Source: an uncultured bacterium
Lineage (GTDB): Bacteria > Bacteroidota > Bacteroidia > Chitinophagales > Chitinophagaceae
Assembly (NCBI GenBank): GCA_903826405.1
Contig: CAIKEH010000043.1
Span: forward strand, 38,093 to 102,092
Length of the DNA: 64,000 bases
Direction: 5' to 3'
In this document: piece by piece, positions 1-64,000 of the stretch
How positions within the stretch are numbered: position 1 is the first letter of the stretch
Layout: every line of letters begins with the position of its first letter
The notes under the pieces: model-generated
What the model saw: the letters and a program-made list of their open reading frames with translations, nothing else
Told to the model about the DNA's origin: nothing
Database searches by the model: none
Made by a program: the position numbers and the translations under genes

Positions 1-536
1 TCAAAGAACTTCTACATTCATCTTTTCAAACCACTCATTTCGACTTCTTGGTGAACAATGCTGGAATGGGCCGTACGGTACCTTTCCTTGAAGTGAATGA
101 AGAACTGTTCAACGATTTCCTGAATGTGCATTTCAAGGGTGTTTATTTCCTTACACAAAAATTGGTGCCCATCATGAATCCTGGTGGAGGAATCATCAAT
201 ATTTCAACGGGAACGACCAGGTTCTCCAATCCAGGCTACTCCGTATATGCTTCGATGAAAGGTGCCATTGAAGTGTTTACGAAATACCTTTCAAAGGAGT
301 TGGGATCAAGAGGTCTTCGCGCCAACGTGGTTGCTCCAGGTCCGGTTGAGACCGATTTCAACAATGCTTTCATACGCAGCAACCCGCAAATCAAAGCCAA
401 TTTAAGTAGTATGACCCCACTGGGTCGGGTTGGTTTTGCCGAAGATATCGGCGGGGTCGTGTCATTTCTGTGCAGTGATGACGCTCGATGGGTGAATGGG
501 CAGCGCATAGAAGTTAGTGGTGGCATCAACGTATGA
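1..536 (+). CDS. SDR family NAD(P)-dependent oxidoreductase (5' truncated by window)
   Basis: C-terminal two thirds of a short-chain dehydrogenase/reductase; the N-terminal Rossmann nucleotide-binding half lies outside the window. Visible SDR landmarks in order are LVNNAG (the NNAG motif near residue 90 of typical members), the STGT catalytic-Ser region, YSVYASMKG carrying the YxxxK catalytic Tyr/Lys pair, and the C-terminal APGPVETDF segment that follows the active site in classical SDRs. The last residues (WVNGQRIEVSGGINV) are the usual SDR end. The frame is open from the first complete codon at position 3, so the start is upstream. Substrate cannot be told from the sequence. It converges with the broken redox gene that follows. 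Confidence 0.93.
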   Translation, partial: KELLHSSFQTTHFDFLVNNAGMGRTVPFLEVNEELFNDFLNVHFKGVYFLTQKLVPIMNPGGGIINISTGTTRFSNPGYSVYASMKGAIEVFTKYLSKELGSRGLRANVVAPGPVETDFNNAFIRSNPQIKANLSSMTPLGRVGFAEDIGGVVSFLCSDDARWVNGQRIEVSGGINV

Positions 537-611
537 ATTGATGCTTCGTGATGTAACAATCTCAATCAAGCCGTTAATGATATTTTACAAACCAACATTA
601 CCCGCAACCAA

Positions 612-1741
612 TCAGAGATTCATTCCCGGATTATCGATCCCGCTGCTCAGGGAGTCCTGTTTGTGCGGTTTGGGAGCTCCATAATGGGACATGTCCAATT
701 GCTTTATCTGCCTTAGAACTTCAACAGAATTATCGGCCAGATCCCGGCTGGCTTTTATGATGTATTCACTTTTCTTGAATTGAAGTACATTTTTGTCCAT
801 GTCTTCCGCCGTCCAACCACGGCTCCATCCCAGAAAACTGGAAGGTGGGAAAGTAAATCCGAGATCGGTAAAAAAACACATCATTTGACCGGCCACTTGT
901 TGGATATTATCCTGACCTCCTGTGATGATAAAAGAAGCAACCTTGTTCTTCACGAGTATCTTGTCGTGGATGGTGATCTGATTCTGTACCGTATTGAGTC
1001 TTTCTGCCATTTTGTAATAAAGCGCTGAGGCCTCGCCCCAACGGATAGGTGTGGCCAACAAGACAATATCCGCCCAAAGTATCATATCTCTGTATACTTG
1101 GGTCACCCCATCATCAGGTTCCATCTCCGTTATACTGCATGGCCAATTGCAAGCCTGCATGTGCTATGAATAATAACCTTCACAATGCCTGAATTGCAGA
1201 TCGCGAAGGCGAATCAATTTGGCACTAGCGCCATACTTTTCCACTGCATAATCCAACGATTTCCGGAGTGCATCTTCCGAAGTGGAGAATCGAGGAAGAT
1301 CCTTATTCATATGCGTTGCAGAAATACCGAGAATATTCAGGGAATCAGGAGTGGTCTGATTTCGCAAGTTGACGAGATCATCTAGCAATGGTGTTATGTG
1401 TGTGGCTTTTTTAGCTTTGACGATGGGGTCTTCACTAACGCAGATCTTATCGTCCCGAAGCACAACTTCATGCACTGATTGCTGATCAAAGTACCCGGGA
1501 GGTGCACTGCCGGTCTCGATATTATATTCCCATCCATGCCATGGGCAAGTCACATAAATCCCATCAAGTTTTTTCTCCACGCCCCCCAGCACTATCGGCC
1601 CACCTCGATGAAGGCATGCATTACCGATGACCGTAAATTTCCCACATAATGGAATAAAGCGATTTTCCGGTTATTCACCTTGACCAACTTTGCACTTTCC
1701 GCGGGTAGTTGATCAATTTCGAGAACATTGATGAATCCCAT
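612..1741 (-). pseudogene. Broken Rieske [2Fe-2S]-NADPH:FMN reductase fusion
   Basis: One ancestral gene in three pieces. The likely start is the ATG at 1741 (MGFINVLEID), reading to about 1648 in one frame. The continuation (GKFTVIGNACLHRGGP, then CPWHGWEY) is in another frame, so one base is missing around 1645-1652, where GTGGGAAA would need one extra base (for example GGGG). This restored part has both Rieske ligand pairs, CxH and CxxH. A flavodoxin/NADPH-dependent FMN reductase domain follows (LNILGISATHMNKDLPRF, then RDLQFRHCEGYYS), and a TAG at 1166-1164 stops it. The same frame resumes two codons later at MQACNWPCSITEMEP and runs to 612 with a complete flavodoxin-fold C-terminus (ATPIRWGEASALYYKMAERLN). 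Restored length is about 376 aa. Its neighbour is also a Rieske redox protein. Sequencing errors could explain either lesion. Confidence 0.8.
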
Positions 1742-1787
1742 ACTTTAAATATTGAATGCTTATTTCACTGAACTAGAAACATCGTTA

Positions 1788-3701
1788 TCAATTTTTTGAG
1801 ACCGCTATACCATCCATTGGATCCATCTGCATCAGTTCCCAGTTGTCCATCTTCACCCATTTGCCTTTTATGGAAACGGGCATGGCCACTTTATCCCGCA
1901 GAATGCCATTGACTGCAACACCATCGTGACCGGTGAGAATAACGTAATGGTCAGCTCCTGATGAAACATAATGCAAGACAGGCATTATTCCTCCACTGAT
2001 ACAACGTGCCGCGCAACTCAAATGAGTTTTACCCTGGCCTGGGTTCATCGCTCCAAAATAGCATTTCGGGTCAATGATCTCTCCAAAAAGAAGTGTGTCC
2101 CGAAATGTCGAGTTGATCACCTCATCGACCATGGGATAGGGTTCGGGTATGGGGGAAAACTCAAGAAGTCCATCTTCACCGATCTCCATGAGTGGGAAAG
2201 ACCTGGTGCCTATAAGGCATTGGCTGCAGGGGCGATCGCAATCAGCGGGTGAATATCCACAATCTACATAACGTTGGCTCAGGTAGCCTTTCAACCTGAC
2301 ATACATGTGTCGAGCTTTCCCACTGGTGATTTCGTATTTGTTGACCTTAGCAAGAGCTCCAAATTTCAGAGCATCCACCAAAAGGACATCTTTGTACATC
2401 GGATTCCCCTGCATATCCTTTCCTTCCATGATGCGGATCATGGGGACAGGAGTAGAAAGTAACCAGCCTTCTATCTGCCGTTTGGTGCCATAATCCAATA
2501 CATAAGGTGAAGGGTGTTGTTGAAATGCCGGTATGAGCAGTCCGATCACGATCATGCAGCCCGCAATGGCTATGGCGAATTTTTGGGATGTTGACGAGAA
2601 TTTAAAACTTCGGGCCGAGTCCCAGCCGATAAAATATTTGTCTTTCGGATAATTCAAATTCACATCATTATAGATCTGTAAAGGTTCAACATGAGTTCCT
2701 TCCGGGAGAGGTATTGGATCAATGAAAACCAGATCTTTCTCTTGCTTGAGCCTATAGGTATGCAACTTCTCTTGGAATGGAGGGGGGGAGCACCCATCTT
2801 CAGGATGGTACTGAAAGCCATGCCAGGGACAAACGATGCAGCCATCAACTATCTTTCCTTCTCCCAAAGGACCCATCTGGTGCTTGCAAACATTATGTAC
2901 CGCACTCAATCTTCCCTCATTATTGAAAATTGCGATCCGCTGATCATCAACCCGCAGAATCTTTGCTTGAGAAGCAATGAATTCATCCCTCCTGCCAGCA
3001 AGCACCCAGTTTTTTGGATCTGCATGGATTCGGGTACGTTCAGCGCGCTTCTCTTTCAGAAATGCCAAGATGTGGATCGTACTTACCATGGAAGCCCCGA
3101 TCAAAAGCAGAATGGCAAAAAGTGGATTTTTTTCTGACTGCAAGGAACCAAGAGATACATGTGCAATCAAAAGAACATATGCCCCGTAAACCATCATGTG
3201 TAGTCCTTTCCAAATTCGTGTACCGAATATGTTCAACCAGAAATCATGGCTAGTCAAAGCCATCAACATCAGAATGACAAGGGCAAAGAAACCCAATGTC
3301 TGAAAAGGAAAGAATGACAATGAGCCATAATGTTTATTACTCGTGAACAGTGAAACAAAAGGGTTCAGGTCTCCACCGCCATGGAACCAAAAGAGGCTCA
3401 ACATTCCGTGTATCGAACCCATCAAGAACATGGTGACGCCGAGATGTCTCCTGTTATATAACAATGGAAGGAAGCACACAGACAATCTAGCCGCTGGGCC
3501 GATCAGAAGGATAACATGGAGAAGTATGAGTGCAAGTGTCCCGAAAGCCCGTATCAACACCGTCATCATGTTGGCAATGGGATGGATTGCCATATTAACC
3601 AAGGTGAATAAGGAAAGATATACCAAGCAGGTGGCAATTACGAACACATCATATTTCTTTTTGTAGGTATTCCAAGAAATGGCAACAAATCCGAAACTCA
3701 T
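1788..3701 (-). CDS. Ferric-reductase-like membrane / Rieske [2Fe-2S] fusion protein
   Basis: 637 aa in three parts. Residues 1-215 hold about six hydrophobic helices of the ferric reductase/MsrQ type with histidines suited to bind b-type heme (H98, H107, H168, H181). Residues 228-330 are a Rieske domain with ligand pairs C272/H274 (VCKHQMGPLG) and C291/H294 (CPWHGFQY). A further transmembrane helix (about 372-392) leads to a 240-aa C-terminal domain rich in cysteines (CGYSPADCDRPCSQC near 485-500), probably periplasmic. Inference: membrane electron transfer from quinol or heme to an iron-sulfur centre and an unknown acceptor. The gene starts 13 bp after the small membrane protein gene upstream and probably forms an operon with it and the broken Rieske gene downstream. 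Confidence 0.8.
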   Translation of the reverse strand: MSFGFVAISWNTYKKKYDVFVIATCLVYLSLFTLVNMAIHPIANMMTVLIRAFGTLALILLHVILLIGPAARLSVCFLPLLYNRRHLGVTMFLMGSIHGMLSLFWFHGGGDLNPFVSLFTSNKHYGSLSFFPFQTLGFFALVILMLMALTSHDFWLNIFGTRIWKGLHMMVYGAYVLLIAHVSLGSLQSEKNPLFAILLLIGASMVSTIHILAFLKEKRAERTRIHADPKNWVLAGRRDEFIASQAKILRVDDQRIAIFNNEGRLSAVHNVCKHQMGPLGEGKIVDGCIVCPWHGFQYHPEDGCSPPPFQEKLHTYRLKQEKDLVFIDPIPLPEGTHVEPLQIYNDVNLNYPKDKYFIGWDSARSFKFSSTSQKFAIAIAGCMIVIGLLIPAFQQHPSPYVLDYGTKRQIEGWLLSTPVPMIRIMEGKDMQGNPMYKDVLLVDALKFGALAKVNKYEITSGKARHMYVRLKGYLSQRYVDCGYSPADCDRPCSQCLIGTRSFPLMEIGEDGLLEFSPIPEPYPMVDEVINSTFRDTLLFGEIIDPKCYFGAMNPGQGKTHLSCAARCISGGIMPVLHYVSSGADHYVILTGHDGVAVNGILRDKVAMPVSIKGKWVKMDNWELMQMDPMDGIAVSKN

Positions 3702-3714
3702 GCGAAAAAGTTGA

Positions 3715-4044
3715 TCAGGGTCTTTTTAAAAGCGAAAAGAAAATAATCAAAAAGATGATGATCGGCAATATGACCCACGTCAATGCATGACCACTGCGCA
3801 AAAGCACTTCGTAAGTACGGAGTTGTTCTTCGGATTTTCCCACTGACAGTCGAGAAGATCGAGCTGGAATCATCCGTTTCCAGAACAAATAGGGCCATGA
3901 GATTGCCAGACAGGGAAAGATCAGCAGTCGAAAAGGTATGCCCGAATTCCGTGCAGGCGTCTTTTTGAAGCCAATCAGCATAAACCAGAAACCATAGATC
4001 ATTCCGATGATTATGTACGAATTGAACATATAGAATGCGACCAT
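3715..4044 (-). CDS. Small membrane protein of the redox cluster
   Basis: 109 aa with an N-terminal helix (YIIIGMIYGFWFMLIGF), a short amphipathic stretch that includes LAISWPYLFWKRM, and a C-terminal helix (LTWVILPIIIFLIIFFSLL). I do not recognise a named family. It lies 13 bp upstream of the ferric-reductase-like/Rieske fusion on the same strand, so a role as a membrane subunit or assembly partner of that protein is a reasonable inference. Confidence 0.6.
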   Translation of the reverse strand: MVAFYMFNSYIIIGMIYGFWFMLIGFKKTPARNSGIPFRLLIFPCLAISWPYLFWKRMIPARSSRLSVGKSEEQLRTYEVLLRSGHALTWVILPIIIFLIIFFSLLKRP

Positions 4045-4329
4045 TACTCTATCGTTTTTGACCGTCTTTCACAAAGAGATCATTTACACTATATATTACA
4101 AATTAATTATTTTTCCCCATACATGTCCAGCAGTGGTCAATCAAACACCGTATCCATTCACCTTAATTTGGCATGAAAAGTATAATATTTGGAGTCGCCT
4201 ATAAAAGTCAAAAAATAGATCAGAGTTCCTGAAATTCTTCAGGCCAAATTTAACATTCCGACCACTTCATCTTATGGAAAACTCGCCTTATCCTGCCATT
4301 ATCATATGCAGACCGATCTTCAATGATCA
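4045..4329. other. Intergenic, AT-rich, no gene seen
   Basis: Region between the start of the small membrane protein gene and the end of the MFS-like gene, both on the minus strand. Open frames here are short and lack any protein-like signal. An AT-rich block near 4080-4115 could hold the promoter of the redox group, but I find no clear consensus box. Confidence 0.5.
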
Positions 4330-4893
4330 TCAAGCCCTCATGCGAAGGATCCTGGACTGGATTATAGTAGCAAATATTTGTATGGTTCCCATTACTATGA
4401 ATAGGATATTGAAGGAACCATAATGTGCAATCATGCCTCCAAAGAAAATGGCAAGGCCAGTGACAATCTGGGATTGACCGCTTGACAACCCCCACGCGTA
4501 GGTATCGTGTTCCGCATTGACATTCTTGGCGTAAAGTGAATCCCAGGCTGGTGTACCTATCGCCTCCGCAACACCCAGACCAGCCTGTACGAAAAAAAGC
4601 TGCCAGGAATTATGTACGAATAGATAGCAGAAGGTGAGTAGGGCATTCAGGCCGTATCCCATGACCATAACCTTGGCCTGATAAGGTTTCCCGTTTATGA
4701 GTTTGCCCACTACTATGTAACAAACACCCGTAACCATCAAATACGCTGCCCACGCCCAAGTGATATCCAGTATGTCGCCGCCCACTTTCTCAGAAAAAAT
4801 GGCGAATAAAGGACCAAGCATACCTTCTCCGAAAAACCAAAGGTTGGCACCGAGCAGTAGGATCCGGGTCGTTTTGGAGAGTTGAAGTGCCAT
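4330..4893 (-). CDS. Half-size MFS-like membrane protein (six TM helices)
   Basis: 187 aa, about half the usual MFS length, with roughly six transmembrane helices. The start reads ARSK-free: a short basic N-terminus, then ILLLGANLWFFGEGMLGPLFAIF split into the first helix. The spacing (GPLFAIFSEKVGGDILDI, then AWAAYLMVTGV and VGKLINGKP) follows the N-terminal half of an MFS transporter, including a weak A-like loop after helix 2. It ends in a complete helix (ILFIVMGTIQIFATII) and a basic tail, so I read it as a short family, not a truncation: the next 80 bp show no continuation in any frame. Such 180-190-aa MFS proteins might work as dimers (inference). Substrate unknown. Confidence 0.75.
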   Translation of the reverse strand: MALQLSKTTRILLLGANLWFFGEGMLGPLFAIFSEKVGGDILDITWAWAAYLMVTGVCYIVVGKLINGKPYQAKVMVMGYGLNALLTFCYLFVHNSWQLFFVQAGLGVAEAIGTPAWDSLYAKNVNAEHDTYAWGLSSGQSQIVTGLAIFFGGMIAHYGSFNILFIVMGTIQIFATIIQSRILRMRA

Positions 4894-5665
4894 GAAGTAT
4901 TGGGGAAGGTAAATGTAAGGGATCGGGGGATGCCTACACTAGTGTTGAATTAAGACTCAGTTAATGCTTCGTTAATGTAAACTGTCATCCAAAAATACAG
5001 CAGGTCCGCGTCCGAGGTCATGAAATCCGGAATTTAACCCACCAGATTGAATAATGAAGCCTTCAAATCAGATCGCTGGTCAATTAGTTCGATCTGTTCA
5101 TTTGGGGTCGAAATAGGTCAAGGGGCAAGAAAAATGCAACGGGAGTAAAGCAGCGGCCGGAATCGCCGCTAAACGGGGGCCCAGATCTTATCTGCCAGTT
5201 TCATTCATGGATGAAAGGAGAAAAGCGCAGCTTCCCACTAAAATTATGGAAGGACTTTAGCTTGAAGGATGGTGATGCTGATTTGGCTACTATTTTTATG
5301 GTTTCAGCTTTCGCTACATCTGAATTTATCGGCTTATTTCCAGATCCAAAATTCCAACTTTCCCGATGACTAATACTCCGTTCGAATTCAGTGTAACTTG
5401 AACTGTCACTCAACCTATCAGCAAGTTGAGCAGGCGATTAGTTCTGATTTCATTGACATGCTCTTTCAAGATCGGCTTAAAATAAGCTGGCCCCCAAAAT
5501 AGAGCATCGATCAAAATGGGTATATATAGAGCGGTAAAATAAGATCGGAAAAATTAAGAACTTTACCGGGAACATAATTTTACCTTGAACCTGTTAAACC
5601 GGAACGATCGAATAGATTCATGGAAAGTATACTCTGGTTGAATACGGATTAAAAAATCATCAAAC
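4894..5665. other. Long intergenic region, possible gene remnants
   Basis: About 770 bp with no supportable gene. Frames are interrupted every 20-70 codons and none shows a recognisable motif. The length between two single-gene units in an otherwise dense window suggests decayed coding sequence, but I cannot name the source. A TACCTTGA box lies near the downstream end (5581-5588). Confidence 0.45.
5581..5588 (+). promoter_or_regulatory. Possible Bacteroidota -7 box (TACCTTGA)
   Basis: Resembles the TAnnTTTG -7 element with two mismatches, 77 bp before the ATG of the DUF2165-like gene. No good TTTG box sits at the usual distance upstream. The same TACCTTG core recurs upstream of three other rightward genes in the window. 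Confidence 0.25.
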
Positions 5666-6148
5666 ATGAACAGGGCCATAAAAATTTGCCTTTCCGGATT
5701 GGTTGTTCTTTATCTTTTCATAGTATGCTTCAATAATATATTTGACTATGGTGCAAATTTCCAGTTCGTGACCCATGTGACTTCCATGGACGAAATCTTC
5801 TCCAGGCAGAAAAATGGGTGGCGCGCGCTGGAGAGTTCTTGGGTACACCATATGATATATGTAATCATTATCATTTTTGAATTGACTACACTGGTCATGA
5901 TTGCTCTAGGAACAATAGGCATGCTGAAAGCTAGACGTTCAGATTTCACCACATTCAAACGTGCCGGGAGGTTTACAACTTATGGATTGACGATGGGTAT
6001 CACTCTTTGGTTCGGAGCTTTCCTGACCATTGGAGGCGAATGGTTCCTCATGTGGCAGACTAAATCCTGGAATGCCCAGAACAATGCATTCATGTTGACC
6101 ATGATTTTCCTGCTATTGCTCATTCATCATCAAACGGATGAGAAATGA
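5666..6148 (+). CDS. DUF2165-like small integral membrane protein
   Basis: 160 aa with four predicted transmembrane helices: residues 5-25 (ICLSGLVVLYLFIVCFNNIF), 65-90 (HHMIYVIIIIFELTTLVMI), 107-130 and 140-155. The layout NNIFDYGANFQFV, HVTSMDE, then a helix-loop with WGAFLTIGGEWF-like residues and WQTKSWNAQ fits the predicted small membrane protein family DUF2165. Function unknown. Its stop overlaps the next start (ATGA at 6145-6148), so the cupin gene is translationally coupled to it. Confidence 0.8.
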   Translation: MNRAIKICLSGLVVLYLFIVCFNNIFDYGANFQFVTHVTSMDEIFSRQKNGWRALESSWVHHMIYVIIIIFELTTLVMIALGTIGMLKARRSDFTTFKRAGRFTTYGLTMGITLWFGAFLTIGGEWFLMWQTKSWNAQNNAFMLTMIFLLLLIHHQTDEK

Positions 6149-6828
6149 ATCCAATCCATCAGTCATTCAGGATATTATTTTGTACCGTTACTTTATTGGC
6201 TTCCTGCAGATTTGCGTGTATATCCCAGATACAGGTCCGTGATGAGCCAAAACACAGACCAGTTATGGAGAATAAGTTTATCAGGATCCTCGACGTCTGG
6301 ATAAAGGGGGGTGATAGTTGCAAATTTCACCTGCACAATACTCCATCCTTATTCGTTTATCTGAGTAGTGCCCGGGTACGTACTCAGGTGCAAGGAGAAC
6401 AGCCGGTTGAACAGAAAGTGGAACCCGGACAAACATGGTATAATTCCTTTTCCGAAAAACCACTGGTTCACAGAGCATGGGTTCGCGATGTGACTTCATT
6501 ACATGCGATAGATATTGAACTTTTGGGTGAACTTCCATTTAGCCACTCCGAATATCTGACCGCCTCAGGATTGACACTCTTGCAGGATAGCACCAGGCAC
6601 AGGACATACCGATTTGAACTTCCGCCAGGTACGAGATTGCAACTACAAGCCAAGGAATATCCGGTGATCATCATACCCTATAAGGGGGATGGCGATATCA
6701 GTGACCAGGAAGGCCGATCTGATCTCTATCAAGGTCAGTTTCATTGGATGGATAAGCAGGGGTCGATGGAATTGAAGAACAAAGGAGAAGGGCGAATGGA
6801 GGGGTATGTTTACGAGATAAAGCAATGA
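6145..6828 (+). CDS. Exported cupin-like protein
   Basis: 227 aa with an N-terminal signal peptide (hydrophobic core about residues 9-25, FRILFCTVTLLASC). The body holds a cupin-type beta barrel: MENKFIRILDVWIKGGDSCKFHLHNTPSLFVYL gives the G-x5-H-x-H type metal site in two pieces (FHLHNTPS), and ARVRTQVQG to VEPGQTWYN continues the barrel. The second half (120-227) is a weaker beta-rich repeat. Start taken at the ATGA overlap with the upstream membrane protein gene. Likely periplasmic; substrate unknown. The cysteine at the end of the hydrophobic run (LLASC) could make it a lipoprotein. Confidence 0.65.
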   Translation: MNPIHQSFRILFCTVTLLASCRFACISQIQVRDEPKHRPVMENKFIRILDVWIKGGDSCKFHLHNTPSLFVYLSSARVRTQVQGEQPVEQKVEPGQTWYNSFSEKPLVHRAWVRDVTSLHAIDIELLGELPFSHSEYLTASGLTLLQDSTRHRTYRFELPPGTRLQLQAKEYPVIIIPYKGDGDISDQEGRSDLYQGQFHWMDKQGSMELKNKGEGRMEGYVYEIKQ

Positions 6829-6835
6829 GGCGATT

Positions 6836-6880
6836 CCACCCTCCTCAAAACCACCCTCCAAGAGTCCACCCTCCAAGAGT
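6836..6880. repeat. Three tandem copies of a 15-bp repeat
   Basis: Units at 6836-6850 (CCACCCTCCTCAAAA, degenerate), 6851-6865 and 6866-6880 (both CCACCCTCCAAGAGT). They begin seven bases after the cupin stop codon. They share the core ACCCTCCAAG with the second cluster at 6971-7000. Confidence 0.9.
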
Positions 6881-6954
6881 CCCGCCAATTTTGAACTAAA
6901 GTTGAAGGAATAAAGATCGCAATCCTGAGAAAAACACGAATTTCGATCACTGTT

Positions 6955-6962
6955 TACCTTGT
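6955..6962 (+). promoter_or_regulatory. Possible -7 box (TACCTTGT) for the VUT transporter gene
   Basis: Lies between the two 15-bp repeat clusters, 56 bp before the ATG at 7019. It matches TAnnTTTG at six of eight positions. A TTTC sits near 6941, but spacing to a -33 box is not canonical. Confidence 0.3.
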
Positions 6963-6970
6963 TCTGGAGA

Positions 6971-7000
6971 GACCCTCCAAGGGTGGACCCTCCAAGGGTG
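6971..7000. repeat. Two tandem copies of a 15-bp repeat with palindromic core
   Basis: Two perfect units GACCCTCCAAGGGTG at 6971-6985 and 6986-7000. The core ACCCTCCAAGGGT is nearly self-complementary (arms ACCC/GGGT and CCT/AGG-like pairing), so each unit could fold or bind a dimeric protein. They lie immediately upstream of the transporter start, inside the probable 5' leader. Confidence 0.9.
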
Positions 7001-7018
7001 GATTAAAAAAAAGAACAA

Positions 7019-7828
7019 ATGATCAAAAATCTACTCAATGAGAAACCCATCAGGGTCTTCAACATCCTGATGTCCTTCTTCGTCGCCAACGCACTCATTG
7101 CCGAATGCATCGGTGGGAAGATCTTCAATCTGGAAGCACTCCTCGGCATAAAACTGCCCCACTTTGATCTATTCGGCGAAAAGGATCTGACCTTCGCACT
7201 CACCTGTGGCGTGCTTCTATGGCCGATCGAATTCGTCATGACGGACATAGTGAATGAATATTTCGGCCCCAAGGCAGTCCGTAGGATCTCCTATACCGCC
7301 ATCGCCCTAATCTCCTATGCCTTTCTCATGTTCTACTTCGCGATGAGCACGACGCCCCCGGATTGGTGGGTGACAAGCAAAGTCGAAAATGGCGTCCCCA
7401 ATATGCAGTTCGCATTCAACGCGATCTTCGGACAAGGCATGTGGATCATCCTCGGCAGCCTTACCGCATTCCTCGTGAGTCAGGTGGTGGACGTACTCGC
7501 TTTCCATCGCATCAAAAAAATCACCGGCGAAAAATGGCTATGGATGAGAGCAACCGGCTCCACCCTGATCTCCCAATTGGTCGACAGCTATATTGTTCTC
7601 TTCGTGGCATTCTACATCGGACAAGGATGGAGCTGGCAGAAAGTACTGGCCATAGGGACCGTAAATTACATTTACAAGGCTACCGTTGCCTTATTAATGA
7701 CACCGGTCATATATTTGATCGAAAAAAGGATCGAATCTTTTGTCGGCTCAGATACCGCCAAAAAAATGAAGCGACTGGCCATGGGGAAAGAAGAAGATGC
7801 ACCCATCAACATCCCTACTGCCGGATAG
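7019..7828 (+). CDS. VUT family queuosine precursor transporter (YhhQ-like)
   Basis: 269 aa integral membrane protein of the vitamin-uptake-like (VUT, formerly DUF165) family, which imports queuosine precursors such as preQ0/preQ1 in characterised members. Landmarks: an N-terminal VFNILMSFFVANALIAECIGGK helix in two parts, the family signature PIEFVMTDIVNEYFGPKAVRR (residues 70-88), and a C-terminal TGSTLISQLVDSYIVLF helix. About six TM helices. Slightly longer than the Escherichia coli form, as is usual in Bacteroidota. The cyclase lipoprotein gene follows 16 bp downstream. The 15-bp repeats lie in its leader. Confidence 0.88.
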   Translation: MIKNLLNEKPIRVFNILMSFFVANALIAECIGGKIFNLEALLGIKLPHFDLFGEKDLTFALTCGVLLWPIEFVMTDIVNEYFGPKAVRRISYTAIALISYAFLMFYFAMSTTPPDWWVTSKVENGVPNMQFAFNAIFGQGMWIILGSLTAFLVSQVVDVLAFHRIKKITGEKWLWMRATGSTLISQLVDSYIVLFVAFYIGQGWSWQKVLAIGTVNYIYKATVALLMTPVIYLIEKRIESFVGSDTAKKMKRLAMGKEEDAPINIPTAG

Positions 7829-7844
7829 TCCAAAAGCCATAAAC

Positions 7845-8645
7845 ATGAAAAAATCAACTATCATCATTCTCGTCGCGCTGACCTCCTGTTCCCAACAAAA
7901 GAAGCTCAGTACTTATTCTGATGGTATGTCTTGGACTGACCTGACTTACACATTTGACGCATCAACCCCTTACTGGCCTAACAACCCACGTGGTTTCGAG
8001 CACAACACAGATGCGGAAGGAAGAACCCCATTGGGTTACTATTATTCTTCCTATTCGATCTTCACTCCGGAACACGGTGGTACGCATCTGGACGCACCCA
8101 ACCATTTCTCGGAAAAAGGTCTGACTGTGGATCAGATTCCCATGAGCAGCCTTACCGGCAATGCCATAGTGATTGATATCTCAAGAAAAGCACTTGCTGA
8201 CCGGGACTACATTTTATCCGTTCAGGATATCATGGATTGGGAAAAAGTCAATGGAGCGATCCCCACAAACACGATCATCTTGATCAGGACAGGTTACGGA
8301 AAATTTTATCCGGATCGCGCATCTTATTTCGGCACGGCGATGACAGGATTGTCCGCCATACCACTTCTGCATTTTCCCGGCGTTTCGCCCGAAGCCATGC
8401 AATGGCTGGTAGATAATCGGGATATCAAGGCTCTAGGTTTGGATACACCGAGTATGGACTATGGACAATCCAAGGAATTCAAAAGCCATCAGATCCTGCT
8501 TGGCCGAAATAAACCTGGCTTTGAGAACCTGGCGAATCTTGACAAATTACCGACCAAGAATATTTACATCATTGCTCTCCCGATGAAGATCGGAAAAGGA
8601 AGCGGAGGGCCGCTACGCATCATAGCGGGCATACCCAAAAGCTGA
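7845..8645 (+). CDS. Cyclase family lipoprotein (kynurenine formamidase-like)
   Basis: 266 aa. The start at ATG 7845 is chosen because it opens a lipoprotein signal (MKKSTIIILVALTSCSQQK, lipobox LTSC); an upstream ATG at 7797 would overlap the transporter gene. The body is a cyclase/arylformamidase fold: DLTYTFDASTPYWP at the N-terminus and the metal site HGGTHLDAPNHF (HxGTHxDxPxHF) near residues 82-93, then the C-terminal LGLDTPSMDYG. Family members hydrolyse N-formylkynurenine, isatin or related amides. Here the enzyme would sit in the periplasm or on a membrane face, which is unusual for a tryptophan-catabolism role, so the substrate is open. Confidence 0.85.
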   Translation: MKKSTIIILVALTSCSQQKKLSTYSDGMSWTDLTYTFDASTPYWPNNPRGFEHNTDAEGRTPLGYYYSSYSIFTPEHGGTHLDAPNHFSEKGLTVDQIPMSSLTGNAIVIDISRKALADRDYILSVQDIMDWEKVNGAIPTNTIILIRTGYGKFYPDRASYFGTAMTGLSAIPLLHFPGVSPEAMQWLVDNRDIKALGLDTPSMDYGQSKEFKSHQILLGRNKPGFENLANLDKLPTKNIYIIALPMKIGKGSGGPLRIIAGIPKS

Positions 8646-8658
8646 CCCTACCTACTTA

Positions 8659-10086
8659 TTAATGTAAGGATGTTGCGCCTTTAATGCACGTATTAAAAGT
8701 CGCACAAAATGATGGGGTGGTGACATCATCAAACGGATCATCAGGCAGTCTGATCAAATTACTCCTTCCCTTTTCCACTGCATCAGCCCGCAATAAACTC
8801 AATCCTATACCAGCAACTCCTTGCATGAGTCCTGTTTGAGCCTGCAATAGGCCGGGGCGAGAACGATTTTCAGCCTGAACCCACTGCAGTCCTTTGCCAT
8901 GGCTAGTGCTTTTTTGCAGAAGATCATCCAGCACGCGCTTTGCAAATTGAAGATATATGCTGTCTCTGTATATGCCATACATGTCGAGATAGAAGGCAGC
9001 AATGCCTGCATTACCACAACAGAAACCGACATTGTCCCAATAACCACTGGTCGGCTTTTCCGGTATGCCGGAGTTTATGACCGATCCAGCTGCCTTGCCC
9101 AGCTGTTCTTTCCAGTATGGAAGTCCTGTTTGAGTAAAAAGCTCATGGTAAAGCCTTGCTGTTCCTGCTGGCCCATGGCACCAACCCACATAATAACGAT
9201 CCATGGCCGCAGGATCCGGTTCCGCATGACGGATCATTCCCTGTGACGAAGAAATCCCCGCCAGATATCTAGCCGCTTGATCGGCATCACTGAAAAACAT
9301 TTGGAGTCCGGTCTCCCGGTATAATCTTGCCATGAAGTAAGCGACCCCGGCCGTACCATGGGAAAAATTGGGCATGAAGAAATGATTCGCCGTATCCTTC
9401 ATGAGCATGGGCCATCGTGCAACACCCTTAGAAGACGAAAGCATCCGCTTATTGAGGATGGCCCCCACTTTAGAGGCCTGATCAAGTCCATCATCCATGA
9501 AACCCTCTTTCTTGGCGTATAAGAATGTAAGTCCAATACCTGCATATCCATATATGATATCATTCGCCACCGATGAACTATCGCCATACTTATTCACAAA
9601 TGCCCTGAGGCTATCCAGAACCTGACGGGCGGCCATACCATAGGACTTCTTTCTGAACATCTTGTCCGCCTCATGCAAGACGAATACCAATCCTGAAGCA
9701 CCGGTATAAAGTCCGGTGTTGTTTTCGTCCCAACTGTTGGGCAATAAAGCTATGAGACGGTCAGTCGCTTTTTCTGCGACACGAAGGAACCTGCCCTCTC
9801 CCGTCGCATGATAGAGTTCGAGATAGAATAAAATTATACCTGAGTTGCCTGAATAAAGCTCCGGTGTTGAGGACGTAGAGTCACGGACATCGGGCCAAGA
9901 AATGCCTTTGCTATCAATGCGTTGCAGAGTGGATAACCAACTTTCCGCTTTGAGCGCCGCTTCAAGATAACGACCGGATTGTGCAATGCCTGGATATGAT
10001 GAAAGAAAAATTAACACTGCTAAGCATAATGCTTTGAGCAATGAACAATTAAGATGATGCCGGATCTTCACATCGTTCAATCGCAT
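8659..10086 (-). CDS. Exported LanC-like (lanthionine synthetase C-like) protein
   Basis: 475 aa. A signal peptide (hydrophobic core LKALCLAVLIFLSS, cleavage near IAQSG, residue 38) precedes a full LanC-type alpha/alpha toroid with the repeating G-x-G/A-G motifs: YSGNSGIILFYLE, TGASGLVFVL, GYAGIGLTFLY, SHGTAGVAYF, GWCHGPAGTARLY, FCCGNAGIAAFYL and MQGVAGIGLSLL. The zinc ligands of NisC (C284, C330, H331) correspond to C303 in GWCHGPAG and C356-C357 in FCCGNAG, a Cys-Cys-Cys set like ProcM-type LanM enzymes. After the toroid (LPDDPF) is a 23-aa Thr/Ser/Cys-rich tail. Its start follows the NHL gene stop by one base (TGA-T-ATG), so the two are coupled. No LanA/LanB-like gene is visible. Confidence 0.85.
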   Translation of the reverse strand: MRLNDVKIRHHLNCSLLKALCLAVLIFLSSYPGIAQSGRYLEAALKAESWLSTLQRIDSKGISWPDVRDSTSSTPELYSGNSGIILFYLELYHATGEGRFLRVAEKATDRLIALLPNSWDENNTGLYTGASGLVFVLHEADKMFRKKSYGMAARQVLDSLRAFVNKYGDSSSVANDIIYGYAGIGLTFLYAKKEGFMDDGLDQASKVGAILNKRMLSSSKGVARWPMLMKDTANHFFMPNFSHGTAGVAYFMARLYRETGLQMFFSDADQAARYLAGISSSQGMIRHAEPDPAAMDRYYVGWCHGPAGTARLYHELFTQTGLPYWKEQLGKAAGSVINSGIPEKPTSGYWDNVGFCCGNAGIAAFYLDMYGIYRDSIYLQFAKRVLDDLLQKSTSHGKGLQWVQAENRSRPGLLQAQTGLMQGVAGIGLSLLRADAVEKGRSNLIRLPDDPFDDVTTPSFCATFNTCIKGATSLH

Positions 10087-10087
10087 A

Positions 10088-11146
10088 TCAATTTGCCCGC
10101 TTCAACTTATATGGATAAACCTTACCTGATGCCCATTGAGCTACGTAGAGGTTGCCATCCCGATCCACACATACATCATGTGGATGGTTGAAGATCTTTT
10201 CGGACTGCCGCATCGGCTTCAACGAACCATTCTCATAAATCGGCTCTGTACCTCCTATATTGCTGACCACCTTGTTGTTCTTGTCGAGTATGGTCACAAA
10301 TCCGGTACCCTCTGCACTCAGGTCGGGTGAACGCAGTACCGCTGCAAAGAGATGATCACCGCTGATGACGGGTCTGCAAACGCAGGCACCGGGCAATGAA
10401 ATCTTATCCAAAAGCTTTCCGCTTGTAGAGAAACGCTTGAAGCAGTTTCGGGTGCGGTCCGTCACGAGCAGGGTTTCACTGCCATCGCGTCTATCGAAAG
10501 TGATGCCATGTGCATTATCCAGATGTTCGTCACCGTCCCCACGTCCGCCGAAATAATTCTTCAGCTTGCCGTTCCTGTCGTAGTGAAGTACATACTGGGC
10601 GCCGTAGCCATCTGCGATATATATGTCCCCATCCTCACCGATGACGGTTTCGGTGGGCACGAATTCATCGTTTTTCTTGTAAATACCATTCGCGTCCAGA
10701 GGGGCAGGGATCGTCAACAAGATTTTCCCATCCATGGATACTTTATAGACCTCATGCTTATTGGTGTCCGTCACATACAGGAACTCCGTTCCTCCTTCAC
10801 TATGCAAAGTGAGGCCATGCGCTCCGGGGAATTCATGCCCCCAGCTATCTAATAGCTTGCCTTTCGTATCGTATATCAGGATGTTGTTTTTCGTTTCATT
10901 CGTAAGCAAAATGATCCTTCCCTTTTTATCTTGTACCATCTCATGGCAATCGTTCACCGGATACTTCTCCTTGTCTGCACGACTCCAGGATGTGTCCAGG
11001 GTATAACGCATGCCATTATGCCCATAGACAGGACCTTTATCCCGAGCGAATAGCCCTTTCGTGATGAGGATACCACCGGTTGCTGCGGCAGTGTTTCGTA
11101 GAAATGTCCTTCTGTTCTGTGACATGCTTTTGTTTTTGGATTTCAA
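10088..11146 (-). CDS. Tat-exported NHL-repeat propeller, PAL-like
   Basis: 352 aa with a twin-arginine signal (NRRTFLRNTAAATGG, R12-R13; an alternative start is M8). The rest is a six-bladed NHL beta-propeller with repeats of the form DxxGxxYVADxxxxxV: blades around GEDGDIYIADGYGAQYV, DRRDGSETLLVTDRTRN and CVDRDGNLYVAQWASG. Conserved histidines at blade starts (GAHGLTL, NAHGITFD, NHPHDVCVD) match the pattern of peptidyl-alpha-hydroxyglycine alpha-amidating lyase (PAL), whose three His bind zinc. That enzymatic assignment is inference; related NHL proteins are not all enzymes. It is the first gene of a coupled pair with the periplasmic LanC-like protein. Confidence 0.82.
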   Translation of the reverse strand: MKSKNKSMSQNRRTFLRNTAAATGGILITKGLFARDKGPVYGHNGMRYTLDTSWSRADKEKYPVNDCHEMVQDKKGRIILLTNETKNNILIYDTKGKLLDSWGHEFPGAHGLTLHSEGGTEFLYVTDTNKHEVYKVSMDGKILLTIPAPLDANGIYKKNDEFVPTETVIGEDGDIYIADGYGAQYVLHYDRNGKLKNYFGGRGDGDEHLDNAHGITFDRRDGSETLLVTDRTRNCFKRFSTSGKLLDKISLPGACVCRPVISGDHLFAAVLRSPDLSAEGTGFVTILDKNNKVVSNIGGTEPIYENGSLKPMRQSEKIFNHPHDVCVDRDGNLYVAQWASGKVYPYKLKRAN

Positions 11147-11311
11147 ACGTTCAACTGATCGGTTTACGGCCCCGATCTTCCCTCAAGTTAGTGTTTTATC
11201 CTTCGAAAAAACCATGATCCGGGCGTCAAAAGCACGTATCATGGCTTAAACATTAGATATCACTGACAACCAGCCTTTCCGTCATAAAATATCTCTTTGG
11301 CTGAAGGTCGA

Positions 11312-11725
11312 TCACAGGATCTGATTGAACTCCAGCCGCTCGCCATCGGGTCCAAGGATCATGAAATAACGGCATCCCGTTGACCAGAAAGTTGGCAGGT
11401 GAACAGGGGCATCCTCAACGATACGATAGCCGGCATTCTTCAACTTCTGGAACACGGCATCAACATCATCCACATCGAATGCGATGTGATCCACATGTCC
11501 ATTGCTCCTGCTGCGCACTTCTTCGAGATGGCTCTTCGGCATCTGATAAAGTTCGATGATCATACCCTTCAACTGCATCATGCTCACTTTTCCTTGCTCA
11601 CCCTCCAACTCAAAAGTGGTGGACATCACATCCGTGAATCCCAAGCTTTCATAAAATAACTTGGAGGTGGCGATGTCCGTTACAGGAATGCCCACATGCT
11701 GAAGGTGATTGATACTTATATCCAT
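11312..11725 (-). CDS. VOC family (glyoxalase/epimerase-like) protein
   Basis: 137 aa, a single vicinal-oxygen-chelate module. First beta-alpha-beta-beta-beta unit: LQHVGIPVTDIATSKLFYESLG with metal-ligand His (H10); second: HVDHIAFDVDDVDAVFQKLK with His about 88, ending PDGERLEFNQIL whose Glu is the usual last ligand. The overall spacing resembles methylmalonyl-CoA epimerase and lactoylglutathione lyase, but the substrate cannot be assigned. It lies downstream of the M20 peptidase gene on the same strand (35 bp), so the two may be co-transcribed. Confidence 0.85.
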   Translation of the reverse strand: MDISINHLQHVGIPVTDIATSKLFYESLGFTDVMSTTFELEGEQGKVSMMQLKGMIIELYQMPKSHLEEVRSRSNGHVDHIAFDVDDVDAVFQKLKNAGYRIVEDAPVHLPTFWSTGCRYFMILGPDGERLEFNQIL

Positions 11726-11760
11726 GGTTGTATTTTTCTACTAAAAAATTTGAACTTAAA

Positions 11761-13050
11761 TCATTTTACCCCTGAATATCCGAAGACCAGGCTGCAGAAG
11801 GCTTTGACTCCCGTGATGAAGCTGGATTCGTCCAAATAGAAATCAGGCGTATGATGCTGCCCGAATCCAGAAGCGGCCTGGCCCTTGGGCATACCCCCCA
11901 GACTGAAGAAAAAAGAAGGTGCTTTTTCACCATAAAAGGAGAAGTCCTCAGCTACCATGACCCATGTGGATTCCACTACCTGATCCGACCCTACAGCCTT
12001 CAACAGTAAAGCAGCTGACTTCTTGGCCAGTTCAGGGTCATTGTAATTGACGAGGGTCTGCGTATTGATCTCCACTTCAGCAGTGGCTCCTGCACTCTCA
12101 GCGATGGAGGTCACGGTTTTGCGTATCCTTTCATGAACTTTTTTACGCATATCCGCATCCAATGATCGAATCGTTCCACCCATCTCCGCTTTTTCAGGTA
12201 TGATATTATCTCTTACACCGGCATGGAACTGCCCCACCGTGATGACCAGAGGTGCTTTGGTGAGATCTGTTTCTCGACTGACAATATGCTGCAGCCCCTC
12301 GATGATCTGTGCCGATACCACAATCGGGTCAATACTGCTCCAGGGCATGGCCCCATGACTACCCTTACCCATCACCGTTATCTTGAAAAGATCTGACGAT
12401 GCCTGAAATGCCCCGGATTTATATGCCAACTGGCCGGAGGGAAGTCCTGCTGCCATGTGCAGACCGAAAGTCGCTTCCACTTTGGGATCGTTCAGCGCAC
12501 CTTGCTTGATCATGAGAGGCGCCCCAGCTTCTTCTTTGTTCGGAGCACCCTCTTCAGCAGGTTGGAAAAGGAATACTATAGTCCCCGGAAGATCTTTCTG
12601 CATCTGCTTCATCACCTTTGCAGTGGCCATGAGTATGGAGGTGTGTGCATCATGCCCGCATGCGTGCATCACGCCCACAGTTCGCCCGTTGAACTCGGTG
12701 GTCACTTTGGATGCGAAAGGGACAGCGGTTCTTTCGGTGAGAGGCAGCGCATCGATATCGGCACGCAGGGCCAGAACCGGACCCGGCTTCCCCCCTTTCA
12801 ATATGGCCACAACTCCTGTATTCGCCACTGGATATCGGACCTCAAGACCCAATGTTTTCATCTGCTCTGCGATGAAGGCGCCAGTCTTGAACTCCCTGTT
12901 GGAAAGCTCCGGATTCTCGTGGAAATGATGACGCCAACCGATCAATTCAGGCTCAACGGCCTTGAGCAACACATCATAATTCTTGGGCATGACCTGCGCG
13001 AAGGAGATCAAGCTCATGAACAGCCCCACCAGCAAGAGCCACTTTTTCAT
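11761..13050 (-). CDS. Exported M20 family amidohydrolase/peptidase
   Basis: 429 aa, signal peptide (MKKWLLLVGLFMSLISFAQ, cleavage near residue 20), then an M20D-type catalytic domain. Metal-binding motifs are RADIDALPL (D98-100), the hallmark MHACGHDAH (residues 129-136) and FQPAEEG (E166-E167), with a dimerisation domain about 195-310 (GSHGAMPWSSIDPI). HTP near the C-terminus (GQHHTPDF) supplies the last His. Characterised relatives hydrolyse N-acyl amino acids, indole-3-acetyl amino acids or hippurate. Being exported, it probably acts on periplasmic N-acylated amino acids or peptides. Confidence 0.93.
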   Translation of the reverse strand: MKKWLLLVGLFMSLISFAQVMPKNYDVLLKAVEPELIGWRHHFHENPELSNREFKTGAFIAEQMKTLGLEVRYPVANTGVVAILKGGKPGPVLALRADIDALPLTERTAVPFASKVTTEFNGRTVGVMHACGHDAHTSILMATAKVMKQMQKDLPGTIVFLFQPAEEGAPNKEEAGAPLMIKQGALNDPKVEATFGLHMAAGLPSGQLAYKSGAFQASSDLFKITVMGKGSHGAMPWSSIDPIVVSAQIIEGLQHIVSRETDLTKAPLVITVGQFHAGVRDNIIPEKAEMGGTIRSLDADMRKKVHERIRKTVTSIAESAGATAEVEINTQTLVNYNDPELAKKSAALLLKAVGSDQVVESTWVMVAEDFSFYGEKAPSFFFSLGGMPKGQAASGFGQHHTPDFYLDESSFITGVKAFCSLVFGYSGVK

Positions 13051-13330
13051 ACTTCTAGATTTTCCGGCAAAGTAATGATACTAAGCGGAAAAGAGTGGAG
13101 AAAGATCAACAGCCGTTTTTATTATTTGGGGCAGATCCCTTTATTTCAGTCCATGACTCAAAGAAAAGGGATGGGGTGAATGCCTCTCATCACCCACATA
13201 ACAATAAGTGAGTACAAAGTAATTGACTGCGTACACCTGGGTGGCTCCACCTTTTACAAAGTACTGGAACAAGGAACCTCGAATTTCAAAATATGAACTA
13301 TTCTCTATCTTAGTGGATAACGCATCACTT

Positions 13331-14626
13331 ATGAATAAGTTCGTTATTCTCTTTCTCGTGCTTTGTATGGACTTCCATACACAGGCACAACGTACCCTCA
13401 TCCTGGCTAAAACATTGATAGATGGAACCGGTAAGGTGATTTCCGATCCAGCCGTACTGATCGATAGTGGCAGGATCATCAGCATCGGCAGGCGTGGTCC
13501 GGTCTCCAAAGGAACCCAGTTGATAAACTTGGGTGAACGTACTTTATTGCCGGGGCTCATCGACGTGCATGTTCATCCGGATAATGGCGACGACGATTAC
13601 CAGGTTGCTCACCTCCGTAGTTCTTCTGCATACAAAGCATTAATGGCACTTAAAAACGTACAGGATCTTCTTCAGGCTGGGTGGACCGCCTTACGTGTGG
13701 CCGGCGACCAGGACGTCGCCTATGCAAACATGGATCTCAGGAAAGCCATTGATGGCGGACTCTTCACTGGTCCTCATATTTATGGTGCAGCCCACTACAT
13801 TTCCGTTACTGGTGGCGGAGGCGATATAAACTTCATTTCTCCCGAACAACAGGTGATCGCCGATGGTCTTATCGCAAATGGTCCTGACGAGATGCGCAAG
13901 GCCGTTCGCAACGAGATCAAATATGGCAGCAATTGGATCAAGATACTGGAGACCGGCGCATTCATGACCACAGGCGATAATCCCCAGAACGTACACTTCA
14001 GCCCGGAGGAACTGAAGGCCGTCGTTGAAGAGGCCTCTCGTCGCGATGTTCCCGTCATGGCTCATGCCCATGCCACAGAAGGCATCAAACAAGCCGTGAA
14101 AGCAGGTGTAAGATCCATAGAACATGGTTCCTATATGGACGAAGAAGCCATCGACCTGATGATACAATACGGTACCTGGCTCATACCCACCCTGACCATC
14201 GACCTCTGGTTTCAGGAAAAATGGTCAGATAGTAAAGCACTGTCCAAAGCGATCGAACTGGCGAAGAACTCCCGAAAACAAGTATATGATATGCTGAGGT
14301 TGGGCATCCGCAAAGGACTGAAAGTAGGCGTCGGTACTGACTATGTAGGTTGGCCGGCGGAATATTCTGCAAGAGAATTTGAGGAATTGGTGAAGGTAGG
14401 CATGACCCCGATGCAGGCCATCATGGCCGGAACCAAGGTGAATGCAGAACTCCTGAGAAAGGACAATGAGATCGGGACGATCGAACCCGGTAAACTGGCG
14501 GACATCATCGCCGTAGATAAGGATCCTCTTAAAGACATCAGCGAGCTTCAAAGAGTGACCTTTGTCATGATAGGAGGTAAGGTGGTGAAAAAAACCGGTT
14601 TGTCGGACTCACCGCAGTCAAAATAG
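13331..14626 (+). CDS. Exported amidohydrolase family protein (imidazolonepropionase-like)
   Basis: 431 aa from ATG 13331, preferred because it opens a signal peptide (MNKFVILFLVLCMDFHTQAQ); an in-frame ATG at 13223 gives no signal. Amidohydrolase superfamily: LLPGLIDVHVHPD gives the HxH ligands (H80, H82), NWIKILETGAF holds the usual carbamylated-Lys position, then MAHAHATEG and SIEHGSYMD supply the other His, and VGTDYVGW the catalytic Asp. The C-terminal AGTKVNAELL and IEPGKLADIIAVDKDPL are typical of the Xaa-Pro/Xaa-Arg dipeptidase and imidazolonepropionase group. Likely a periplasmic dipeptidase-type hydrolase; substrate open. Confidence 0.9.
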   Translation: MNKFVILFLVLCMDFHTQAQRTLILAKTLIDGTGKVISDPAVLIDSGRIISIGRRGPVSKGTQLINLGERTLLPGLIDVHVHPDNGDDDYQVAHLRSSSAYKALMALKNVQDLLQAGWTALRVAGDQDVAYANMDLRKAIDGGLFTGPHIYGAAHYISVTGGGGDINFISPEQQVIADGLIANGPDEMRKAVRNEIKYGSNWIKILETGAFMTTGDNPQNVHFSPEELKAVVEEASRRDVPVMAHAHATEGIKQAVKAGVRSIEHGSYMDEEAIDLMIQYGTWLIPTLTIDLWFQEKWSDSKALSKAIELAKNSRKQVYDMLRLGIRKGLKVGVGTDYVGWPAEYSAREFEELVKVGMTPMQAIMAGTKVNAELLRKDNEIGTIEPGKLADIIAVDKDPLKDISELQRVTFVMIGGKVVKKTGLSDSPQSK

Positions 14627-14792
14627 GTCGTCCGGTTGACCATAAAACCGCAGGGCTTGTTAAGTAGGAAATTCATTTTGCCTTTTTTAATTATCCGGTG
14701 AAGCTCAATAGCAGAATTGGGCGAGCCTCACAAATGACCGCTTACATCAGGATCAAAAAACAACATCAAAAAAACAAATCGACATTTCACAC

Positions 14793-15959
14793 ATGAAAAA
14801 AAGCACGGCCGCAGTATGGAGTGGAGAAGGTGATCTCAACACAAAAGGAGCTGCCACCTCACCTATCGTGAATAGCGTTGCCTTCAGCTACAAAGACCTT
14901 GAAGCATGGCATCAGGTCTCCCTCGGAAAAACTGATGGGTTCATTTATAGCCGGAACACAAATCCCACCGTAGCTGTATTGGAAGAAAAGATACGTGTAT
15001 TGGAAGGGGCAGAAGATGCAACATCTTTCTCAACCGGAATGGCCGCCATCAGCAATACGCTATTCACCTTTCTTACCACGGGCAAACGTGTGGTCTCCCT
15101 GAAGGACACCTACGGTGGAACGAGCAAGATCTTCCTTGACTTCCTTCCCAAATATGGCGTTGACGTGAAATTGTGCGACACAACGGATCATGGACAACTT
15201 GAAACCGAGATCGCGAAAGGTTGCGATCTCCTTTATCTGGAGACACCAACCAATCCGACACTGAAAGTGGTCGACATCAAAAGGCTTGCTGATGCAGCTA
15301 AAAAAGTTGGGGCAGTGGTGGTGGTGGATAACACCTTCGCCACCCCCATCAATCAGAATCCGCTGCAGTCAGGCGCCGACCTTGTCATCCACAGTGCCAC
15401 CAAATTCCTATGTGGCCATTCTGACGCCATGGGCGGATTGCTGGCAGGGAGAAAAGAACTGGTACGTAAAGTTTACCATTTCAGGGAGATCAACGGCGCT
15501 AGCTTGCAAGCCGACCCTGCCTACATGATTGCACGGGGAATGAAAACCCTTGAGCTTCGCATCGAAAGACAAAATGCTTCGGCCATGACCATTGCCCGAT
15601 ACCTCAAGACACACTCGAAAGTGAAGGATGTTTTTTACCCTGGGCTTGAATCGCATATCGGACATGATATCGCAAAGCGGCAAATGTCCGGATTCGGCGG
15701 GATGATGAGTTTCGCATTGGACGGCAGCTACGAGCTCGTGAAAAAATTCCTCACCAGCCTGCAATGGGTACACCTCGCCGCAAGCCTTGGCTCGGTCAGT
15801 ACCCTGGCCGGCCCACCCCGCACAACCAGCCATGTGGAACTGACCGAGCAGCAACGAGCCATGCTGGGTATCCCGGAAAGCCTGATCCGATACAGCGTAG
15901 GTATTGAGAATGTGGAGGACCTGCTGGAAGATATAGAACAAGCGCTGGGGAAATTGTAG
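14793..15959 (+). CDS. PLP-dependent trans-sulfuration enzyme (Cys/Met metabolism family)
   Basis: 388 aa, cytoplasmic, about the normal length for cystathionine gamma-synthase, cystathionine beta/gamma-lyase and methionine gamma-lyase. Landmarks: YSRNTNPTV (residues 52-60) and the PLP-Lys site VIHSATKFLCGHSD with K204, plus VVVDNTFATP. The substitution of the usual Gly/Tyr residues is too subtle to assign substrate by eye. Upstream 166 bp contain no gene. The next gene, an acyl-CoA ligase, starts 90 bp downstream on the same strand, making these two and the oxidase genes beyond a possible catabolic group. Confidence 0.93.
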   Translation: MKKSTAAVWSGEGDLNTKGAATSPIVNSVAFSYKDLEAWHQVSLGKTDGFIYSRNTNPTVAVLEEKIRVLEGAEDATSFSTGMAAISNTLFTFLTTGKRVVSLKDTYGGTSKIFLDFLPKYGVDVKLCDTTDHGQLETEIAKGCDLLYLETPTNPTLKVVDIKRLADAAKKVGAVVVVDNTFATPINQNPLQSGADLVIHSATKFLCGHSDAMGGLLAGRKELVRKVYHFREINGASLQADPAYMIARGMKTLELRIERQNASAMTIARYLKTHSKVKDVFYPGLESHIGHDIAKRQMSGFGGMMSFALDGSYELVKKFLTSLQWVHLAASLGSVSTLAGPPRTTSHVELTEQQRAMLGIPESLIRYSVGIENVEDLLEDIEQALGKL

Positions 15960-16048
15960 TTTTCCAAGAGCACAAGCCAGGATGCTTTAACCTCCTGTGA
16001 GCAGTCTCAAATCCTTTAATGCTGCCCGAAAAATCGAAAACATCTCAT

Positions 16049-17671
16049 ATGGAAGGACTAATGATGCAGTATCCACTTACGCTCACCATGATTCTGGAAC
16101 ATGGATATCGTATACATCCGACCAAGCAGATCGTATCCATCCTTCCTGACAAAAGACGCCACCAATATACTTTTGCCGATCTCTACAAAAGGAGCAAACG
16201 ACTTGCACATGCATTGAGGCACCAACTCGGTCTAGGTAAAGGAGACATGGTCGGGACCTATGCATGGAACCACCACCAGCATCTCGAAATGTATTTCGGG
16301 ATACCAGCCAGCGGCGCCATCTGCCACACCATCAACATCCGGCTTTCCGCAACACAAACGGAGTTCATCGTGAACCATGCGGAAGACAAATACATCTTCA
16401 TAGATGCCACTCTGGTTCCTCAATTCGAGAAGATACGATCTGCTTTGACAACGGTACGGGGATTCATAGTACTCAATGCACCAGAAGATTTCACCACTAC
16501 GCTTCATAACTGGCAACATTATGAAGAACTGCTGTCCAGAGCTTCGGAGGATGCGGATTGGTCACTGATTGAAGAAGACGATCCTTGTGCAATGTGCTAC
16601 ACCAGCGGCACAACCGGTCAACCGAAAGGAGTCCTGTATTCACATAGATCCACCGTACTGCATGCGATGTCCGTTTGTATGCCCAATCATGCGAATGTAT
16701 CATTCCACGACACCATGCTCATCATCGTTCCTCAATTTCATGTCATGGCATGGGGGTTCCCCTTTGCAGGAATAATGGCCGGCGCACGCATCGTCTTCCC
16801 GTCCATGCATATGCAACCAGAGTCCCTGATCCGTATCATTTTGGCGGAGAATGTCAATAAAGCCGCAGCTGTTCCCACCATCTGGCTGGGTGTTTACGCC
16901 GCACTGAAGTCGGGTGGCATCAAAAGCATCCCCTTGAAAGAACTCATCGTTGGCGGAGCCGCAGTTCCACCCAACCTGATCGAGAATTTCCAGCAAGAAT
17001 TCAACATCACTGTGGTCCACTCCTGGGGCATGACGGAGACATCCCCCGTAGTCACCATGGGCAGGTTGCAACCGGAACATGCATCGCTTAGCGATGAACA
17101 GAAGATCACATTAAGAGCCAGGCAGGGTCAACCCCTTTTTGGCACCGAGATACGCATCATGAAGGAAGACCACACCCCAGCACCCTGGGACGGGATTACA
17201 CCAGGTGAAGTACAGGTACGAGGGGCATGGGTCATCGAAAGCTACTATCAAGTGAAAAGCCGGGATAATTTCACGGAAGATGGCTGGTTCCGTACCGGCG
17301 ATGTGGCAACGATGGATCCACAAGGCTACATGCAGATCACTGACCGCACAAAGGATCTGATCAAAAGTGGTGGTGAATGGATCTCTTCCGTCGCTCTTGA
17401 ACTCTCGATCATGACACATCCTAAAGTAAGAGAAGCGTCAGTCATCGCCATCCCCGATGATAAATGGCTGGAGCGTCCTTTGGCCTGCGTAGTGCTTAAG
17501 GATCCTGAAGAAATCATCTCCCATCAGGAATTGACGGAGTTCCTCACGCCACATTTCGCGAAATTCCAGATTCCTGACCAACTCCGTATTTTGCTGGAGA
17601 TCCCTAAAACCAGTGTGGGCAAATTCGACAAGAAAGAGATGAGAAGGCTATATGCAGAAGGGAAATTATAG
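16049..17671 (+). CDS. Medium/long-chain acyl-CoA ligase (AMP-binding enzyme)
   Basis: 540 aa. Start taken at ATG 16049 because family members commonly begin MxxLMMxYPLTL; an in-frame ATG at 16019 is possible. ANL superfamily motifs in order: CYTSGTTGQPKGVLYSHRS (P-loop, residues 185-203), SWGMTETSP (A5), GWFRTGDVATMDPQGYMQ (A7) and DRTKDLIKSGGEWIS (A8), ending with the A10 lysine in TSVGKFDKKEM. The TxxLYSH region and the N-terminus resemble the long-chain-fatty-acid/3-methylmercaptopropionyl-CoA ligase group. It activates a carboxylic acid through an acyl-AMP to its CoA thioester, with substrate undetermined. Confidence 0.92.
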   Translation: MEGLMMQYPLTLTMILEHGYRIHPTKQIVSILPDKRRHQYTFADLYKRSKRLAHALRHQLGLGKGDMVGTYAWNHHQHLEMYFGIPASGAICHTINIRLSATQTEFIVNHAEDKYIFIDATLVPQFEKIRSALTTVRGFIVLNAPEDFTTTLHNWQHYEELLSRASEDADWSLIEEDDPCAMCYTSGTTGQPKGVLYSHRSTVLHAMSVCMPNHANVSFHDTMLIIVPQFHVMAWGFPFAGIMAGARIVFPSMHMQPESLIRIILAENVNKAAAVPTIWLGVYAALKSGGIKSIPLKELIVGGAAVPPNLIENFQQEFNITVVHSWGMTETSPVVTMGRLQPEHASLSDEQKITLRARQGQPLFGTEIRIMKEDHTPAPWDGITPGEVQVRGAWVIESYYQVKSRDNFTEDGWFRTGDVATMDPQGYMQITDRTKDLIKSGGEWISSVALELSIMTHPKVREASVIAIPDDKWLERPLACVVLKDPEEIISHQELTEFLTPHFAKFQIPDQLRILLEIPKTSVGKFDKKEMRRLYAEGKL

Positions 17672-17758
17672 TCTAAAGAGATCAGCAAAAGGCTACAGTT
17701 TTTTCCCTTAACGTAAGAAAAAAATACAACCTTCATTCTCGAAACCGGCTAGATACAC

Positions 17759-18910
17759 ATGAAACAATACGACGCCATAGTAATCGGCTTGGGATCCATG
17801 GGGTCCTCGACGGTTTATCACCTCGCTAAAGAAGGTATGAGCGTACTGGGCCTGGAGCAGTTCGACATCACACACGATCAGGGTTCCCATGCGGGCCAAA
17901 GCCGCATCATTCGAAAATCATACTACGAACACCCCGACTATGTTCCTATACTGGAGAGGGCGTATCACAATTGGCGTGTACTGGAAAACATCACCGGCGT
18001 AGAAGTATACCATCGCACTGGTCTGCTCTATTTTGGGAATCCCGAACATCAACTCATCAAAGGCAGTAAACTTTCCGCTTCCACATACAATATCCCTTTT
18101 CATCCAATGAATGACGAGGAGGTTTCAATAAAATATCCTCACTTCGAGGTTCCCCAAGACCATGAGAAATGGTTCGAACCCGATGCAGGTTTCGTTACGC
18201 CGGAACGTGCTATACTCTTATACGTTCAATTGGCGATGCGCCTTGGGGCTGACATACAGGCCAAAGAGAAGGTTCTGCACTGGAATAGGAGACCCGATGG
18301 CATTACCGTGACCACCGATAAAGGAGTTTACACGGCCAGAAAATTGATCATTACTGCCGGACCCTGGGCAGGAAAGCTCATTCCAACTCTATCTGGAAAT
18401 CTCAGTCCGAGCCGACAGGTAGTAGCTTGGGTTAAACCCAAAAACTGGAAGGATTTTGAAATGGGTAATTTCCCCTGCTGGACTTTGGCGGATGGCATGA
18501 AACCCGGTATATATTATGGCTTCCCCATTCTTGATGTAGGAAAATTCGGTGGCCCGATCGGACTCAAGTTGGCATACCACTACCCTACTGGGAAAACCGA
18601 TCCGGATGCGGTGAGCAGGATCATCACCGAAGCAGATGAAGCGGAGATACGTTACATTTTGGACAACTTCTTTCCAAACAGTAATGCTGAATTGCTGACA
18701 CTAAAAACCTGTCTGTATACGAACACTCCGGACGAGAACTTTATCATCGACTTCGCCCCCGGACAGGATGAAGATGTGGTGATAGCCGCAGGGTTCAGTG
18801 GGCATGGTTTCAAATTCGCCTCCGCCATCGGCGAGATCATGGCCGATCTTGCACTGAAAGGAAAAACGTTCTTACCCATAGGCTTCTTGAGTGCAAAAAG
18901 ATTCGCATGA
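17759..18910 (+). CDS. solA: N-methyl-L-amino-acid (tryptophan) oxidase, FAD-dependent
   Basis: 383 aa, the normal length for the monomeric sarcosine oxidase/N-methyltryptophan oxidase family. N-terminal FAD-binding GxGxxG: VIGLGSMGSSTVYHLAKEG (residues 8-26), followed by HAGQSRIIRKSYYEHPDYVP, which is a family signature. The covalent flavin cysteine is C318 in LKTCLYTNTPDENFIID. These enzymes oxidatively demethylate N-methyl amino acids to formaldehyde, hydrogen peroxide and the free amino acid. The symbol follows the E. coli SolA resemblance; the true substrate (sarcosine, N-methyl-Trp or pipecolate) is not decided. The next gene overlaps by four bases (ATGA). Confidence 0.85.
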   Translation: MKQYDAIVIGLGSMGSSTVYHLAKEGMSVLGLEQFDITHDQGSHAGQSRIIRKSYYEHPDYVPILERAYHNWRVLENITGVEVYHRTGLLYFGNPEHQLIKGSKLSASTYNIPFHPMNDEEVSIKYPHFEVPQDHEKWFEPDAGFVTPERAILLYVQLAMRLGADIQAKEKVLHWNRRPDGITVTTDKGVYTARKLIITAGPWAGKLIPTLSGNLSPSRQVVAWVKPKNWKDFEMGNFPCWTLADGMKPGIYYGFPILDVGKFGGPIGLKLAYHYPTGKTDPDAVSRIITEADEAEIRYILDNFFPNSNAELLTLKTCLYTNTPDENFIIDFAPGQDEDVVIAAGFSGHGFKFASAIGEIMADLALKGKTFLPIGFLSAKRFA

Positions 18911-19392
18911 AAACAATACCGCATATCTGCTCCATGATATACTTCCTATTGATCAGCATGATAGCCACGGCCCAGTCCGATGATCTACTCATCAGGGAGG
19001 CACGTACCCGATCGAATTCCGCTATTGCAGCCAGGGATACGACTGCTCTTGCTGCAGAATGGACTGAGGATTTCCATGTCATTTCATCCCGGAATTCAGA
19101 AGTCTCCGGCAAAGCAAATAACAGACACCTGTTCGCTAACGAGTTTCAAACGAAGAAAAACTTGATCTATATCCGATCTACGGACAAGGTTAAAGTGAAT
19201 CCAGCATGGAACATGGCGTCGGAAAGTGGCCAGTGGACGGGTTCCTGGCAGGAACCAGACGGCCTGGTGAAAATCGGAGGAAACTACTTCGCCAAATGGC
19301 ACAAGTTGAAGGGAGTATGGAAGATCCGTGCAGAGATTTTCGTACCGCTATATTGCACGGGTAGCGTTTTTTGCGATAAAACGCCGTTTTGA
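18907..19392 (+). CDS. Exported DUF4440 / NTF2-like protein
   Basis: 161 aa. Signal peptide (IPHICSMIYFLLISMIATAQS, cleavage about residue 24). The rest is one SnoaL/NTF2-like barrel: IREARTRSNSAIAARDTTALAAEWTEDF split over helix 1-2, VISSRNSEVSGKANN, and the beta strands ending WHKLKGVWKIRAEIFVPL, as in DUF4440 proteins. Its ATG lies inside the oxidase stop (ATGA at 18907-18910), so the two are co-translated. Possible roles are ligand binding or cyclase-like chemistry; none can be assigned. Confidence 0.75.
   Translation: MKTIPHICSMIYFLLISMIATAQSDDLLIREARTRSNSAIAARDTTALAAEWTEDFHVISSRNSEVSGKANNRHLFANEFQTKKNLIYIRSTDKVKVNPAWNMASESGQWTGSWQEPDGLVKIGGNYFAKWHKLKGVWKIRAEIFVPLYCTGSVFCDKTPF
19364..19384 (+). 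terminator. Hairpin at the end of the DUF4440 gene, terminator-like
   Basis: Arms GCGTTTT (19364-19370) and AAAACGC (19378-19384) pair perfectly over seven bases with a seven-base loop, and a CGTTTTGATC run follows. It overlaps the last codons of the gene. Weak U-tract, so this is only a candidate. Confidence 0.4.
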
Positions 19393-19544
19393 TCTTACTG
19401 CAACATCTTGGATCGCTTGAAGATCTTTACCATCATAAAGTAACGATACGTCTGCAAAATGAAATTTGTCGTTTCGTCATGCTTGACAACGCTTACATCC
19501 AGCTAAACGCCGACCTCGCTGAAGACCGGGCACGCAGCTAACAG

Positions 19545-20762
19545 TTATCCATCCTTGGGCTTGACAAACTCCCCTTCACTCTTCGCGATGACCACGGTGG
19601 CCACCCCATTACCGATCAGATTGGTGATTGCCCTGGCTTCAGACATGAACTTGTCCACGCCCAGCAGAAAAGCCAGCCCCTCCAAGGGTATACGATGCAA
19701 TGCAGTGAGTGTGGAGGCCAATACGATGAACCCACTACCCGTAACACCGGCAGCTCCTTTTGAAGTGATCATCAGGATCCCGATGATGCTTACGATCTCC
19801 GGCATGCTCAACTGCACATCGTAAAGTTGTGCCAGGAAAATGATGGCCATGGACAGGTAAATGGAAGTTCCATCCAGATTGAAGGAATAGCCGGTTGGAA
19901 CGACCAATCCCACAACTGGTTTACTGCAACCCATCCGTTCGAGTTTCGAGATGAGAGAAGGTAAAGCCGCCTCAGAAGAAGAAGTACCCAATACGATGAG
20001 CAATTCTTCTTTGATGTATCCCAGGAATTTCCAGATGTTCTCTTTCGCATATCGCATGATGGAACCAAGCACGCCAAAAATAAAGATGAACATGGTGCAG
20101 TAAACCGTCAACATCAGTTTGGCAAGGGGTATCAGTGTATGCAATCCGAATTTGCCAACGGTAAAGGCCATTCCGCCAAAAGCACCGAGCGGTGCCAGAT
20201 ACATGACCCATCGTAACCCCGTGAAAACGAAACCGGATGCCTTTTTCAAAAAGTTGAGGATGATGGGTGGCCTGTTATACATGGCCAAAATGATGCCCGT
20301 GATGATGGAGACCAGGAGTACTTGCAAAGTGAAATTGCTCATGAAGAATTTACCCCACTCAATGCCACTATCTGCATGGTTGGTGTATTTACTGCTGTCC
20401 TGCGGAATCAGGCCTTGACGGGCGATCCTTCCTGGCTGGATCACGTGGGCAACAACTATTCCAATGACCAAGGCCAATGTAGTTACCACTTCGAAATAGA
20501 CGACCGCCTTCAGTCCGATCCTTCCCACTTTGGCCAGACTTTCCATTCCGGCAATGCCCAGCACAATGGTCAGGAATATTACGGGGGGAATGAACAACTT
20601 GATGATGTCGACGAAAGTTGTACCGATTACTCCCATTTTAATTGCAGTGGCAGGCAAGTAATGCCCCACCAATACCCCGATGGTCACGGCAATGAGTACC
20701 CAAAAAGTCAGGTTGGATAGCATCCTGAGATATAAAGGACGGACGATGGGATCTGATTGCAA
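19545..20762 (-). CDS. Dicarboxylate/amino acid:cation symporter (SDF/DAACS family)
   Basis: 405 aa with the DctA/GltP architecture: eight membrane helices plus two hairpin loops. Diagnostic motifs are HP1 TSSSEAALPSLISKLE (the serine-rich hairpin), GYSFNLDGTSIYLSM (TM7 NMDGT-type motif) and HP2 ITSKGAAGVTGSGFIVLASTL, all cation/substrate-site elements. It imports C4-dicarboxylates, glutamate or neutral amino acids with protons or sodium; the substrate cannot be chosen by eye. It points away from the rightward acyltransferase-like gene, and both may share the 125-bp divergent intergenic region. Confidence 0.93.
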   Translation of the reverse strand: MQSDPIVRPLYLRMLSNLTFWVLIAVTIGVLVGHYLPATAIKMGVIGTTFVDIIKLFIPPVIFLTIVLGIAGMESLAKVGRIGLKAVVYFEVVTTLALVIGIVVAHVIQPGRIARQGLIPQDSSKYTNHADSGIEWGKFFMSNFTLQVLLVSIITGIILAMYNRPPIILNFLKKASGFVFTGLRWVMYLAPLGAFGGMAFTVGKFGLHTLIPLAKLMLTVYCTMFIFIFGVLGSIMRYAKENIWKFLGYIKEELLIVLGTSSSEAALPSLISKLERMGCSKPVVGLVVPTGYSFNLDGTSIYLSMAIIFLAQLYDVQLSMPEIVSIIGILMITSKGAAGVTGSGFIVLASTLTALHRIPLEGLAFLLGVDKFMSEARAITNLIGNGVATVVIAKSEGEFVKPKDG

Positions 20763-20859
20763 GGGAATGTGTTTGCGTCAAAATACTGAAAATTAACTCC
20801 GGAGCGGCGAGATAAGGAACAAATTTCAAAGCAAGTAAGCTTCAGCGGCAATATTTTCT

Positions 20860-20867
20860 TACCTTGA
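20860..20867 (+). promoter_or_regulatory. Possible -7 box (TACCTTGA)
   Basis: 20 bases upstream of the ATG at 20888; matches TAnnTTTG at six of eight positions. No convincing -33 box at the usual distance. One of four TACCTTG cores upstream of rightward genes in this window. Confidence 0.28.
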
Positions 20868-20887
20868 AGAGACCAAAACCAACATTG

Positions 20888-22018
20888 ATGTCTGGCACAA
20901 CTGCTTCACAACCCAACTTATCTCAGCGTCTTTATTCACTCGATGCCCTTCGTGGCTTCGATATGTTCTGGATCATGGGCGCCGAGGATATTTTCCATTC
21001 ACTCGCAAAGGCTACCGGTTCACCCTTCTGGGGAGCTATTGCAGATCAACTGACACATCCTTCCTGGAACGGATTTCATATGTATGACCTCATCTTTCCG
21101 CTATTTCTTTTTATTGCAGGTGTAGCTACCCCGTATTCCGTAGGACGTGAACTGGAAAAAGGAAAGTCAAGGCAACAGGTATTGATGCGCATCATACGCA
21201 GAGGCATCCTTTTGGTCCTACTGGGGATCATATACAACAATGGACTGGACGAAATAAAGCCACTGAGCGAGATCCGTTTCGGTAGTGTACTCGGTCGCAT
21301 CGGCCTGGCCTGGATGTTCGCGAACATCATATATGTCTTCACCAGCCGACCATTCACACGTTTCGTTTGGTTTTTCTCTCTGATCATCGGCTATTATCTG
21401 ATCCTGAAATTCAATGCTGCCCCCGGATTCGCCCCCGGCGATCTTACCCAGCCTGGAAACTTCAGTTCATATGTCGACCGTCTGTTCATGCCCGGTAGAC
21501 TTTACCTCGGCAATCATGATCCAGAAGGCCTTTTTTCCACCATACCTGCCATCGGAACAGGGCTGCTCGGAATTTTGACAGGAGAATTCCTGAAAAACAG
21601 CACTTTCAGTGGAACCCAAAAGGCACTCAGATTAGCCGGTTTCGGTGCATTGGCCATTATAGGTGCCGTACTCTGGAACATGGATTTCCCCATAAATAAG
21701 AACCTCTGGACAAGCTCTTTCGTACTTCTCGTCGGCGGCATCAGCTTGCTATTCCTTTCCATATTCTACTACATCATCGACGTGAAAGGTTACCAAAAAT
21801 GGGCTTTCTTCTTCAAGGTGATCGGTATGAATTCCATATTGATCTACCTGTCAGGCCATGTCATCAATTGGGAATATGCGAATAATGGTCTTTTCGGCTG
21901 GCTGGGACAATTAGTTGGAGAGCCTTACAAAGCGGTCCTAATGGCGATCACCTTCGTTCTTCTGGAATGGGGATTCCTTTATTTCCTCTACAAAAAGAAG
22001 ATTTTCCTGAGGGTTTGA
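20888..22018 (+). CDS. Membrane acyltransferase-like protein (DUF5009/NagX-HGSNAT type)
   Basis: 376 aa; start at ATG 20888 (the earlier TTG at 20864 is less likely). Begins SLDALRGFDMFWIMG, the DALRGF signature of the heparan-alpha-glucosaminide N-acetyltransferase/NagX and related acyltransferase-3-like families. Roughly ten transmembrane helices. Further landmarks: HPSWNGFHMYDLIFPLFLF (the H-x-x-W-x-G pattern), GRLYLGNHDPEG (with the conserved His) and GLLSTIPAIG. Family members transfer acetyl groups across the membrane to amino sugars. The substrate here is unknown; no polysaccharide genes flank it. Confidence 0.85.
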   Translation: MSGTTASQPNLSQRLYSLDALRGFDMFWIMGAEDIFHSLAKATGSPFWGAIADQLTHPSWNGFHMYDLIFPLFLFIAGVATPYSVGRELEKGKSRQQVLMRIIRRGILLVLLGIIYNNGLDEIKPLSEIRFGSVLGRIGLAWMFANIIYVFTSRPFTRFVWFFSLIIGYYLILKFNAAPGFAPGDLTQPGNFSSYVDRLFMPGRLYLGNHDPEGLFSTIPAIGTGLLGILTGEFLKNSTFSGTQKALRLAGFGALAIIGAVLWNMDFPINKNLWTSSFVLLVGGISLLFLSIFYYIIDVKGYQKWAFFFKVIGMNSILIYLSGHVINWEYANNGLFGWLGQLVGEPYKAVLMAITFVLLEWGFLYFLYKKKIFLRV

Positions 22019-22247
22019 TGCCAAAAGGTCTGCCTTATCGATGTCCCGATTAATCAGTTTTACGGGAACGGCATGAGCATATCCTGACCGTTTAAAATAA
22101 CTCAAGTAAAAAGACCCGAACAAAAATTCTGATCCCGGAATAGAGACAGGCGTTCTCCAGAGAATAATATGCCTACACATTCAGTTATGCCTTAGAACGT
22201 CTGATTCAACTATTCTTCAATTTGACTCACTGCTTCAACTCTGTTTC
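22019..22247. other. Intergenic between acyltransferase and acylase genes
   Basis: 229 bp with no credible gene; moderately AT-rich near 22080-22240. The acylase promoter should be here, but I find no clear TAnnTTTG box. Confidence 0.4.
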
Positions 22248-24311
22248 ATGAAAAAGATGTTATTGCTTGGTTTCATCTTATGTAATATCACCCTGGGCAT
22301 GGCTCAGGCAACGATCAATTGGGACGAATGGGGCGTGCCCCATATACAGGGAAAAAATGATGAAGAACTCATGTTCGCCGAAGGTTGGGCTCAGATGCAA
22401 CTCCACGGGAACCTGATCACGGAACTATATGGACGTGCCCGGGGTCGTGGTGCGGAATATTGGGGCAAGACGAGATTACAGGAAGACATGTTCATACATA
22501 CCCTTGGATTCCCGGAACTGGCAGACAAGTGGACCGCTGAGCAGGATCCCGAATACAAAAGATTATTAACGGCATTCGTCAAAGGTCTGAATGCATATGT
22601 CCAAGCTTTCCCGGAAACCATTAGACCGGAGAACCGCATCGTACTTCCGCTGACCCCGACAGATGCGAATGCGCATGCCATCTTTGTGCTCTATGGACGT
22701 TTCGTGGGTGGCGGCGAGATGGAGATGGATCAGGATTGGCGGGAAATGGGTTCAAATACTTGGGCCATTGCCCCATCCAGATCGGCGAGTCATAACGCCA
22801 TGTTGATACAAAACCCTCACCTTCCTTGGCAAGGGGAATTCCTCTTCACCGAATTGCACCTCATGAAACCGGGTAAAAATATGTACGGCTCCTCACTTGT
22901 TGGTCTTCCCGGTATCGCCATAGGCTTCAATGAGAATCTCGGCTGGAGCCACACCAATAATACCATCGACAATGCGGATACTTATGAAGTCACCCTTCAG
23001 GATGATGGTTATTTGCTGGACGGCGTGAAACTCCCATTCCAAGTAAAAAACAAGGTGCTTCGTTACAAAGATGAAAATGGACAAATGAAGGAAGAGAAAT
23101 TCGTCATCAGGTCCACCCTTCATGGTCCCTTGGTGGGAATGGGCAAGAACAAGGCTCTCGCCATTCGCATGCCCGGGTACGACCGGCCGAATGCAGGCCT
23201 GCAGTGGTGGCACATGATCAATGCCAACAGTTTCCAGGAATTCGAAGCCGCACTGAAAATGGCGCAGATCCCTTTCTTTAATGTCATGTATGCGGACAAA
23301 GCCGGCAATATTTTCTATCTATTCAATGGACTGGTTCCCAAACGCCGCGAAGGAGATTGGGAGCACTGGAACAAAGTGGTTCCTGGAGATAAATCAGCGG
23401 ATATCTGGAATGAAGTGCATTCATATGCCGAACTTCCCAAGTTGAAAAACCCTTCCACAGGATGGTTGCAGAACACTAACGATCCACCTTGGAGTTCTAC
23501 TTACCCCTTCGCAATAAACTCCGCGGATTTCCCTCCCTACATGTCGCCACATGTCATGGACTACAGGAATCAGCGTTCCATTCGGATGCTCATGGAAGAT
23601 GATTCCATCACCTTCGATGAACTCATGGAATACAAACTGTCCACAAGGATGGAATTGGCAGATCGTATACTGGACGATCTCTTTCAGGCCATCGACTTAT
23701 ATGGGACCCCTATCAGCAAGAGTTCCAAAGATGTCCTTTCAAAATGGGACCGGAAGGCTGATGCAGGAAGCTCCGGCGCTGTCCTTTTTGCCAGGTGGGC
23801 AGAACGCATGAACACGGGAAATCCTGCCATGTACTCCGTGAAATGGAACGAGAAGGACCCACTCCGTACGCCGAAAGGACTTGCAGATCCTAAGACCGCC
23901 GTACGCGAACTGGATTCAGCCACCCTCGAAGTGATCAGGGATCATGGGAAAGCGGATATAAGTTGGGGAGATGTAGTTCGTATTCATTCACAGAAATTCG
24001 ATTTGCCAGGCAATGGTTCCAGTGGTGGTCTGGGAGTATTCCGTGTGGCCTGGTCGGGTATGGGCAAGAACCATAAACAATATATTGGGGGAGGCGACTC
24101 TTGGGTAGGACTCATCGAATTCGGCAAGAAAGTCAGGGCAAGGGTCCTGCTCAGCTATGGGAATTCCTCACAGCAAGGCAATGAACACAATGGGGACCAG
24201 TTGAAATTTTTCTCAGAGAAAAAAATGCGCACAGCATACTTCTATCCAAAAGACGTAGATGCGCATCGGGTAAGGAAGGAACTCATGAAAGGCAAAGTGT
24301 TCGCCGAATGA
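22248..24311 (+). CDS. Penicillin acylase family (Ntn-hydrolase) acylase, exported
   Basis: 687 aa. Signal peptide (MKKMLLLGFILCNITLGMAQ), then alpha chain DEWGVPHIQGKNDEELMFAEGWAQMQLH. The autocatalytic site and nucleophile Ser is S169 in MGSNTWAIAP (G168-S169-N170), so processing should cut between G168 and S169. Downstream TNNTIDNADTYEV and MIQNPHLP-type segments and the C-terminal LSYGNSSQQGNEHNGDQ match S45 peptidases such as N-acyl-homoserine-lactone and penicillin acylases. Likely a periplasmic amide hydrolase; substrate open (acyl-HSL quenching is possible). Confidence 0.93.
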   Translation: MKKMLLLGFILCNITLGMAQATINWDEWGVPHIQGKNDEELMFAEGWAQMQLHGNLITELYGRARGRGAEYWGKTRLQEDMFIHTLGFPELADKWTAEQDPEYKRLLTAFVKGLNAYVQAFPETIRPENRIVLPLTPTDANAHAIFVLYGRFVGGGEMEMDQDWREMGSNTWAIAPSRSASHNAMLIQNPHLPWQGEFLFTELHLMKPGKNMYGSSLVGLPGIAIGFNENLGWSHTNNTIDNADTYEVTLQDDGYLLDGVKLPFQVKNKVLRYKDENGQMKEEKFVIRSTLHGPLVGMGKNKALAIRMPGYDRPNAGLQWWHMINANSFQEFEAALKMAQIPFFNVMYADKAGNIFYLFNGLVPKRREGDWEHWNKVVPGDKSADIWNEVHSYAELPKLKNPSTGWLQNTNDPPWSSTYPFAINSADFPPYMSPHVMDYRNQRSIRMLMEDDSITFDELMEYKLSTRMELADRILDDLFQAIDLYGTPISKSSKDVLSKWDRKADAGSSGAVLFARWAERMNTGNPAMYSVKWNEKDPLRTPKGLADPKTAVRELDSATLEVIRDHGKADISWGDVVRIHSQKFDLPGNGSSGGLGVFRVAWSGMGKNHKQYIGGGDSWVGLIEFGKKVRARVLLSYGNSSQQGNEHNGDQLKFFSEKKMRTAYFYPKDVDAHRVRKELMKGKVFAE

Positions 24312-24502
24312 AAATGAAATGAACATCCAGATGCAACTCTGATCTGTCTCATTCCGGCATTTCCCTGGCCCTCGCCATGAACATGACCAAACACATGTTT
24401 TTTTGCGTTGCTGCATCAACTATCATGACCAAGGTCAATGATTCAGGATTGACATTGGCATAACTTTTCAATTCATTTCAAGGCCGGTAAAAATCACACA
24501 GC

Positions 24503-24922
24503 ATGAAACTCAACATGAAACAATATCATCCGGTATCCAGGTTGGCCATTTACCTGCTTGCCGGCATCCTGATATGCATAGGGATTTATTATCTGGTAAA
24601 ACCTGGAGACCTGTTGGCCTATGTACCTGTGTTCCTCATCGGAGGCATCATGTGGGCATATTTGGTTGGAGCATGCTTCATTGGAGCAGGCGTTTCACTG
24701 ATCGCCAATCAATATGTGAAGTTGACCAGCTATCTCCTCGCTTTTTTTCTGGTCGTGTTTATTTTGACTATACATGTTCCCAACGCGATCAATACGGCAG
24801 ATGTCACTTTCCGGACCTTTGCGCTGATCAATATTCTGAAGGACACGGCCATTGCGGCATTCGCCCTGCACATAGCTGCCAGTGCGCACCATCAGCATCT
24901 GCATTTCGAGGAGGATGATTGA
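24503..24922 (+). CDS. DoxX-like small membrane protein
   Basis: 139 aa with four transmembrane helices (about 14-34, 45-65, 70-92, 107-128), matching DoxX/DoxD-like membrane proteins: LLAGILICIGIYYLVKPGDLLAYVP at the start, and GACFIGAGVSLIANQYVKL, then a His-rich tail (AASAHHQHLHFEEDD) with possible metal contacts. DoxX proteins are associated with redox and stress responses, but no mechanism can be assigned. Preceded by 191 bp of non-coding DNA. Confidence 0.78.
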   Translation: MKLNMKQYHPVSRLAIYLLAGILICIGIYYLVKPGDLLAYVPVFLIGGIMWAYLVGACFIGAGVSLIANQYVKLTSYLLAFFLVVFILTIHVPNAINTADVTFRTFALINILKDTAIAAFALHIAASAHHQHLHFEEDD

Positions 24923-24983
24923 AGGATCATTGGTGTATAATCAGGATTGTACTCCTCACGATTCAGGAATCGATCACGAATGT

Positions 24984-26459
24984 TTATTGCTTTGTATCCA
25001 TCTCCATAAAAACCCTCGCAAATTCCTTTTTCATGCAATAGAGGAAGATTCGTTTGTCCACAGGGTCCCTCTCTCGACGGATCAGTACTTCATTCCTACC
25101 GGTAAACTTCATGAATTTGGAGTTGATCTGAGTTATGGTTTGGCTCCGATGCACCTTCTGGACATCATTCTTCCTGTTCGACAAACCCAATAACTGATTC
25201 ATCAGGGCGGCTTCCATATGCTCACCTTCTAGGGTTAACCTTGCCAGTTCCAGCATCAGGCTCTTCTCGGTTCCCGTGAGTGATCCATGAAAAATGGAGA
25301 ACCCATTCATTAGGCCTACACTTTGGGAAGACATATCCTGATCAAGAACAAATGGAGACGACGAAAACATCATGGCTTTCCTACCACGTCGACCTACCCA
25401 GGTGAAGAGTGGGATCATGATCAGCATGGAACCGATCACCCAAGGTACGGGTCCCCCCGGAAAAGGCTCAGTTGTTCGAGTCCTATTTTCAGATACCGGA
25501 ATGAACATTCGCCTCTTCCATTTCCAGTTCATTCCGGTATTCTGGAAGCGGGTTGCCTTCACCCAGGCATTTTCATGATCCCCGCAAAAAAAATAAAGGC
25601 TGTCCCCCAGCTTGATGGAATGGGGAAAGCCCTCTGCAGTATCACAGGTAGCAATAACCTTCGCCAATTCATCGGAATAAATCAAATTTGCTCCGGAAAT
25701 GGTATTCGTCACAGGATCCAAAATGACCAGTTCGCTATCCTTTAATATACCCAGGATGTGACCATCTGTCCACGCATATCCCAACTGGGAATTCCTCGTG
25801 TATTCATGTTCATCCATCTCCATTTCTCCCATGAATTTCCAATCCGAATCTTTAAAATCATACCGCTGGACACGGTTTTTCATGGGTAACGTTGACGGTC
25901 GGACTATTTCTTTTGAATAGCTTTCGATTACATAGAATCGGTCCTCTGATCTATCGTAGTAGGTCAAAAGGATATTACCGAGAATGGAATCAGATCCCTG
26001 ATACATAGTCCATTTCCCGTTAATTGAACTGTAAAATGCAAAAAAGCATCTTCCGTGGTTGAAGGTATCGCATCCAAAAGCGAAGAGTGTATCCCTTCGG
26101 AGGAAGGGAATCATTCGGTATTGGTCACCCAGGTCCTGAGTCGTATCGATCCTGATCACTCTATCCAGAGGGTCAAAGGGATCAGGAATGAATACCCGTC
26201 CGCCACGCTCAAGTACCAGAAAATTATTTTTACCCTCTTTGGCCAATATGAGATGCTGGCCTTTAGGAACTTGATCATGAAAGCGATAGGATAATGGAAG
26301 AGGATCGACGGTTGAGGATAGGGTATCCGAAACCAGCAACCTCAACAAAAAGGACTCAGGCTGGGAGAGATGGGTATTATCCTGAGCAACGATGCCTTCA
26401 TTGCCGAAAATGAGAAAAAATAAAATGGGGAATAAATTGTATTTATAAGAACCTATCAT
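24984..26459 (-). CDS. Single-span membrane protein with exported domain and wHTH-like cytoplasmic tail
   Basis: 491 aa from ATG 26459, which opens a signal/anchor (NLFPILFFLIFGNEGIVA). Residues about 25-335 are exported, beta-rich and kelch/WD-like with repeated W/Y-F-G units. One helix follows (VIGSMLIMIPLFTWVG, 341-356), then a 130-aa basic cytoplasmic tail (LELARLTLEG, LLGLSNRKNDVQKVHRSQ, KFMKFTGRNEVLIRRERDP) that looks like a winged helix. I have seen similar tails in Bacteroidota but cannot name the family. Inference: a membrane one-component regulator sensing something outside the cytoplasm. A C14 tract lies 22 bp upstream. The frame upstream of it is open to a possible start at 26609. 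Confidence 0.6.
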   Translation of the reverse strand: MIGSYKYNLFPILFFLIFGNEGIVAQDNTHLSQPESFLLRLLVSDTLSSTVDPLPLSYRFHDQVPKGQHLILAKEGKNNFLVLERGGRVFIPDPFDPLDRVIRIDTTQDLGDQYRMIPFLRRDTLFAFGCDTFNHGRCFFAFYSSINGKWTMYQGSDSILGNILLTYYDRSEDRFYVIESYSKEIVRPSTLPMKNRVQRYDFKDSDWKFMGEMEMDEHEYTRNSQLGYAWTDGHILGILKDSELVILDPVTNTISGANLIYSDELAKVIATCDTAEGFPHSIKLGDSLYFFCGDHENAWVKATRFQNTGMNWKWKRRMFIPVSENRTRTTEPFPGGPVPWVIGSMLIMIPLFTWVGRRGRKAMMFSSSPFVLDQDMSSQSVGLMNGFSIFHGSLTGTEKSLMLELARLTLEGEHMEAALMNQLLGLSNRKNDVQKVHRSQTITQINSKFMKFTGRNEVLIRRERDPVDKRIFLYCMKKEFARVFMEMDTKQ

Positions 26460-26480
26460 TTTGATTTTCAAATCAATGGA

Positions 26481-26494
26481 GGGGGGGGGGGGGG
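26481..26494 (-). repeat. Poly-G/poly-C tract, 14 bp, upstream of membrane sensor gene
   Basis: 14 consecutive G on the plus strand, i.e. C14 on the coding strand, 22 bases before the preferred ATG at 26459. Such tracts slip during replication and commonly control phase variation. It could alter promoter spacing, leader structure, or the frame linking an upstream ATG at 26609 to the gene. Confidence 0.85.
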
Positions 26495-26782
26495 CACCAT
26501 AATTCTTCAATTCGTATCGATTTAGCAGTTGGAAAGAGTTCTTTGTGGAGCAATTAAAATGAAAGTTCCCGCCACGGCTGTTCAAAAGTTTATGAATCAA
26601 AATTGGCATAATCCATTTGATCCGGAATCTTTAGGATATACCATTTTAGGGGTAATGCGCGGAGAAAGACAAAAATCGAAATGATGATTGCTTGATGGCT
26701 CACCGAGAGTGACCAACGAATATTTGAATCAAGATCATTCTACATGACAAATTCATGACAAAACTTTGATGAACCTGAAAAC

Positions 26783-27421
26783 TTAATAAAGGATGAATCT
26801 CTTCTTCTCATTAAGGATTTCCCTTAGTCTTGCCTTCAGGCGATCACAATCATGCCGTTTTTCCTTCTTTTGGGTGAAGTAATTAGCCAGGTTCCATATC
26901 TCAAACCAATGGCGTGTCACCATTCCCAAGGCATGGACCATCAGTTCTTTTGAGGTTAGGTCACCCTTTTTTGATCTATTATCAATCATCTCCCGCAAAC
27001 CTTGTTCCGTCACCACAAAATCATTCAACTGGTCGGTCGGAGGGTCTATGGTACATTGGAGAAGCACAGTTTGATATCCGGAGATCTCGAGAACGGCCTT
27101 TTCCAATTGAACCCGATGATCAAGTTCAGGCTCATGGGAGTAGCCTCCATTTTTAGCCCATTTCTCAGGATCAAGTTGTATGTTCTCTGATATATCCTTT
27201 TGTCCGTCCAGTTCGAGCTCTCCATTCACCTGATGGAATTGGGAGTGACAGGCAGCAACAAATTGACCAGCTATGCCATACGCATATAGAACCTTAAAAC
27301 TTTGTTCTTTCTCCTTTGCCGGGTGGAAACCATTCCCTTCTGATTTTTCCATTGGTGCGGCCACTTCAGCGAAGTCAGGTAAGGTGGGCTCTTCGGATGT
27401 TCGTGCAATGGTAGTCTTCAT
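26783..27421 (-). CDS. Hypothetical soluble protein
   Basis: 212 aa, no signal peptide, no transmembrane helix, moderately acidic N-terminus (residues 1-90) and a more basic helical C-terminal half (LEKAVLEISG, LREMIDNRSKKG, REILNEKKRFILY). The second half looks all-helical. I do not recognise a family. It lies leftward and is separated from the sensor-like gene downstream by 323 bp that contain the C14 tract. The next gene, a small Gly-rich protein, is on the other strand. Confidence 0.5.
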   Translation of the reverse strand: MKTTIARTSEEPTLPDFAEVAAPMEKSEGNGFHPAKEKEQSFKVLYAYGIAGQFVAACHSQFHQVNGELELDGQKDISENIQLDPEKWAKNGGYSHEPELDHRVQLEKAVLEISGYQTVLLQCTIDPPTDQLNDFVVTEQGLREMIDNRSKKGDLTSKELMVHALGMVTRHWFEIWNLANYFTQKKEKRHDCDRLKARLREILNEKKRFILY

Positions 27422-27829
27422 GGAAGTTTAGTCTTTGATCAACATCAAACTTCATGATCTTAAGTTGAAATGATCTCGATTCAGTAATTATATTGGTAAT
27501 TAAAAGTTGGAAATGTTCGAATACACACAAAACTTGGTCTGATTCGCTATTGATATCCGCAGTCCGATATATGGGAATGGATCAAGGATGAAAACATTCA
27601 TGCTTATCCATCATCCCTACCTTTCTACTGTTAATGGTCAGCAAGACGATATAGGCAAGAGATCCATGAACTTCAAAAAAATACCTTTTACCTCTTTTGG
27701 GATCCCCATGGCAGGAAATCCATTATTATAACCCGTAAAACACCGATTCTATGGAAAAAATGGAAAAGCATCCTTCTTCGACTTGAACTGGCTGCAGGAG
27801 CGGCCGGCGGTAACCTTGCCGGCAAACTT
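27422..27829. other. Intergenic with possible N-terminus of the Gly-rich gene
   Basis: 408 bp. The first 300 bp show no gene. The last 80 bp read in three frames with coding-like pieces: ATGGAAAAAATGGAAAAG at 27751 opens a frame that stops at 27786; the Gly-rich gene's own frame is open upstream of its first ATG, reading LELAAGAAGGNLAGK without a start codon. Confidence 0.4.
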
Positions 27830-28048
27830 ATGCCCAAATCCACCTTAGGAACAATCGGAAACTGTATTGCCGGAGTCGTAGGCGGCGGCTTGGGCGGACA
27901 AGTCCTGAGCATGCTGGGCATGGGTGGTGGTGCAGATGCAGCCACCAGCATTGGAATCATCATCGGCAACCTCCTTAGTGGTGGTGGTGGCGGTGGCATC
28001 CTCATGGCCGTCATCGCGCTGATCAAGGGAATCTTGTCTAAGAAATAG
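27830..28048 (+). CDS. Small glycine-rich membrane-associated protein (possibly 5' frameshifted)
   Basis: 72 aa from the first in-frame ATG. GTIGNCIAGVVGGGLGGQVLSMLGMGGG and SIGIIIGNLLSGGGGGGILMAV are hydrophobic Gly-rich segments reminiscent of a small membrane-associated protein family widespread in bacteria, which usually has ten to thirty more residues at the N-terminus. The frame continues upstream into AAGAAGGNLAGKL with no start codon, and an ATG at 27751 lies in another frame, so one indel around 27780 would rejoin them. I therefore consider a sequencing or real frameshift likely. It converges with the GH43-like gene (12 bp apart). Confidence 0.45.
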   Translation: MPKSTLGTIGNCIAGVVGGGLGGQVLSMLGMGGGADAATSIGIIIGNLLSGGGGGGILMAVIALIKGILSKK

Positions 28049-28059
28049 CTTATCGGCAA

Positions 28060-29109
28060 TTATAATTTCACTTCCCCCCTCCCCTTCCAGTATTTGTCCC
28101 TGTCACAAATCACTTTACCGTTCACAAATTCCAATTCAGCCACCTGAAGGGAAGAATATCTGCACCGATAGCTATCTTCATCAGCCACTTCCTTTTCCCC
28201 ATTTTCCAGATAGATCCGACCCGGATGGGTGAAATAGAACAAGATGGCTTTCCCATTCACGATCTGTACATCACAATGGCGCCCCTGATCATTGTCATCC
28301 GGCCTCATACCGGGCTTGTCCATTATGGTATTGTTCCATATCCAGTGAGTCGCATCATCCGATCTAAAAACATCCATCCCGGTATAGGATTCATAAGTAG
28401 GATCCGTGATCATCCAGTACGCATTTGCCCACCTGAAAACGATGGGCCCTTCGTGATGCCGGTTACGGACCTCTGGACTGTCCAAATGTGTCCAATGCTC
28501 CAGGTCTTTGCTAACGGATGCATAAGTAAAAGAACCACGGGATTCGTCTTTGTACCACATCTTCCATGTGCCGTCTTTCAATGGGAATGCCGATGCATCT
28601 ATGCAACCGGTCAACCCTATTGGTCCTGCCGGCTTCCAGGTCTTTAGATCGACGCTGGTGAAATGCATGAGCATACGGGTTCCTCCCCAATCATAATACA
28701 CACCTTTTATATAGGTCACCAACATATGATATCGCCCATCTTTCGGATCCCGGAATACTTGCGGTGCCCAAAAAGTATTGATGCCTGTGTCAGGTTGTGG
28801 AAGAATAGCTGTTCCCCTGTATTCCCAACTTTTACCTCCATCTTTGGATGCAGCGAGACCGATTGCCGTTCCGTAACAAAATTCAACACCTTTCAACTCA
28901 AGACGTGCCCTCCGCTGTGTATAGAAGATGAGCCACTCCTTCTTTTTCCCATCATAAATAGCCGTTGGATCAGCCGCCCCATCATAAACAGGATCACGGA
29001 ACAAGGGTGCAGGTGCATCAGACACATGAAAAGGAATTTGCTGGGCAAAAACCTGCAATACCCCAAACAGCAGGATCCCCGTCAAAAAAAGGTAAAGTGA
29101 CCTCGACAT
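28060..29109 (-). CDS. Secreted GH43-like five-bladed propeller glycosidase
   Basis: 349 aa from ATG 29109, which gives a clean signal peptide (LYLFLTGILLFGVLQVFAQ); the upstream M at 29154 is less likely. Segments expected of GH43-type propellers: RDPVYDGAADPTAIYDGKKK, WAPQVFRDPKDGRYHML, CIDASAFPLKDGTWKMWYKD (general-acid/Asp region) and HHEGPIVFRWANAYWMI. The N-terminal DP motif and the repeated W-x-Y/W blade ends are visible. The exact subfamily is not decidable. It is likely periplasmic and acts on arabinan, xylan or related side chains. Confidence 0.75.
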   Translation of the reverse strand: MSRSLYLFLTGILLFGVLQVFAQQIPFHVSDAPAPLFRDPVYDGAADPTAIYDGKKKEWLIFYTQRRARLELKGVEFCYGTAIGLAASKDGGKSWEYRGTAILPQPDTGINTFWAPQVFRDPKDGRYHMLVTYIKGVYYDWGGTRMLMHFTSVDLKTWKPAGPIGLTGCIDASAFPLKDGTWKMWYKDESRGSFTYASVSKDLEHWTHLDSPEVRNRHHEGPIVFRWANAYWMITDPTYESYTGMDVFRSDDATHWIWNNTIMDKPGMRPDDNDQGRHCDVQIVNGKAILFYFTHPGRIYLENGEKEVADEDSYRCRYSSLQVAELEFVNGKVICDRDKYWKGRGEVKL

Positions 29110-29151
29110 TTGATCAAATTTGATTGCGTTCAAATCAAAGCTCAGACAGCA

Positions 29152-29159
29152 CAAAATTA
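29152..29159 (-). promoter_or_regulatory. TAATTTTG, exact Bacteroidota -7 box for the GH43-like gene
   Basis: Reads TAATTTTG on the minus strand, matching TAnnTTTG fully, 43 bases upstream of ATG 29109. I do not see a good -33 TTTG at about 19 bases further upstream. Confidence 0.4.
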
Positions 29160-29250
29160 TTCATACTCAACTTCTGAAAATAAATCTCGAAAAAATGTCT
29201 TGGAAAAAAAGGCATCTTCACGGTCGTCGAAAAAGTGCCTTCATGACCGT

Positions 29251-30321
29251 TCATGGGAAAATCAATAAGAAAAGTGAAACGAAAAAAATCACCAGCAGCA
29301 CAAGCCCTTGAATGATATTGGTTCTGCCAGTTGCCAATGACTGGATGATCACGGTGATACTGAGAAAGAAAAGCAATGTGGACATCGAACCGATACCCAG
29401 AATCAGGGGCATATGAAAGACTGCTGCCACCAGGGCGATGATAGGCATGGTCAGCCCAATGCTGGCGAGTGCCGAACCCAATGCGAGATTCAGACTTTTC
29501 TGCAACTGGTTCTTTCGGGATGCCTTGTATGCGGAGAGCCCTTCCGGCAAAAGCGTGATGAAAGCGAGTATCACACCAACCAATGATCGAGGAGCATTGA
29601 CTCGATCCAGGAATTCCTCCAACTCATGCGACTGGCTCTCTGCTAGCGCAACAATAGCCCCCAGGCAAGCCAGGAGCAGTAAGAAACTCATCTGCGTCTG
29701 CCTGTTGGAGGGTTTTTCCGGATGGTGCTCCCTTTTCTCATGCTCCTCCACGAAATGAGCACGATGACGGAAATTCTGGACGACCATGAAGCTCAGGTAA
29801 AGAAATAGTACCACGATCGCGATGAATATCTGTTGGGGAGGAGAATAAACAGGACCCGGTACACTCGTGGTGAAATCAGGGAGGATGAACATCAACACGG
29901 ACATGGGTATCAGGACGGTCAATGTAATGGAAGCTCCCTGCAGGATGAAGGTCTGCTCCTTGAACTTGATACCTCCGACCAAAATACTCAGACCGATCAT
30001 GCCGTTCAGGATGATCATGACGGCGGCATACACCGTATCACGAGCAAGACCAGCCGCATGCGGCCCACCCGGGATCATGAGTGAAATGATGATCGAAACC
30101 TCTATCGCAGTTACACAAAGAGCAAGCAGGAGGGTTCCAAAAGGCTCGCCTACCCTATCTGCGATCACTTCAGCATGATGAACGGATTCCAGCACGCAGT
30201 AGATCAGTACCAACAGCAAAATTATATGGAAAAAAAAGCCGTGGAAAAAGTGGTGGCCGGCAAAAAAGGCCCACCCGAGCAGGGGGGCTAAATAGGTCTG
30301 GTAAGACTTGATTTTATTCAT
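29251..30321 (-). CDS. chaA: Calcium/proton antiporter, ChaA type (CaCA superfamily)
   Basis: 356 aa from ATG 30321 (an upstream M at 30339 is possible). Two inverted alpha repeats: VTAIEVSIIISLM (alpha-1) and FITLLPEGLSAYKAS (alpha-2), with the essential glutamates. About ten or eleven TM helices; N-terminal GWAFFAGHHFFHGFF and the His-rich EEHEKREHHPEK loop are features of the bacterial ChaA branch. It exports Ca2+, and in E. coli also Na+/K+, in exchange for protons. Gene length is normal. Confidence 0.9.
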   Translation of the reverse strand: MNKIKSYQTYLAPLLGWAFFAGHHFFHGFFFHIILLLVLIYCVLESVHHAEVIADRVGEPFGTLLLALCVTAIEVSIIISLMIPGGPHAAGLARDTVYAAVMIILNGMIGLSILVGGIKFKEQTFILQGASITLTVLIPMSVLMFILPDFTTSVPGPVYSPPQQIFIAIVVLFLYLSFMVVQNFRHRAHFVEEHEKREHHPEKPSNRQTQMSFLLLLACLGAIVALAESQSHELEEFLDRVNAPRSLVGVILAFITLLPEGLSAYKASRKNQLQKSLNLALGSALASIGLTMPIIALVAAVFHMPLILGIGSMSTLLFFLSITVIIQSLATGRTNIIQGLVLLVIFFVSLFLLIFP

Positions 30322-30445
30322 GATCCATGTCCCCGACATCCATATAAAAATAAAGGAGCCGGGCGACCAAATATATAGATAAAGGTCATAGCATCCTAAA
30401 TGAGCAAACGGGGAAAACGTTTTATTCCTTCACCGGACAATGGGA

Positions 30446-30453
30446 TAGATTTG
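30446..30453 (+). promoter_or_regulatory. TAGATTTG, exact Bacteroidota -7 box
   Basis: Matches TAnnTTTG fully, 28 bases upstream of the chorismate mutase ATG at 30481, a plausible promoter position. A T-rich stretch near 30419-30424 could be the -33 region, with longer spacing than usual. Confidence 0.5.
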
Positions 30454-30480
30454 CAGACTGGCCAATAAAACTCAGCACAC

Positions 30481-30858
30481 ATGGGCAAACGATCTCTACT
30501 TTTCCTGACCACATCCTACCTCTTCATATCCCTGCTCTCTACTGTCCATGCCTCAGCCCAATCCAGGGATGTGGACAGCCTGACATTATTCAGAAACCGA
30601 ATAGACAGCTTGGATGAAAAAGTGATCGAATTGTTGGGGCGGAGGATGGGGATCGTTGATCAGGTGGGCAAGTACAAGGCTAGGTTGGGAATTCCCTCGT
30701 TGCAACAGTCGAGGTTCGATGCCATTCTCCAAAAGAATATTATATTCGGAAAATCGTTGGGGTTGACGGAAACTTTCGTGACTGAACTCATGCAGGCCAT
30801 TCACAAGGAAAGCTTAGGCAGGCAACAAATGTTCAAAGCCCCGACCATTAACCACTGA
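30481..30858 (+). CDS. Exported chorismate mutase (AroQ type)
   Basis: 125 aa: signal peptide (MGKRSLLFLTTSYLFISLLSTVHASAQ, cleavage about residue 27), then one AroQ helical domain of about 95 aa: LTLFRNRIDSLDEKVIELLGRRMG (R-x2-ID-x-LD core), QVGKYKARLGIP with the conserved K, and RFDAILQKN, ending with IHKESLGRQQ. Chorismate mutase catalyses chorismate to prephenate and is usually cytoplasmic; this copy is exported like AroQ-gamma forms of some Gram-negatives, or the signal marks a recruited non-catalytic domain. All four helices and key Arg/Lys/Glu residues appear present. Confidence 0.8.
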   Translation: MGKRSLLFLTTSYLFISLLSTVHASAQSRDVDSLTLFRNRIDSLDEKVIELLGRRMGIVDQVGKYKARLGIPSLQQSRFDAILQKNIIFGKSLGLTETFVTELMQAIHKESLGRQQMFKAPTINH

Positions 30859-30956
30859 GAACAGGTACTGACTGGACACGTCTTGCAGAACGCATTTCTG
30901 CTGGTACACGATAAAGAATTGGGAATCAATCCGTATAAAAAATTTAAATACCGATC

Positions 30957-32120
30957 ATGCAAAAGAAGATCCTCCTGCTCGGCAGTGGAGAATTAGGCAA
31001 GGAACTCGTCATCGCCCTGAAAAGATTGGGGCAAACCGTAATTGCAGTGGACAACTATCCGGGGGCTCCCGCTATGCAGGTGGCAGATGGATATGAGATA
31101 ATCGACATGCTGAACGGAAGTGAGTTGGATCGGATCGTTTCCCTCTACAAACCTGACCTGGTTGTTCCCGAAGTTGAAGCCATACGTACGGAAAGATTCT
31201 ATGACTACGAAAAACGTGGCATTCATGTAGTTCCCAGCGCGCGCGCAGCCAACTTCACCATGAACAGGAAACTCATCCGGGACATGGCCAGTCGTGAACT
31301 CGGTCTTCGCACTGCCCGCTACGAATATGCCACGGAATATGACATGTTCGAAAAAGCTGTCTTATCCATAGGTCTGCCTTGTGTCGTCAAACCGCTGATG
31401 TCCTCATCCGGAAAGGGTCAGAGCGTTCTTCATAAAGAAGAGGATTTGCATAAGGTATGGGAATATGCCATCAACAATTCCCGTGGTGACCTCAAAGAGG
31501 TGATTGTGGAAGAGTTCATTCACTTCCACATGGAGATCACTCTGCTTACCGTTACACAGATGAACGGTCCAACGCTGTTCTGTCCTCCCATAGGCCACCG
31601 CCAGGAAAGAGGAGATTACCAGGAAAGCTGGCAGCCAGCGGCCATGAGTCAGCAAGACCTTCAGGAAGCGTACGCGATGGCAGACAAAGTCACTGCAGCC
31701 CTCACGGGAGCAGGTATTTGGGGGGTGGAATTTTTCCTGTCCGATAAGGGCGTCTATTTTTCCGAGTTGAGCCCACGCCCACACGATACTGGGATGGTCA
31801 CCCTGGCGGGCACTCAAAATTTATCTGAATTCGAACTCCATGCCCGTGCGATATTGGGTATTCCCATTCCAGAAATCCGACTGGAAAAAGCTGGAGCGAG
31901 TTCTGTGATTCTCGCCAACAAACATGCGGAACGCTTCATCATTTCAGGTGTGGAGCGGGCATTGGCGGACAATCATACGGACATCCGCATTTTCGGCAAA
32001 CCCACAATACGTCCTTTCAGGAGAATGGGTGTGGCACTCAGTTTCAACCATCCGGAAAGTTCAACTTTGGAATTGAGGAAAGCAGCTAAAAAGGCTGCGG
32101 ACGCGATCATCATTGATTAG
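30957..32120 (+). CDS. purT: Formate-dependent phosphoribosylglycinamide formyltransferase (PurT)
   Basis: 387 aa, the normal length for PurT. An N-terminal Rossmann-like dinucleotide-type fold ([21 protein letters not shown]) is followed by the ATP-grasp domain: [20 protein letters not shown] (ATP loop), [14 protein letters not shown], and [19 protein letters not shown] with substrate contacts, then [14 protein letters not shown] (metal and phosphate contacts). It formylates GAR using formate and ATP in purine synthesis. It is a separate transcription unit 99 bp after the chorismate mutase gene. Confidence 0.96.
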
Positions 32121-32134
32121 TGACTCAAAGGGGT

Positions 32135-33367
32135 TCACTTGAGGAAAGAATCGAACCATGGCTTGGCATGGATCAAGGAATAAATGTAGGTTGCGCGGTG
32201 ATCCGCAATGGGACCTGCGCTTTCAGCACGTGTGGTATTGCTTCCAAAGAGTGTATGAAAGCCCTCTGCAAGTTTGGCGATATATACTGGGACCACCTCA
32301 TCCTTCTCGCCATAAAAATTGATCAGCGGAGTCCTGCAACGCCAACGGTAAGCTTGTGATTTTTCCAGATCAAGCCAATACACACCATTGCCGAAATTCC
32401 CGCCGGAAAGGAATTCAGGATTTAGAAATTCCTGCACCTTGTCCTTCGTCAGTTTTCGGAATGTGGGCCAATCTATCTTGAATTCATAGAAATCTTTGGC
32501 TGCCTGATAATATTCTGGCCGGATAGCGGATCGGGACAGGCCCGGAATCTGGTGGTAAAATTCCACCGCGAAAATATAGTTAGAAACACAGGCGGGCAAA
32601 TACACCGCATCACCGGGCTGATAATTATTCATCCACCTGTTCATGGTGGCGAAAGCATCCACAGGAGCGCTGGCAGTGGCGGCGGCGGTCACCTTTATCC
32701 TCAGGTATTCCAGCTTGCGCAGGAAGGTCATGTTCGTCCATCCTCCTTGCGACCAACCATGTACAAAAAAAGGTCCCTGCTTCACCTTCATGGTTTTCAG
32801 AATATCCTGTGCAGCATAAAGCATGTCCACACAAGCTTGCTCAGAACTCTGACGCACCAAATAGGAATTGGGGAGATCAGATATCCCCAGACCGAAATAA
32901 TCAGCACCTATGACGATATATCCCTGAGAAGCGAATTGGGCGATCATCAACTTGGTCTCCATGGATTCATCCGTGAAAGAGGGCACCTCGTTATGCGAGA
33001 AAACGGTTCCATGCTGGTAGGAGATCATGGGCATGGAATCCTTTCCTGTTTCCGGTATGGCAACAAGTCCGGATGCCACCACCGGCCAGTTACCATATTC
33101 CGGAGCAGATGACCTGTACTTCACTCGGTAGAGTTTAACCGCATATTTCGGTTTGACGAATTGCCCTTTGAAACTGGAAGCAGGCATGGTGGAACTAGCC
33201 ATGAATTCCTCCAACTCCGTGGTCAGGATGCGGTTCAGCTTGCTGAGGTCGAATGTGCCCATGTATTGATATTGGACATGAGGCGATGCATCATTGAACG
33301 CTTCCTGAGCAATAATCCCCGAGAGCACCCAATTACTGAAAATGATGTAGAGTAAAAACTTTTTCAT
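32135..33367 (-). CDS. Exported alpha/beta hydrolase
   Basis: 410 aa from ATG 33367 (signal KFLLYIIFSNWVLSGIIAQ); an upstream M exists at 33412. The nucleophile elbow is GWSQGG (S-x-G near residue 205), FVHGWSQGGWTNMTF; the oxyanion region SYQHGT and the C-terminal FYGEKDEVVPV (Asp) and DHRATYIYSL (His) complete the triad. It resembles secretory lipase/esterase proteins of about 400 aa in Bacteroidota. Substrate unknown. It converges with purT. Confidence 0.8.
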   Translation of the reverse strand: MKKFLLYIIFSNWVLSGIIAQEAFNDASPHVQYQYMGTFDLSKLNRILTTELEEFMASSTMPASSFKGQFVKPKYAVKLYRVKYRSSAPEYGNWPVVASGLVAIPETGKDSMPMISYQHGTVFSHNEVPSFTDESMETKLMIAQFASQGYIVIGADYFGLGISDLPNSYLVRQSSEQACVDMLYAAQDILKTMKVKQGPFFVHGWSQGGWTNMTFLRKLEYLRIKVTAAATASAPVDAFATMNRWMNNYQPGDAVYLPACVSNYIFAVEFYHQIPGLSRSAIRPEYYQAAKDFYEFKIDWPTFRKLTKDKVQEFLNPEFLSGGNFGNGVYWLDLEKSQAYRWRCRTPLINFYGEKDEVVPVYIAKLAEGFHTLFGSNTTRAESAGPIADHRATYIYSLIHAKPWFDSFLK

Positions 33368-33601
33368 GACATTAAAGTATATATGGAAGGAACACCACAG
33401 TCCAATATACAAATACAGTATAACTCCAAAAAATATTCTGTGAATCCCAACAGAATTCCAACCATTGTACTTCTGCAGTTAGCATCTGCCGACCCTATCC
33501 TTTGGGTATCCAGGTAATGATTTGGCCCATCTTGTATTCAACGGAAGGATGAGTTTGGCCAAAAGCGGGAAAACCGTAGTTTCGGACCACAACCACATTT
33601 C

Positions 33602-35788
33602 ATGAGCTTCCGGAGCATCATCCGATCCTGGTTACCCAGGACACTTGGCGGCAAATGCCTGCTGGGGCTAGGTCTTGGACTGGCAACTGCATTGACATTT
33701 AAAGAGTACTGCCACTACCTTGATCCCATGGGATCCATATTCATACGTGCATCCCAGATCGTGGTCATGCCTTATATGATCTTTGAGCTGCTCTGCTCAC
33801 TGGGTGAATTGAGCGACAGATCATTGAAAGCACTGTTGCGAACCGGAGGTGTCGTCTTTCTATCCATGTTGGCCATTGGTATCGCTGCCAATTTGTTTCT
33901 TCCCACTTTGCTCCCATCCATTCGCAGCTCAGCATTCTACAATCCCAGTATAATGGAGATGCCACCGGATCCTGATATCCTGGGCACCTATTTGCCGTAT
34001 AATATTTACACTGCCATGGCGCAGGATAATTTCCCGGCCGTAGTTCTTTTCACCGCTATACTGGGGATCGTACTACAGTCTTTACCGGGCAAACAATCCC
34101 TGCTCACAAGCGCCTCACAACTACGCAAGTTATTCTCTAACTTGAATAAACTGGTTGTGAAGCTCACTCCTTATGGCGTATTTGCATTGAGTGCGGTTTC
34201 CCTTTCCAGCCTCGACAGATCTGAATTACTGCGCATGCATGCGATGCCGGTCATCGCTGCCACTGGGGTCATATTGGTCATTACCATGGTGATCGGACTG
34301 ATCAACAGTTTGACTCCATTCAGTTTGAAAGAAATCTGGGGTGTTTTACGTGGACCATTGACCATCACCGCCAGCAGTGCCAACCTGATCATAGCATTGC
34401 CTTTGCTCATCGAATCCATCAAAGAACTTCTCGCGAACAGATCAGGGCACCAAAAATCCGACGCGCTGGAAGATGCCTCCGAGCAAGTGAGTGCACTTAT
34501 CCCGGCGGGTTTCGTCCTGCCCAATTTGGGCCAAGTCTTTCTGCTTGTATTCCTGCCTTTCCTTGCCTGGTACACGGATAAACCCATGAAGTCGATGGAG
34601 ATCATCAACATGATGATCACCAGTATCGCCTCGGTGGTCGGTGGTATAAGAATGGCCATCCAGCAGGGGATCCTTCATCTATCCATGCCTCGCGACCTCA
34701 TCAACATCTTTGTGCTGAACAGCGAATGGACATATCGACTGGAAAAATCACTCTCTCTTATCGGTCTGCTGATGTTGGCATTCATTGTAATCAGCAAGAC
34801 GACCGGAAAACTCAGCATCCGACCAGCAAGACTGGCAACGACTATCTTTTTAGTCCTGGCCATGGCAGTAGTCTTCAAATGGAGTATCCCGAAACTACTG
34901 ACGAAAACATTGGAAGGAACGTATACGAACGACAAAGTCCTGATGAGCCTGCGTCCCATAGTGGATAGTGTGAAATCGGTACATCTGGCATATGATCTTT
35001 ATGAAAAAGGGGAAGAAACCCTGGCGGCGATACCTTCCAGGTCAACATCACTCGACAGTATTCGTGCACATGGAGTTTTGCGTGTGGCCATCAGAACGGA
35101 TGCCATCCCTTGGGCGTATAAGAATGCTGATGGACAGATCGTCGGGTATGATATGGACATGATCCAGTCCCTTGCACAATCCCTGGACGTGGATCTGGAA
35201 CTGGTGACGGCCCCCAAGTCCATGATGGAAAAATTGATCTCCACCCAAAAAGTGGATATAGCCGTTGGAGGGTTCATAGCCTTGCCTGATCGCGCTTCCA
35301 AATTCAACACGAGTCAGGGATACCAGCAGATCCACTTGGCACTGGTGGTCAATGACGACAAGGTGAGGGATGTCCAGGATCTGCAAAATCGGAAAGACAA
35401 AAGGCCCGTAGTCATTGCCTACACCGAACCTCGCCCTCCGCCCGCTGACATACAGTATCAGATTTCCAAATTGCTCGGTGAGCCTGGTCCTTCCGTACCC
35501 GTGGTCTTTCGGCAGATAAGCGGTCGAAACAGTCTACTTGACCACGACAATGACAGTACCTGGGATGCATTGCTGACCACCGCCGAAGGTGGGGCAGCTT
35601 GGGCGGTCATCCACCCTCAAATGACCATGTTGCCGGTTTTCCGAAAAGAGCTTCCCTCCTCACTGATCATCGTGATAGCAAGCGATGAACGCGCACTGTC
35701 GGAATACATCGATAGCTGGATCGGCATGAAGAAAGCACAAGATCTATTCGAAAAACTGTACCATCATTGGGTGATGGCGGAGAGGTGA
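33602..35788 (+). CDS. Cation:dicarboxylate symporter fused to an extracellular solute-binding domain
   Basis: 728 aa. Residues 1-400 are an SDF-family membrane transporter (about eight TM helices; HP1-like TITASSANLIIALP, then a PAGFVLPNLGQ TM segment) with weaker HP2 motifs than the classical DctA gene at 19545. After a helix near 410-430 and a linker, residues 490-728 form a periplasmic type-II solute-binding domain (SBP_bac_3): LRVAIRTDAIPWAYKNADGQIVGYDMDMI (start of family), QDLQNRKDKRPVVIAY and ALLTTAEGGAAWAVIH. The domain should present substrate, probably an amino acid or dicarboxylate, to the symporter. A rare arrangement, also seen in some other bacteria. Confidence 0.85.
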   Translation: MSFRSIIRSWLPRTLGGKCLLGLGLGLATALTFKEYCHYLDPMGSIFIRASQIVVMPYMIFELLCSLGELSDRSLKALLRTGGVVFLSMLAIGIAANLFLPTLLPSIRSSAFYNPSIMEMPPDPDILGTYLPYNIYTAMAQDNFPAVVLFTAILGIVLQSLPGKQSLLTSASQLRKLFSNLNKLVVKLTPYGVFALSAVSLSSLDRSELLRMHAMPVIAATGVILVITMVIGLINSLTPFSLKEIWGVLRGPLTITASSANLIIALPLLIESIKELLANRSGHQKSDALEDASEQVSALIPAGFVLPNLGQVFLLVFLPFLAWYTDKPMKSMEIINMMITSIASVVGGIRMAIQQGILHLSMPRDLINIFVLNSEWTYRLEKSLSLIGLLMLAFIVISKTTGKLSIRPARLATTIFLVLAMAVVFKWSIPKLLTKTLEGTYTNDKVLMSLRPIVDSVKSVHLAYDLYEKGEETLAAIPSRSTSLDSIRAHGVLRVAIRTDAIPWAYKNADGQIVGYDMDMIQSLAQSLDVDLELVTAPKSMMEKLISTQKVDIAVGGFIALPDRASKFNTSQGYQQIHLALVVNDDKVRDVQDLQNRKDKRPVVIAYTEPRPPPADIQYQISKLLGEPGPSVPVVFRQISGRNSLLDHDNDSTWDALLTTAEGGAAWAVIHPQMTMLPVFRKELPSSLIIVIASDERALSEYIDSWIGMKKAQDLFEKLYHHWVMAER

Positions 35789-35842
35789 TCAACAATTTGA
35801 CATCATAACCAGATGGCCTCATGGCCAATCCCCTCACTTTTC

Positions 35843-36577
35843 TCAACGATCTCTGAAGATCGTCTCCCCTTTAACCAACCAGGATATGCCGAAACCCTCA
35901 ACGGCCAAGGTTTCCATCCAAAAGGTCAGGTGATAGCGACTGAAGATGTCGTCGGATAAAATACCTGCTGCATTCAGAGCTATAGCCGCCAAAGCGATCA
36001 TCATCAGTATTCCGCAAGTTCGGTAAACGCGGTTCCTCATGATTTTTCCTCTGGTTCGCAAAGGTCCGGGCTTATCCGATTTCGTGAAAAGAAAGAGCGA
36101 CATGAACGCAAGACATCCCAGGAAGAGTGCAGCAGAAAAATAATGGACCCATACCCGCAGACCGGATCCGGCTATAACCGTCACCGCATATCGTTTTTCC
36201 CTATCGCAGCAAACATCGGTTATGTTGCCGGTTGGGAACAACAATAAACAAATGGCGAAGATCCCCGCAACCGATGACAGATACAAATCAATGGGCTCCT
36301 TCCCTTTATATACCAGCAGGAAAATGGCCAGCAGACTGACCACTATGATGAAAAGAGTTCCGGAACGGGTATAATAATAGTGACTGATGGAGTCCAGCGG
36401 AGCACGATGACCACTGAACAAGAACAGGGAGATGAATAGCAGTATGGGAAGAGACATACCCAGGATGCCGACAAGTTTGCGGAGGGCTGCCTGATGTGTG
36501 ATCAATATGTCGTCCGGTAGGAGGTTGTCCTGATCGGTAAAATTGTCGGCGGGGACGTCACGGATCGAATGCTTCAT
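35843..36577 (-). CDS. Multi-spanning membrane protein (DUF998-like)
   Basis: 244 aa with about six TM helices: 35-55 (LVGILGMSLPILLFISLFLF), 70-95 (LFIIVVSLLAIFLLVY), 100-125 and further ones to residue 240. It contains SISHYYYTRSG and CCDREKRYAVTVIAG. The order of helices with an N-terminal cytoplasmic acidic tail is DUF998-like, but the match is not strong. It converges with the symporter-SBP fusion. Function unknown. Confidence 0.6.
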   Translation of the reverse strand: MKHSIRDVPADNFTDQDNLLPDDILITHQAALRKLVGILGMSLPILLFISLFLFSGHRAPLDSISHYYYTRSGTLFIIVVSLLAIFLLVYKGKEPIDLYLSSVAGIFAICLLLFPTGNITDVCCDREKRYAVTVIAGSGLRVWVHYFSAALFLGCLAFMSLFLFTKSDKPGPLRTRGKIMRNRVYRTCGILMMIALAAIALNAAGILSDDIFSRYHLTFWMETLAVEGFGISWLVKGETIFRDR

Positions 36578-36714
36578 GGTGTCCAGGTTTCATAAGTGCA
36601 AAGATTAAAGTTCAAGATTCATGAGGTGAATCTGTCGAAAAGCCTTGCACAAAACCGTAGCGAAATAAAGTTCCCGCCTTTGGTTAAAAACCCGAAATCT
36701 GATAAGATGACAGA

Positions 36715-39700
36715 TCAATCTTTATCTTCTTCCTCTTTGGACTCATCCAATTGATCCCCGTTTTTTGAACGCCGAACCTGCACTTTGGGATTCTTCTGTG
36801 TACCGGTTACTGTGAAGGGGATGCCGAAAATGCCGAAGGGGGGCAAGCCGAGTCGACCGGAAAGGTTGAGTTTGCCGTCGAGGCTCACCTGACCTTCGAA
36901 GCGAGGACGGAATCCGGCGACTTTCATCTTTACCCTTTCGATGGTCATGATGTTGTTTTCGATCCGGGATTGGATATCCACCTTCGATATATCAGGATCC
37001 CGGATGGCATCTCGTCCTGTACTGCTGCTGACGGCATTCATGAGTTTGAAGCCTTTCATCTTTACCTTTTTCACACTGAGCACTCCTGCACCCTTTATGG
37101 ACGGATATACGGGCAGCATCCCCACGTCCAGCTTTCCGGAAAGTTTGTAGTTGATGGATATGATACCTTCTGCACTTGAAGCAGATGGAACGAGATCCCT
37201 GAAAAGTTGGATCTCCTTGTAAGCTTTCTTCACATCGAAATCTTGAGCCTCGATGCGGTAATCGAAAGTGGCTTTTCGAGGGCTGATGCCGGTGTATTTC
37301 CCATCCATGGACACCGTGGTACCAACGACTCCGAAATGGGTTTCCTGCATTTTCAAAGTTCTATCTTTCAGGTTCAGTTGTCCGACGAGGTCGTTCAACA
37401 TCAACCCTTCGTAGTCCGTCTTCTTCACCGAGGCGTTGATGTTCAGGTCCACATCAGCAGGCAGAACGACCACGCCTTTTTGCTTGGAGGAATTGGACTG
37501 AGGTGTTTTGCTCTTCCCATTTCCGGCTAAAGCGGTGAACTCATCCACCACAATCCGGTTGCTGTTCAGGTCGAATGTGCCCCGGAGCGGATATTCCTCC
37601 CGAGTGATATAGCTGATCAAATGGTCGAGTTTGCCATGTACCGTAAGGTCTGAACTCCCGTAACGGGCGATAAAATTGTCGAATATCATATTGTCCTGAT
37701 CGAAGTGGAAAGCACCTTCTTTAACCTGTAATGGTTTCGGGAAAGCGTTCGTTGCCAGTTCGATGTCCTTGACCACGAGTGTGCCTTTGTTGTAAAGTCG
37801 GGAGTAACGACCGGCCTCAGCATCCCGGCGTGACCCTTTCATGATGAGATCCGTCTTGATGATCCCTTGCAGATCATGATCTCCAAGGTCAAAGACCCTG
37901 CTGATCTTGCCGAGGTCGATTTGTCCATTTGAGGCAACATCGTATTTGATGTCGTCAAGGTTCTTCACATCCGCTTTGAGCATGAACGATTTTCCCTCGA
38001 AGATGAAATAAACCGGCTTCAGATTCACGTCGAATGCACGAAGGTCACTGGTCTTGTTCTCCAGAGTGGCGTCAATGTCGATCTTCTCCATCGGTCTAGG
38101 ATAATAAGGAGTCTGGACGCTGCCATTGTCCATTCTGAGGTGGGCGGTGGCGATGGGATAGGTCTTTTTCTCCGGAAGATATCTTCCCTTTGCCTTCACA
38201 TCTATATCCAGATCTCCAGAAACTTTGATGCCCTTAAGTGGATAAATTTTTTGTACGTCGGATAAATGGACCACGGACCTGATACTTGCATCCATTGGTG
38301 AACGGCCAAGATCAGCTACGTGCAGGTGCCCGCGAATGAAATTGGTGAGGAATTTGGCATTCAGGGTGTCTATGTCAATCGCGATATGCCGGTACTGATT
38401 GTCCCGACAAACCGCCTTCAGTTCGAATCCAAGTTCATTCACCGGTGCGGGCAGAGTGGACATATGAAAATAACCATTTCGCAATGATGATCGCAGGTTG
38501 AATGAGGGGATACTGGTGATGACCGTATCGAACCGACTGCGCGAACTGCTTTGCACTACACCAGTAGCATATTTGCCTTCAACAGTACCATTCAGGCTGA
38601 TCCGGCCTTTCACTTCAAAAGAACTAAAGCCAAGTGCCCGCTGCCACTTCTCCAAGTCAAGATCGGCGTTGACCATAGCTTTGATATCAGGTTCACTGAG
38701 ACCTTTCCATTTTGCGGAACATCGGAAATAGTCCTGCCCCATGTTTAATCCCAAGGTGTCGATGGCCACCATAAGTTTATTCTGGTCCATATCCGACATT
38801 TCAGTCTTCAGATCAAGAAATAGATTACTGATGGGCACCGGCGACTTATCATGTGTTATACTTCCATTTCTGATGTTAAGATCAGCAAAAAGGGAAGGCA
38901 TGGACTGGCCGGGGATCTGATCGCCTTTCATATGAGCGTTCATCGTGAACGTTCCACTCGCGTCGGTCTTTTCCGCCCACGGCATGAGTTCTGGGGGGAA
39001 TGCGGTGAGCACACTTTTCAATGGTGCATCACGGGCGGAAAGCGTCAGGTCCATTCGGTTACCCTGTTTCAAAAAGTCTATACTTCCCTGGAACTGAAGA
39101 GGAAGATCATTGAACTTGAGCGCTGTTTTTTCGAATTGCAGAGATAGGGAGCGGGTGTTGATGCGCGTGAGCAGGTCCGCGTCCATTTTTTTTGACTGAA
39201 TGAATGGCTGTCCAGCATAAGCCAGATCAAGCGAGTCAATATGCAGTGCCGATGAAAGTTCAAAGACGGCTTGGGACATGTCCCCCTTCCCGGAATAGTT
39301 GAAGCCTCGAGCATGTACGAACATCGGCATGGACCGGTCATCGAAGGTCAGATCGCATTGTTCAAGGCTTATCGCTTCTATGCGGAATGATGCCATGCTG
39401 CTGTCGGCACTTTCAGTCTTTACTTTCTGTTCCTTGGCTTGGTAGACATTGTAGTTGGGCCGCCCCTGCTCATCTACAAGCACCCGGATATCCCCGCCGG
39501 TCAGGTACACCTTTTCAATCGACAGACTCTTTGACAGGATGGAAGTCAGGTCCAGCCCAAGCGAAAGTTCCCGGGCAGCCAACAAGGTATCCTTCTCAAA
39601 GGGTCTGGAGCCTTTCAGGGAAAAATCGTGTAACGTCAGTGTGAGTGCGGGGAAATGCTTGAAAAAAGAAAGCCGAGCCTTGGAGAAATCCAATTCAGCA

Positions 39701-39852
39701 TCTATGCTTTTGTTCGCCCATCCTTTGACTTTTTCGGCCACCACACCAGGGAAAAGCAGAGGAAGAACGACCATCAGCAGGAGAATACCAAGCATGGTTA
39801 GCCCGGTGTATCTGAGCACCCGAAGGATCGATGGAATGAATAAACTGGCCAT
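36715..39852 (-). CDS. AsmA family protein
   Basis: 1045 aa. A short cytoplasmic N-terminus and one TM helix (LTMLGILLLMVVLPLLF, 17-33) precede a very long periplasmic beta-strand-rich region with AsmA/TamB/VPS13-like repeats; DLNIRNGSITHDKSP, LTVHGKLDHLI and the C-terminal KLNLSGRLGLPPFGIFGIPFTVTGTQKNP are typical. The tail is acidic and low-complexity (DQLDESKEEEDKD). Such proteins are thought to bridge the periplasm and move phospholipids to the outer membrane. Bacteroidota carry several such paralogues. A TATTTTTG match lies just before the ATG at 39867-39860. Confidence 0.88.
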   Translation of the reverse strand: MASLFIPSILRVLRYTGLTMLGILLLMVVLPLLFPGVVAEKVKGWANKSIDAELDFSKARLSFFKHFPALTLTLHDFSLKGSRPFEKDTLLAARELSLGLDLTSILSKSLSIEKVYLTGGDIRVLVDEQGRPNYNVYQAKEQKVKTESADSSMASFRIEAISLEQCDLTFDDRSMPMFVHARGFNYSGKGDMSQAVFELSSALHIDSLDLAYAGQPFIQSKKMDADLLTRINTRSLSLQFEKTALKFNDLPLQFQGSIDFLKQGNRMDLTLSARDAPLKSVLTAFPPELMPWAEKTDASGTFTMNAHMKGDQIPGQSMPSLFADLNIRNGSITHDKSPVPISNLFLDLKTEMSDMDQNKLMVAIDTLGLNMGQDYFRCSAKWKGLSEPDIKAMVNADLDLEKWQRALGFSSFEVKGRISLNGTVEGKYATGVVQSSSRSRFDTVITSIPSFNLRSSLRNGYFHMSTLPAPVNELGFELKAVCRDNQYRHIAIDIDTLNAKFLTNFIRGHLHVADLGRSPMDASIRSVVHLSDVQKIYPLKGIKVSGDLDIDVKAKGRYLPEKKTYPIATAHLRMDNGSVQTPYYPRPMEKIDIDATLENKTSDLRAFDVNLKPVYFIFEGKSFMLKADVKNLDDIKYDVASNGQIDLGKISRVFDLGDHDLQGIIKTDLIMKGSRRDAEAGRYSRLYNKGTLVVKDIELATNAFPKPLQVKEGAFHFDQDNMIFDNFIARYGSSDLTVHGKLDHLISYITREEYPLRGTFDLNSNRIVVDEFTALAGNGKSKTPQSNSSKQKGVVVLPADVDLNINASVKKTDYEGLMLNDLVGQLNLKDRTLKMQETHFGVVGTTVSMDGKYTGISPRKATFDYRIEAQDFDVKKAYKEIQLFRDLVPSASSAEGIISINYKLSGKLDVGMLPVYPSIKGAGVLSVKKVKMKGFKLMNAVSSSTGRDAIRDPDISKVDIQSRIENNIMTIERVKMKVAGFRPRFEGQVSLDGKLNLSGRLGLPPFGIFGIPFTVTGTQKNPKVQVRRSKNGDQLDESKEEEDKD

Positions 39853-40405
39853 GTTCCGGCAAAAATATCGTCCGATGCATCAGTTTGTTCCGCATCGGGA
39901 GTTATGGATGAGGTTCGTGAATACTTACTGCTTCTGAATGAGGGTTAGGGATCGACAGGGTTTCAATTTACGACAGTGCGGTGTCCTGTACAAGTTTGTT
40001 AACGAAAGCATGCAGGATGATCCCTTGGGAGGTATCACCTTATTTCGAGGTGTTGTCTTTCAGCGGAATGGCAGATCCTGCCCGAATTTCAGACATCGGA
40101 GATCACTTTTTGCAATGATGTACCTGCCCGTTCGTCCATCCTTCAAGTTGCGAACATGTCCATTGGGTTCAGCGCTGGCGGAAACGGGATCATCCTGTAA
40201 AATGGGATCAACGCAATTTGTTCATGGACAGGATTCCGATTATCGGATGCAAGAAATCCAGAGAGAGTTCCAATAATCTACTGGGCTTTTACAAAAGCAA
40301 TGATATTCTGTGGAGATCCAAAATCAGGCTAGAAGGACCTGAAATCATCTTTCGGCAACACTTTCACAAAGTTGCGAGACAACAAGAATCGATGGTGGCC
40401 TTGGG
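39853..40405. other. Intergenic, no gene seen
   Basis: About 550 bp with stop codons in all frames at short intervals on both strands. I find no protein motif; some 30-50-codon pieces look coding in base use (for example near 40050-40250), so it may be a decayed gene. Confidence 0.4.
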
Positions 40406-40873
40406 TCATTTGACCAAAGGGAGGGAACTGTTCCATATGTCCCTGTGCATTTTCCAGTTCCCATCTTCTTTTTTCCAATACACGATATATTTACCGACAT
40501 CCGCCTGCAGACCATCGGCTGTGGTCAGGAAGTACTTACCTACTTCCACGGCACTATTCCCAAAAGACTCCACTTCGAAGGTCTCGAGTCTGGCTTTTTT
40601 CACACCTGATTCGAAGAATGCCTTCCAGGTACTGGTTATGTTGGCGCTCCCCTGAATGGGTTCACCATTGGGTGGCAAGAGCATGGCGCCTGATGTATAC
40701 ATGACCGAAACGGGTGCACCGCCTTTTGCATACAAATCGCAGAATTTCAGGTTTGCCGATAGGATCTCGGCTCTTATCGCGGGATCGGTGGACTGGGCCA
40801 TGACTCCGGGAATGCCAAACAGGCAGCAGAAGAACAACATGGGTAAAATAAGACCTGACTTGGGAACTTGCAT
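40406..40873 (-). CDS. Exported NTF2-like (SnoaL/DUF4440-type) protein
   Basis: 155 aa from ATG 40873, which gives the signal peptide (LILPMLFFCCLFGIPGVMAQ); an upstream M at 40930 also exists. The mature part is one NTF2-like barrel: IRAEILSANLKFCDLYAKGG, VSVMYTSGAMLLPPNGEPI, STWKAFFESGV and the closing IVYWKKEDGNWKMHRDIWN. Family members range from ketosteroid-isomerase-like enzymes to non-catalytic ligand binders, so function is not assigned. Paralogous in fold to the protein at 18907, though the sequences are not close. Confidence 0.8.
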   Translation of the reverse strand: MQVPKSGLILPMLFFCCLFGIPGVMAQSTDPAIRAEILSANLKFCDLYAKGGAPVSVMYTSGAMLLPPNGEPIQGSANITSTWKAFFESGVKKARLETFEVESFGNSAVEVGKYFLTTADGLQADVGKYIVYWKKEDGNWKMHRDIWNSSLPLVK

Positions 40874-41018
40874 GTTCTTTGATTTAAGCTTATGAGAAAA
40901 TGTCATTTCTTTTAAATTAGGCCAACTCATTGAAGCAATGAGACTGAATACTTGCTTTATTTCTTCACAAACATTGACGTCCTTGATGCTTCAACCTGCG
41001 TTTGTCGAACAGGATCAT

Positions 41019-42596
41019 TCAACAACTCTTGTATGCCATCACCGTGCCTTGCTCCAATCCCGCTTCAATGCGTTTTGCCGAAGCCGTGACAGAGAGCCCG
41101 CCCAGGTTCGTACACCGAAGCGTGTGATCGATCCGATCTCCTACTACCTTCATGGTCTGGATGACTTCATCAAGTGGAATGAGGTATTCGTAATCTGAGA
41201 GGGCCATGTTGGCGCTGGAGATGGCATTCGTGGCGGCCATTACATTTCTTCCCAGGCAAGGGGCTTCCACCCTGTTGCCTATGGGATCGCAGATGATGCC
41301 GAGCGAATTCTGAAGCGCAAGCGAAGAGGCGGCTATGGATTGTTGTAATGTCCCTCCTTTCAAACCTACGATGCCCGCTGCGGCCATCCCGCCACCGGAG
41401 CCGGTCTCGGCCATGCATCCTCCTACCTCCGCTGCGAAGGTTGCATGTGCGGCGATGAAGACGCCGATCAATCCGGCGGATAGCATCGCTTTCACCATGT
41501 CTTCTTCAGGCAAACCCATTTCATGTGCCGTACCGAAGATGGCGCCGGGCAGGGCGCCGCAGGAACCCGCCGTGGGAGCAGCGACGATGACACCCATGGA
41601 ACTTTTCACCTCCATGATGGACGACACATACATGATGACCCTGTTGTTGACATCGCCTTTGATCAGGTTTCCGGCGAGCATCTGCTCCCTGAAGCGCGGA
41701 GATTGACTTCCCAGGATGCGGTCTTCATATTTTGTGCCCTTTAAACCAGTCTCTATGGCATTTCCCATGATGCGGATGATGTCACGCATCTTTTCAAATA
41801 CTTCGACCGAACTGATGTTGCCTCTTGCAGACTCATAGTCCAAGGCCAGTTCCCACAGTTCTTTCCCCTTGTCCTCATTATACACCATCATATCATGACA
41901 GGTAATGAAAGGCACGGCAAGTCCCTTTCTGGAACGGATAGGCAGAACCGGTTCTAAGAATTTGATGCTGGTCACCTGGTCCATAGCCATGAGCTCTTGA
42001 CGGAGTATCTCATCGGGTTTCTCCTGTGACCTGATCTCGATGAAAGGATTGGGGCCGGGATGGTGAATGATCTCGTCGAACCGGAATGAAGAGTTCAGAA
42101 AGGACATCACCCGGTCATGGTCCGAGCAATAAACGAGTGTCTCATAATAGTCACCCATCATGAATACTTCAGAACCATCGATCTCGATCACTTCTATCAT
42201 ACCACCTCCGGTAGAAAGTGCAGTAAGGGTATGTGATCCTAAGTCATTGGTCAAAGTGAATTTGTATGTATTGGGATGTTCCGCCTGAATGTCGCGGATT
42301 TCGATGGCAACCTCGATACCGGCCGTAGCCAGATGTTTCTCGGCTTCAGGCAGCCTTTCATCATAGGCTTCCCAACCCAGGAAACCTCCAAAAAGCCCCA
42401 TGTCTGATCCCTGACCTTTATGTGTGGTGGCCAATGAGCCATTGGGATCGAATTCGATGAGTATGTTTTTCAGGGAACCATCCATCAGATCACGACATAT
42501 CCTGGCTATGCGCAGAGAGGCCGCACAATGAGAACTCGAAGGGCCTCGCATCACCGGGCCGATGACGTCATTGAAGATGCTGGGATAATGTGCCAT
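41019..42596 (-). CDS. sdaA: L-serine ammonia-lyase (iron-sulfur L-serine dehydratase), single chain
   Basis: 525 aa, combining the beta domain (N-terminal, GPSSSHCAASLRIARICRD with the S-x-H-x2 signature near residue 20) and alpha domain (PTAGSCGALPGAIFGTA, near residue 340) of the SdaA type. Three cysteines suited to ligate the [4Fe-4S] cluster lie in the alpha domain: SCGALPG, CMAETGSGGG and CDPIGNRVEAPCLGRN. The enzyme deaminates L-serine to pyruvate and ammonia. Usual length for the single-chain bacterial form. It is a separate leftward unit. Confidence 0.95.
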   Translation of the reverse strand: MAHYPSIFNDVIGPVMRGPSSSHCAASLRIARICRDLMDGSLKNILIEFDPNGSLATTHKGQGSDMGLFGGFLGWEAYDERLPEAEKHLATAGIEVAIEIRDIQAEHPNTYKFTLTNDLGSHTLTALSTGGGMIEVIEIDGSEVFMMGDYYETLVYCSDHDRVMSFLNSSFRFDEIIHHPGPNPFIEIRSQEKPDEILRQELMAMDQVTSIKFLEPVLPIRSRKGLAVPFITCHDMMVYNEDKGKELWELALDYESARGNISSVEVFEKMRDIIRIMGNAIETGLKGTKYEDRILGSQSPRFREQMLAGNLIKGDVNNRVIMYVSSIMEVKSSMGVIVAAPTAGSCGALPGAIFGTAHEMGLPEEDMVKAMLSAGLIGVFIAAHATFAAEVGGCMAETGSGGGMAAAGIVGLKGGTLQQSIAASSLALQNSLGIICDPIGNRVEAPCLGRNVMAATNAISSANMALSDYEYLIPLDEVIQTMKVVGDRIDHTLRCTNLGGLSVTASAKRIEAGLEQGTVMAYKSC

Positions 42597-42656
42597 TTTC
42601 GATCTTTTGTTATGCCCAATGAAAGTACAAATTAAACAGGCAATTCCTCCCTAAAA

Positions 42657-45308
42657 TCAACCTCTGCGATAGGGGGAAACGGAAGATGTCACATTAAAAG
42701 GGCGTTTCAGCATCGAAGTGCCGGATCTGAGTATAAACTCATATGAACCGGGAGGCAGGAATTGCTCATACGGAATGAAATAAGGTAGGTCGCTGTTGAC
42801 CCTTTTGATGGCCAGATCCCATCTGTATTCATTGAAGCCCTTTGTTCCCTGAATGTCCTGATGCCATATTTCCTTTCCGGCCGTGTCCAGCAGGGCAAGG
42901 GAAACTGCTTTTGCATCCGACAGCCAGAACGTGATCGGAGTCTTTACGATCGTCCTGTGGTCCACTTCTCCTTCAGCTGAATTGAACCAAGGTCTTGTAC
43001 CCGCGGGGATGTCAAATAACTGATCTTCCTGCGCAGGCCATTTCGACGTCAGCATGACGTGTATAGCCTTTAGATTCATTCGATATATGCCCCTACCATG
43101 GGTCGCCACCACCAGATCCATCGTCGGTTTGTTGATCTCCAGATCTGCTATCGCCGCCTGGGGCATGCCCCGACCCAGCACCGACCAGGTTTCTCCACGG
43201 TTGGTGGAAATATAAACACCGCGAAGTCCGCCTGCATATAGTACTTCCTCATTAACAAGGTCTTCCAGAATGACATTGACGGGCTCGTCCGGAAGTCCCG
43301 CAGAAATGCTCTTCCAATTTTTTCCATTATCCTCTGAAACGTACAAGTATGCATGCAGGTCGTCCTCGTTGATCCCTGTCATGGATAGATAGACACGTGA
43401 TTTTGAAAACGTGGATGGACAGATACTGCGAATATATTGGTTGGCCAGACCTGAAGATATCTCCTTCCAGCTTCCACCATCATTCTCTGAAATCCAGCAA
43501 GCTCCCTTATCCATCCCGGCATACAGCAAACCTTTTTGGATCTTTGATTCCACCAGTGCGCCTGCAGCGACGGAGCGTTTCGCAGTCAGGGAAGAAATAG
43601 AGAGGTCTGGACTGATGCATTCCCAATGGCTTCCCTGATCCTTAGTCTTGAAGATGAAGTTACCTGCATGATATAGCGTGGCGTGATCGTGCGGTGAAAT
43701 GAAATAGGGTGTCAAATATTGGAAGCGAAGTGTGTCTTTCATCCCTGGTGGCAGCACGGGCATGATCTCTACTGCACTGTCCACGGCACGGTTCAGTCGC
43801 ATGGCGAGACCGTGCTGCATGCTGTAGTAGACGATATTGCTGTCCACCGGATCCACCTGAGTCACACATCCATCACCACCATCCCAAGGGTCGATCCACA
43901 GGTATTTCCAGGGATCCGGAAAATCTGTATTGAGCTCCGTGGCAGGTCCATAAACCGTAGCATCATCCTGCGTCCCTCCGTAGATGACAAAACGCTGCTG
44001 ATCGATGGTGATATCATAAAATTCGCCGGCAGGGATATTATTATAATGCATCCAGGATTCTCCTTTGTCGTAGCTTCCATAGACACCACCATCATTGCCT
44101 AGCAGCAGGTGTCTCGGGTTGATGGGGTCTATCCACAATTCTGCCTGATCCAGATGAAGGCCCTGAGCAGAACTGGGGGTCAAGTGATTCACCTTTCCAC
44201 CTATGTATCCGAATGTTTTGCCACCATCAGTACTATGTGCAAGACGAACACCAAGGCAATACACCTCCTCATCGTTACGAGGATCGAGGTAAACATCCGT
44301 GAAATACCATCCGATGCCTGGAAAGATCTTCAATGGCGTCAGATGTGTCCTCGACCAACTTTTCCCTCCATTCACCGTCTTGTACAATTCGGCGGCTTCC
44401 TCTTTGGGATTACTCAGGTTGTCGACAAGAGCATACGCTTTCTGTGGATCCCTCGCAGATACGGCCAAGCCAATCCTTCCCAGTTTGGGACTCGTGGGCA
44501 ACCCACTACTGACAGACTTCCATGTTCTGCCGCCATCCCCACTCCGATAGACACCGCTGTTCATTCCGCTTATGCCGGGATAAACTTCCCATAATGAGGC
44601 ATACATCACCCTGGGGTCGCTCGGCGAGATCACAACATCATTCGCGCCGGTGGACTCATCCTTGTGGAGCACCTGTTGCCAGGTCTCACCACCATTCGTG
44701 GTCAGATAAAGTCCCCGATTCTTGTTCTTCGACCACAAGTGACCGAGCACGGCAACCAGCACGATATTCGGATCTTTCGGATGAATGGCTATCTCGGCGA
44801 TGGACCAGGAATCCTGCAGACCAATATGCTTCCATGTTTTTCCGCCATCTCCGGATCTGTACATGCCGGTGCCCGGCAAAGTGAAATTCCTGGGCTTTTT
44901 CAAGTTTTCCCCGGTACCCAGGTAAATGATATTGGGATCCGAAGGAGCCAGTTCAACATCTCCGATACCCAGGGAAGACTGATTCTCGAAGATAGGGTAC
45001 CAGCTTATTCCATTATTCTCCGTTTTCCATAATCCACCTGAACCGAACCCCACATACATCGTACCCGGTCTTGATGGGTCGGCCTGCACAACGTCCGCCC
45101 TTGCCGAATTGACGGTAGGACCTACGGAGACCCACTCGAGATTGAAAGGTGTTGCCATGTGCATGGACCGATGGGTTTCATAGGAAGCTTCCAAAGGAGA
45201 TGCTGGTTGCTGCGATTGGGATTGTAATGGAAGGATGCCAGCACTACACAAGGCGAGAACATAGAAAACATGCAGTTTCAAAGTATTTGATATGGAACGA
45301 TTGCACAT
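42657..45308 (-). CDS. Secreted sortilin/VPS10-like propeller protein
   Basis: 883 aa from ATG 45308, one base after the upstream GH78-like stop (TGA-C-ATG). Signal peptide (LHVFYVLALCSAGILPLQSQ). Then many repeats of the VPS10/BNR form: SGDGGKTW, TNGGETWQ, SGDGGRTWK, TVNGGKSWS, STDGGKTF, SENDGGSWKE and SEDNGKNWKS, each ending a propeller blade. The C-terminal 150 aa is a beta-sandwich-like extension with the Y-R-W-D-L pattern typical of secreted Bacteroidota glycoproteins. Similar proteins are annotated as exo-sialidase-like or glycosyl hydrolases, but no catalytic residues can be confirmed. Co-translated with the GH78-like gene. Confidence 0.82.
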   Translation of the reverse strand: MCNRSISNTLKLHVFYVLALCSAGILPLQSQSQQPASPLEASYETHRSMHMATPFNLEWVSVGPTVNSARADVVQADPSRPGTMYVGFGSGGLWKTENNGISWYPIFENQSSLGIGDVELAPSDPNIIYLGTGENLKKPRNFTLPGTGMYRSGDGGKTWKHIGLQDSWSIAEIAIHPKDPNIVLVAVLGHLWSKNKNRGLYLTTNGGETWQQVLHKDESTGANDVVISPSDPRVMYASLWEVYPGISGMNSGVYRSGDGGRTWKSVSSGLPTSPKLGRIGLAVSARDPQKAYALVDNLSNPKEEAAELYKTVNGGKSWSRTHLTPLKIFPGIGWYFTDVYLDPRNDEEVYCLGVRLAHSTDGGKTFGYIGGKVNHLTPSSAQGLHLDQAELWIDPINPRHLLLGNDGGVYGSYDKGESWMHYNNIPAGEFYDITIDQQRFVIYGGTQDDATVYGPATELNTDFPDPWKYLWIDPWDGGDGCVTQVDPVDSNIVYYSMQHGLAMRLNRAVDSAVEIMPVLPPGMKDTLRFQYLTPYFISPHDHATLYHAGNFIFKTKDQGSHWECISPDLSISSLTAKRSVAAGALVESKIQKGLLYAGMDKGACWISENDGGSWKEISSGLANQYIRSICPSTFSKSRVYLSMTGINEDDLHAYLYVSEDNGKNWKSISAGLPDEPVNVILEDLVNEEVLYAGGLRGVYISTNRGETWSVLGRGMPQAAIADLEINKPTMDLVVATHGRGIYRMNLKAIHVMLTSKWPAQEDQLFDIPAGTRPWFNSAEGEVDHRTIVKTPITFWLSDAKAVSLALLDTAGKEIWHQDIQGTKGFNEYRWDLAIKRVNSDLPYFIPYEQFLPPGSYEFILRSGTSMLKRPFNVTSSVSPYRRG

Positions 45309-45309
45309 G

Positions 45310-47559
45310 TCAAGATTTTTTTCCTGCATCAGGTGTTTTTACATTCCCTTTGAAGCTGGTTTTGTTCGTTTTCTTCCGATACACATCCATTTCATAAATG
45401 GACCAATGATAGGTTGAATCCTGACCGGTCTGACTTACTCTCAGGAATCGTGCGTGCTGTTCAGGGAATGTGATGGTCGTCATGCCGGGATTTCCCTTAC
45501 CTACTGCGATCGGTTCCCCCCAACGGATCCCATCCCCAGATACCTGCAGAGAATATTTGTTCGGGGAATCCCACATTGCCCAGGAATTGTCCAGCACCAC
45601 CTTGTCAAAATGTTGTGTTTGCCCCATATCAACGATCAGGTATTGACCGGGATATTGGGTTCTTGTCATATCGCGCCAACCATTCCAATGGTCACCATCT
45701 AGGGCATTTTGAGCAGACACACCGATGGGGATATCGTCGCCACTGAAGAGAAAGGAACTGTCTGTGACACTTGCTCTGGCTGTCCAGGAATGTTTATCCA
45801 GGAGAATACCCGGATCTGATGGTGCTGGAGGTTTCTTGGGTGATTCCAAGGACAGCTTGCCATCGGCGGTGAAATGCCAATTCCCGGCTTTGACCGAGAA
45901 CATGACATAGCTTTCATCCTCTCCATACCAGATGACACCTTTCACGTTGCCTATATAAGTCTTATCCCAAATCAGTTCGCCATTGACACGGATGGATCGC
46001 ATGAGGGTGAATGATCTTTTCGGAATACCCACAACAGCTGAAGTGGATGCTGGAGAATGTAAGGAAAGACTATAGCGCTCAGTCGTCTTATTCATTTCCA
46101 CGCTGATCTCCCCTTTCACAGAAGGCACAACGACGCGTATATTCTTCAAAAAAGCCTCTTTGGGAAGTACGGCGTAACTCTCCCAACCGGGCTTCAGGGG
46201 AGAGATGCCCGCAATGGTCTGCGACAAATTGATCACGGGAGGATTCCATCCATGGTTCAGTGATGACCCTTCGTCAAAAGCGTCGATATGAGAAGCCCAC
46301 CACCTGTCATAATGCTCCCAAAGGGTGGTGAAGGTGGCAGGGATCATGGTCCTGTATCTTTGGTACATCCGCAGAAGTGCCCGGTCCTCCAGACCCATCC
46401 TGCATAAAGCTTCAAATACCCAGCGGTCGAAAAAACAACTGGAGTAGGTCTTCACGGAAAGTACATTCCTGTAAATATTTTCCCAAGTGGAGCGATCGGC
46501 CAGACCCGCATTCACTGCCATGGCATTAGCGCGGTCATCGGGCTCCGCTACCTGATCGGACTTGTAGTAGCTCCCTGTCCAATAGCGTGTATGAAAATTT
46601 CGGCGGATACTATCCATCTTTGTATCGATGGAGATGGTGTCTTCCGAATGCCCGGTGATCAGAGCCATCTTCCGCAGAGAGCCCAGATCGATGTACATGA
46701 AACAGGTTTCCATGATGGCAACATCTTTATTTTCCTTGCCCCAGTCGAACCATTGTTTCTTCTTCCCGGGTTTATAGACATTGAACAGGAAGTTGCGTGT
46801 GGCAGGATATACTTTACGGATGGATTCGAGATCACCGGTCTGCATATAATAATACCAGAGACCGTATTCCCCCAGGAATTCCAGTTGCTGCCCAGGGTAA
46901 AACTCCGGATCCAGCTCCCTGAGCACCAGTTCCCGGCAGAGCCGATGTGTATTCGTATCAAAAGCATAAAAGCATTGATCCAACTCCGGTGTGCCATCAC
47001 CCCAAAATCCCACACGTTCCCGGTCCGGGCAATCATAAAAATGATCGCGCATGCAGATATAAGCCGTCCTGGCACCCTTGCGCCATAGTATATTATAATC
47101 TTCATCATTGCAGGTGAATGATCCGGCGAATCTCGTATCGTAGCCCGTCTCTCGATATTTGACGGAGATAACCTTGACCCCAGGAGGTATGGTATACAGT
47201 GCACCTTCCCCACTGATCCAGTTCTTCGCCTCGTAAGACTGACGCGCAGCGGTCATGGTGAAAGTCTCCGTTGGTGTGAGGTATCTGACGAGTGGATTGG
47301 TGGAATTCAAGTTGATCGTGTCCCCCCTTTTACCTTCTACCTGAATGATGGGCTGAAAATGGCAATTGTAGGGCATCTCTGCGATGAGATCCCAGGGGGT
47401 ATTTTCGACATGAGGTAATTTTCGGGACAGACGGATGTACTCCTTTACCCCAAAATCCCGGATGAATGTGTCCGGCACATTACCGTTTCGTGGAATTCCT
47501 GCGTGGGTTGAAACAGGAGAAATACAATTCAAAAGAAGAAGCAGATAAATTATTCGCAT
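45310..47559 (-). CDS. GH78-like (alpha-L-rhamnosidase-type) secreted protein with discoidin domain
   Basis: 749 aa from ATG 47559 (signal IIYLLLLLNCISPVSTHA); an upstream M at 47610 is possible. The alpha/alpha toroid of GH78 holds RDHFYDCPDRERVGFWGDG, the conserved DCPxRER and GD motif around the general acid, and ETCFMYIDLGSLRKM; WEHYDRWWASHIDAFDEGSSLNH is the later conserved segment with the base region. The C-terminus (about 600-745) is an F5/8 type C (discoidin) fold ending RFLRVSQTGQDSTYHW, which may bind carbohydrate. Shorter N-terminal beta-domain than usual for full GH78s. It precedes the VPS10-propeller gene and is coupled to it. Confidence 0.82.
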   Translation of the reverse strand: MRIIYLLLLLNCISPVSTHAGIPRNGNVPDTFIRDFGVKEYIRLSRKLPHVENTPWDLIAEMPYNCHFQPIIQVEGKRGDTINLNSTNPLVRYLTPTETFTMTAARQSYEAKNWISGEGALYTIPPGVKVISVKYRETGYDTRFAGSFTCNDEDYNILWRKGARTAYICMRDHFYDCPDRERVGFWGDGTPELDQCFYAFDTNTHRLCRELVLRELDPEFYPGQQLEFLGEYGLWYYYMQTGDLESIRKVYPATRNFLFNVYKPGKKKQWFDWGKENKDVAIMETCFMYIDLGSLRKMALITGHSEDTISIDTKMDSIRRNFHTRYWTGSYYKSDQVAEPDDRANAMAVNAGLADRSTWENIYRNVLSVKTYSSCFFDRWVFEALCRMGLEDRALLRMYQRYRTMIPATFTTLWEHYDRWWASHIDAFDEGSSLNHGWNPPVINLSQTIAGISPLKPGWESYAVLPKEAFLKNIRVVVPSVKGEISVEMNKTTERYSLSLHSPASTSAVVGIPKRSFTLMRSIRVNGELIWDKTYIGNVKGVIWYGEDESYVMFSVKAGNWHFTADGKLSLESPKKPPAPSDPGILLDKHSWTARASVTDSSFLFSGDDIPIGVSAQNALDGDHWNGWRDMTRTQYPGQYLIVDMGQTQHFDKVVLDNSWAMWDSPNKYSLQVSGDGIRWGEPIAVGKGNPGMTTITFPEQHARFLRVSQTGQDSTYHWSIYEMDVYRKKTNKTSFKGNVKTPDAGKKS

Positions 47560-47633
47560 ATCCCTGAACAGGTGTGATATGGGTGAAGCTTCAAGAATGA
47601 TTACGTTCATGCTTATCCTGTTCTGATCCTCAA

Positions 47634-48512
47634 TTATGATGTCTGCGCGACTTCCTGCTTTTTCCTGAAGACGGCATAAAGCATGCTTGCGGAGGTATAG
47701 ATGATGACGGCAATGACTATCCAGCGCAATTTATCAAGAGGCAGGGATTTGACGATGAATGCGGCTATGAGTACGGCGATAATACTTGGAATCAACATAC
47801 CGACGGCTGCCTTTCGGTTATAGGCTCCGGCCCGGATGAACTTTACAGAGGCAGGTGGCATGAGGAAGGCGCAGGATCCCATCATGATGGGGAAGGCTAC
47901 CTTGGGGGAAAGGCCGAGCATGAATACCAATGCCATGCACGGTGCATAAAGCCCGATACCGGCGGTCATCAATGCACCCAGGATGAAATTCACTCCGATG
48001 GCAATGGCGAGTTTCACCCCGGACAAGCCGACCGCTGTTCCCGCACCCTGGATCCAGCCCAGGCTGTTAGCTACCATGAAACCCGCTGTGACCAGAAGGG
48101 CGATTCCCATCGTCAGCCTGATCTTGTTCTCAGAAAGTTTGGAGACGAACCCTGCTCCGAAGATGGCTCCAATGGTCGCACTCAGCAACATGGCAACCAA
48201 CGTCACTGGCTCCACCTCAACCACTTTGATGAAGATGATCGCCTCGATCAACACGGGAATGGTATTGGCCACATTGAGGGTACCCGGCATGACCCTGTCT
48301 TCTGTCTGTCGAGTGAAACGCAACAAAGCGGTCTGCGGTGCAAAAGAGCCAATTCCCAGCACATCGAAGAAATTGACGACAAAGCCGATTATGCCTGTCT
48401 TGACCCAGCTGATATGATCTGGACCGGGTCCAAGGCTCGAGTAATCCTTGAACAGGATCCAGGAGAACCAGATGGCCAGAAGAATGAGTGCGATCCAGAT
48501 GATGAATACCAT
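47634..48512 (-). CDS. TauE/SafE family sulfite/anion exporter
   Basis: 292 aa with about eight TM helices in two similar halves. The first (GIIGFVVNFFDVLGIGSFAPQTALLRF) contains the family G-x-G-G/SF motif and the second ILGALMTAGIGLYAPCMALVFMLG its pair, with PIMMGSCAFLMPPASVKFIRAG between. These transporters export sulfite, sulfoacetate or related organic sulfonates. It lies 75 bp upstream of the GH78-like gene on the same strand, so the pair could share a transcript; substrate is unknown. Confidence 0.85.
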   Translation of the reverse strand: MVFIIWIALILLAIWFSWILFKDYSSLGPGPDHISWVKTGIIGFVVNFFDVLGIGSFAPQTALLRFTRQTEDRVMPGTLNVANTIPVLIEAIIFIKVVEVEPVTLVAMLLSATIGAIFGAGFVSKLSENKIRLTMGIALLVTAGFMVANSLGWIQGAGTAVGLSGVKLAIAIGVNFILGALMTAGIGLYAPCMALVFMLGLSPKVAFPIMMGSCAFLMPPASVKFIRAGAYNRKAAVGMLIPSIIAVLIAAFIVKSLPLDKLRWIVIAVIIYTSASMLYAVFRKKQEVAQTS

Positions 48513-48747
48513 GGTCCATATTTAAGATTATCCTGTAAATGCCATCTGCGTTCGGCTCGACCGACAACTTCCATACCGGATCGGAATGGCCTCGTTCCCG
48601 TTCAAGTTAATGAATATTCCATATTTGCCCTTTTGAGCAATTCCCTTCCATCCCATCCACCTAAGCGGATCAAAAACAAGGAAACCGATTATAAAAGGCG
48701 ACTTCCTCGGGTAAATGGCCAAGAAATTAACCCTTACATTTATCCCT

Positions 48748-49620
48748 ATGCGGACATCCCTAATTCTTGCTTGTTGCCTCGTCGTGGGTCATTCGGCTTT
48801 ATCCCAATCCAAGGAAATCGCCTCCAGAGACAGCGCCTATTCATATCTGTCCGCTTCTCTGGATTTCGTGAACAATTATGTCTACGTGGGAAGACCTTCC
48901 AGGACCACATTCCCATACCTGACCCCGGCGTTGACGTGGTACCACAAGTCAGGTGCCTACTTCGGCGCTTCCACATCCATATTGACCAAAAGTTCGAACA
49001 CCCAAGTAGATCTAAGCTACCTGACGGCAGGATATATGCGCAGCTTCGGCAATTTCGAGGGCGGCGTGGAACTGAACAAATATTGGTACAACAAGAACAG
49101 CTCCAATCCGAAGTCGGAAGTGAATTCCGACATCACCATCAGCGGCGTATATGCAGCAGGCCCGGTGAACATTGGGGCTTCGGCATTTGCCATGTTCAGC
49201 AAGAAGAATACAGATTGGGGTACAACCCTTTCCGTCGATCATAGTTTTTACCTCTTGGAGGAAAGTCTGGAGATCGCGCCAACCTTGACGATGAATGCGG
49301 GAACGAGCAAGTTTTATGGCAAAAATTTCTTGAGGAAATTCACCCCGCCGAACCAGAACGGCATCACCTATGACGTCACGGCCGACCTGTCCGATGCGTC
49401 GCGATTCAAGATCCTGGATTATGAATTGTCCATCCCGGTCTCTTATTATTTCAACAAATTCACTTTTTCCTTTACACCCACTTGGGCGTTTCCCGTCAAT
49501 CCGGCGACCGCAGTGATTCAGGTAACACCATCCACTGGTGTCCCATCAAGACCCAGGCAGGTCACAGAAACCCTGAACAATGTTTTTTTCTTCGCACTGG
49601 ATCTGACTTATGATTTCTGA
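48748..49620 (+). CDS. Outer membrane beta-barrel-like protein
   Basis: 290 aa from ATG 48748 (signal MRTSLILACCLVVGHSALSQ). The mature region is an alternation of polar/aromatic strands (AYFGASTSILTKSS, DLSYLTAGYMRSFGNFEGG, SVDHSFYLLEESLEIAP, LSIPVSYYFNKFTFSFTPTW) ending in the C-terminal aromatic strand FFALDLTYDF typical of outer membrane proteins. I predict a ten- to twelve-strand barrel. No TonB box. No family name. Divergent from the TauE gene on the other strand; 235 bp lie between the two starts. Confidence 0.75.
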   Translation: MRTSLILACCLVVGHSALSQSKEIASRDSAYSYLSASLDFVNNYVYVGRPSRTTFPYLTPALTWYHKSGAYFGASTSILTKSSNTQVDLSYLTAGYMRSFGNFEGGVELNKYWYNKNSSNPKSEVNSDITISGVYAAGPVNIGASAFAMFSKKNTDWGTTLSVDHSFYLLEESLEIAPTLTMNAGTSKFYGKNFLRKFTPPNQNGITYDVTADLSDASRFKILDYELSIPVSYYFNKFTFSFTPTWAFPVNPATAVIQVTPSTGVPSRPRQVTETLNNVFFFALDLTYDF

Positions 49621-49882
49621 AGCTCTCATTAGTGAATAGGGGGCGGCCAGCTAAAGCCCCAACGCAGACTATCCACTCCCCGATTCGAGCCAAAAAAATA
49701 TTACATTGCAGGGCACCGTGCCGTCCTGCCCTGCAATCCTGGCAGGAAACGGATCCAGGCTGACCTTTCTGGCTTCATGATTCAATTTAATGCTCCAATG
49801 GCGATCATCTGAATGATCCGACCTTCTGCATGTATCCACGATGCATGATCGGATCATCGCTGATATCCAAACCAAGATTAAG

Positions 49883-51079
49883 ATGAAACATCAATACAAA
49901 CCTCTTGCCTTACTATCGCTGATGTTCCTGATGGTGGGATCCTTGTTCTGCATGAACGACATCCTCCTGCCTTCTCTCATCACCCATTTCGATCTTAATT
50001 ATACGCAGGCGACCATGATCCAGTTCGCCTTCTATCTCACCTATATCATTTTCCCCATACCCATTGCGGGGATGATCCACAAATACGGGTACAAAGTGAG
50101 CCTGTTGGTGGCCGTTGTGGCCTGCGCTGCGGGATGTGCCTTCTTCCTTCCGGCGAAATATTACGATTCCTATCCATTGGTTCTGATCGCCATCTTCATC
50201 ATTTCCACCGGCCTCACCATCATCAATGTGGCTGCGAATCCATTCGCGGCACTTCTTGGTGACCCAGAGGGATCACACCAGCGCATCAATTTCGTTCAGG
50301 TTTTTTCGAGGATCGGATATGCCGCAACACCCCTTGTTGCCACAGCACTCATTTATGACCGAAGCGGTCAGGTCCGTTTTCATTTTCCCTATGTCATCCT
50401 GGCCATATGCTTGGTGGCCATTGCCGTTCTGATGTTCGCCTCCCACCTGCCCGCCATGAAACCTGATGATGAGGAGCCCTTCACCACCAAGGGCATCATC
50501 CGGGAAGCGAGGTCTTACAAACATCTTTTTTATGGGGTATTCGCCATGTTCTTCTATATGGGCGCCGAAGCCTGTACAGCCGGCTTTTTCATCCCTTATC
50601 TGAAATCCGTCCTGGGATTCAACGACCAGAAAGCAGCCAGTTACCTGACGCTCTATTATGTGCTGACAGCCATCATGGGGATGGCCGCCGTATTTTTCCT
50701 GCGCTACATCAAAGCACACAAACTGGTGGGCATGTTCGGTATAGGCATGATCATCCTCTACATGATCTGCATACACGTGAACACGGGTTACAATGAATAC
50801 CTGCTTGCAGGTTTGGGCATCTTCCTGTCCATCATGTTCCCAACCCTGTTCAGTCTGGCCATCGAGGATATAGGTGCTTTCACCGGCAAGGGTTCTGCAT
50901 TGGTCAATTTTGCCCTGATCGGAGGTTCTATATTCCCGCCATTACAAGGATTCATCGCAGACCACCACGGTGTGCAGGTTTCCTATATGGTGCCGATGGT
51001 ATGCTTTATCATGATAACCATCTATGCTTTCTACTTGACGAAAGAGCCCATCCAGAAAAGAAGCAAGGCAATAGGATGA
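49883..51079 (+). CDS. Sugar MFS transporter (FucP-like)
   Basis: 398 aa from ATG 49883. N-terminus PLALLSLMFLMVGSLFCMNDILLPSLITHF followed by FDLNYTQATMIQFAFYL matches the FucP (L-fucose:H+ symporter) branch, whose first helix carries the N-D/N-x-x-L pattern; IISTGLTIINVAANPFAALLG and INFVQVFSRIGYAATPL are further family segments. Twelve helices expected. It is the first gene of a four-gene operon and presumably imports the sugar processed by it. Its stop overlaps the SDR start (ATGA at 51076-51079). Confidence 0.85.
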   Translation: MKHQYKPLALLSLMFLMVGSLFCMNDILLPSLITHFDLNYTQATMIQFAFYLTYIIFPIPIAGMIHKYGYKVSLLVAVVACAAGCAFFLPAKYYDSYPLVLIAIFIISTGLTIINVAANPFAALLGDPEGSHQRINFVQVFSRIGYAATPLVATALIYDRSGQVRFHFPYVILAICLVAIAVLMFASHLPAMKPDDEEPFTTKGIIREARSYKHLFYGVFAMFFYMGAEACTAGFFIPYLKSVLGFNDQKAASYLTLYYVLTAIMGMAAVFFLRYIKAHKLVGMFGIGMIILYMICIHVNTGYNEYLLAGLGIFLSIMFPTLFSLAIEDIGAFTGKGSALVNFALIGGSIFPPLQGFIADHHGVQVSYMVPMVCFIMITIYAFYLTKEPIQKRSKAIG

Positions 51080-52008
51080 AAGTTGAACAAGGAAATGAAG
51101 TGAAAAAGAAATTGCTGATCACAGGATCGACGGGATTCGTTGCAGGCCATGTTATAGAGCAGGCAAGTGAAAACTGGTCGGTTCATGGTGTCTCCCGCTC
51201 GATCCATACCAGCAGTTCAGGGTCGGCACAAAACCATGTGGCAGACCTTCTTGAACCGGACCAGGTTTCGCGATTAATTCAGGAGATACGACCTGATGCT
51301 GTGATACACACAGCAGCGATGGCCAACATCGACCAATGCCAGACAGATCAGGTATCGGCGCATGCCGTCAATGTTGGAGCCACGAGCACCATTGCTGAGC
51401 TGTGTAAAAACATGGGAATTAAGTTGGTCTATTGCTCCACGGATTCCATTTTCGACGGAGAAAAAGGCAACTATGAAGAGACGGATACCCCTCATCCGGT
51501 CAACTTTTATGCGGAAACAAAAGTGGAAGCGGAAAAAATCGTTCTGTCCGCATCAGACAGGAATGTAGTGGCCAGGCTATCGCTGGTCATGGGGTTTCCG
51601 GTGAGCGGTAAAGGAAACTCCTTCCTCAACGACATGATCCTCAAAATCGGCAGGAATGAACCGGTGAACTTCCCGCAGAATGAGATCAGGACACCCATCG
51701 ATGTCATCACCCTGGCGACGGCATTGGCGGAATTGGCCGGCAACATATTCCACGGCATCATTCATCTCGCAGGCAACACTCGATCTGACCGATATTCCAT
51801 GGCACAGAAGATCGCAGATATCTTGGGACTGCCGCCTGAATCACGGTCACTGATCAGAGGAACGGATTCCAACTCCATCCCCGGAAGGGCACGCCGTCCG
51901 AATGATGCTTCACTGAACAACAGCAAAGCACGCCAACTGCTCCGCACACCCATGCTCACGCTGGAGGAAGGATTGCAACAGGTGATAAAAGCACATAAAA
52001 CGAATTGA
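51076..52008 (+). CDS. RmlD-like SDR family sugar oxidoreductase
   Basis: 310 aa, translationally coupled to the transporter (ATGA at 51076). Extended SDR of the RmlD (dTDP-4-dehydrorhamnose reductase)-like group: LLITGSTGFVAGHVIEQ (nucleotide GxxGxxG), VIHTAAMANIDQCQ, VYCSTDSIFDGEKG (Ser-Thr-Asp, active-site strand) and YAETKVEAEKI (YxxxK). The C-terminal end AGNTRSDRYSMAQKIADILG fits the substrate-binding half. Inference: reduces or oxidises a keto group of a sugar or cyclitol. An aminotransferase gene follows after two bases. Confidence 0.85.
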   Translation: MKVEQGNEVKKKLLITGSTGFVAGHVIEQASENWSVHGVSRSIHTSSSGSAQNHVADLLEPDQVSRLIQEIRPDAVIHTAAMANIDQCQTDQVSAHAVNVGATSTIAELCKNMGIKLVYCSTDSIFDGEKGNYEETDTPHPVNFYAETKVEAEKIVLSASDRNVVARLSLVMGFPVSGKGNSFLNDMILKIGRNEPVNFPQNEIRTPIDVITLATALAELAGNIFHGIIHLAGNTRSDRYSMAQKIADILGLPPESRSLIRGTDSNSIPGRARRPNDASLNNSKARQLLRTPMLTLEEGLQQVIKAHKTN

Positions 52009-52010
52009 AC

Positions 52011-53201
52011 ATGGCCAAGATCCAACACGACCTGGAGATCAAATTCGGTACCCAATATGGTAAAGAAGAGGAGGAGGCGGTACTTCGCGTACTCCGCAAC
52101 AACGCACCTACGAGTGGTGACGAATGCATAGCCTTCGAAAAAGCTTTTGCTGCCTATGCAGGGGTTAAACATGCCCGAGTGGTGAGCAATGGCAGTTCTG
52201 CCCTTTTCCTTTCCATGATCGGCATCGGCATAAAACCGGGAGATCAGGTACTGACCACCCCCATCACCTGGATAGCCACCGCGGCAGCCCCGGTCACCCT
52301 GGGTGCTAAAGTGGATTTCGTGGACATCGATCTGGAGACATACAACTTGGATGTGAAACAGATCGACGCACACATCACACCTCAAACCAAGGCCATCATC
52401 CCTGTACACCTCTATGGACAGCCCGCCGAGATGGATGAGATCATGGCCATTGCTCAGAAACACGGTATCTCCATAGTAGAGGACGCGGCCCATGCCATCG
52501 GCGCAGAATACAAGGGACGAAAAGTGGGCGGATTCGGAGCCACAGGCTGCTTCAGTTTCCACGAACAGAAAAATATCTCCACCCTCGGTGAGGGAGGAAT
52601 GGTTCTCACGAATGATGATGCCATTTTCGAGCGGATCTCCCTTTACCGTTCCCATTGCACACGCGTCCACGGGGTCAGCACTAAATACTGCAAGCTCAAT
52701 GAAGAAAAATTCCCCATCGGCAAAAAATTCTGGTGGCAGGATTTCGATGACTGCGGCTACAACTTCCGGATGACAGATATCCAGGCCGCGGTGGGATTGG
52801 AACAACTCAAGAAAGTGGACCAGTTCAACCAGAAAAGGATCGACCATGCTGCCTTTATAACGGAAGGGCTTAAGGATATGGCCGGCCTGACCTTACCCAA
52901 ACCCAGACCCTACAATAAACATGTATTCCATCTTTATCCCGTACTCATCGATCCTAAAGAATTCGGTTTGACCAAAGAAGACTTCATCCAAGACCTGCTG
53001 TATAAGTATGGTATCAAGGCCGGCTTTCATTACATTCCCTTACATTATTCCACTGCATTCAAAGAACGTGGCTTCAAGAAAGGTCAGTTCCCCAATGCGG
53101 AAAAACTCGGTGATCAGTTGGTGACACTCCCCATCAATCCGAGAATGACGGAAGCTGCACTGGATCATCTTGTAAAGAGTGTTCGCTCACTACAATCCTG
53201 A
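52011..53201 (+). CDS. DegT/DnrJ/EryC1/StrS family aminotransferase
   Basis: 396 aa. PLP sugar aminotransferase: VVSNGSSALFLSM (PLP phosphate loop), ITWIATAAAPVTLGAKVDFVDIDLETYNL, PVHLYGQPAEMDEI, IVEDAAHAIGAEYKGRKVG (Asp contacting PLP), and the lysine K187 in SFHEQKNISTLGEGGM. The C-terminal segment DDCGYNFRMTDIQAAVGLEQL is family-typical. Members aminate keto-sugars or inososes using glutamate or glutamine. Here the substrate is unknown. The next gene, a GHMP kinase, starts three bases after its stop. Confidence 0.93.
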   Translation: MAKIQHDLEIKFGTQYGKEEEEAVLRVLRNNAPTSGDECIAFEKAFAAYAGVKHARVVSNGSSALFLSMIGIGIKPGDQVLTTPITWIATAAAPVTLGAKVDFVDIDLETYNLDVKQIDAHITPQTKAIIPVHLYGQPAEMDEIMAIAQKHGISIVEDAAHAIGAEYKGRKVGGFGATGCFSFHEQKNISTLGEGGMVLTNDDAIFERISLYRSHCTRVHGVSTKYCKLNEEKFPIGKKFWWQDFDDCGYNFRMTDIQAAVGLEQLKKVDQFNQKRIDHAAFITEGLKDMAGLTLPKPRPYNKHVFHLYPVLIDPKEFGLTKEDFIQDLLYKYGIKAGFHYIPLHYSTAFKERGFKKGQFPNAEKLGDQLVTLPINPRMTEAALDHLVKSVRSLQS

Positions 53202-53204
53202 ACC

Positions 53205-54602
53205 ATGCAACTGAATTTTGAAGAAAACGTCAGTGGTTTGAAAAAGCGGGGTGAGCTTTTTGCATCCCGGATCCCCATACATATCTCACGTTCTCCGGGC
53301 AGACTCGACCTCATGGGCGGCAATGATGATTATACCGGCGGCCTGGTCTTCGAATCGACCATCCGCGAAGGAACCTATGCGGCGGCTCAACTGAGAACGG
53401 ATGGCAAAATTGTCGTCCGGAATCCAGCAGTAGCCGGAAAAGGATGGGTGAGTGAAATCGTTTTGGAAATCGATGAGCTTTCGGAGGAACAGAAAGTGGT
53501 TGAATGGGTGAACCGGTCGGCTGATATACGTTGGACAGCATATGTGCTCGGAAACATCCACTACCTGAAAAAGAAATTCCCGGACCGCATAAAAGGGGGG
53601 CTTACTTTATACATGGACACTAACGTGCCCTTCAACCGCGGTGTCAGTTCTTCGGCCGCGATCGAAGTGTCTGTTATGAAGGCCTCTGCTGCTGCAATGG
53701 GTATCGATCTATCGGGCATGGAACTGGCGGTTGCCTGCCAATGGGTTGAGAATACCATAGCAGGATCGGCCTGTGGAATCATGGATCAGGCCGCAGTGGT
53801 CACCGGTAAAGAAGGATATATCATGCCGATGATCTGCCAGCCCTGTACCGCCGAGGAACTCATCCGACTACCGGAAGAACTCAATATCTGGGGCATAGAT
53901 TCCGGAGTCAGCCATCAGGTTTCAGGAATAGAGTACGAAGCAGCAAGGGCAGCCGCATTCATGGGTTACAAGATCATTTGTGACGAAGCAAAGGTTCCGG
54001 TTACCTTAGATGGATCTACAGAGATCAGCCGTTATACCGATCCCGTATGGAACGGCTACCTCGCCAACCTGACACTGTCCGAATTCCGTGAAAAATTCGA
54101 GTCGATCCTGCCTGTTCAAATTGATAAAAAAAACTATCTGGAACTTCACCAATTTCACCCGGATCCATTCACACCACTGAAAGATCAGGTCACATATAAC
54201 ATTTTGGCCAATACGAGATACGCGGTGGAAGAGAACCATCGTGTGCAACTATTCTCTGAACTTTCCCGTGGAGCATCACTAAGCGGATCCGTAAGAGCGT
54301 ATCAGTTGATGGGCGAACTCATGTACCAGTCTCATCAGGCGTATACATCCTGCGGATTAGGAGCAAGGGCCACCGATTTTTTAGTGGAGTTGTGCAGGAA
54401 AGAAGGAATGAAGAACGGTATCTACGGTGCCAAGATCACTGGGGGTGGTGCCGGCGGAACGGTAGCCATTCTCGCGGACAAAAAAGCCAGTGAGGTGATA
54501 AAGAGGATATTTGTCACCTATTCCACTTCAGGGATGGGCAACCCCTATCTTTTCGAAGGCAGTTCAGATGGGGCGGATGCATACGGCATAAAGGTGATAT
54601 GA
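53205..54602 (+). CDS. GHMP sugar kinase, plant L-arabinokinase/galactokinase-like
   Basis: 465 aa. GHMP motif 1: SRSPGRLDLMGGNDDYTGG (residues 28-46); motif 2: FNRGVSSSAAIEVSVM (143-158), the ATP phosphate loop; CGIMDQAAV (190-198) with the likely catalytic Asp194; motif 3: AKITGGGAGGTVAIL (409-423). The pattern MGG-x-DYTGG instead of galactokinase GEHTDY, WTAYVLGNIHYL, CQWVENTIAGSACGIMDQ, and NIWGIDSGVSHQVSG are closer to my recollection of plant ARA1 L-arabinokinase and its relatives than to GalK. Probably phosphorylates a free sugar at C1, substrate unassigned. Last gene of the operon that starts with FucP-like MFS. Confidence 0.85.
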   Translation: MQLNFEENVSGLKKRGELFASRIPIHISRSPGRLDLMGGNDDYTGGLVFESTIREGTYAAAQLRTDGKIVVRNPAVAGKGWVSEIVLEIDELSEEQKVVEWVNRSADIRWTAYVLGNIHYLKKKFPDRIKGGLTLYMDTNVPFNRGVSSSAAIEVSVMKASAAAMGIDLSGMELAVACQWVENTIAGSACGIMDQAAVVTGKEGYIMPMICQPCTAEELIRLPEELNIWGIDSGVSHQVSGIEYEAARAAAFMGYKIICDEAKVPVTLDGSTEISRYTDPVWNGYLANLTLSEFREKFESILPVQIDKKNYLELHQFHPDPFTPLKDQVTYNILANTRYAVEENHRVQLFSELSRGASLSGSVRAYQLMGELMYQSHQAYTSCGLGARATDFLVELCRKEGMKNGIYGAKITGGGAGGTVAILADKKASEVIKRIFVTYSTSGMGNPYLFEGSSDGADAYGIKVI

Positions 54603-54630
54603 TCAAACCATGGTTGCTTGAAAGTAGTGT

Positions 54631-55242
54631 TCAAATGGTCTGTTTATTTTTCCGCCATATTTTGAATTTAAACCGCAGCTTTTTTTGCACGAGCCAAGTC
54701 CGCCAATCAATGAAAAGTAGTGCAAGGATCAAGACCAGATAGACCAAAAGTGCGACGACCGCCTTAGGCGAACCATCTCCGGTCCAAATATCCGCTGAAT
54801 TGTTGATGGCGTAATTACCCATTCCTACGGCCAACGCATCGCTGACGAATTTGCCGATGACGAACGCAGGGATGATATTGAGCGGGTTCAGACGGGCTAT
54901 ACCCGCAGTGACAAAAAGTGGAGTACTCGAAATGGGCAACAGAGTATACAACAGGGTGAAACCTTGCGTTCGTAGTCCGCTTGCATTCAACTTACCTCCC
55001 AGAAATTCAATGTCCTTGATCTTTTCAGCCTTTAGTACTTTACCGGATAGTCGTCCGATATACAGACTGAAAAAATAGCGTCCCATGGCAGAGCCCGCCA
55101 CCCCTAAAAAAATCACAGGCCAAATGTCCAGATGGAACACCACCTGAAGGAGGATCATCAGGGTGAATGCTGGAGGCAGAGGAAGTGGGGTAAGATCCAC
55201 GACCAATGTGCCCAGAAAAACAAGAAGGTAAGCCCACCACAT
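54631..55242 (-). CDS. VTT/DedA-like small membrane protein
   Basis: 203 aa with about five TM segments: LLVFLGTLVVDLTPLPLPP at the start; GVAGSAMGRYFFSLYIGR (the G-x3-G-R-Y segment); FTLLYTLLPISSTPLFVTAG; and the C-terminal VALLVYLVLILALLFIDW. The pattern resembles VTT/SNARE-associated domain proteins (DedA/TVP38 type), but key arginine and glycine motifs are not all seen, so the family is tentative. It converges with the sugar kinase gene, and a perfect palindrome lies 101 bp upstream of its ATG. Confidence 0.6.
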   Translation of the reverse strand: MWWAYLLVFLGTLVVDLTPLPLPPAFTLMILLQVVFHLDIWPVIFLGVAGSAMGRYFFSLYIGRLSGKVLKAEKIKDIEFLGGKLNASGLRTQGFTLLYTLLPISSTPLFVTAGIARLNPLNIIPAFVIGKFVSDALAVGMGNYAINNSADIWTGDGSPKAVVALLVYLVLILALLFIDWRTWLVQKKLRFKFKIWRKNKQTI

Positions 55243-55342
55243 GCCATTTGATTTTTTCTCACGGTGTACGTATGAAGGTAGATCAAATTAACCGGGTAAA
55301 CTAGCCGTTAGGGGAGGTGGACACATGATCTTCATCGTATCC

Positions 55343-55359
55343 TGACCAAGCCTTGGTCA
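55343..55359. promoter_or_regulatory. Perfect palindrome TGACCAAG-C-CTTGGTCA
   Basis: Eight-base arms around a single C, 17 bp. It sits between the VTT-like gene and the small exported protein gene, both minus strand, about 100 bp upstream of the former. Size and symmetry suit an operator for a dimeric regulator; no nearby regulator gene is visible. Confidence 0.4.
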
Positions 55360-55519
55360 TTTCCGTATGTAGCAAAGAGGTAGGACAGGCCGTTGGAACA
55401 GAGGTCAAAGCCGACAGAGGATAGTTGCTGATGATTCTCAAACCTGAAGAACCGGATGCTTCAGAACCAGGGCAGGTGCTGAATCCAGGTATCAGTGAAG
55501 GTTTCGATACATCTATAAA

Positions 55520-55822
55520 TCACTTTTCCGTGACGATGAATATCACCAACTCCTGACGACCGTTCTTTTTCCGGCGGAGATCAACGTCCACCGCATAGTT
55601 GCCGAAAGTGTTGATGAAGGGTAACAAGGCAAGAGGACTGCCCTGAACATACCTGACTTGATGAATGCCATTTTCACCTGTATTCGGTGCGGTCAGTGTA
55701 AAACCCATGATCGGACGCATCTGAAGATGGAGTTGGACATCCTTGCTGGAACTGGTGGATTGAGCATGGGCATAACAAGTCACCAAGGCCATGCCCAATG
55801 AGATGAAAATTGGACGATACAT
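55520..55822 (-). CDS. Small exported hypothetical protein
   Basis: 100 aa. Signal peptide (MYRPIFISLGMALVTCYAHAQ, cleavage after AQ at 21) then about 78 aa, beta-rich (VQLHLQMRPIMGFTL, NTFGNYAVDVDLRRKKNGRQELVIFIVTEK) ending in a strand of alternating hydrophobic residues. Likely a small periplasmic or surface protein; I do not recognise a family, though the size and strand pattern resemble pilin-subunit-like or DUF4402-type folds. Confidence 0.6.
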   Translation of the reverse strand: MYRPIFISLGMALVTCYAHAQSTSSSKDVQLHLQMRPIMGFTLTAPNTGENGIHQVRYVQGSPLALLPFINTFGNYAVDVDLRRKKNGRQELVIFIVTEK

Positions 55823-56227
55823 GATGTTGGATTTAGGTTTTTTAAAAAAATAGGATAGGTGGACGAATCAGTTACCGGAAGGGTGACACTTGAAGTGGTT
55901 GGGGAGGGAAATTCTGATTGGAACTTTAGTCCAAAGCAGAAAGGCAGAAAGGAGTCCTTAGGGTAGGTATCTGGGTACAATATACGTCCCTTGGATGATA
56001 TAATATGGCGTTTAGTGATCCCAATGGTCGGAATCATTCATCAGATTGTGTAGATATGTGATTCGGGATTCAGGATCAACGATTAGCACTTTACGAATCT
56101 GTGCAAGTCAACCATCATGGTTGGGATCGAATGGCTACTTTCACACCCCTGTTATCCAAAAACAGGACAGACTGTTCAGATCCAAATTATATAGTCTGGC
56201 GAAAACCGCCATAATCCATCTAAAAAT
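55823..56227. other. Intergenic between divergent genes, no gene seen
   Basis: 405 bp between the small exported protein (minus) and the baeRF3 gene (plus). No long frame with protein-like content on either strand, no clear consensus boxes. Confidence 0.45.
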
Positions 56228-57304
56228 ATGAATACGACCATCAGATCCGTTAAAGATGTAAAGGCTGAAGGATGTGTGACCATCCTATTGAATACGCATC
56301 GCACTGCACCCGACAACCAAGCCGATCCCATTGCCTTGAAAAAATTGATTCAAACCGCAGAAGACAGGGTCAGGGCCGATTATCATAAAGACAAAGGATT
56401 CGGGGAGAAATTGGTCAACCGCATCAAAGAACTGGCCGCCAGTATCGATCACCAACACAATCTGGAAAGCCTCATCCTTTTCGTGAATCAGGATATCGCC
56501 GAATACACCCGACTTCCTATTTCCGTTGAACCTCGCGTTGCCCTGGATGACACATTTACTACACGTGACCTCGTACGTGGAATGCGTGCAGAATCCGGTT
56601 ACTACGTCCTTGTGTTGAATCCGCAGGAAGCCAGGCTTATCGAGGCTTTCAACGACAAACCCGTAGGCGAATCAGGCAAACCTTTCCCCATCCATAACCA
56701 GCACTTGTATTCCACCAATAAGGCCGAGGTATCCAACGCCACGCGCCAATCCAACCTTTCCGCCGAGTTCTTCAACCGTATCGACAAGGAACTCCTGAAA
56801 GCGCATAAGGAACATCCCCTTCCCGTAGTCATCTGCGCAGAAGGATCATCTTATTTCGAATACATGAAGATCGCCGACAAGAAAGAGGTGATCATTGGAC
56901 AAGTCAATCAGGACAGGAATGGCCACAAGTCCAACCATATCGTGGAAGCTGCTTGGCCAGTGGTGAAAAAATACATGGAGGAAAAGAACGCTGCACGATT
57001 CAGCGAACTGGACAAGGCGATCGGCGCAGGAAAGTACGTCGTGGACATAAACGAGATCCTTTCCGCTATCCGACAGGGCCGTGGCAAAACGATCTTCGTC
57101 AACCCCTCCGTATTCATTCCCGCATTGCTGGAAAATGACACCATCACCATCGTTCCTTCCCATGAACGGACGAAAAAAGGCGTCATTGATGATGTCGTAG
57201 ATGAGCTCATAGAAGAGAATTTCCGTTTCGGAGGCGACGTCGTCTTCCTGGAAGGGGACAAACTGGATGTCTATCACGGGCTCGTTCTGTCCACCAGATA
57301 TTAA
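56228..57304 (+). CDS. baeRF3 domain protein (bacterial archaeo-eukaryotic release factor family 3)
   Basis: 358 aa, full length. Segments as I recall them for this family: CVTILLNTHRTAPDNQADPIALKKLI (N-terminal), SLILFVNQDIAEYTRLP, YYVLVLNPQEARLIEAF (the core beta strand region), LYSTNKAEVSNATRQS, and a C-terminal ERTKKGVIDDVVDELIE followed by GGDVVFLEGDKL. These proteins share the fold of the eRF1 domain family and often occur near nucleases, toxin-like genes or in stand-alone loci; the cellular role is unsettled. No obvious partner here. Confidence 0.82.
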   Translation: MNTTIRSVKDVKAEGCVTILLNTHRTAPDNQADPIALKKLIQTAEDRVRADYHKDKGFGEKLVNRIKELAASIDHQHNLESLILFVNQDIAEYTRLPISVEPRVALDDTFTTRDLVRGMRAESGYYVLVLNPQEARLIEAFNDKPVGESGKPFPIHNQHLYSTNKAEVSNATRQSNLSAEFFNRIDKELLKAHKEHPLPVVICAEGSSYFEYMKIADKKEVIIGQVNQDRNGHKSNHIVEAAWPVVKKYMEEKNAARFSELDKAIGAGKYVVDINEILSAIRQGRGKTIFVNPSVFIPALLENDTITIVPSHERTKKGVIDDVVDELIEENFRFGGDVVFLEGDKLDVYHGLVLSTRY

Positions 57305-57442
57305 ACTCGGAACCGCATTTCTGAAGCTTGAGCATCCCTTCGTTCCAAAACTCCGGACCGGAGTGGTCACAACGTAAGGTTAATGTTCTTTTCCATAAAG
57401 AACCTTTACTTAAATTTAGTGCAACGAAAAGCACTTTACGAC

Positions 57443-59701
57443 ATGAGCGGCAAGAAGCCAGTCATCGCGATCCTCATCCTTTCCTTCCTCATCCTTTCTG
57501 TATGCCGGGCGAAATCCCAGTCTTCAGCAGGGCATCCCATACTCTTCGCACAGTTGGACAAAGATGTATATCTACCGGAAGAGACGGTCTGGTTCAAGAT
57601 CTTCATATATAACGACGAGTTCATAGACTCAAGCATACAGAACATCTACGTTGATTACTACAACGACAGGCGCCAATTGATCGCACACCAGAAATATATC
57701 AGTTACCTGTCCACGGCGAAAGGACAATTCACCCTGCCGAAAGATCTGCAAGAAGACAGGATATGGATGGTGATGTATAGAAAGAATGATGTCATCACCG
57801 ACCCGGGGAATCATTTCACAAAAGCCATCCGGGTTTTCCGGGAGAATAAACTGCCGCAAACAGTAGCCTTCAATAATATCGAAACACCAATATCTGCGGC
57901 ACCCCCCCTTAACACATCAAGACTGTTCATCAAACAGGACTCCACATTTGCGAATCTTTCCTTCCATAATGATGACAGGCATTACGATACCATCACCCTT
58001 GAGGTCCTTACTCAAGGAGAAAGCATATTCAGAAACACCTATTCGCTTCGCGAAACACCCCGCTTCCTGTTGCATTTCCCCGCGCAAAAACTTGACAACG
58101 GCTTCCATGAAGTCCGTATTCTGGACAAGGCCGGCATTCTTATCGAAAGAAAGACGTTCTTTCATACGGACAGATCATATCTGATACATCCTCAGATCCG
58201 GCTGGATACTTTCGACGTATCACCGAACAGCGAAAATTACTGGCACATCACCGGCCTGCCACCCGGCACACTCAGCATCTCGATAAATGATGCAGACATG
58301 CCTCATGACCCTTACGGTATGCCTTATGAAATTCATGCAAGACCTTTTGTAAAAAGGGGAATACCGGAGATCGCTGCTCAACTCCTGGATACGACAGGAA
58401 CCATCAATAATATATCGGACAGCCTCGCACTGAACCTTCGTGCCGATTCACTTCCCGTCGGAGGTATGAAAAACGAACCGGACAAACTCATCACCGTGAG
58501 TGGGGTATTGCGCAAGATCGATCCCCGAAAGGACCGGGACTATTATCCATCATTTGTCGACCTGGACCTATATACCGGTCAAAAAATGAACACACGATAC
58601 AAAGCTTATATCATCAACGATTCGATCGTGAGATTCAAGGATCTTTTCTTTTTCGATACCACCATAGCCAGAGGCATGGTGCTGAAGGATGGAGAGGCGC
58701 ATCCCAATTATAAGGTGATCTTCGACTCTCTATACCGGCCTGCTCTGAAAGATCCGATCCTGATGGAAGATACGGGGATACCCGAAATGGGAAAGGATAT
58801 AAGGGAAAATCTGGTCAGGGTACTGCACGGTGGGCAGCAATACGATTCCGCTTTACGAGCGATAACGCTGCAGACAGTATATATCAAAGCCCGCAATAAG
58901 GACCGCATAAAAAAAATAGACGCCCTCTACACCGGCACTTATTTTTCCTCAAGAGACGCAGCTTCCAAAATGGTCGTGGAGGATGACAGCAATTTTGTGA
59001 GGAACACGTTCGAACTCGGTCAGTACATTGCTTCCCACACACCGGGTCTTCGTTTTGACCCTAATGCAAACATAAACATGCAGTCTAATGATCCCGTATC
59101 AACATCTTCCTCATCAATAAGCTCATCGCCATCCACCCCTAGGTTGTTGCCTGATCGAGCCCCTTCCTCCATGTCGAAAATCAGTTTCTTTCCTGATGCT
59201 GACCGGTCCACCCCACCGAATCTGATTGGCGCCCCCTCCACCTTTTTTTACTGGCCACGCGAGAGCGGATCGACCATGATCTATCTAGATGAGGAATACA
59301 CGACCTATGACCTAATCAGGAACATGCCACTGACGAGCTTTTCATATATCAAGGTTTTCAGAAAAGATTTCCATGGCCCCTATGGCTATATTGGTCCGGC
59401 CATCTGTCTGTATACCAAAAAAGGGGGAAGCAAAAGCTATTTCAGCATCAACAAAGCTGGTTATACCATGATCAATGGATATACTCAGGCCGAGAATATT
59501 GCAGATCTCACGGAGGATTCCCGGTTCTCCGTTTGGAACAGCACGGTATATTGGAATCCGGATGTGTATCCCCGTTCCACTTCAGATGAGGTGGAGGTCA
59601 GATTCCGGAACAATTCATTTTCCAAACGTTATCGGATCATCATTCAGGGGCTTACCGTTATGGGAACACCCGTTTATTTTGAAAAGATCATTGCCCAATA
59701 A
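57443..59701 (+). CDS. Large exported MG2/macroglobulin-like protein with TonB-plug-like C-terminus
   Basis: 752 aa from ATG 57443 (signal VIAILILSFLILSVCRAKSQ). N-terminal LFAQLDKDVYLPEETVWFKIFIYN is an alpha-2-macroglobulin MG2-type repeat, then several beta-sandwich segments. The C-terminal third has TMIYLDEEYTTYDLIRNMPLTSF and YIKVFRKDFHGPYGYIGPAICLYTKKGG, a weak plug-like domain of TonB-dependent receptors as found in Bacteroidota carboxypeptidase-regulatory-like proteins. It lacks a transmembrane barrel, so it is likely a surface or periplasmic protein. Probably co-regulated with the hydrolase gene downstream only if transcribed from opposite strands; function unassigned. Confidence 0.6.
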   Translation: MSGKKPVIAILILSFLILSVCRAKSQSSAGHPILFAQLDKDVYLPEETVWFKIFIYNDEFIDSSIQNIYVDYYNDRRQLIAHQKYISYLSTAKGQFTLPKDLQEDRIWMVMYRKNDVITDPGNHFTKAIRVFRENKLPQTVAFNNIETPISAAPPLNTSRLFIKQDSTFANLSFHNDDRHYDTITLEVLTQGESIFRNTYSLRETPRFLLHFPAQKLDNGFHEVRILDKAGILIERKTFFHTDRSYLIHPQIRLDTFDVSPNSENYWHITGLPPGTLSISINDADMPHDPYGMPYEIHARPFVKRGIPEIAAQLLDTTGTINNISDSLALNLRADSLPVGGMKNEPDKLITVSGVLRKIDPRKDRDYYPSFVDLDLYTGQKMNTRYKAYIINDSIVRFKDLFFFDTTIARGMVLKDGEAHPNYKVIFDSLYRPALKDPILMEDTGIPEMGKDIRENLVRVLHGGQQYDSALRAITLQTVYIKARNKDRIKKIDALYTGTYFSSRDAASKMVVEDDSNFVRNTFELGQYIASHTPGLRFDPNANINMQSNDPVSTSSSSISSSPSTPRLLPDRAPSSMSKISFFPDADRSTPPNLIGAPSTFFYWPRESGSTMIYLDEEYTTYDLIRNMPLTSFSYIKVFRKDFHGPYGYIGPAICLYTKKGGSKSYFSINKAGYTMINGYTQAENIADLTEDSRFSVWNSTVYWNPDVYPRSTSDEVEVRFRNNSFSKRYRIIIQGLTVMGTPVYFEKIIAQ

Positions 59702-59715
59702 GTGAATAGACATTT

Positions 59716-60912
59716 TCACTGATAGGTCCGAATTTTTTCATTCACTTGTTCCTCGCCCTTCAATGCATTCCCAGGAAGTGGATGTTGTTCGTCCGTCGCC
59801 GCAAGTTCAGATGCGTTGAGTACACGTGAAGCATCTTCATTCACTTTCCCCTCCTTGTCCATGACGGCTTGCAGGTCGAGTCCGAGATATTTCGCCATGA
59901 AAGGATACATGGCCAATCGTTTACCTGGGCCGTAGTCGTGCCCTTCATTAGCAAGATGTACATTGTATACTTTTTCTTCCGCATCATATAAGGTGTAGAT
60001 CTTTTTCAGAAAGGGATATTCCACCAAAGGAGTATTGCTTGTCCAATCGGAGCCATCGGACACCAACAATAAAGGCCGGGGGGCGGCAAGGGCGGCTATC
60101 TCTGTATTGTTGGTCTGGTAGTTCCCGTCCCGATGAATAGGCAACCCACTCTCGCATATGCATCCGCCAAAGAAATGTGCCGCCACCATGACCACAGGTG
60201 CCGCCACTTTGATCCTCGGGTCGAGGGCTGTAAGGAAGAAAGTCTGTGTTCCCCCTCCGGATTCTCCCGTTATACCTATCCTTTCCTTATCCACACCCGG
60301 AAGGGATAGTAGAAAATCCAATGCCCGTATGCTGTTGATCGTCTGCAGTTTCAAGGCCAGTGGTATCTCATGAGAGCATTGTTTTGAATCCCCATAGCCG
60401 ATCATGTCCCAGGTGAACACGATGGCACCCATTCTGGCCAGCGTGGCACAGCGCTTTTGCGTCTGCTCGCGAAACCGACCTTGTTGTTGGTCGTCATGGC
60501 CGTGCGGGCAGAGTATCCCTGCGTAGGTCCTGTTTTTTTTCAGAGGGCGGTATAGATTGCCGGTGACATAGAAACCCGGAATACTTTCAAAGAACACATT
60601 TTCAACGCTATACCCATCCATGACCTTTTTCGAATGGATGATGGGCATTGATCGGGTAACAGCTGGCATCCTTTCCAATTGCATACCCTCGCGCAGGTGG
60701 GATAAGATCTCAACTGAACGGACCATCCAGGCTTCCCGGGAAACCGGTACATGATCATTCAGGAATGCAGCGCCTTCTTTTTCAGTGAAGTAGGCACCTT
60801 GGCACAGGTTTTTGGAGGTTGTGATACTGCTATCTTTTACCTGGGCGTAGAGGGAGTTGAGAAAAAGACAGGTCAGTAGTGGAAATAAAAATGCAAGAGG
60901 ATGTCTATTCAT
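59716..60912 (-). CDS. Exported acetyl-xylan-esterase-like alpha/beta hydrolase
   Basis: 398 aa with a signal peptide (PLAFLFPLLTCLFLNSLYAQ, residues 5-24). The core has the nucleophile elbow ITGESGGGTQTFF (S near 217, GxSGGG type typical of dienelactone hydrolase/acetyl-xylan esterase relatives), an HGHDDQQQG region after the first strand (oxyanion loop area), TLYDAEEKVYNVHLANEGHDYG with the likely Asp and His near 345-355, and the GILCPHGHDD motif. Likely removes acetyl or other esters from polysaccharides in the periplasm. Convergent with the macroglobulin-like gene. Confidence 0.82.
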   Translation of the reverse strand: MNRHPLAFLFPLLTCLFLNSLYAQVKDSSITTSKNLCQGAYFTEKEGAAFLNDHVPVSREAWMVRSVEILSHLREGMQLERMPAVTRSMPIIHSKKVMDGYSVENVFFESIPGFYVTGNLYRPLKKNRTYAGILCPHGHDDQQQGRFREQTQKRCATLARMGAIVFTWDMIGYGDSKQCSHEIPLALKLQTINSIRALDFLLSLPGVDKERIGITGESGGGTQTFFLTALDPRIKVAAPVVMVAAHFFGGCICESGLPIHRDGNYQTNNTEIAALAAPRPLLLVSDGSDWTSNTPLVEYPFLKKIYTLYDAEEKVYNVHLANEGHDYGPGKRLAMYPFMAKYLGLDLQAVMDKEGKVNEDASRVLNASELAATDEQHPLPGNALKGEEQVNEKIRTYQ

Positions 60913-61436
60913 GATCGAACGATTGTGATCCCGAAAAGATGCTTAGGCTTATCAATATATTAGTGGCCTCATTCTCATGAAGATACTTGAAATTGAAGCA
61001 TGCCTGTCATCAATCCTACATGATCTCTAAACCGATCCAGGAAATGACCGAATGAATGGACCAAGAGTATCTTGTGCTGAAAGCAAATGAACTCTTTTGA
61101 AATATCGAATGCAAGTAAGTTCAATCATATAAAGGCGACACCTTTTTATATTTTTACATTTTTTCAGCTAAAAAAATTATTTTTCTATTTGAGTTTAAAT
61201 TTTACCTTGGCATCGAACATTTCAGAAACGCGATTATAATCTGAATGTTCCAGGTATGCACATCATGTGTATATTTTTCACTCCGACACCTATAAGATCA
61301 TACCTACCTTAGCCTATCCTTAACCCCCTGAGCATCTTCCCCGGTCCTTCCTCCCATTGAACACTCGCGTACTGCGTCCCTATCATCACGCACTTAGCTA
61401 GCCTCATTTAGACTTACTTCTGAAACCACATTTTAG
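60913..61436. other. Intergenic between divergent genes; long AT-rich leader
   Basis: 524 bp separating the esterase-like gene and the giant secreted protein gene. Contains a very AT-rich block at 61140-61205 and a TACCTTGG box at 61203-61210, 227 bp before the next ATG. No gene seen; several short ORFs lack any support. Confidence 0.5.
61203..61210 (+). promoter_or_regulatory. Possible -7 box (TACCTTGG)
   Basis: Six of eight matches to TAnnTTTG, 227 bases upstream of the ATG of the giant secreted protein, after a TTTG at 61188-61191 at a non-canonical 11-base spacing. Fourth member of the TACCTTG set noted in the findings. Confidence 0.25.
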
Positions 61437-64000
61437 ATGCCTGCTTACCAGGGCTACTTGCCATGCTATGTGCATGCACGAAGGATTATATTCCCCTTCG
61501 TTGTCATGCTATCATTACTCACCTTCACCGGTTTCTCCCAGGTCAAGGTGGTCAATGAATTTCCTACTGGAGTATCCGATCGGCTTCAGTTCGAGATAGA
61601 TGCCACCAAGGATCCTCAATTGGGTTATGTCCCCAAATCAAGACTCGTAACTGCATTTCAGGATAAGCGTGGAAGGACGATGCGTACCACCATGCTGAAT
61701 GCAGCCAGTTCAACTTCCACTTCCACTCCCTTCACCTGGACCGAAAGAGGTCCATACACGGATGCCGTAGGGCCCAGCAACGGTAACACACGGGCAGCTA
61801 AAGGAGTTGCTTCGGGAAGGGTGCGCGCAATATGGGTGGATATTTCAGATGCCACCGGTAAGACTGTTTGGGTGGGTGGCATGGATGGAGGCATATGGAA
61901 GACGACTGATATCACGACAAGTCCAGCAAATTGGATACTCATCGGTGACGCATATGCTAACAATGCCGTCTCCAGCATCTGTCAGGATCCGACGAATGCC
62001 AACATCATGTATTTCGGTACCGGTGAGAAATCCATCAATGCCGATGCCATCCGTGGTGCAGGAATCTGGCAAAGTCTCGACCATGGTATAACCTGGAACA
62101 TCATGCCGAATACATCCAGTTTCTGGAACATCAGCAAACTGGTTTGCGATGCAGCCGGCAATCTTTATGCCGGTTGCAACTCATTGTCCAACACTTCAGG
62201 CGTGGAGCGATATAACAAAGCCACAGGAATCTGGACCAATATCTCCCCGAGCGGTGTGGATCCCCGCATCACAGACATGGAAATCAGTTCAACAGGCAGG
62301 CTGCATGTGGCTTGTGGTTATTACGGCTCTATTAATTCGGGATATAGGTACACGGATGCTCCTTCTACCGTCACATCATCCGGATGGACGTCTCCCGTGA
62401 CTTCTTATTCTCCTACCAATATCAATACGGAATTGGCCTGTAGTGGCAACAATTTATATGCATTGCCGGCCAATTCAACATATGCCGTGGCGACCATTTA
62501 CAAATCCACGGATGGAGGTGCCAACTGGACCCCTACGGCGACCACACCTGGATTCCAAACAAATCAGGGATGGTACAATCTGGCCGCAGCCATAGATCCC
62601 GCCAACAATAACAACGTAATCGTTGGTGGCCTCGATTGTTACAAGTCGACAGATGGGGGTAAAACCTGGCTCCAGATCAGCAATTGGGTTGGGACAACGG
62701 GGCAATATGCTCATGCTGACCAGCAGACCATCGTCTGGACGGCCAACAATCTGCTCATAGGCAATGATGGGGGTGTATTCTATTCCTCCAATGGAGGTAG
62801 CACCATAACTGATCGGAATACGGGCTTAAGGTTGAAGCAGCTTTACTCAGTGGCCATCCACCCCACCTCCACCAATTATTTCCTGGCGGGAGCGCAGGAC
62901 AATGGAGCACATCAGTATAATGGAGCCGGGCTTACGAGCACAGTTGAAGTCACAGGAGGTGATGGCGCTTTCGTTCATATCGATCAGGATCAGCCACAGT
63001 ACCAATGGACATCTTATGTATACAGCAATTACAGAAGAAGCTCGGATGGCGGTAACACCTGGACTTATGTGACAACTGACAACAATGGACGATTCATCAA
63101 TCCAACGGATTATGATGACATCAACAACATCATGTATGCCGGCTATGCCGCCAATACATTTTCTCGATGGTCCAATGCACAGACCGGCAGTACACTGACT
63201 TCTGTCACCATGACAAACTTGAATGGTGGCATCGTTTCAGCAGTCAAGGTATCTCCCTTCACTTCCAATACTGTATATTTTGGCGGGTCAGGTGGATCAC
63301 CTACATTGATCAAAGCCACCAATGCGCATGCCACACCCAGTTTCACAGAGATCAGCAGCGCTGCGATGAAGATCTCAGGTGCTTATCTTTCTTCCATCGA
63401 ATTCGGCACCAACGAAAGCAATATCATCGTCACCTTTTCCAATTATGGCATCAACAATGTCTGGATCACCCGTGACGGTGGTGCAAACTGGACCGCCGTG
63501 GATGGCAACCTTCCCGATATGCCGGTCCGTTGGGCGATGTTCTACCCTGGAGATGATACCAAAGCGATCATCGGAACGGAAACGGGGGTATGGCAAACCG
63601 CCAATTTGAACAATACCAGTGTATCGTGGGATGCTGAGCCTGGATTCCCTGATGTATCCGTTTTCATGCTTGGGTACAGACCAGGTGATCGAACTCTGGC
63701 GGTCGCTACTCATGGAAGGGGGCTGTTCACTACCGTAATACCCCAAACAACCCCATCCTGTGGAACCGTAACCGGATTGGCTGCTTCAGCCATCACGACC
63801 ACAACTGCTAACCTGGCATGGTCAGCACTTTCGGGAGCGATAAACTATGATGTCGATTACAAGCTGACAACCAGCACCACCTGGACCAATGCCGCAACGG
63901 CAACAACTAATCTGTCGGTTTCCATATCTGGACTCTCTGCGTCTTCATCATATGATTTTCAGGTCCGCGCTAATTGTACTGGCGCAACAGGCACATATGC
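61437..64000 (+). CDS. Giant secreted VPS10/BNR propeller plus fibronectin type III protein (3' truncated by window)
   Basis: At least 854 aa, frame open from ATG 61437 to the window end. N-terminal signal (FPFVVMLSLLTFTGFSQ, about residues 21-37, preceded by a long basic stretch; a start at M24 is possible). Residues about 90-770 hold many propeller repeats: VWVGGMDGGIWKTT, MYFGTGEKS, IWQSLDHGITWN, STDGGANWTPT, STDGGKTWLQ, SSDGGNTWTYV and TRDGGANWTAV, with the C-terminal ATHGRGLF hallmark near 760-767 of sortilin-like Bacteroidota propellers. It then enters a fibronectin type III module (CGTVTGLAASAITTTTANL, LSGAINYDVDYKL, SSSYDFQVRANC). Expected to end in a type IX secretion signal outside the window. 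Confidence 0.9.
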   Translation, partial: MPAYQGYLPCYVHARRIIFPFVVMLSLLTFTGFSQVKVVNEFPTGVSDRLQFEIDATKDPQLGYVPKSRLVTAFQDKRGRTMRTTMLNAASSTSTSTPFTWTERGPYTDAVGPSNGNTRAAKGVASGRVRAIWVDISDATGKTVWVGGMDGGIWKTTDITTSPANWILIGDAYANNAVSSICQDPTNANIMYFGTGEKSINADAIRGAGIWQSLDHGITWNIMPNTSSFWNISKLVCDAAGNLYAGCNSLSNTSGVERYNKATGIWTNISPSGVDPRITDMEISSTGRLHVACGYYGSINSGYRYTDAPSTVTSSGWTSPVTSYSPTNINTELACSGNNLYALPANSTYAVATIYKSTDGGANWTPTATTPGFQTNQGWYNLAAAIDPANNNNVIVGGLDCYKSTDGGKTWLQISNWVGTTGQYAHADQQTIVWTANNLLIGNDGGVFYSSNGGSTITDRNTGLRLKQLYSVAIHPTSTNYFLAGAQDNGAHQYNGAGLTSTVEVTGGDGAFVHIDQDQPQYQWTSYVYSNYRRSSDGGNTWTYVTTDNNGRFINPTDYDDINNIMYAGYAANTFSRWSNAQTGSTLTSVTMTNLNGGIVSAVKVSPFTSNTVYFGGSGGSPTLIKATNAHATPSFTEISSAAMKISGAYLSSIEFGTNESNIIVTFSNYGINNVWITRDGGANWTAVDGNLPDMPVRWAMFYPGDDTKAIIGTETGVWQTANLNNTSVSWDAEPGFPDVSVFMLGYRPGDRTLAVATHGRGLFTTVIPQTTPSCGTVTGLAASAITTTTANLAWSALSGAINYDVDYKLTTSTTWTNAATATTNLSVSISGLSASSSYDFQVRANCTGATGTY

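Follow-up and report, generated by a model that had tools for sequence, protein, structure and literature searches.

We identified in the window (the whole stretch of 64,000 nucleotides analysed here) a gene for a LanC-like protein, which belongs to a bacterial protein family that is, with near certainty, both real and exported, and that is apparently so far undescribed. As known so far, LanC chemistry takes place in the cytoplasm, where it serves the making of lanthipeptides or, in eukaryotes, the removal of electrophilic dehydroamino acids from proteins. Judging from the sequences, we put at about even odds the proposal that the members are extracytoplasmic zinc-thiolate enzymes, which would join thiols to dehydroamino acids from another source, and not lanthipeptide cyclases. 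If true, LanC chemistry would reach the cell envelope through a conserved exported bacterial branch that keeps the complete active site and has no dehydratase. This would raise the question of which dehydroamino acids outside the cell call for an enzyme of their own, and which thiol it uses.

The open reading frame matches the LANC_like profile (PF05147) with an E-value of 1.9e-44 and 152 bits, above the cut-off of 23.2. It contains seven G-x-x-G toroid motifs, WCHG at residues 302-305 (C303) and FCCG at residues 355-358 (C356/C357), and it starts with a hydrophobic, Sec-type N-terminus, MRLNDVKIRHHLNCSLLKALCLAVLIFLSSYPGIAQ. The sequence-only reading that preceded our analysis had described an exported LanC-like protein with a signal peptide, toroid motifs and the cysteines C303/C356/C357, and the profile match, the N-terminus and the motifs all bear this out. 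The features of the protein are the following.

8659..10086, minus strand: exported LanC-like protein, 475 aa (Pfam LANC_like, AlphaFold model and structure matches)
9979..10086, minus strand: Sec-type signal peptide of residues 1-36 (judged from hydropathy and by eye; homologues carry Sec, lipoprotein or Tat signals)
9559..9561, minus strand: D176, conserved acid of the D-I-x-x-G motif (D in 82/85 and E in 2/85 members; aligned to LanCL1 NEMLYG)
9358..9360, minus strand: H243 (NFSHGT), equivalent by profile alignment of LanCL1 His219, the proposed enolate-protonating acid (85/85; role from PMC9934072)
9175..9180, minus strand: C303-H304 (WCHG), first zinc cysteine and equivalent by profile alignment of LanCL1 His277 (85/85; His277 role from PMC9934072)
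9016..9021, minus strand: C356-C357 (CCG), predicted second and third zinc ligands (85/85; profile alignment)
8662..8733, minus strand: C-terminal tail of 24 residues with C461 and C467 (missing in nearly all relatives; low model confidence)

In the host genome, which is 100% complete, this is the sole LANC_like gene. Its GC3 is 0.45 versus 0.51-0.65 for its neighbours, in keeping with a recent arrival.

The AlphaFold model of the protein (pLDDT 91) is an (alpha/alpha)6 toroid. Its structure matches are CuvL, LanCL2, GCR2, MadC, NisC and LanCL1 at Z 35-38 and other lanthipeptide synthetases at Z 26-33; the (alpha/alpha)6 sugar enzymes, at Z 19-23, score below these LanC relatives. A profile alignment to LanCL1 and LanCL2 placed H243 on the histidine of AHG, C303-H304 on CHG and C356-C357 on C-H. 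In LanCL1, the aligned residues are His219, the proposed proton donor, His277, which binds the enolate, and the zinc ligands, and these roles are backed by structures and mutants (PMC9934072). The eukaryotic proteins LanCL1 and LanCL2, which add glutathione to Dha/Dhb in proteins, resemble the exported family in being stand-alone toroids with a CHG motif that holds the second catalytic histidine and with no cognate dehydratase (PMC9934072). They differ in the third zinc ligand, which is a histidine in LanCL (CHG) and a cysteine in the exported family (CCG), and in the thiol, as glutathione is unlikely to serve the exported proteins. LanCL1 and LanCL2 are cytoplasmic.

The predicted three-cysteine zinc site (C303/C356/C357) is like that of ProcM, whose motifs are of the CHG/CCG type. 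These motifs are common to the cyclase domains of LanM (ProcM) and LanL (CuvL) proteins; CuvL shares CCG and gives the best structure match (Z 38, a score that LanCL2 and GCR2 equal). Unlike these enzymes, however, the LanC-like protein is exported, has no dehydratase, kinase or lyase domain, and stays far below the NCBIfam cut-offs (144 of 304 bits for LanM, 127 of 650 for LanL and 96 of 575 for LanKC). Each of the 55 family members tested gave matches to the LanM, LanL and LanKC models, and no other NCBIfam model fits better. With the class I proteins NisC and MadC the LanC-like protein shares the stand-alone LanC fold (Z 37).

Relatives from the same order and phylum, at 37-41% identity, all carry signal peptides. 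We used their alignment, with two short motifs (containing HGT or CC), to scan one genome each of 84,980 species; a scan of genome contigs with a single-protein query had found no relatives. The alignment-based scan detected 122 loci encoding relatives, mostly in metagenome-assembled genomes. The best 80 of these loci, which were kept, cover at least seven phyla: Bacteroidota, Ignavibacteria, Acidobacteriota, Aminicenantes, Gemmatimonadota, Planctomycetota, Armatimonadota, Proteobacteria and a few others. Conservation of C303, C356 and C357 had been named beforehand as a point to check, and these three cysteines, H304 and H243 are invariant in 85 of 85 aligned members. A bias from the search motifs was ruled out as the cause: all 47 loci that the HGT motif alone detected contain CC, all 7 that the CC motif alone detected contain H243, and C303/H304 were never part of the search. 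E406, R408 and Q417 are also invariant and Q422 is nearly so; these residues are specific to the family and, to our knowledge, not part of known LanC chemistry.

Export signals of the Sec, lipoprotein or Tat kind were recognized in about 72 of 74 assessable members, with only a rough split among the three kinds. N-termini were classed by a hydropathy and motif script (65 members) and by eye (7 twin-arginine members just under the hydropathy threshold). Two gammaproteobacterial proteins clearly have no signal. The use of three different export routes indicates that export matters. In a tree built by a quick method, with some long branches, the family and three Gram-positive relatives form one clade with 99% SH-aLRT support. 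The host's bacterial family also has canonical LanC, of the CYG/CHG type, and LanM-like proteins, and these fall outside the clade. The stand-alone LanC of Chitinophagaceae, with CYG and CHG motifs, lies in a separate clade from the exported family with CHG/CCG. The three Gram-positive proteins show no apparent signal peptide in the aligned sequences, and since these cytoplasmic members are nested in the clade, export is not universal.

A literature search with most subscription journals outside its scope returned no description of exported or orphan LanC-like families as such. Orphan LanC genes have been noted earlier (PMC3091789). For three Bacteroidales clusters that have a LanC but no LanB, the LanC proteins were judged to be without the zinc motif and similar to glucanases (PMC10352776). 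The exported family differs from these Bacteroidales proteins in its fully conserved zinc site and in its systematic export. We saw no mention of such export in either paper.

Upstream of the LanC gene lies an NHL gene.

10088..11146, minus strand: PAL-like NHL propeller with a Tat signal (adjoins the LanC gene; pairing not conserved)

The reading frame was called from TTG at 11146; an ATG at 11125 gives the twin-arginine signal MSQNRRTFLRNTAAATGG and is probably the true start. PAL (3fvz), with which the NHL protein shares 19% identity, is among the sequence matches, and H110 aligns with the histidine of the PAL PHGL motif. In the structure comparison PAL scores highest, at Z 30.5, a rank that it shares with TRIM NHL domains. 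Of the candidate zinc-binding His triad and catalytic Tyr, H213, H323 and Y181 are conserved among NHL homologues and match PAL by motif only, H110 alone being aligned by the program. The likeness to PAL is genuine, yet not decisive, as the TRIM domains score equally. Of the Tat-exported NHL protein with a PAL histidine pattern that had been described from the sequence, the twin-arginine signal and the likeness to PAL in sequence, H110 and fold stand, and the rest of the triad is a match by motif. A second PAL-like NHL paralogue in the host genome (contig 10, locus L064, 7538-8647) has a PSCyt1/DUF2231 protein and proteins of Tat type as neighbours, and at locus L063 the same NHL type lies between DUF1501 and PSCyt1 proteins in a planctomycete-type exported gene set. 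Other NHL homologues, the contig 10 paralogue included, adjoin DUF1501 and PSCyt1/DUF2231 genes, a setting unrelated to LanC.

The coordinates confirm that LanC starts one base after the NHL stop on the same strand, as had been stated, and the two genes are probably co-transcribed. To assess whether the adjacency recurs, we surveyed gene neighbourhoods; the sequence-only reading had set this test beforehand and would take rare adjacency as coincidence. NHL homologues were found in 28 of 36 congeners and matches to the LanC-like protein in none of the 36. Where the contigs extend far enough to show them, the neighbours of the closest NHL homologues (63-72% identity) are quite different, and the window's NHL protein had no match among the open reading frames flanking the deduplicated LanC family loci (about 70 other members). 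With NHL occurring without LanC in congeners and LanC without NHL elsewhere, the adjacency is best read as lineage-specific, and the NHL gene as a local neighbour and not as a conserved functional partner of LanC.

Lanthipeptide machinery was searched for in the host genome and around the family. The LanM and LanB domains PF13575 and PF04738 are absent from the complete host genome, while other genomes matched in the same searches; this extends the earlier statement that no dehydratase lies within 10 kb. PF14028 gave no match there in an uncontrolled search. Among 20 family-bearing genomes, 15 have neither LanM nor LanB. No conserved Ser/Thr/Cys-rich small open reading frame adjoins family members, and the window holds no convincing precursor peptide, in agreement with the earlier remark that none was visible nearby. 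Hidden precursors beside family members were rejected as well, as the only conserved small frames there are shadows of larger, mostly high-GC genes.

As no enzyme known to form dehydroamino acids is encoded with LanC, the acceptor would come from elsewhere and the role would not be biosynthetic. In the proposed mechanism, zinc held by three cysteine thiolates outside the cytoplasm would activate a thiol, either a peptide cysteine or a small thiol, for addition to a residue of dehydroalanine or dehydrobutyrine; H243 would give the proton and H304 would steady the enolate. The acceptor might derive from damaged envelope proteins or environmental peptides, so that the enzyme would serve scavenging, repair or detoxification rather than lanthipeptide biosynthesis. 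Somewhat more tentatively, we suggest repair or detoxification by such thiol addition as the role of extracytoplasmic LanC-type zinc enzymes across several phyla, for which we know of no report in bacteria. On the chemical side, an oxidising compartment makes a set of three zinc thiolates less certain, and the family-specific residues E406, R408, Q417 and nearly invariant Q422 may indicate a different reaction.

The genes on the other side of the NHL gene and beside other family members include peptide- and amino-acid-processing types. In the window, two of them lie within 5 kb of the LanC gene.

11761..13050, minus strand: M20 peptidase, CpsA type (gene type recurs near other family members)
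13223..14626, plus strand: amidohydrolase, Xaa-Pro dipeptidase-like (relatives with a fused TolB-type propeller are found repeatedly next to Gemmatimonadota members)

Neighbouring frames were clustered with a GC3 rule against antisense open reading frames in high-GC genomes. The commonest neighbours are, in Gemmatimonadota, TolB-propeller-fused amidohydrolases and PLP decarboxylases, the decarboxylases occurring also in one planctomycete, and, in Ignavibacteria, Flavobacteriaceae and Cyclobacteriaceae, M20 peptidases. Comparison of matches within two positions to those at four or more gave 4:0 and 3:1 for M20, 8:1 for the amidohydrolase and 7:1 for the decarboxylase (263 near and 345 far frames, kinship ignored). 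The enrichment of M20 peptidases and amidohydrolases is modest and comes partly from one clade, Gemmatimonadota; their presence fits a handling of extracellular peptides or amino-acid conjugates.

These neighbours also suit a reading in which the family keeps the LanC fold and metal and uses the zinc site for another reaction. Its exported substrate would then be a different one, for example a thiol conjugate, a modified amino acid or a cell-wall peptide, and the neighbouring M20 peptidases, amidohydrolases and PLP decarboxylases would act in the same pathway. We regard this as possible, with perhaps a minority share of the likelihood: the residues specific to the family and the lack of a dehydratase in most genomes speak for it as well, but all thia-Michael residues of LanCL1 are conserved, and a mere metal site would not require them all. 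A true lanthipeptide cyclase, with precursor and dehydratase encoded elsewhere and ring closure after export, would explain why the cyclase residues, which are of the CHG/CCG type as in LanM/LanL, are intact; it is nevertheless improbable for the sole LANC_like protein of a complete genome in which PF13575 and PF04738 (and, uncontrolled, PF14028) are absent, in a family without an adjoining conserved candidate precursor.

Very little likelihood attaches to a periplasmic peptide-tailoring pair of a PAL-like lyase and a cyclase, as proposed from the sequence. The one-base spacing on one strand, the export of both proteins and a truly PAL-like NHL protein would be expected of such a pair; against it stand the congeners with NHL and without LanC, the other family members without such an NHL gene in their flanks and the low GC3 of LanC, as expected of a newcomer. 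The PHM partner domain PF03712 was also not matched in the host genome, a weak argument as no control genome matched in that search either. Finally, it is hardly credible that the protein is an (alpha/alpha)6 carbohydrate enzyme annotated in error, or a metal-less LanC-like protein as in Bacteroidales. The toroid is common to sugar enzymes, and the Bacteroidales LanC matches were judged glucanase-like and without zinc residues (PMC10352776), but the zinc residues are complete in 85 of 85 members and LanC structures score far higher. A glycoside-hydrolase identity was accordingly rejected on both residues and fold. Thiol addition to dehydroamino acids by an exported zinc enzyme is the reading that we favour.

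Several smaller observations concern the surroundings and the end of the protein. A LOG-family gene upstream of Saprospiraceae-type members looks like local synteny only. One Gemmatimonadota run (locus L152, 4375-12653) comprises a TolB-propeller amidohydrolase, a Tat-exported LanC-like protein, a diaminobutyrate-decarboxylase-like PLP enzyme and a nucleobase permease, and parts of it are repeated in several genomes. Downstream of the window's amidohydrolase, positions 14793-18910 encode a PLP enzyme of the cystathionine gamma-synthase family and, after it, an AMP-binding enzyme and an FAD-dependent oxidoreductase (DAO); this run may serve the catabolism of amino acids. The C-terminal tail of the LanC-like protein, with its two cysteines and several Ser/Thr, includes TTPSFCATFNTCIKGATSLH and may be a read-through beyond the ancestral end or a fused peptide.
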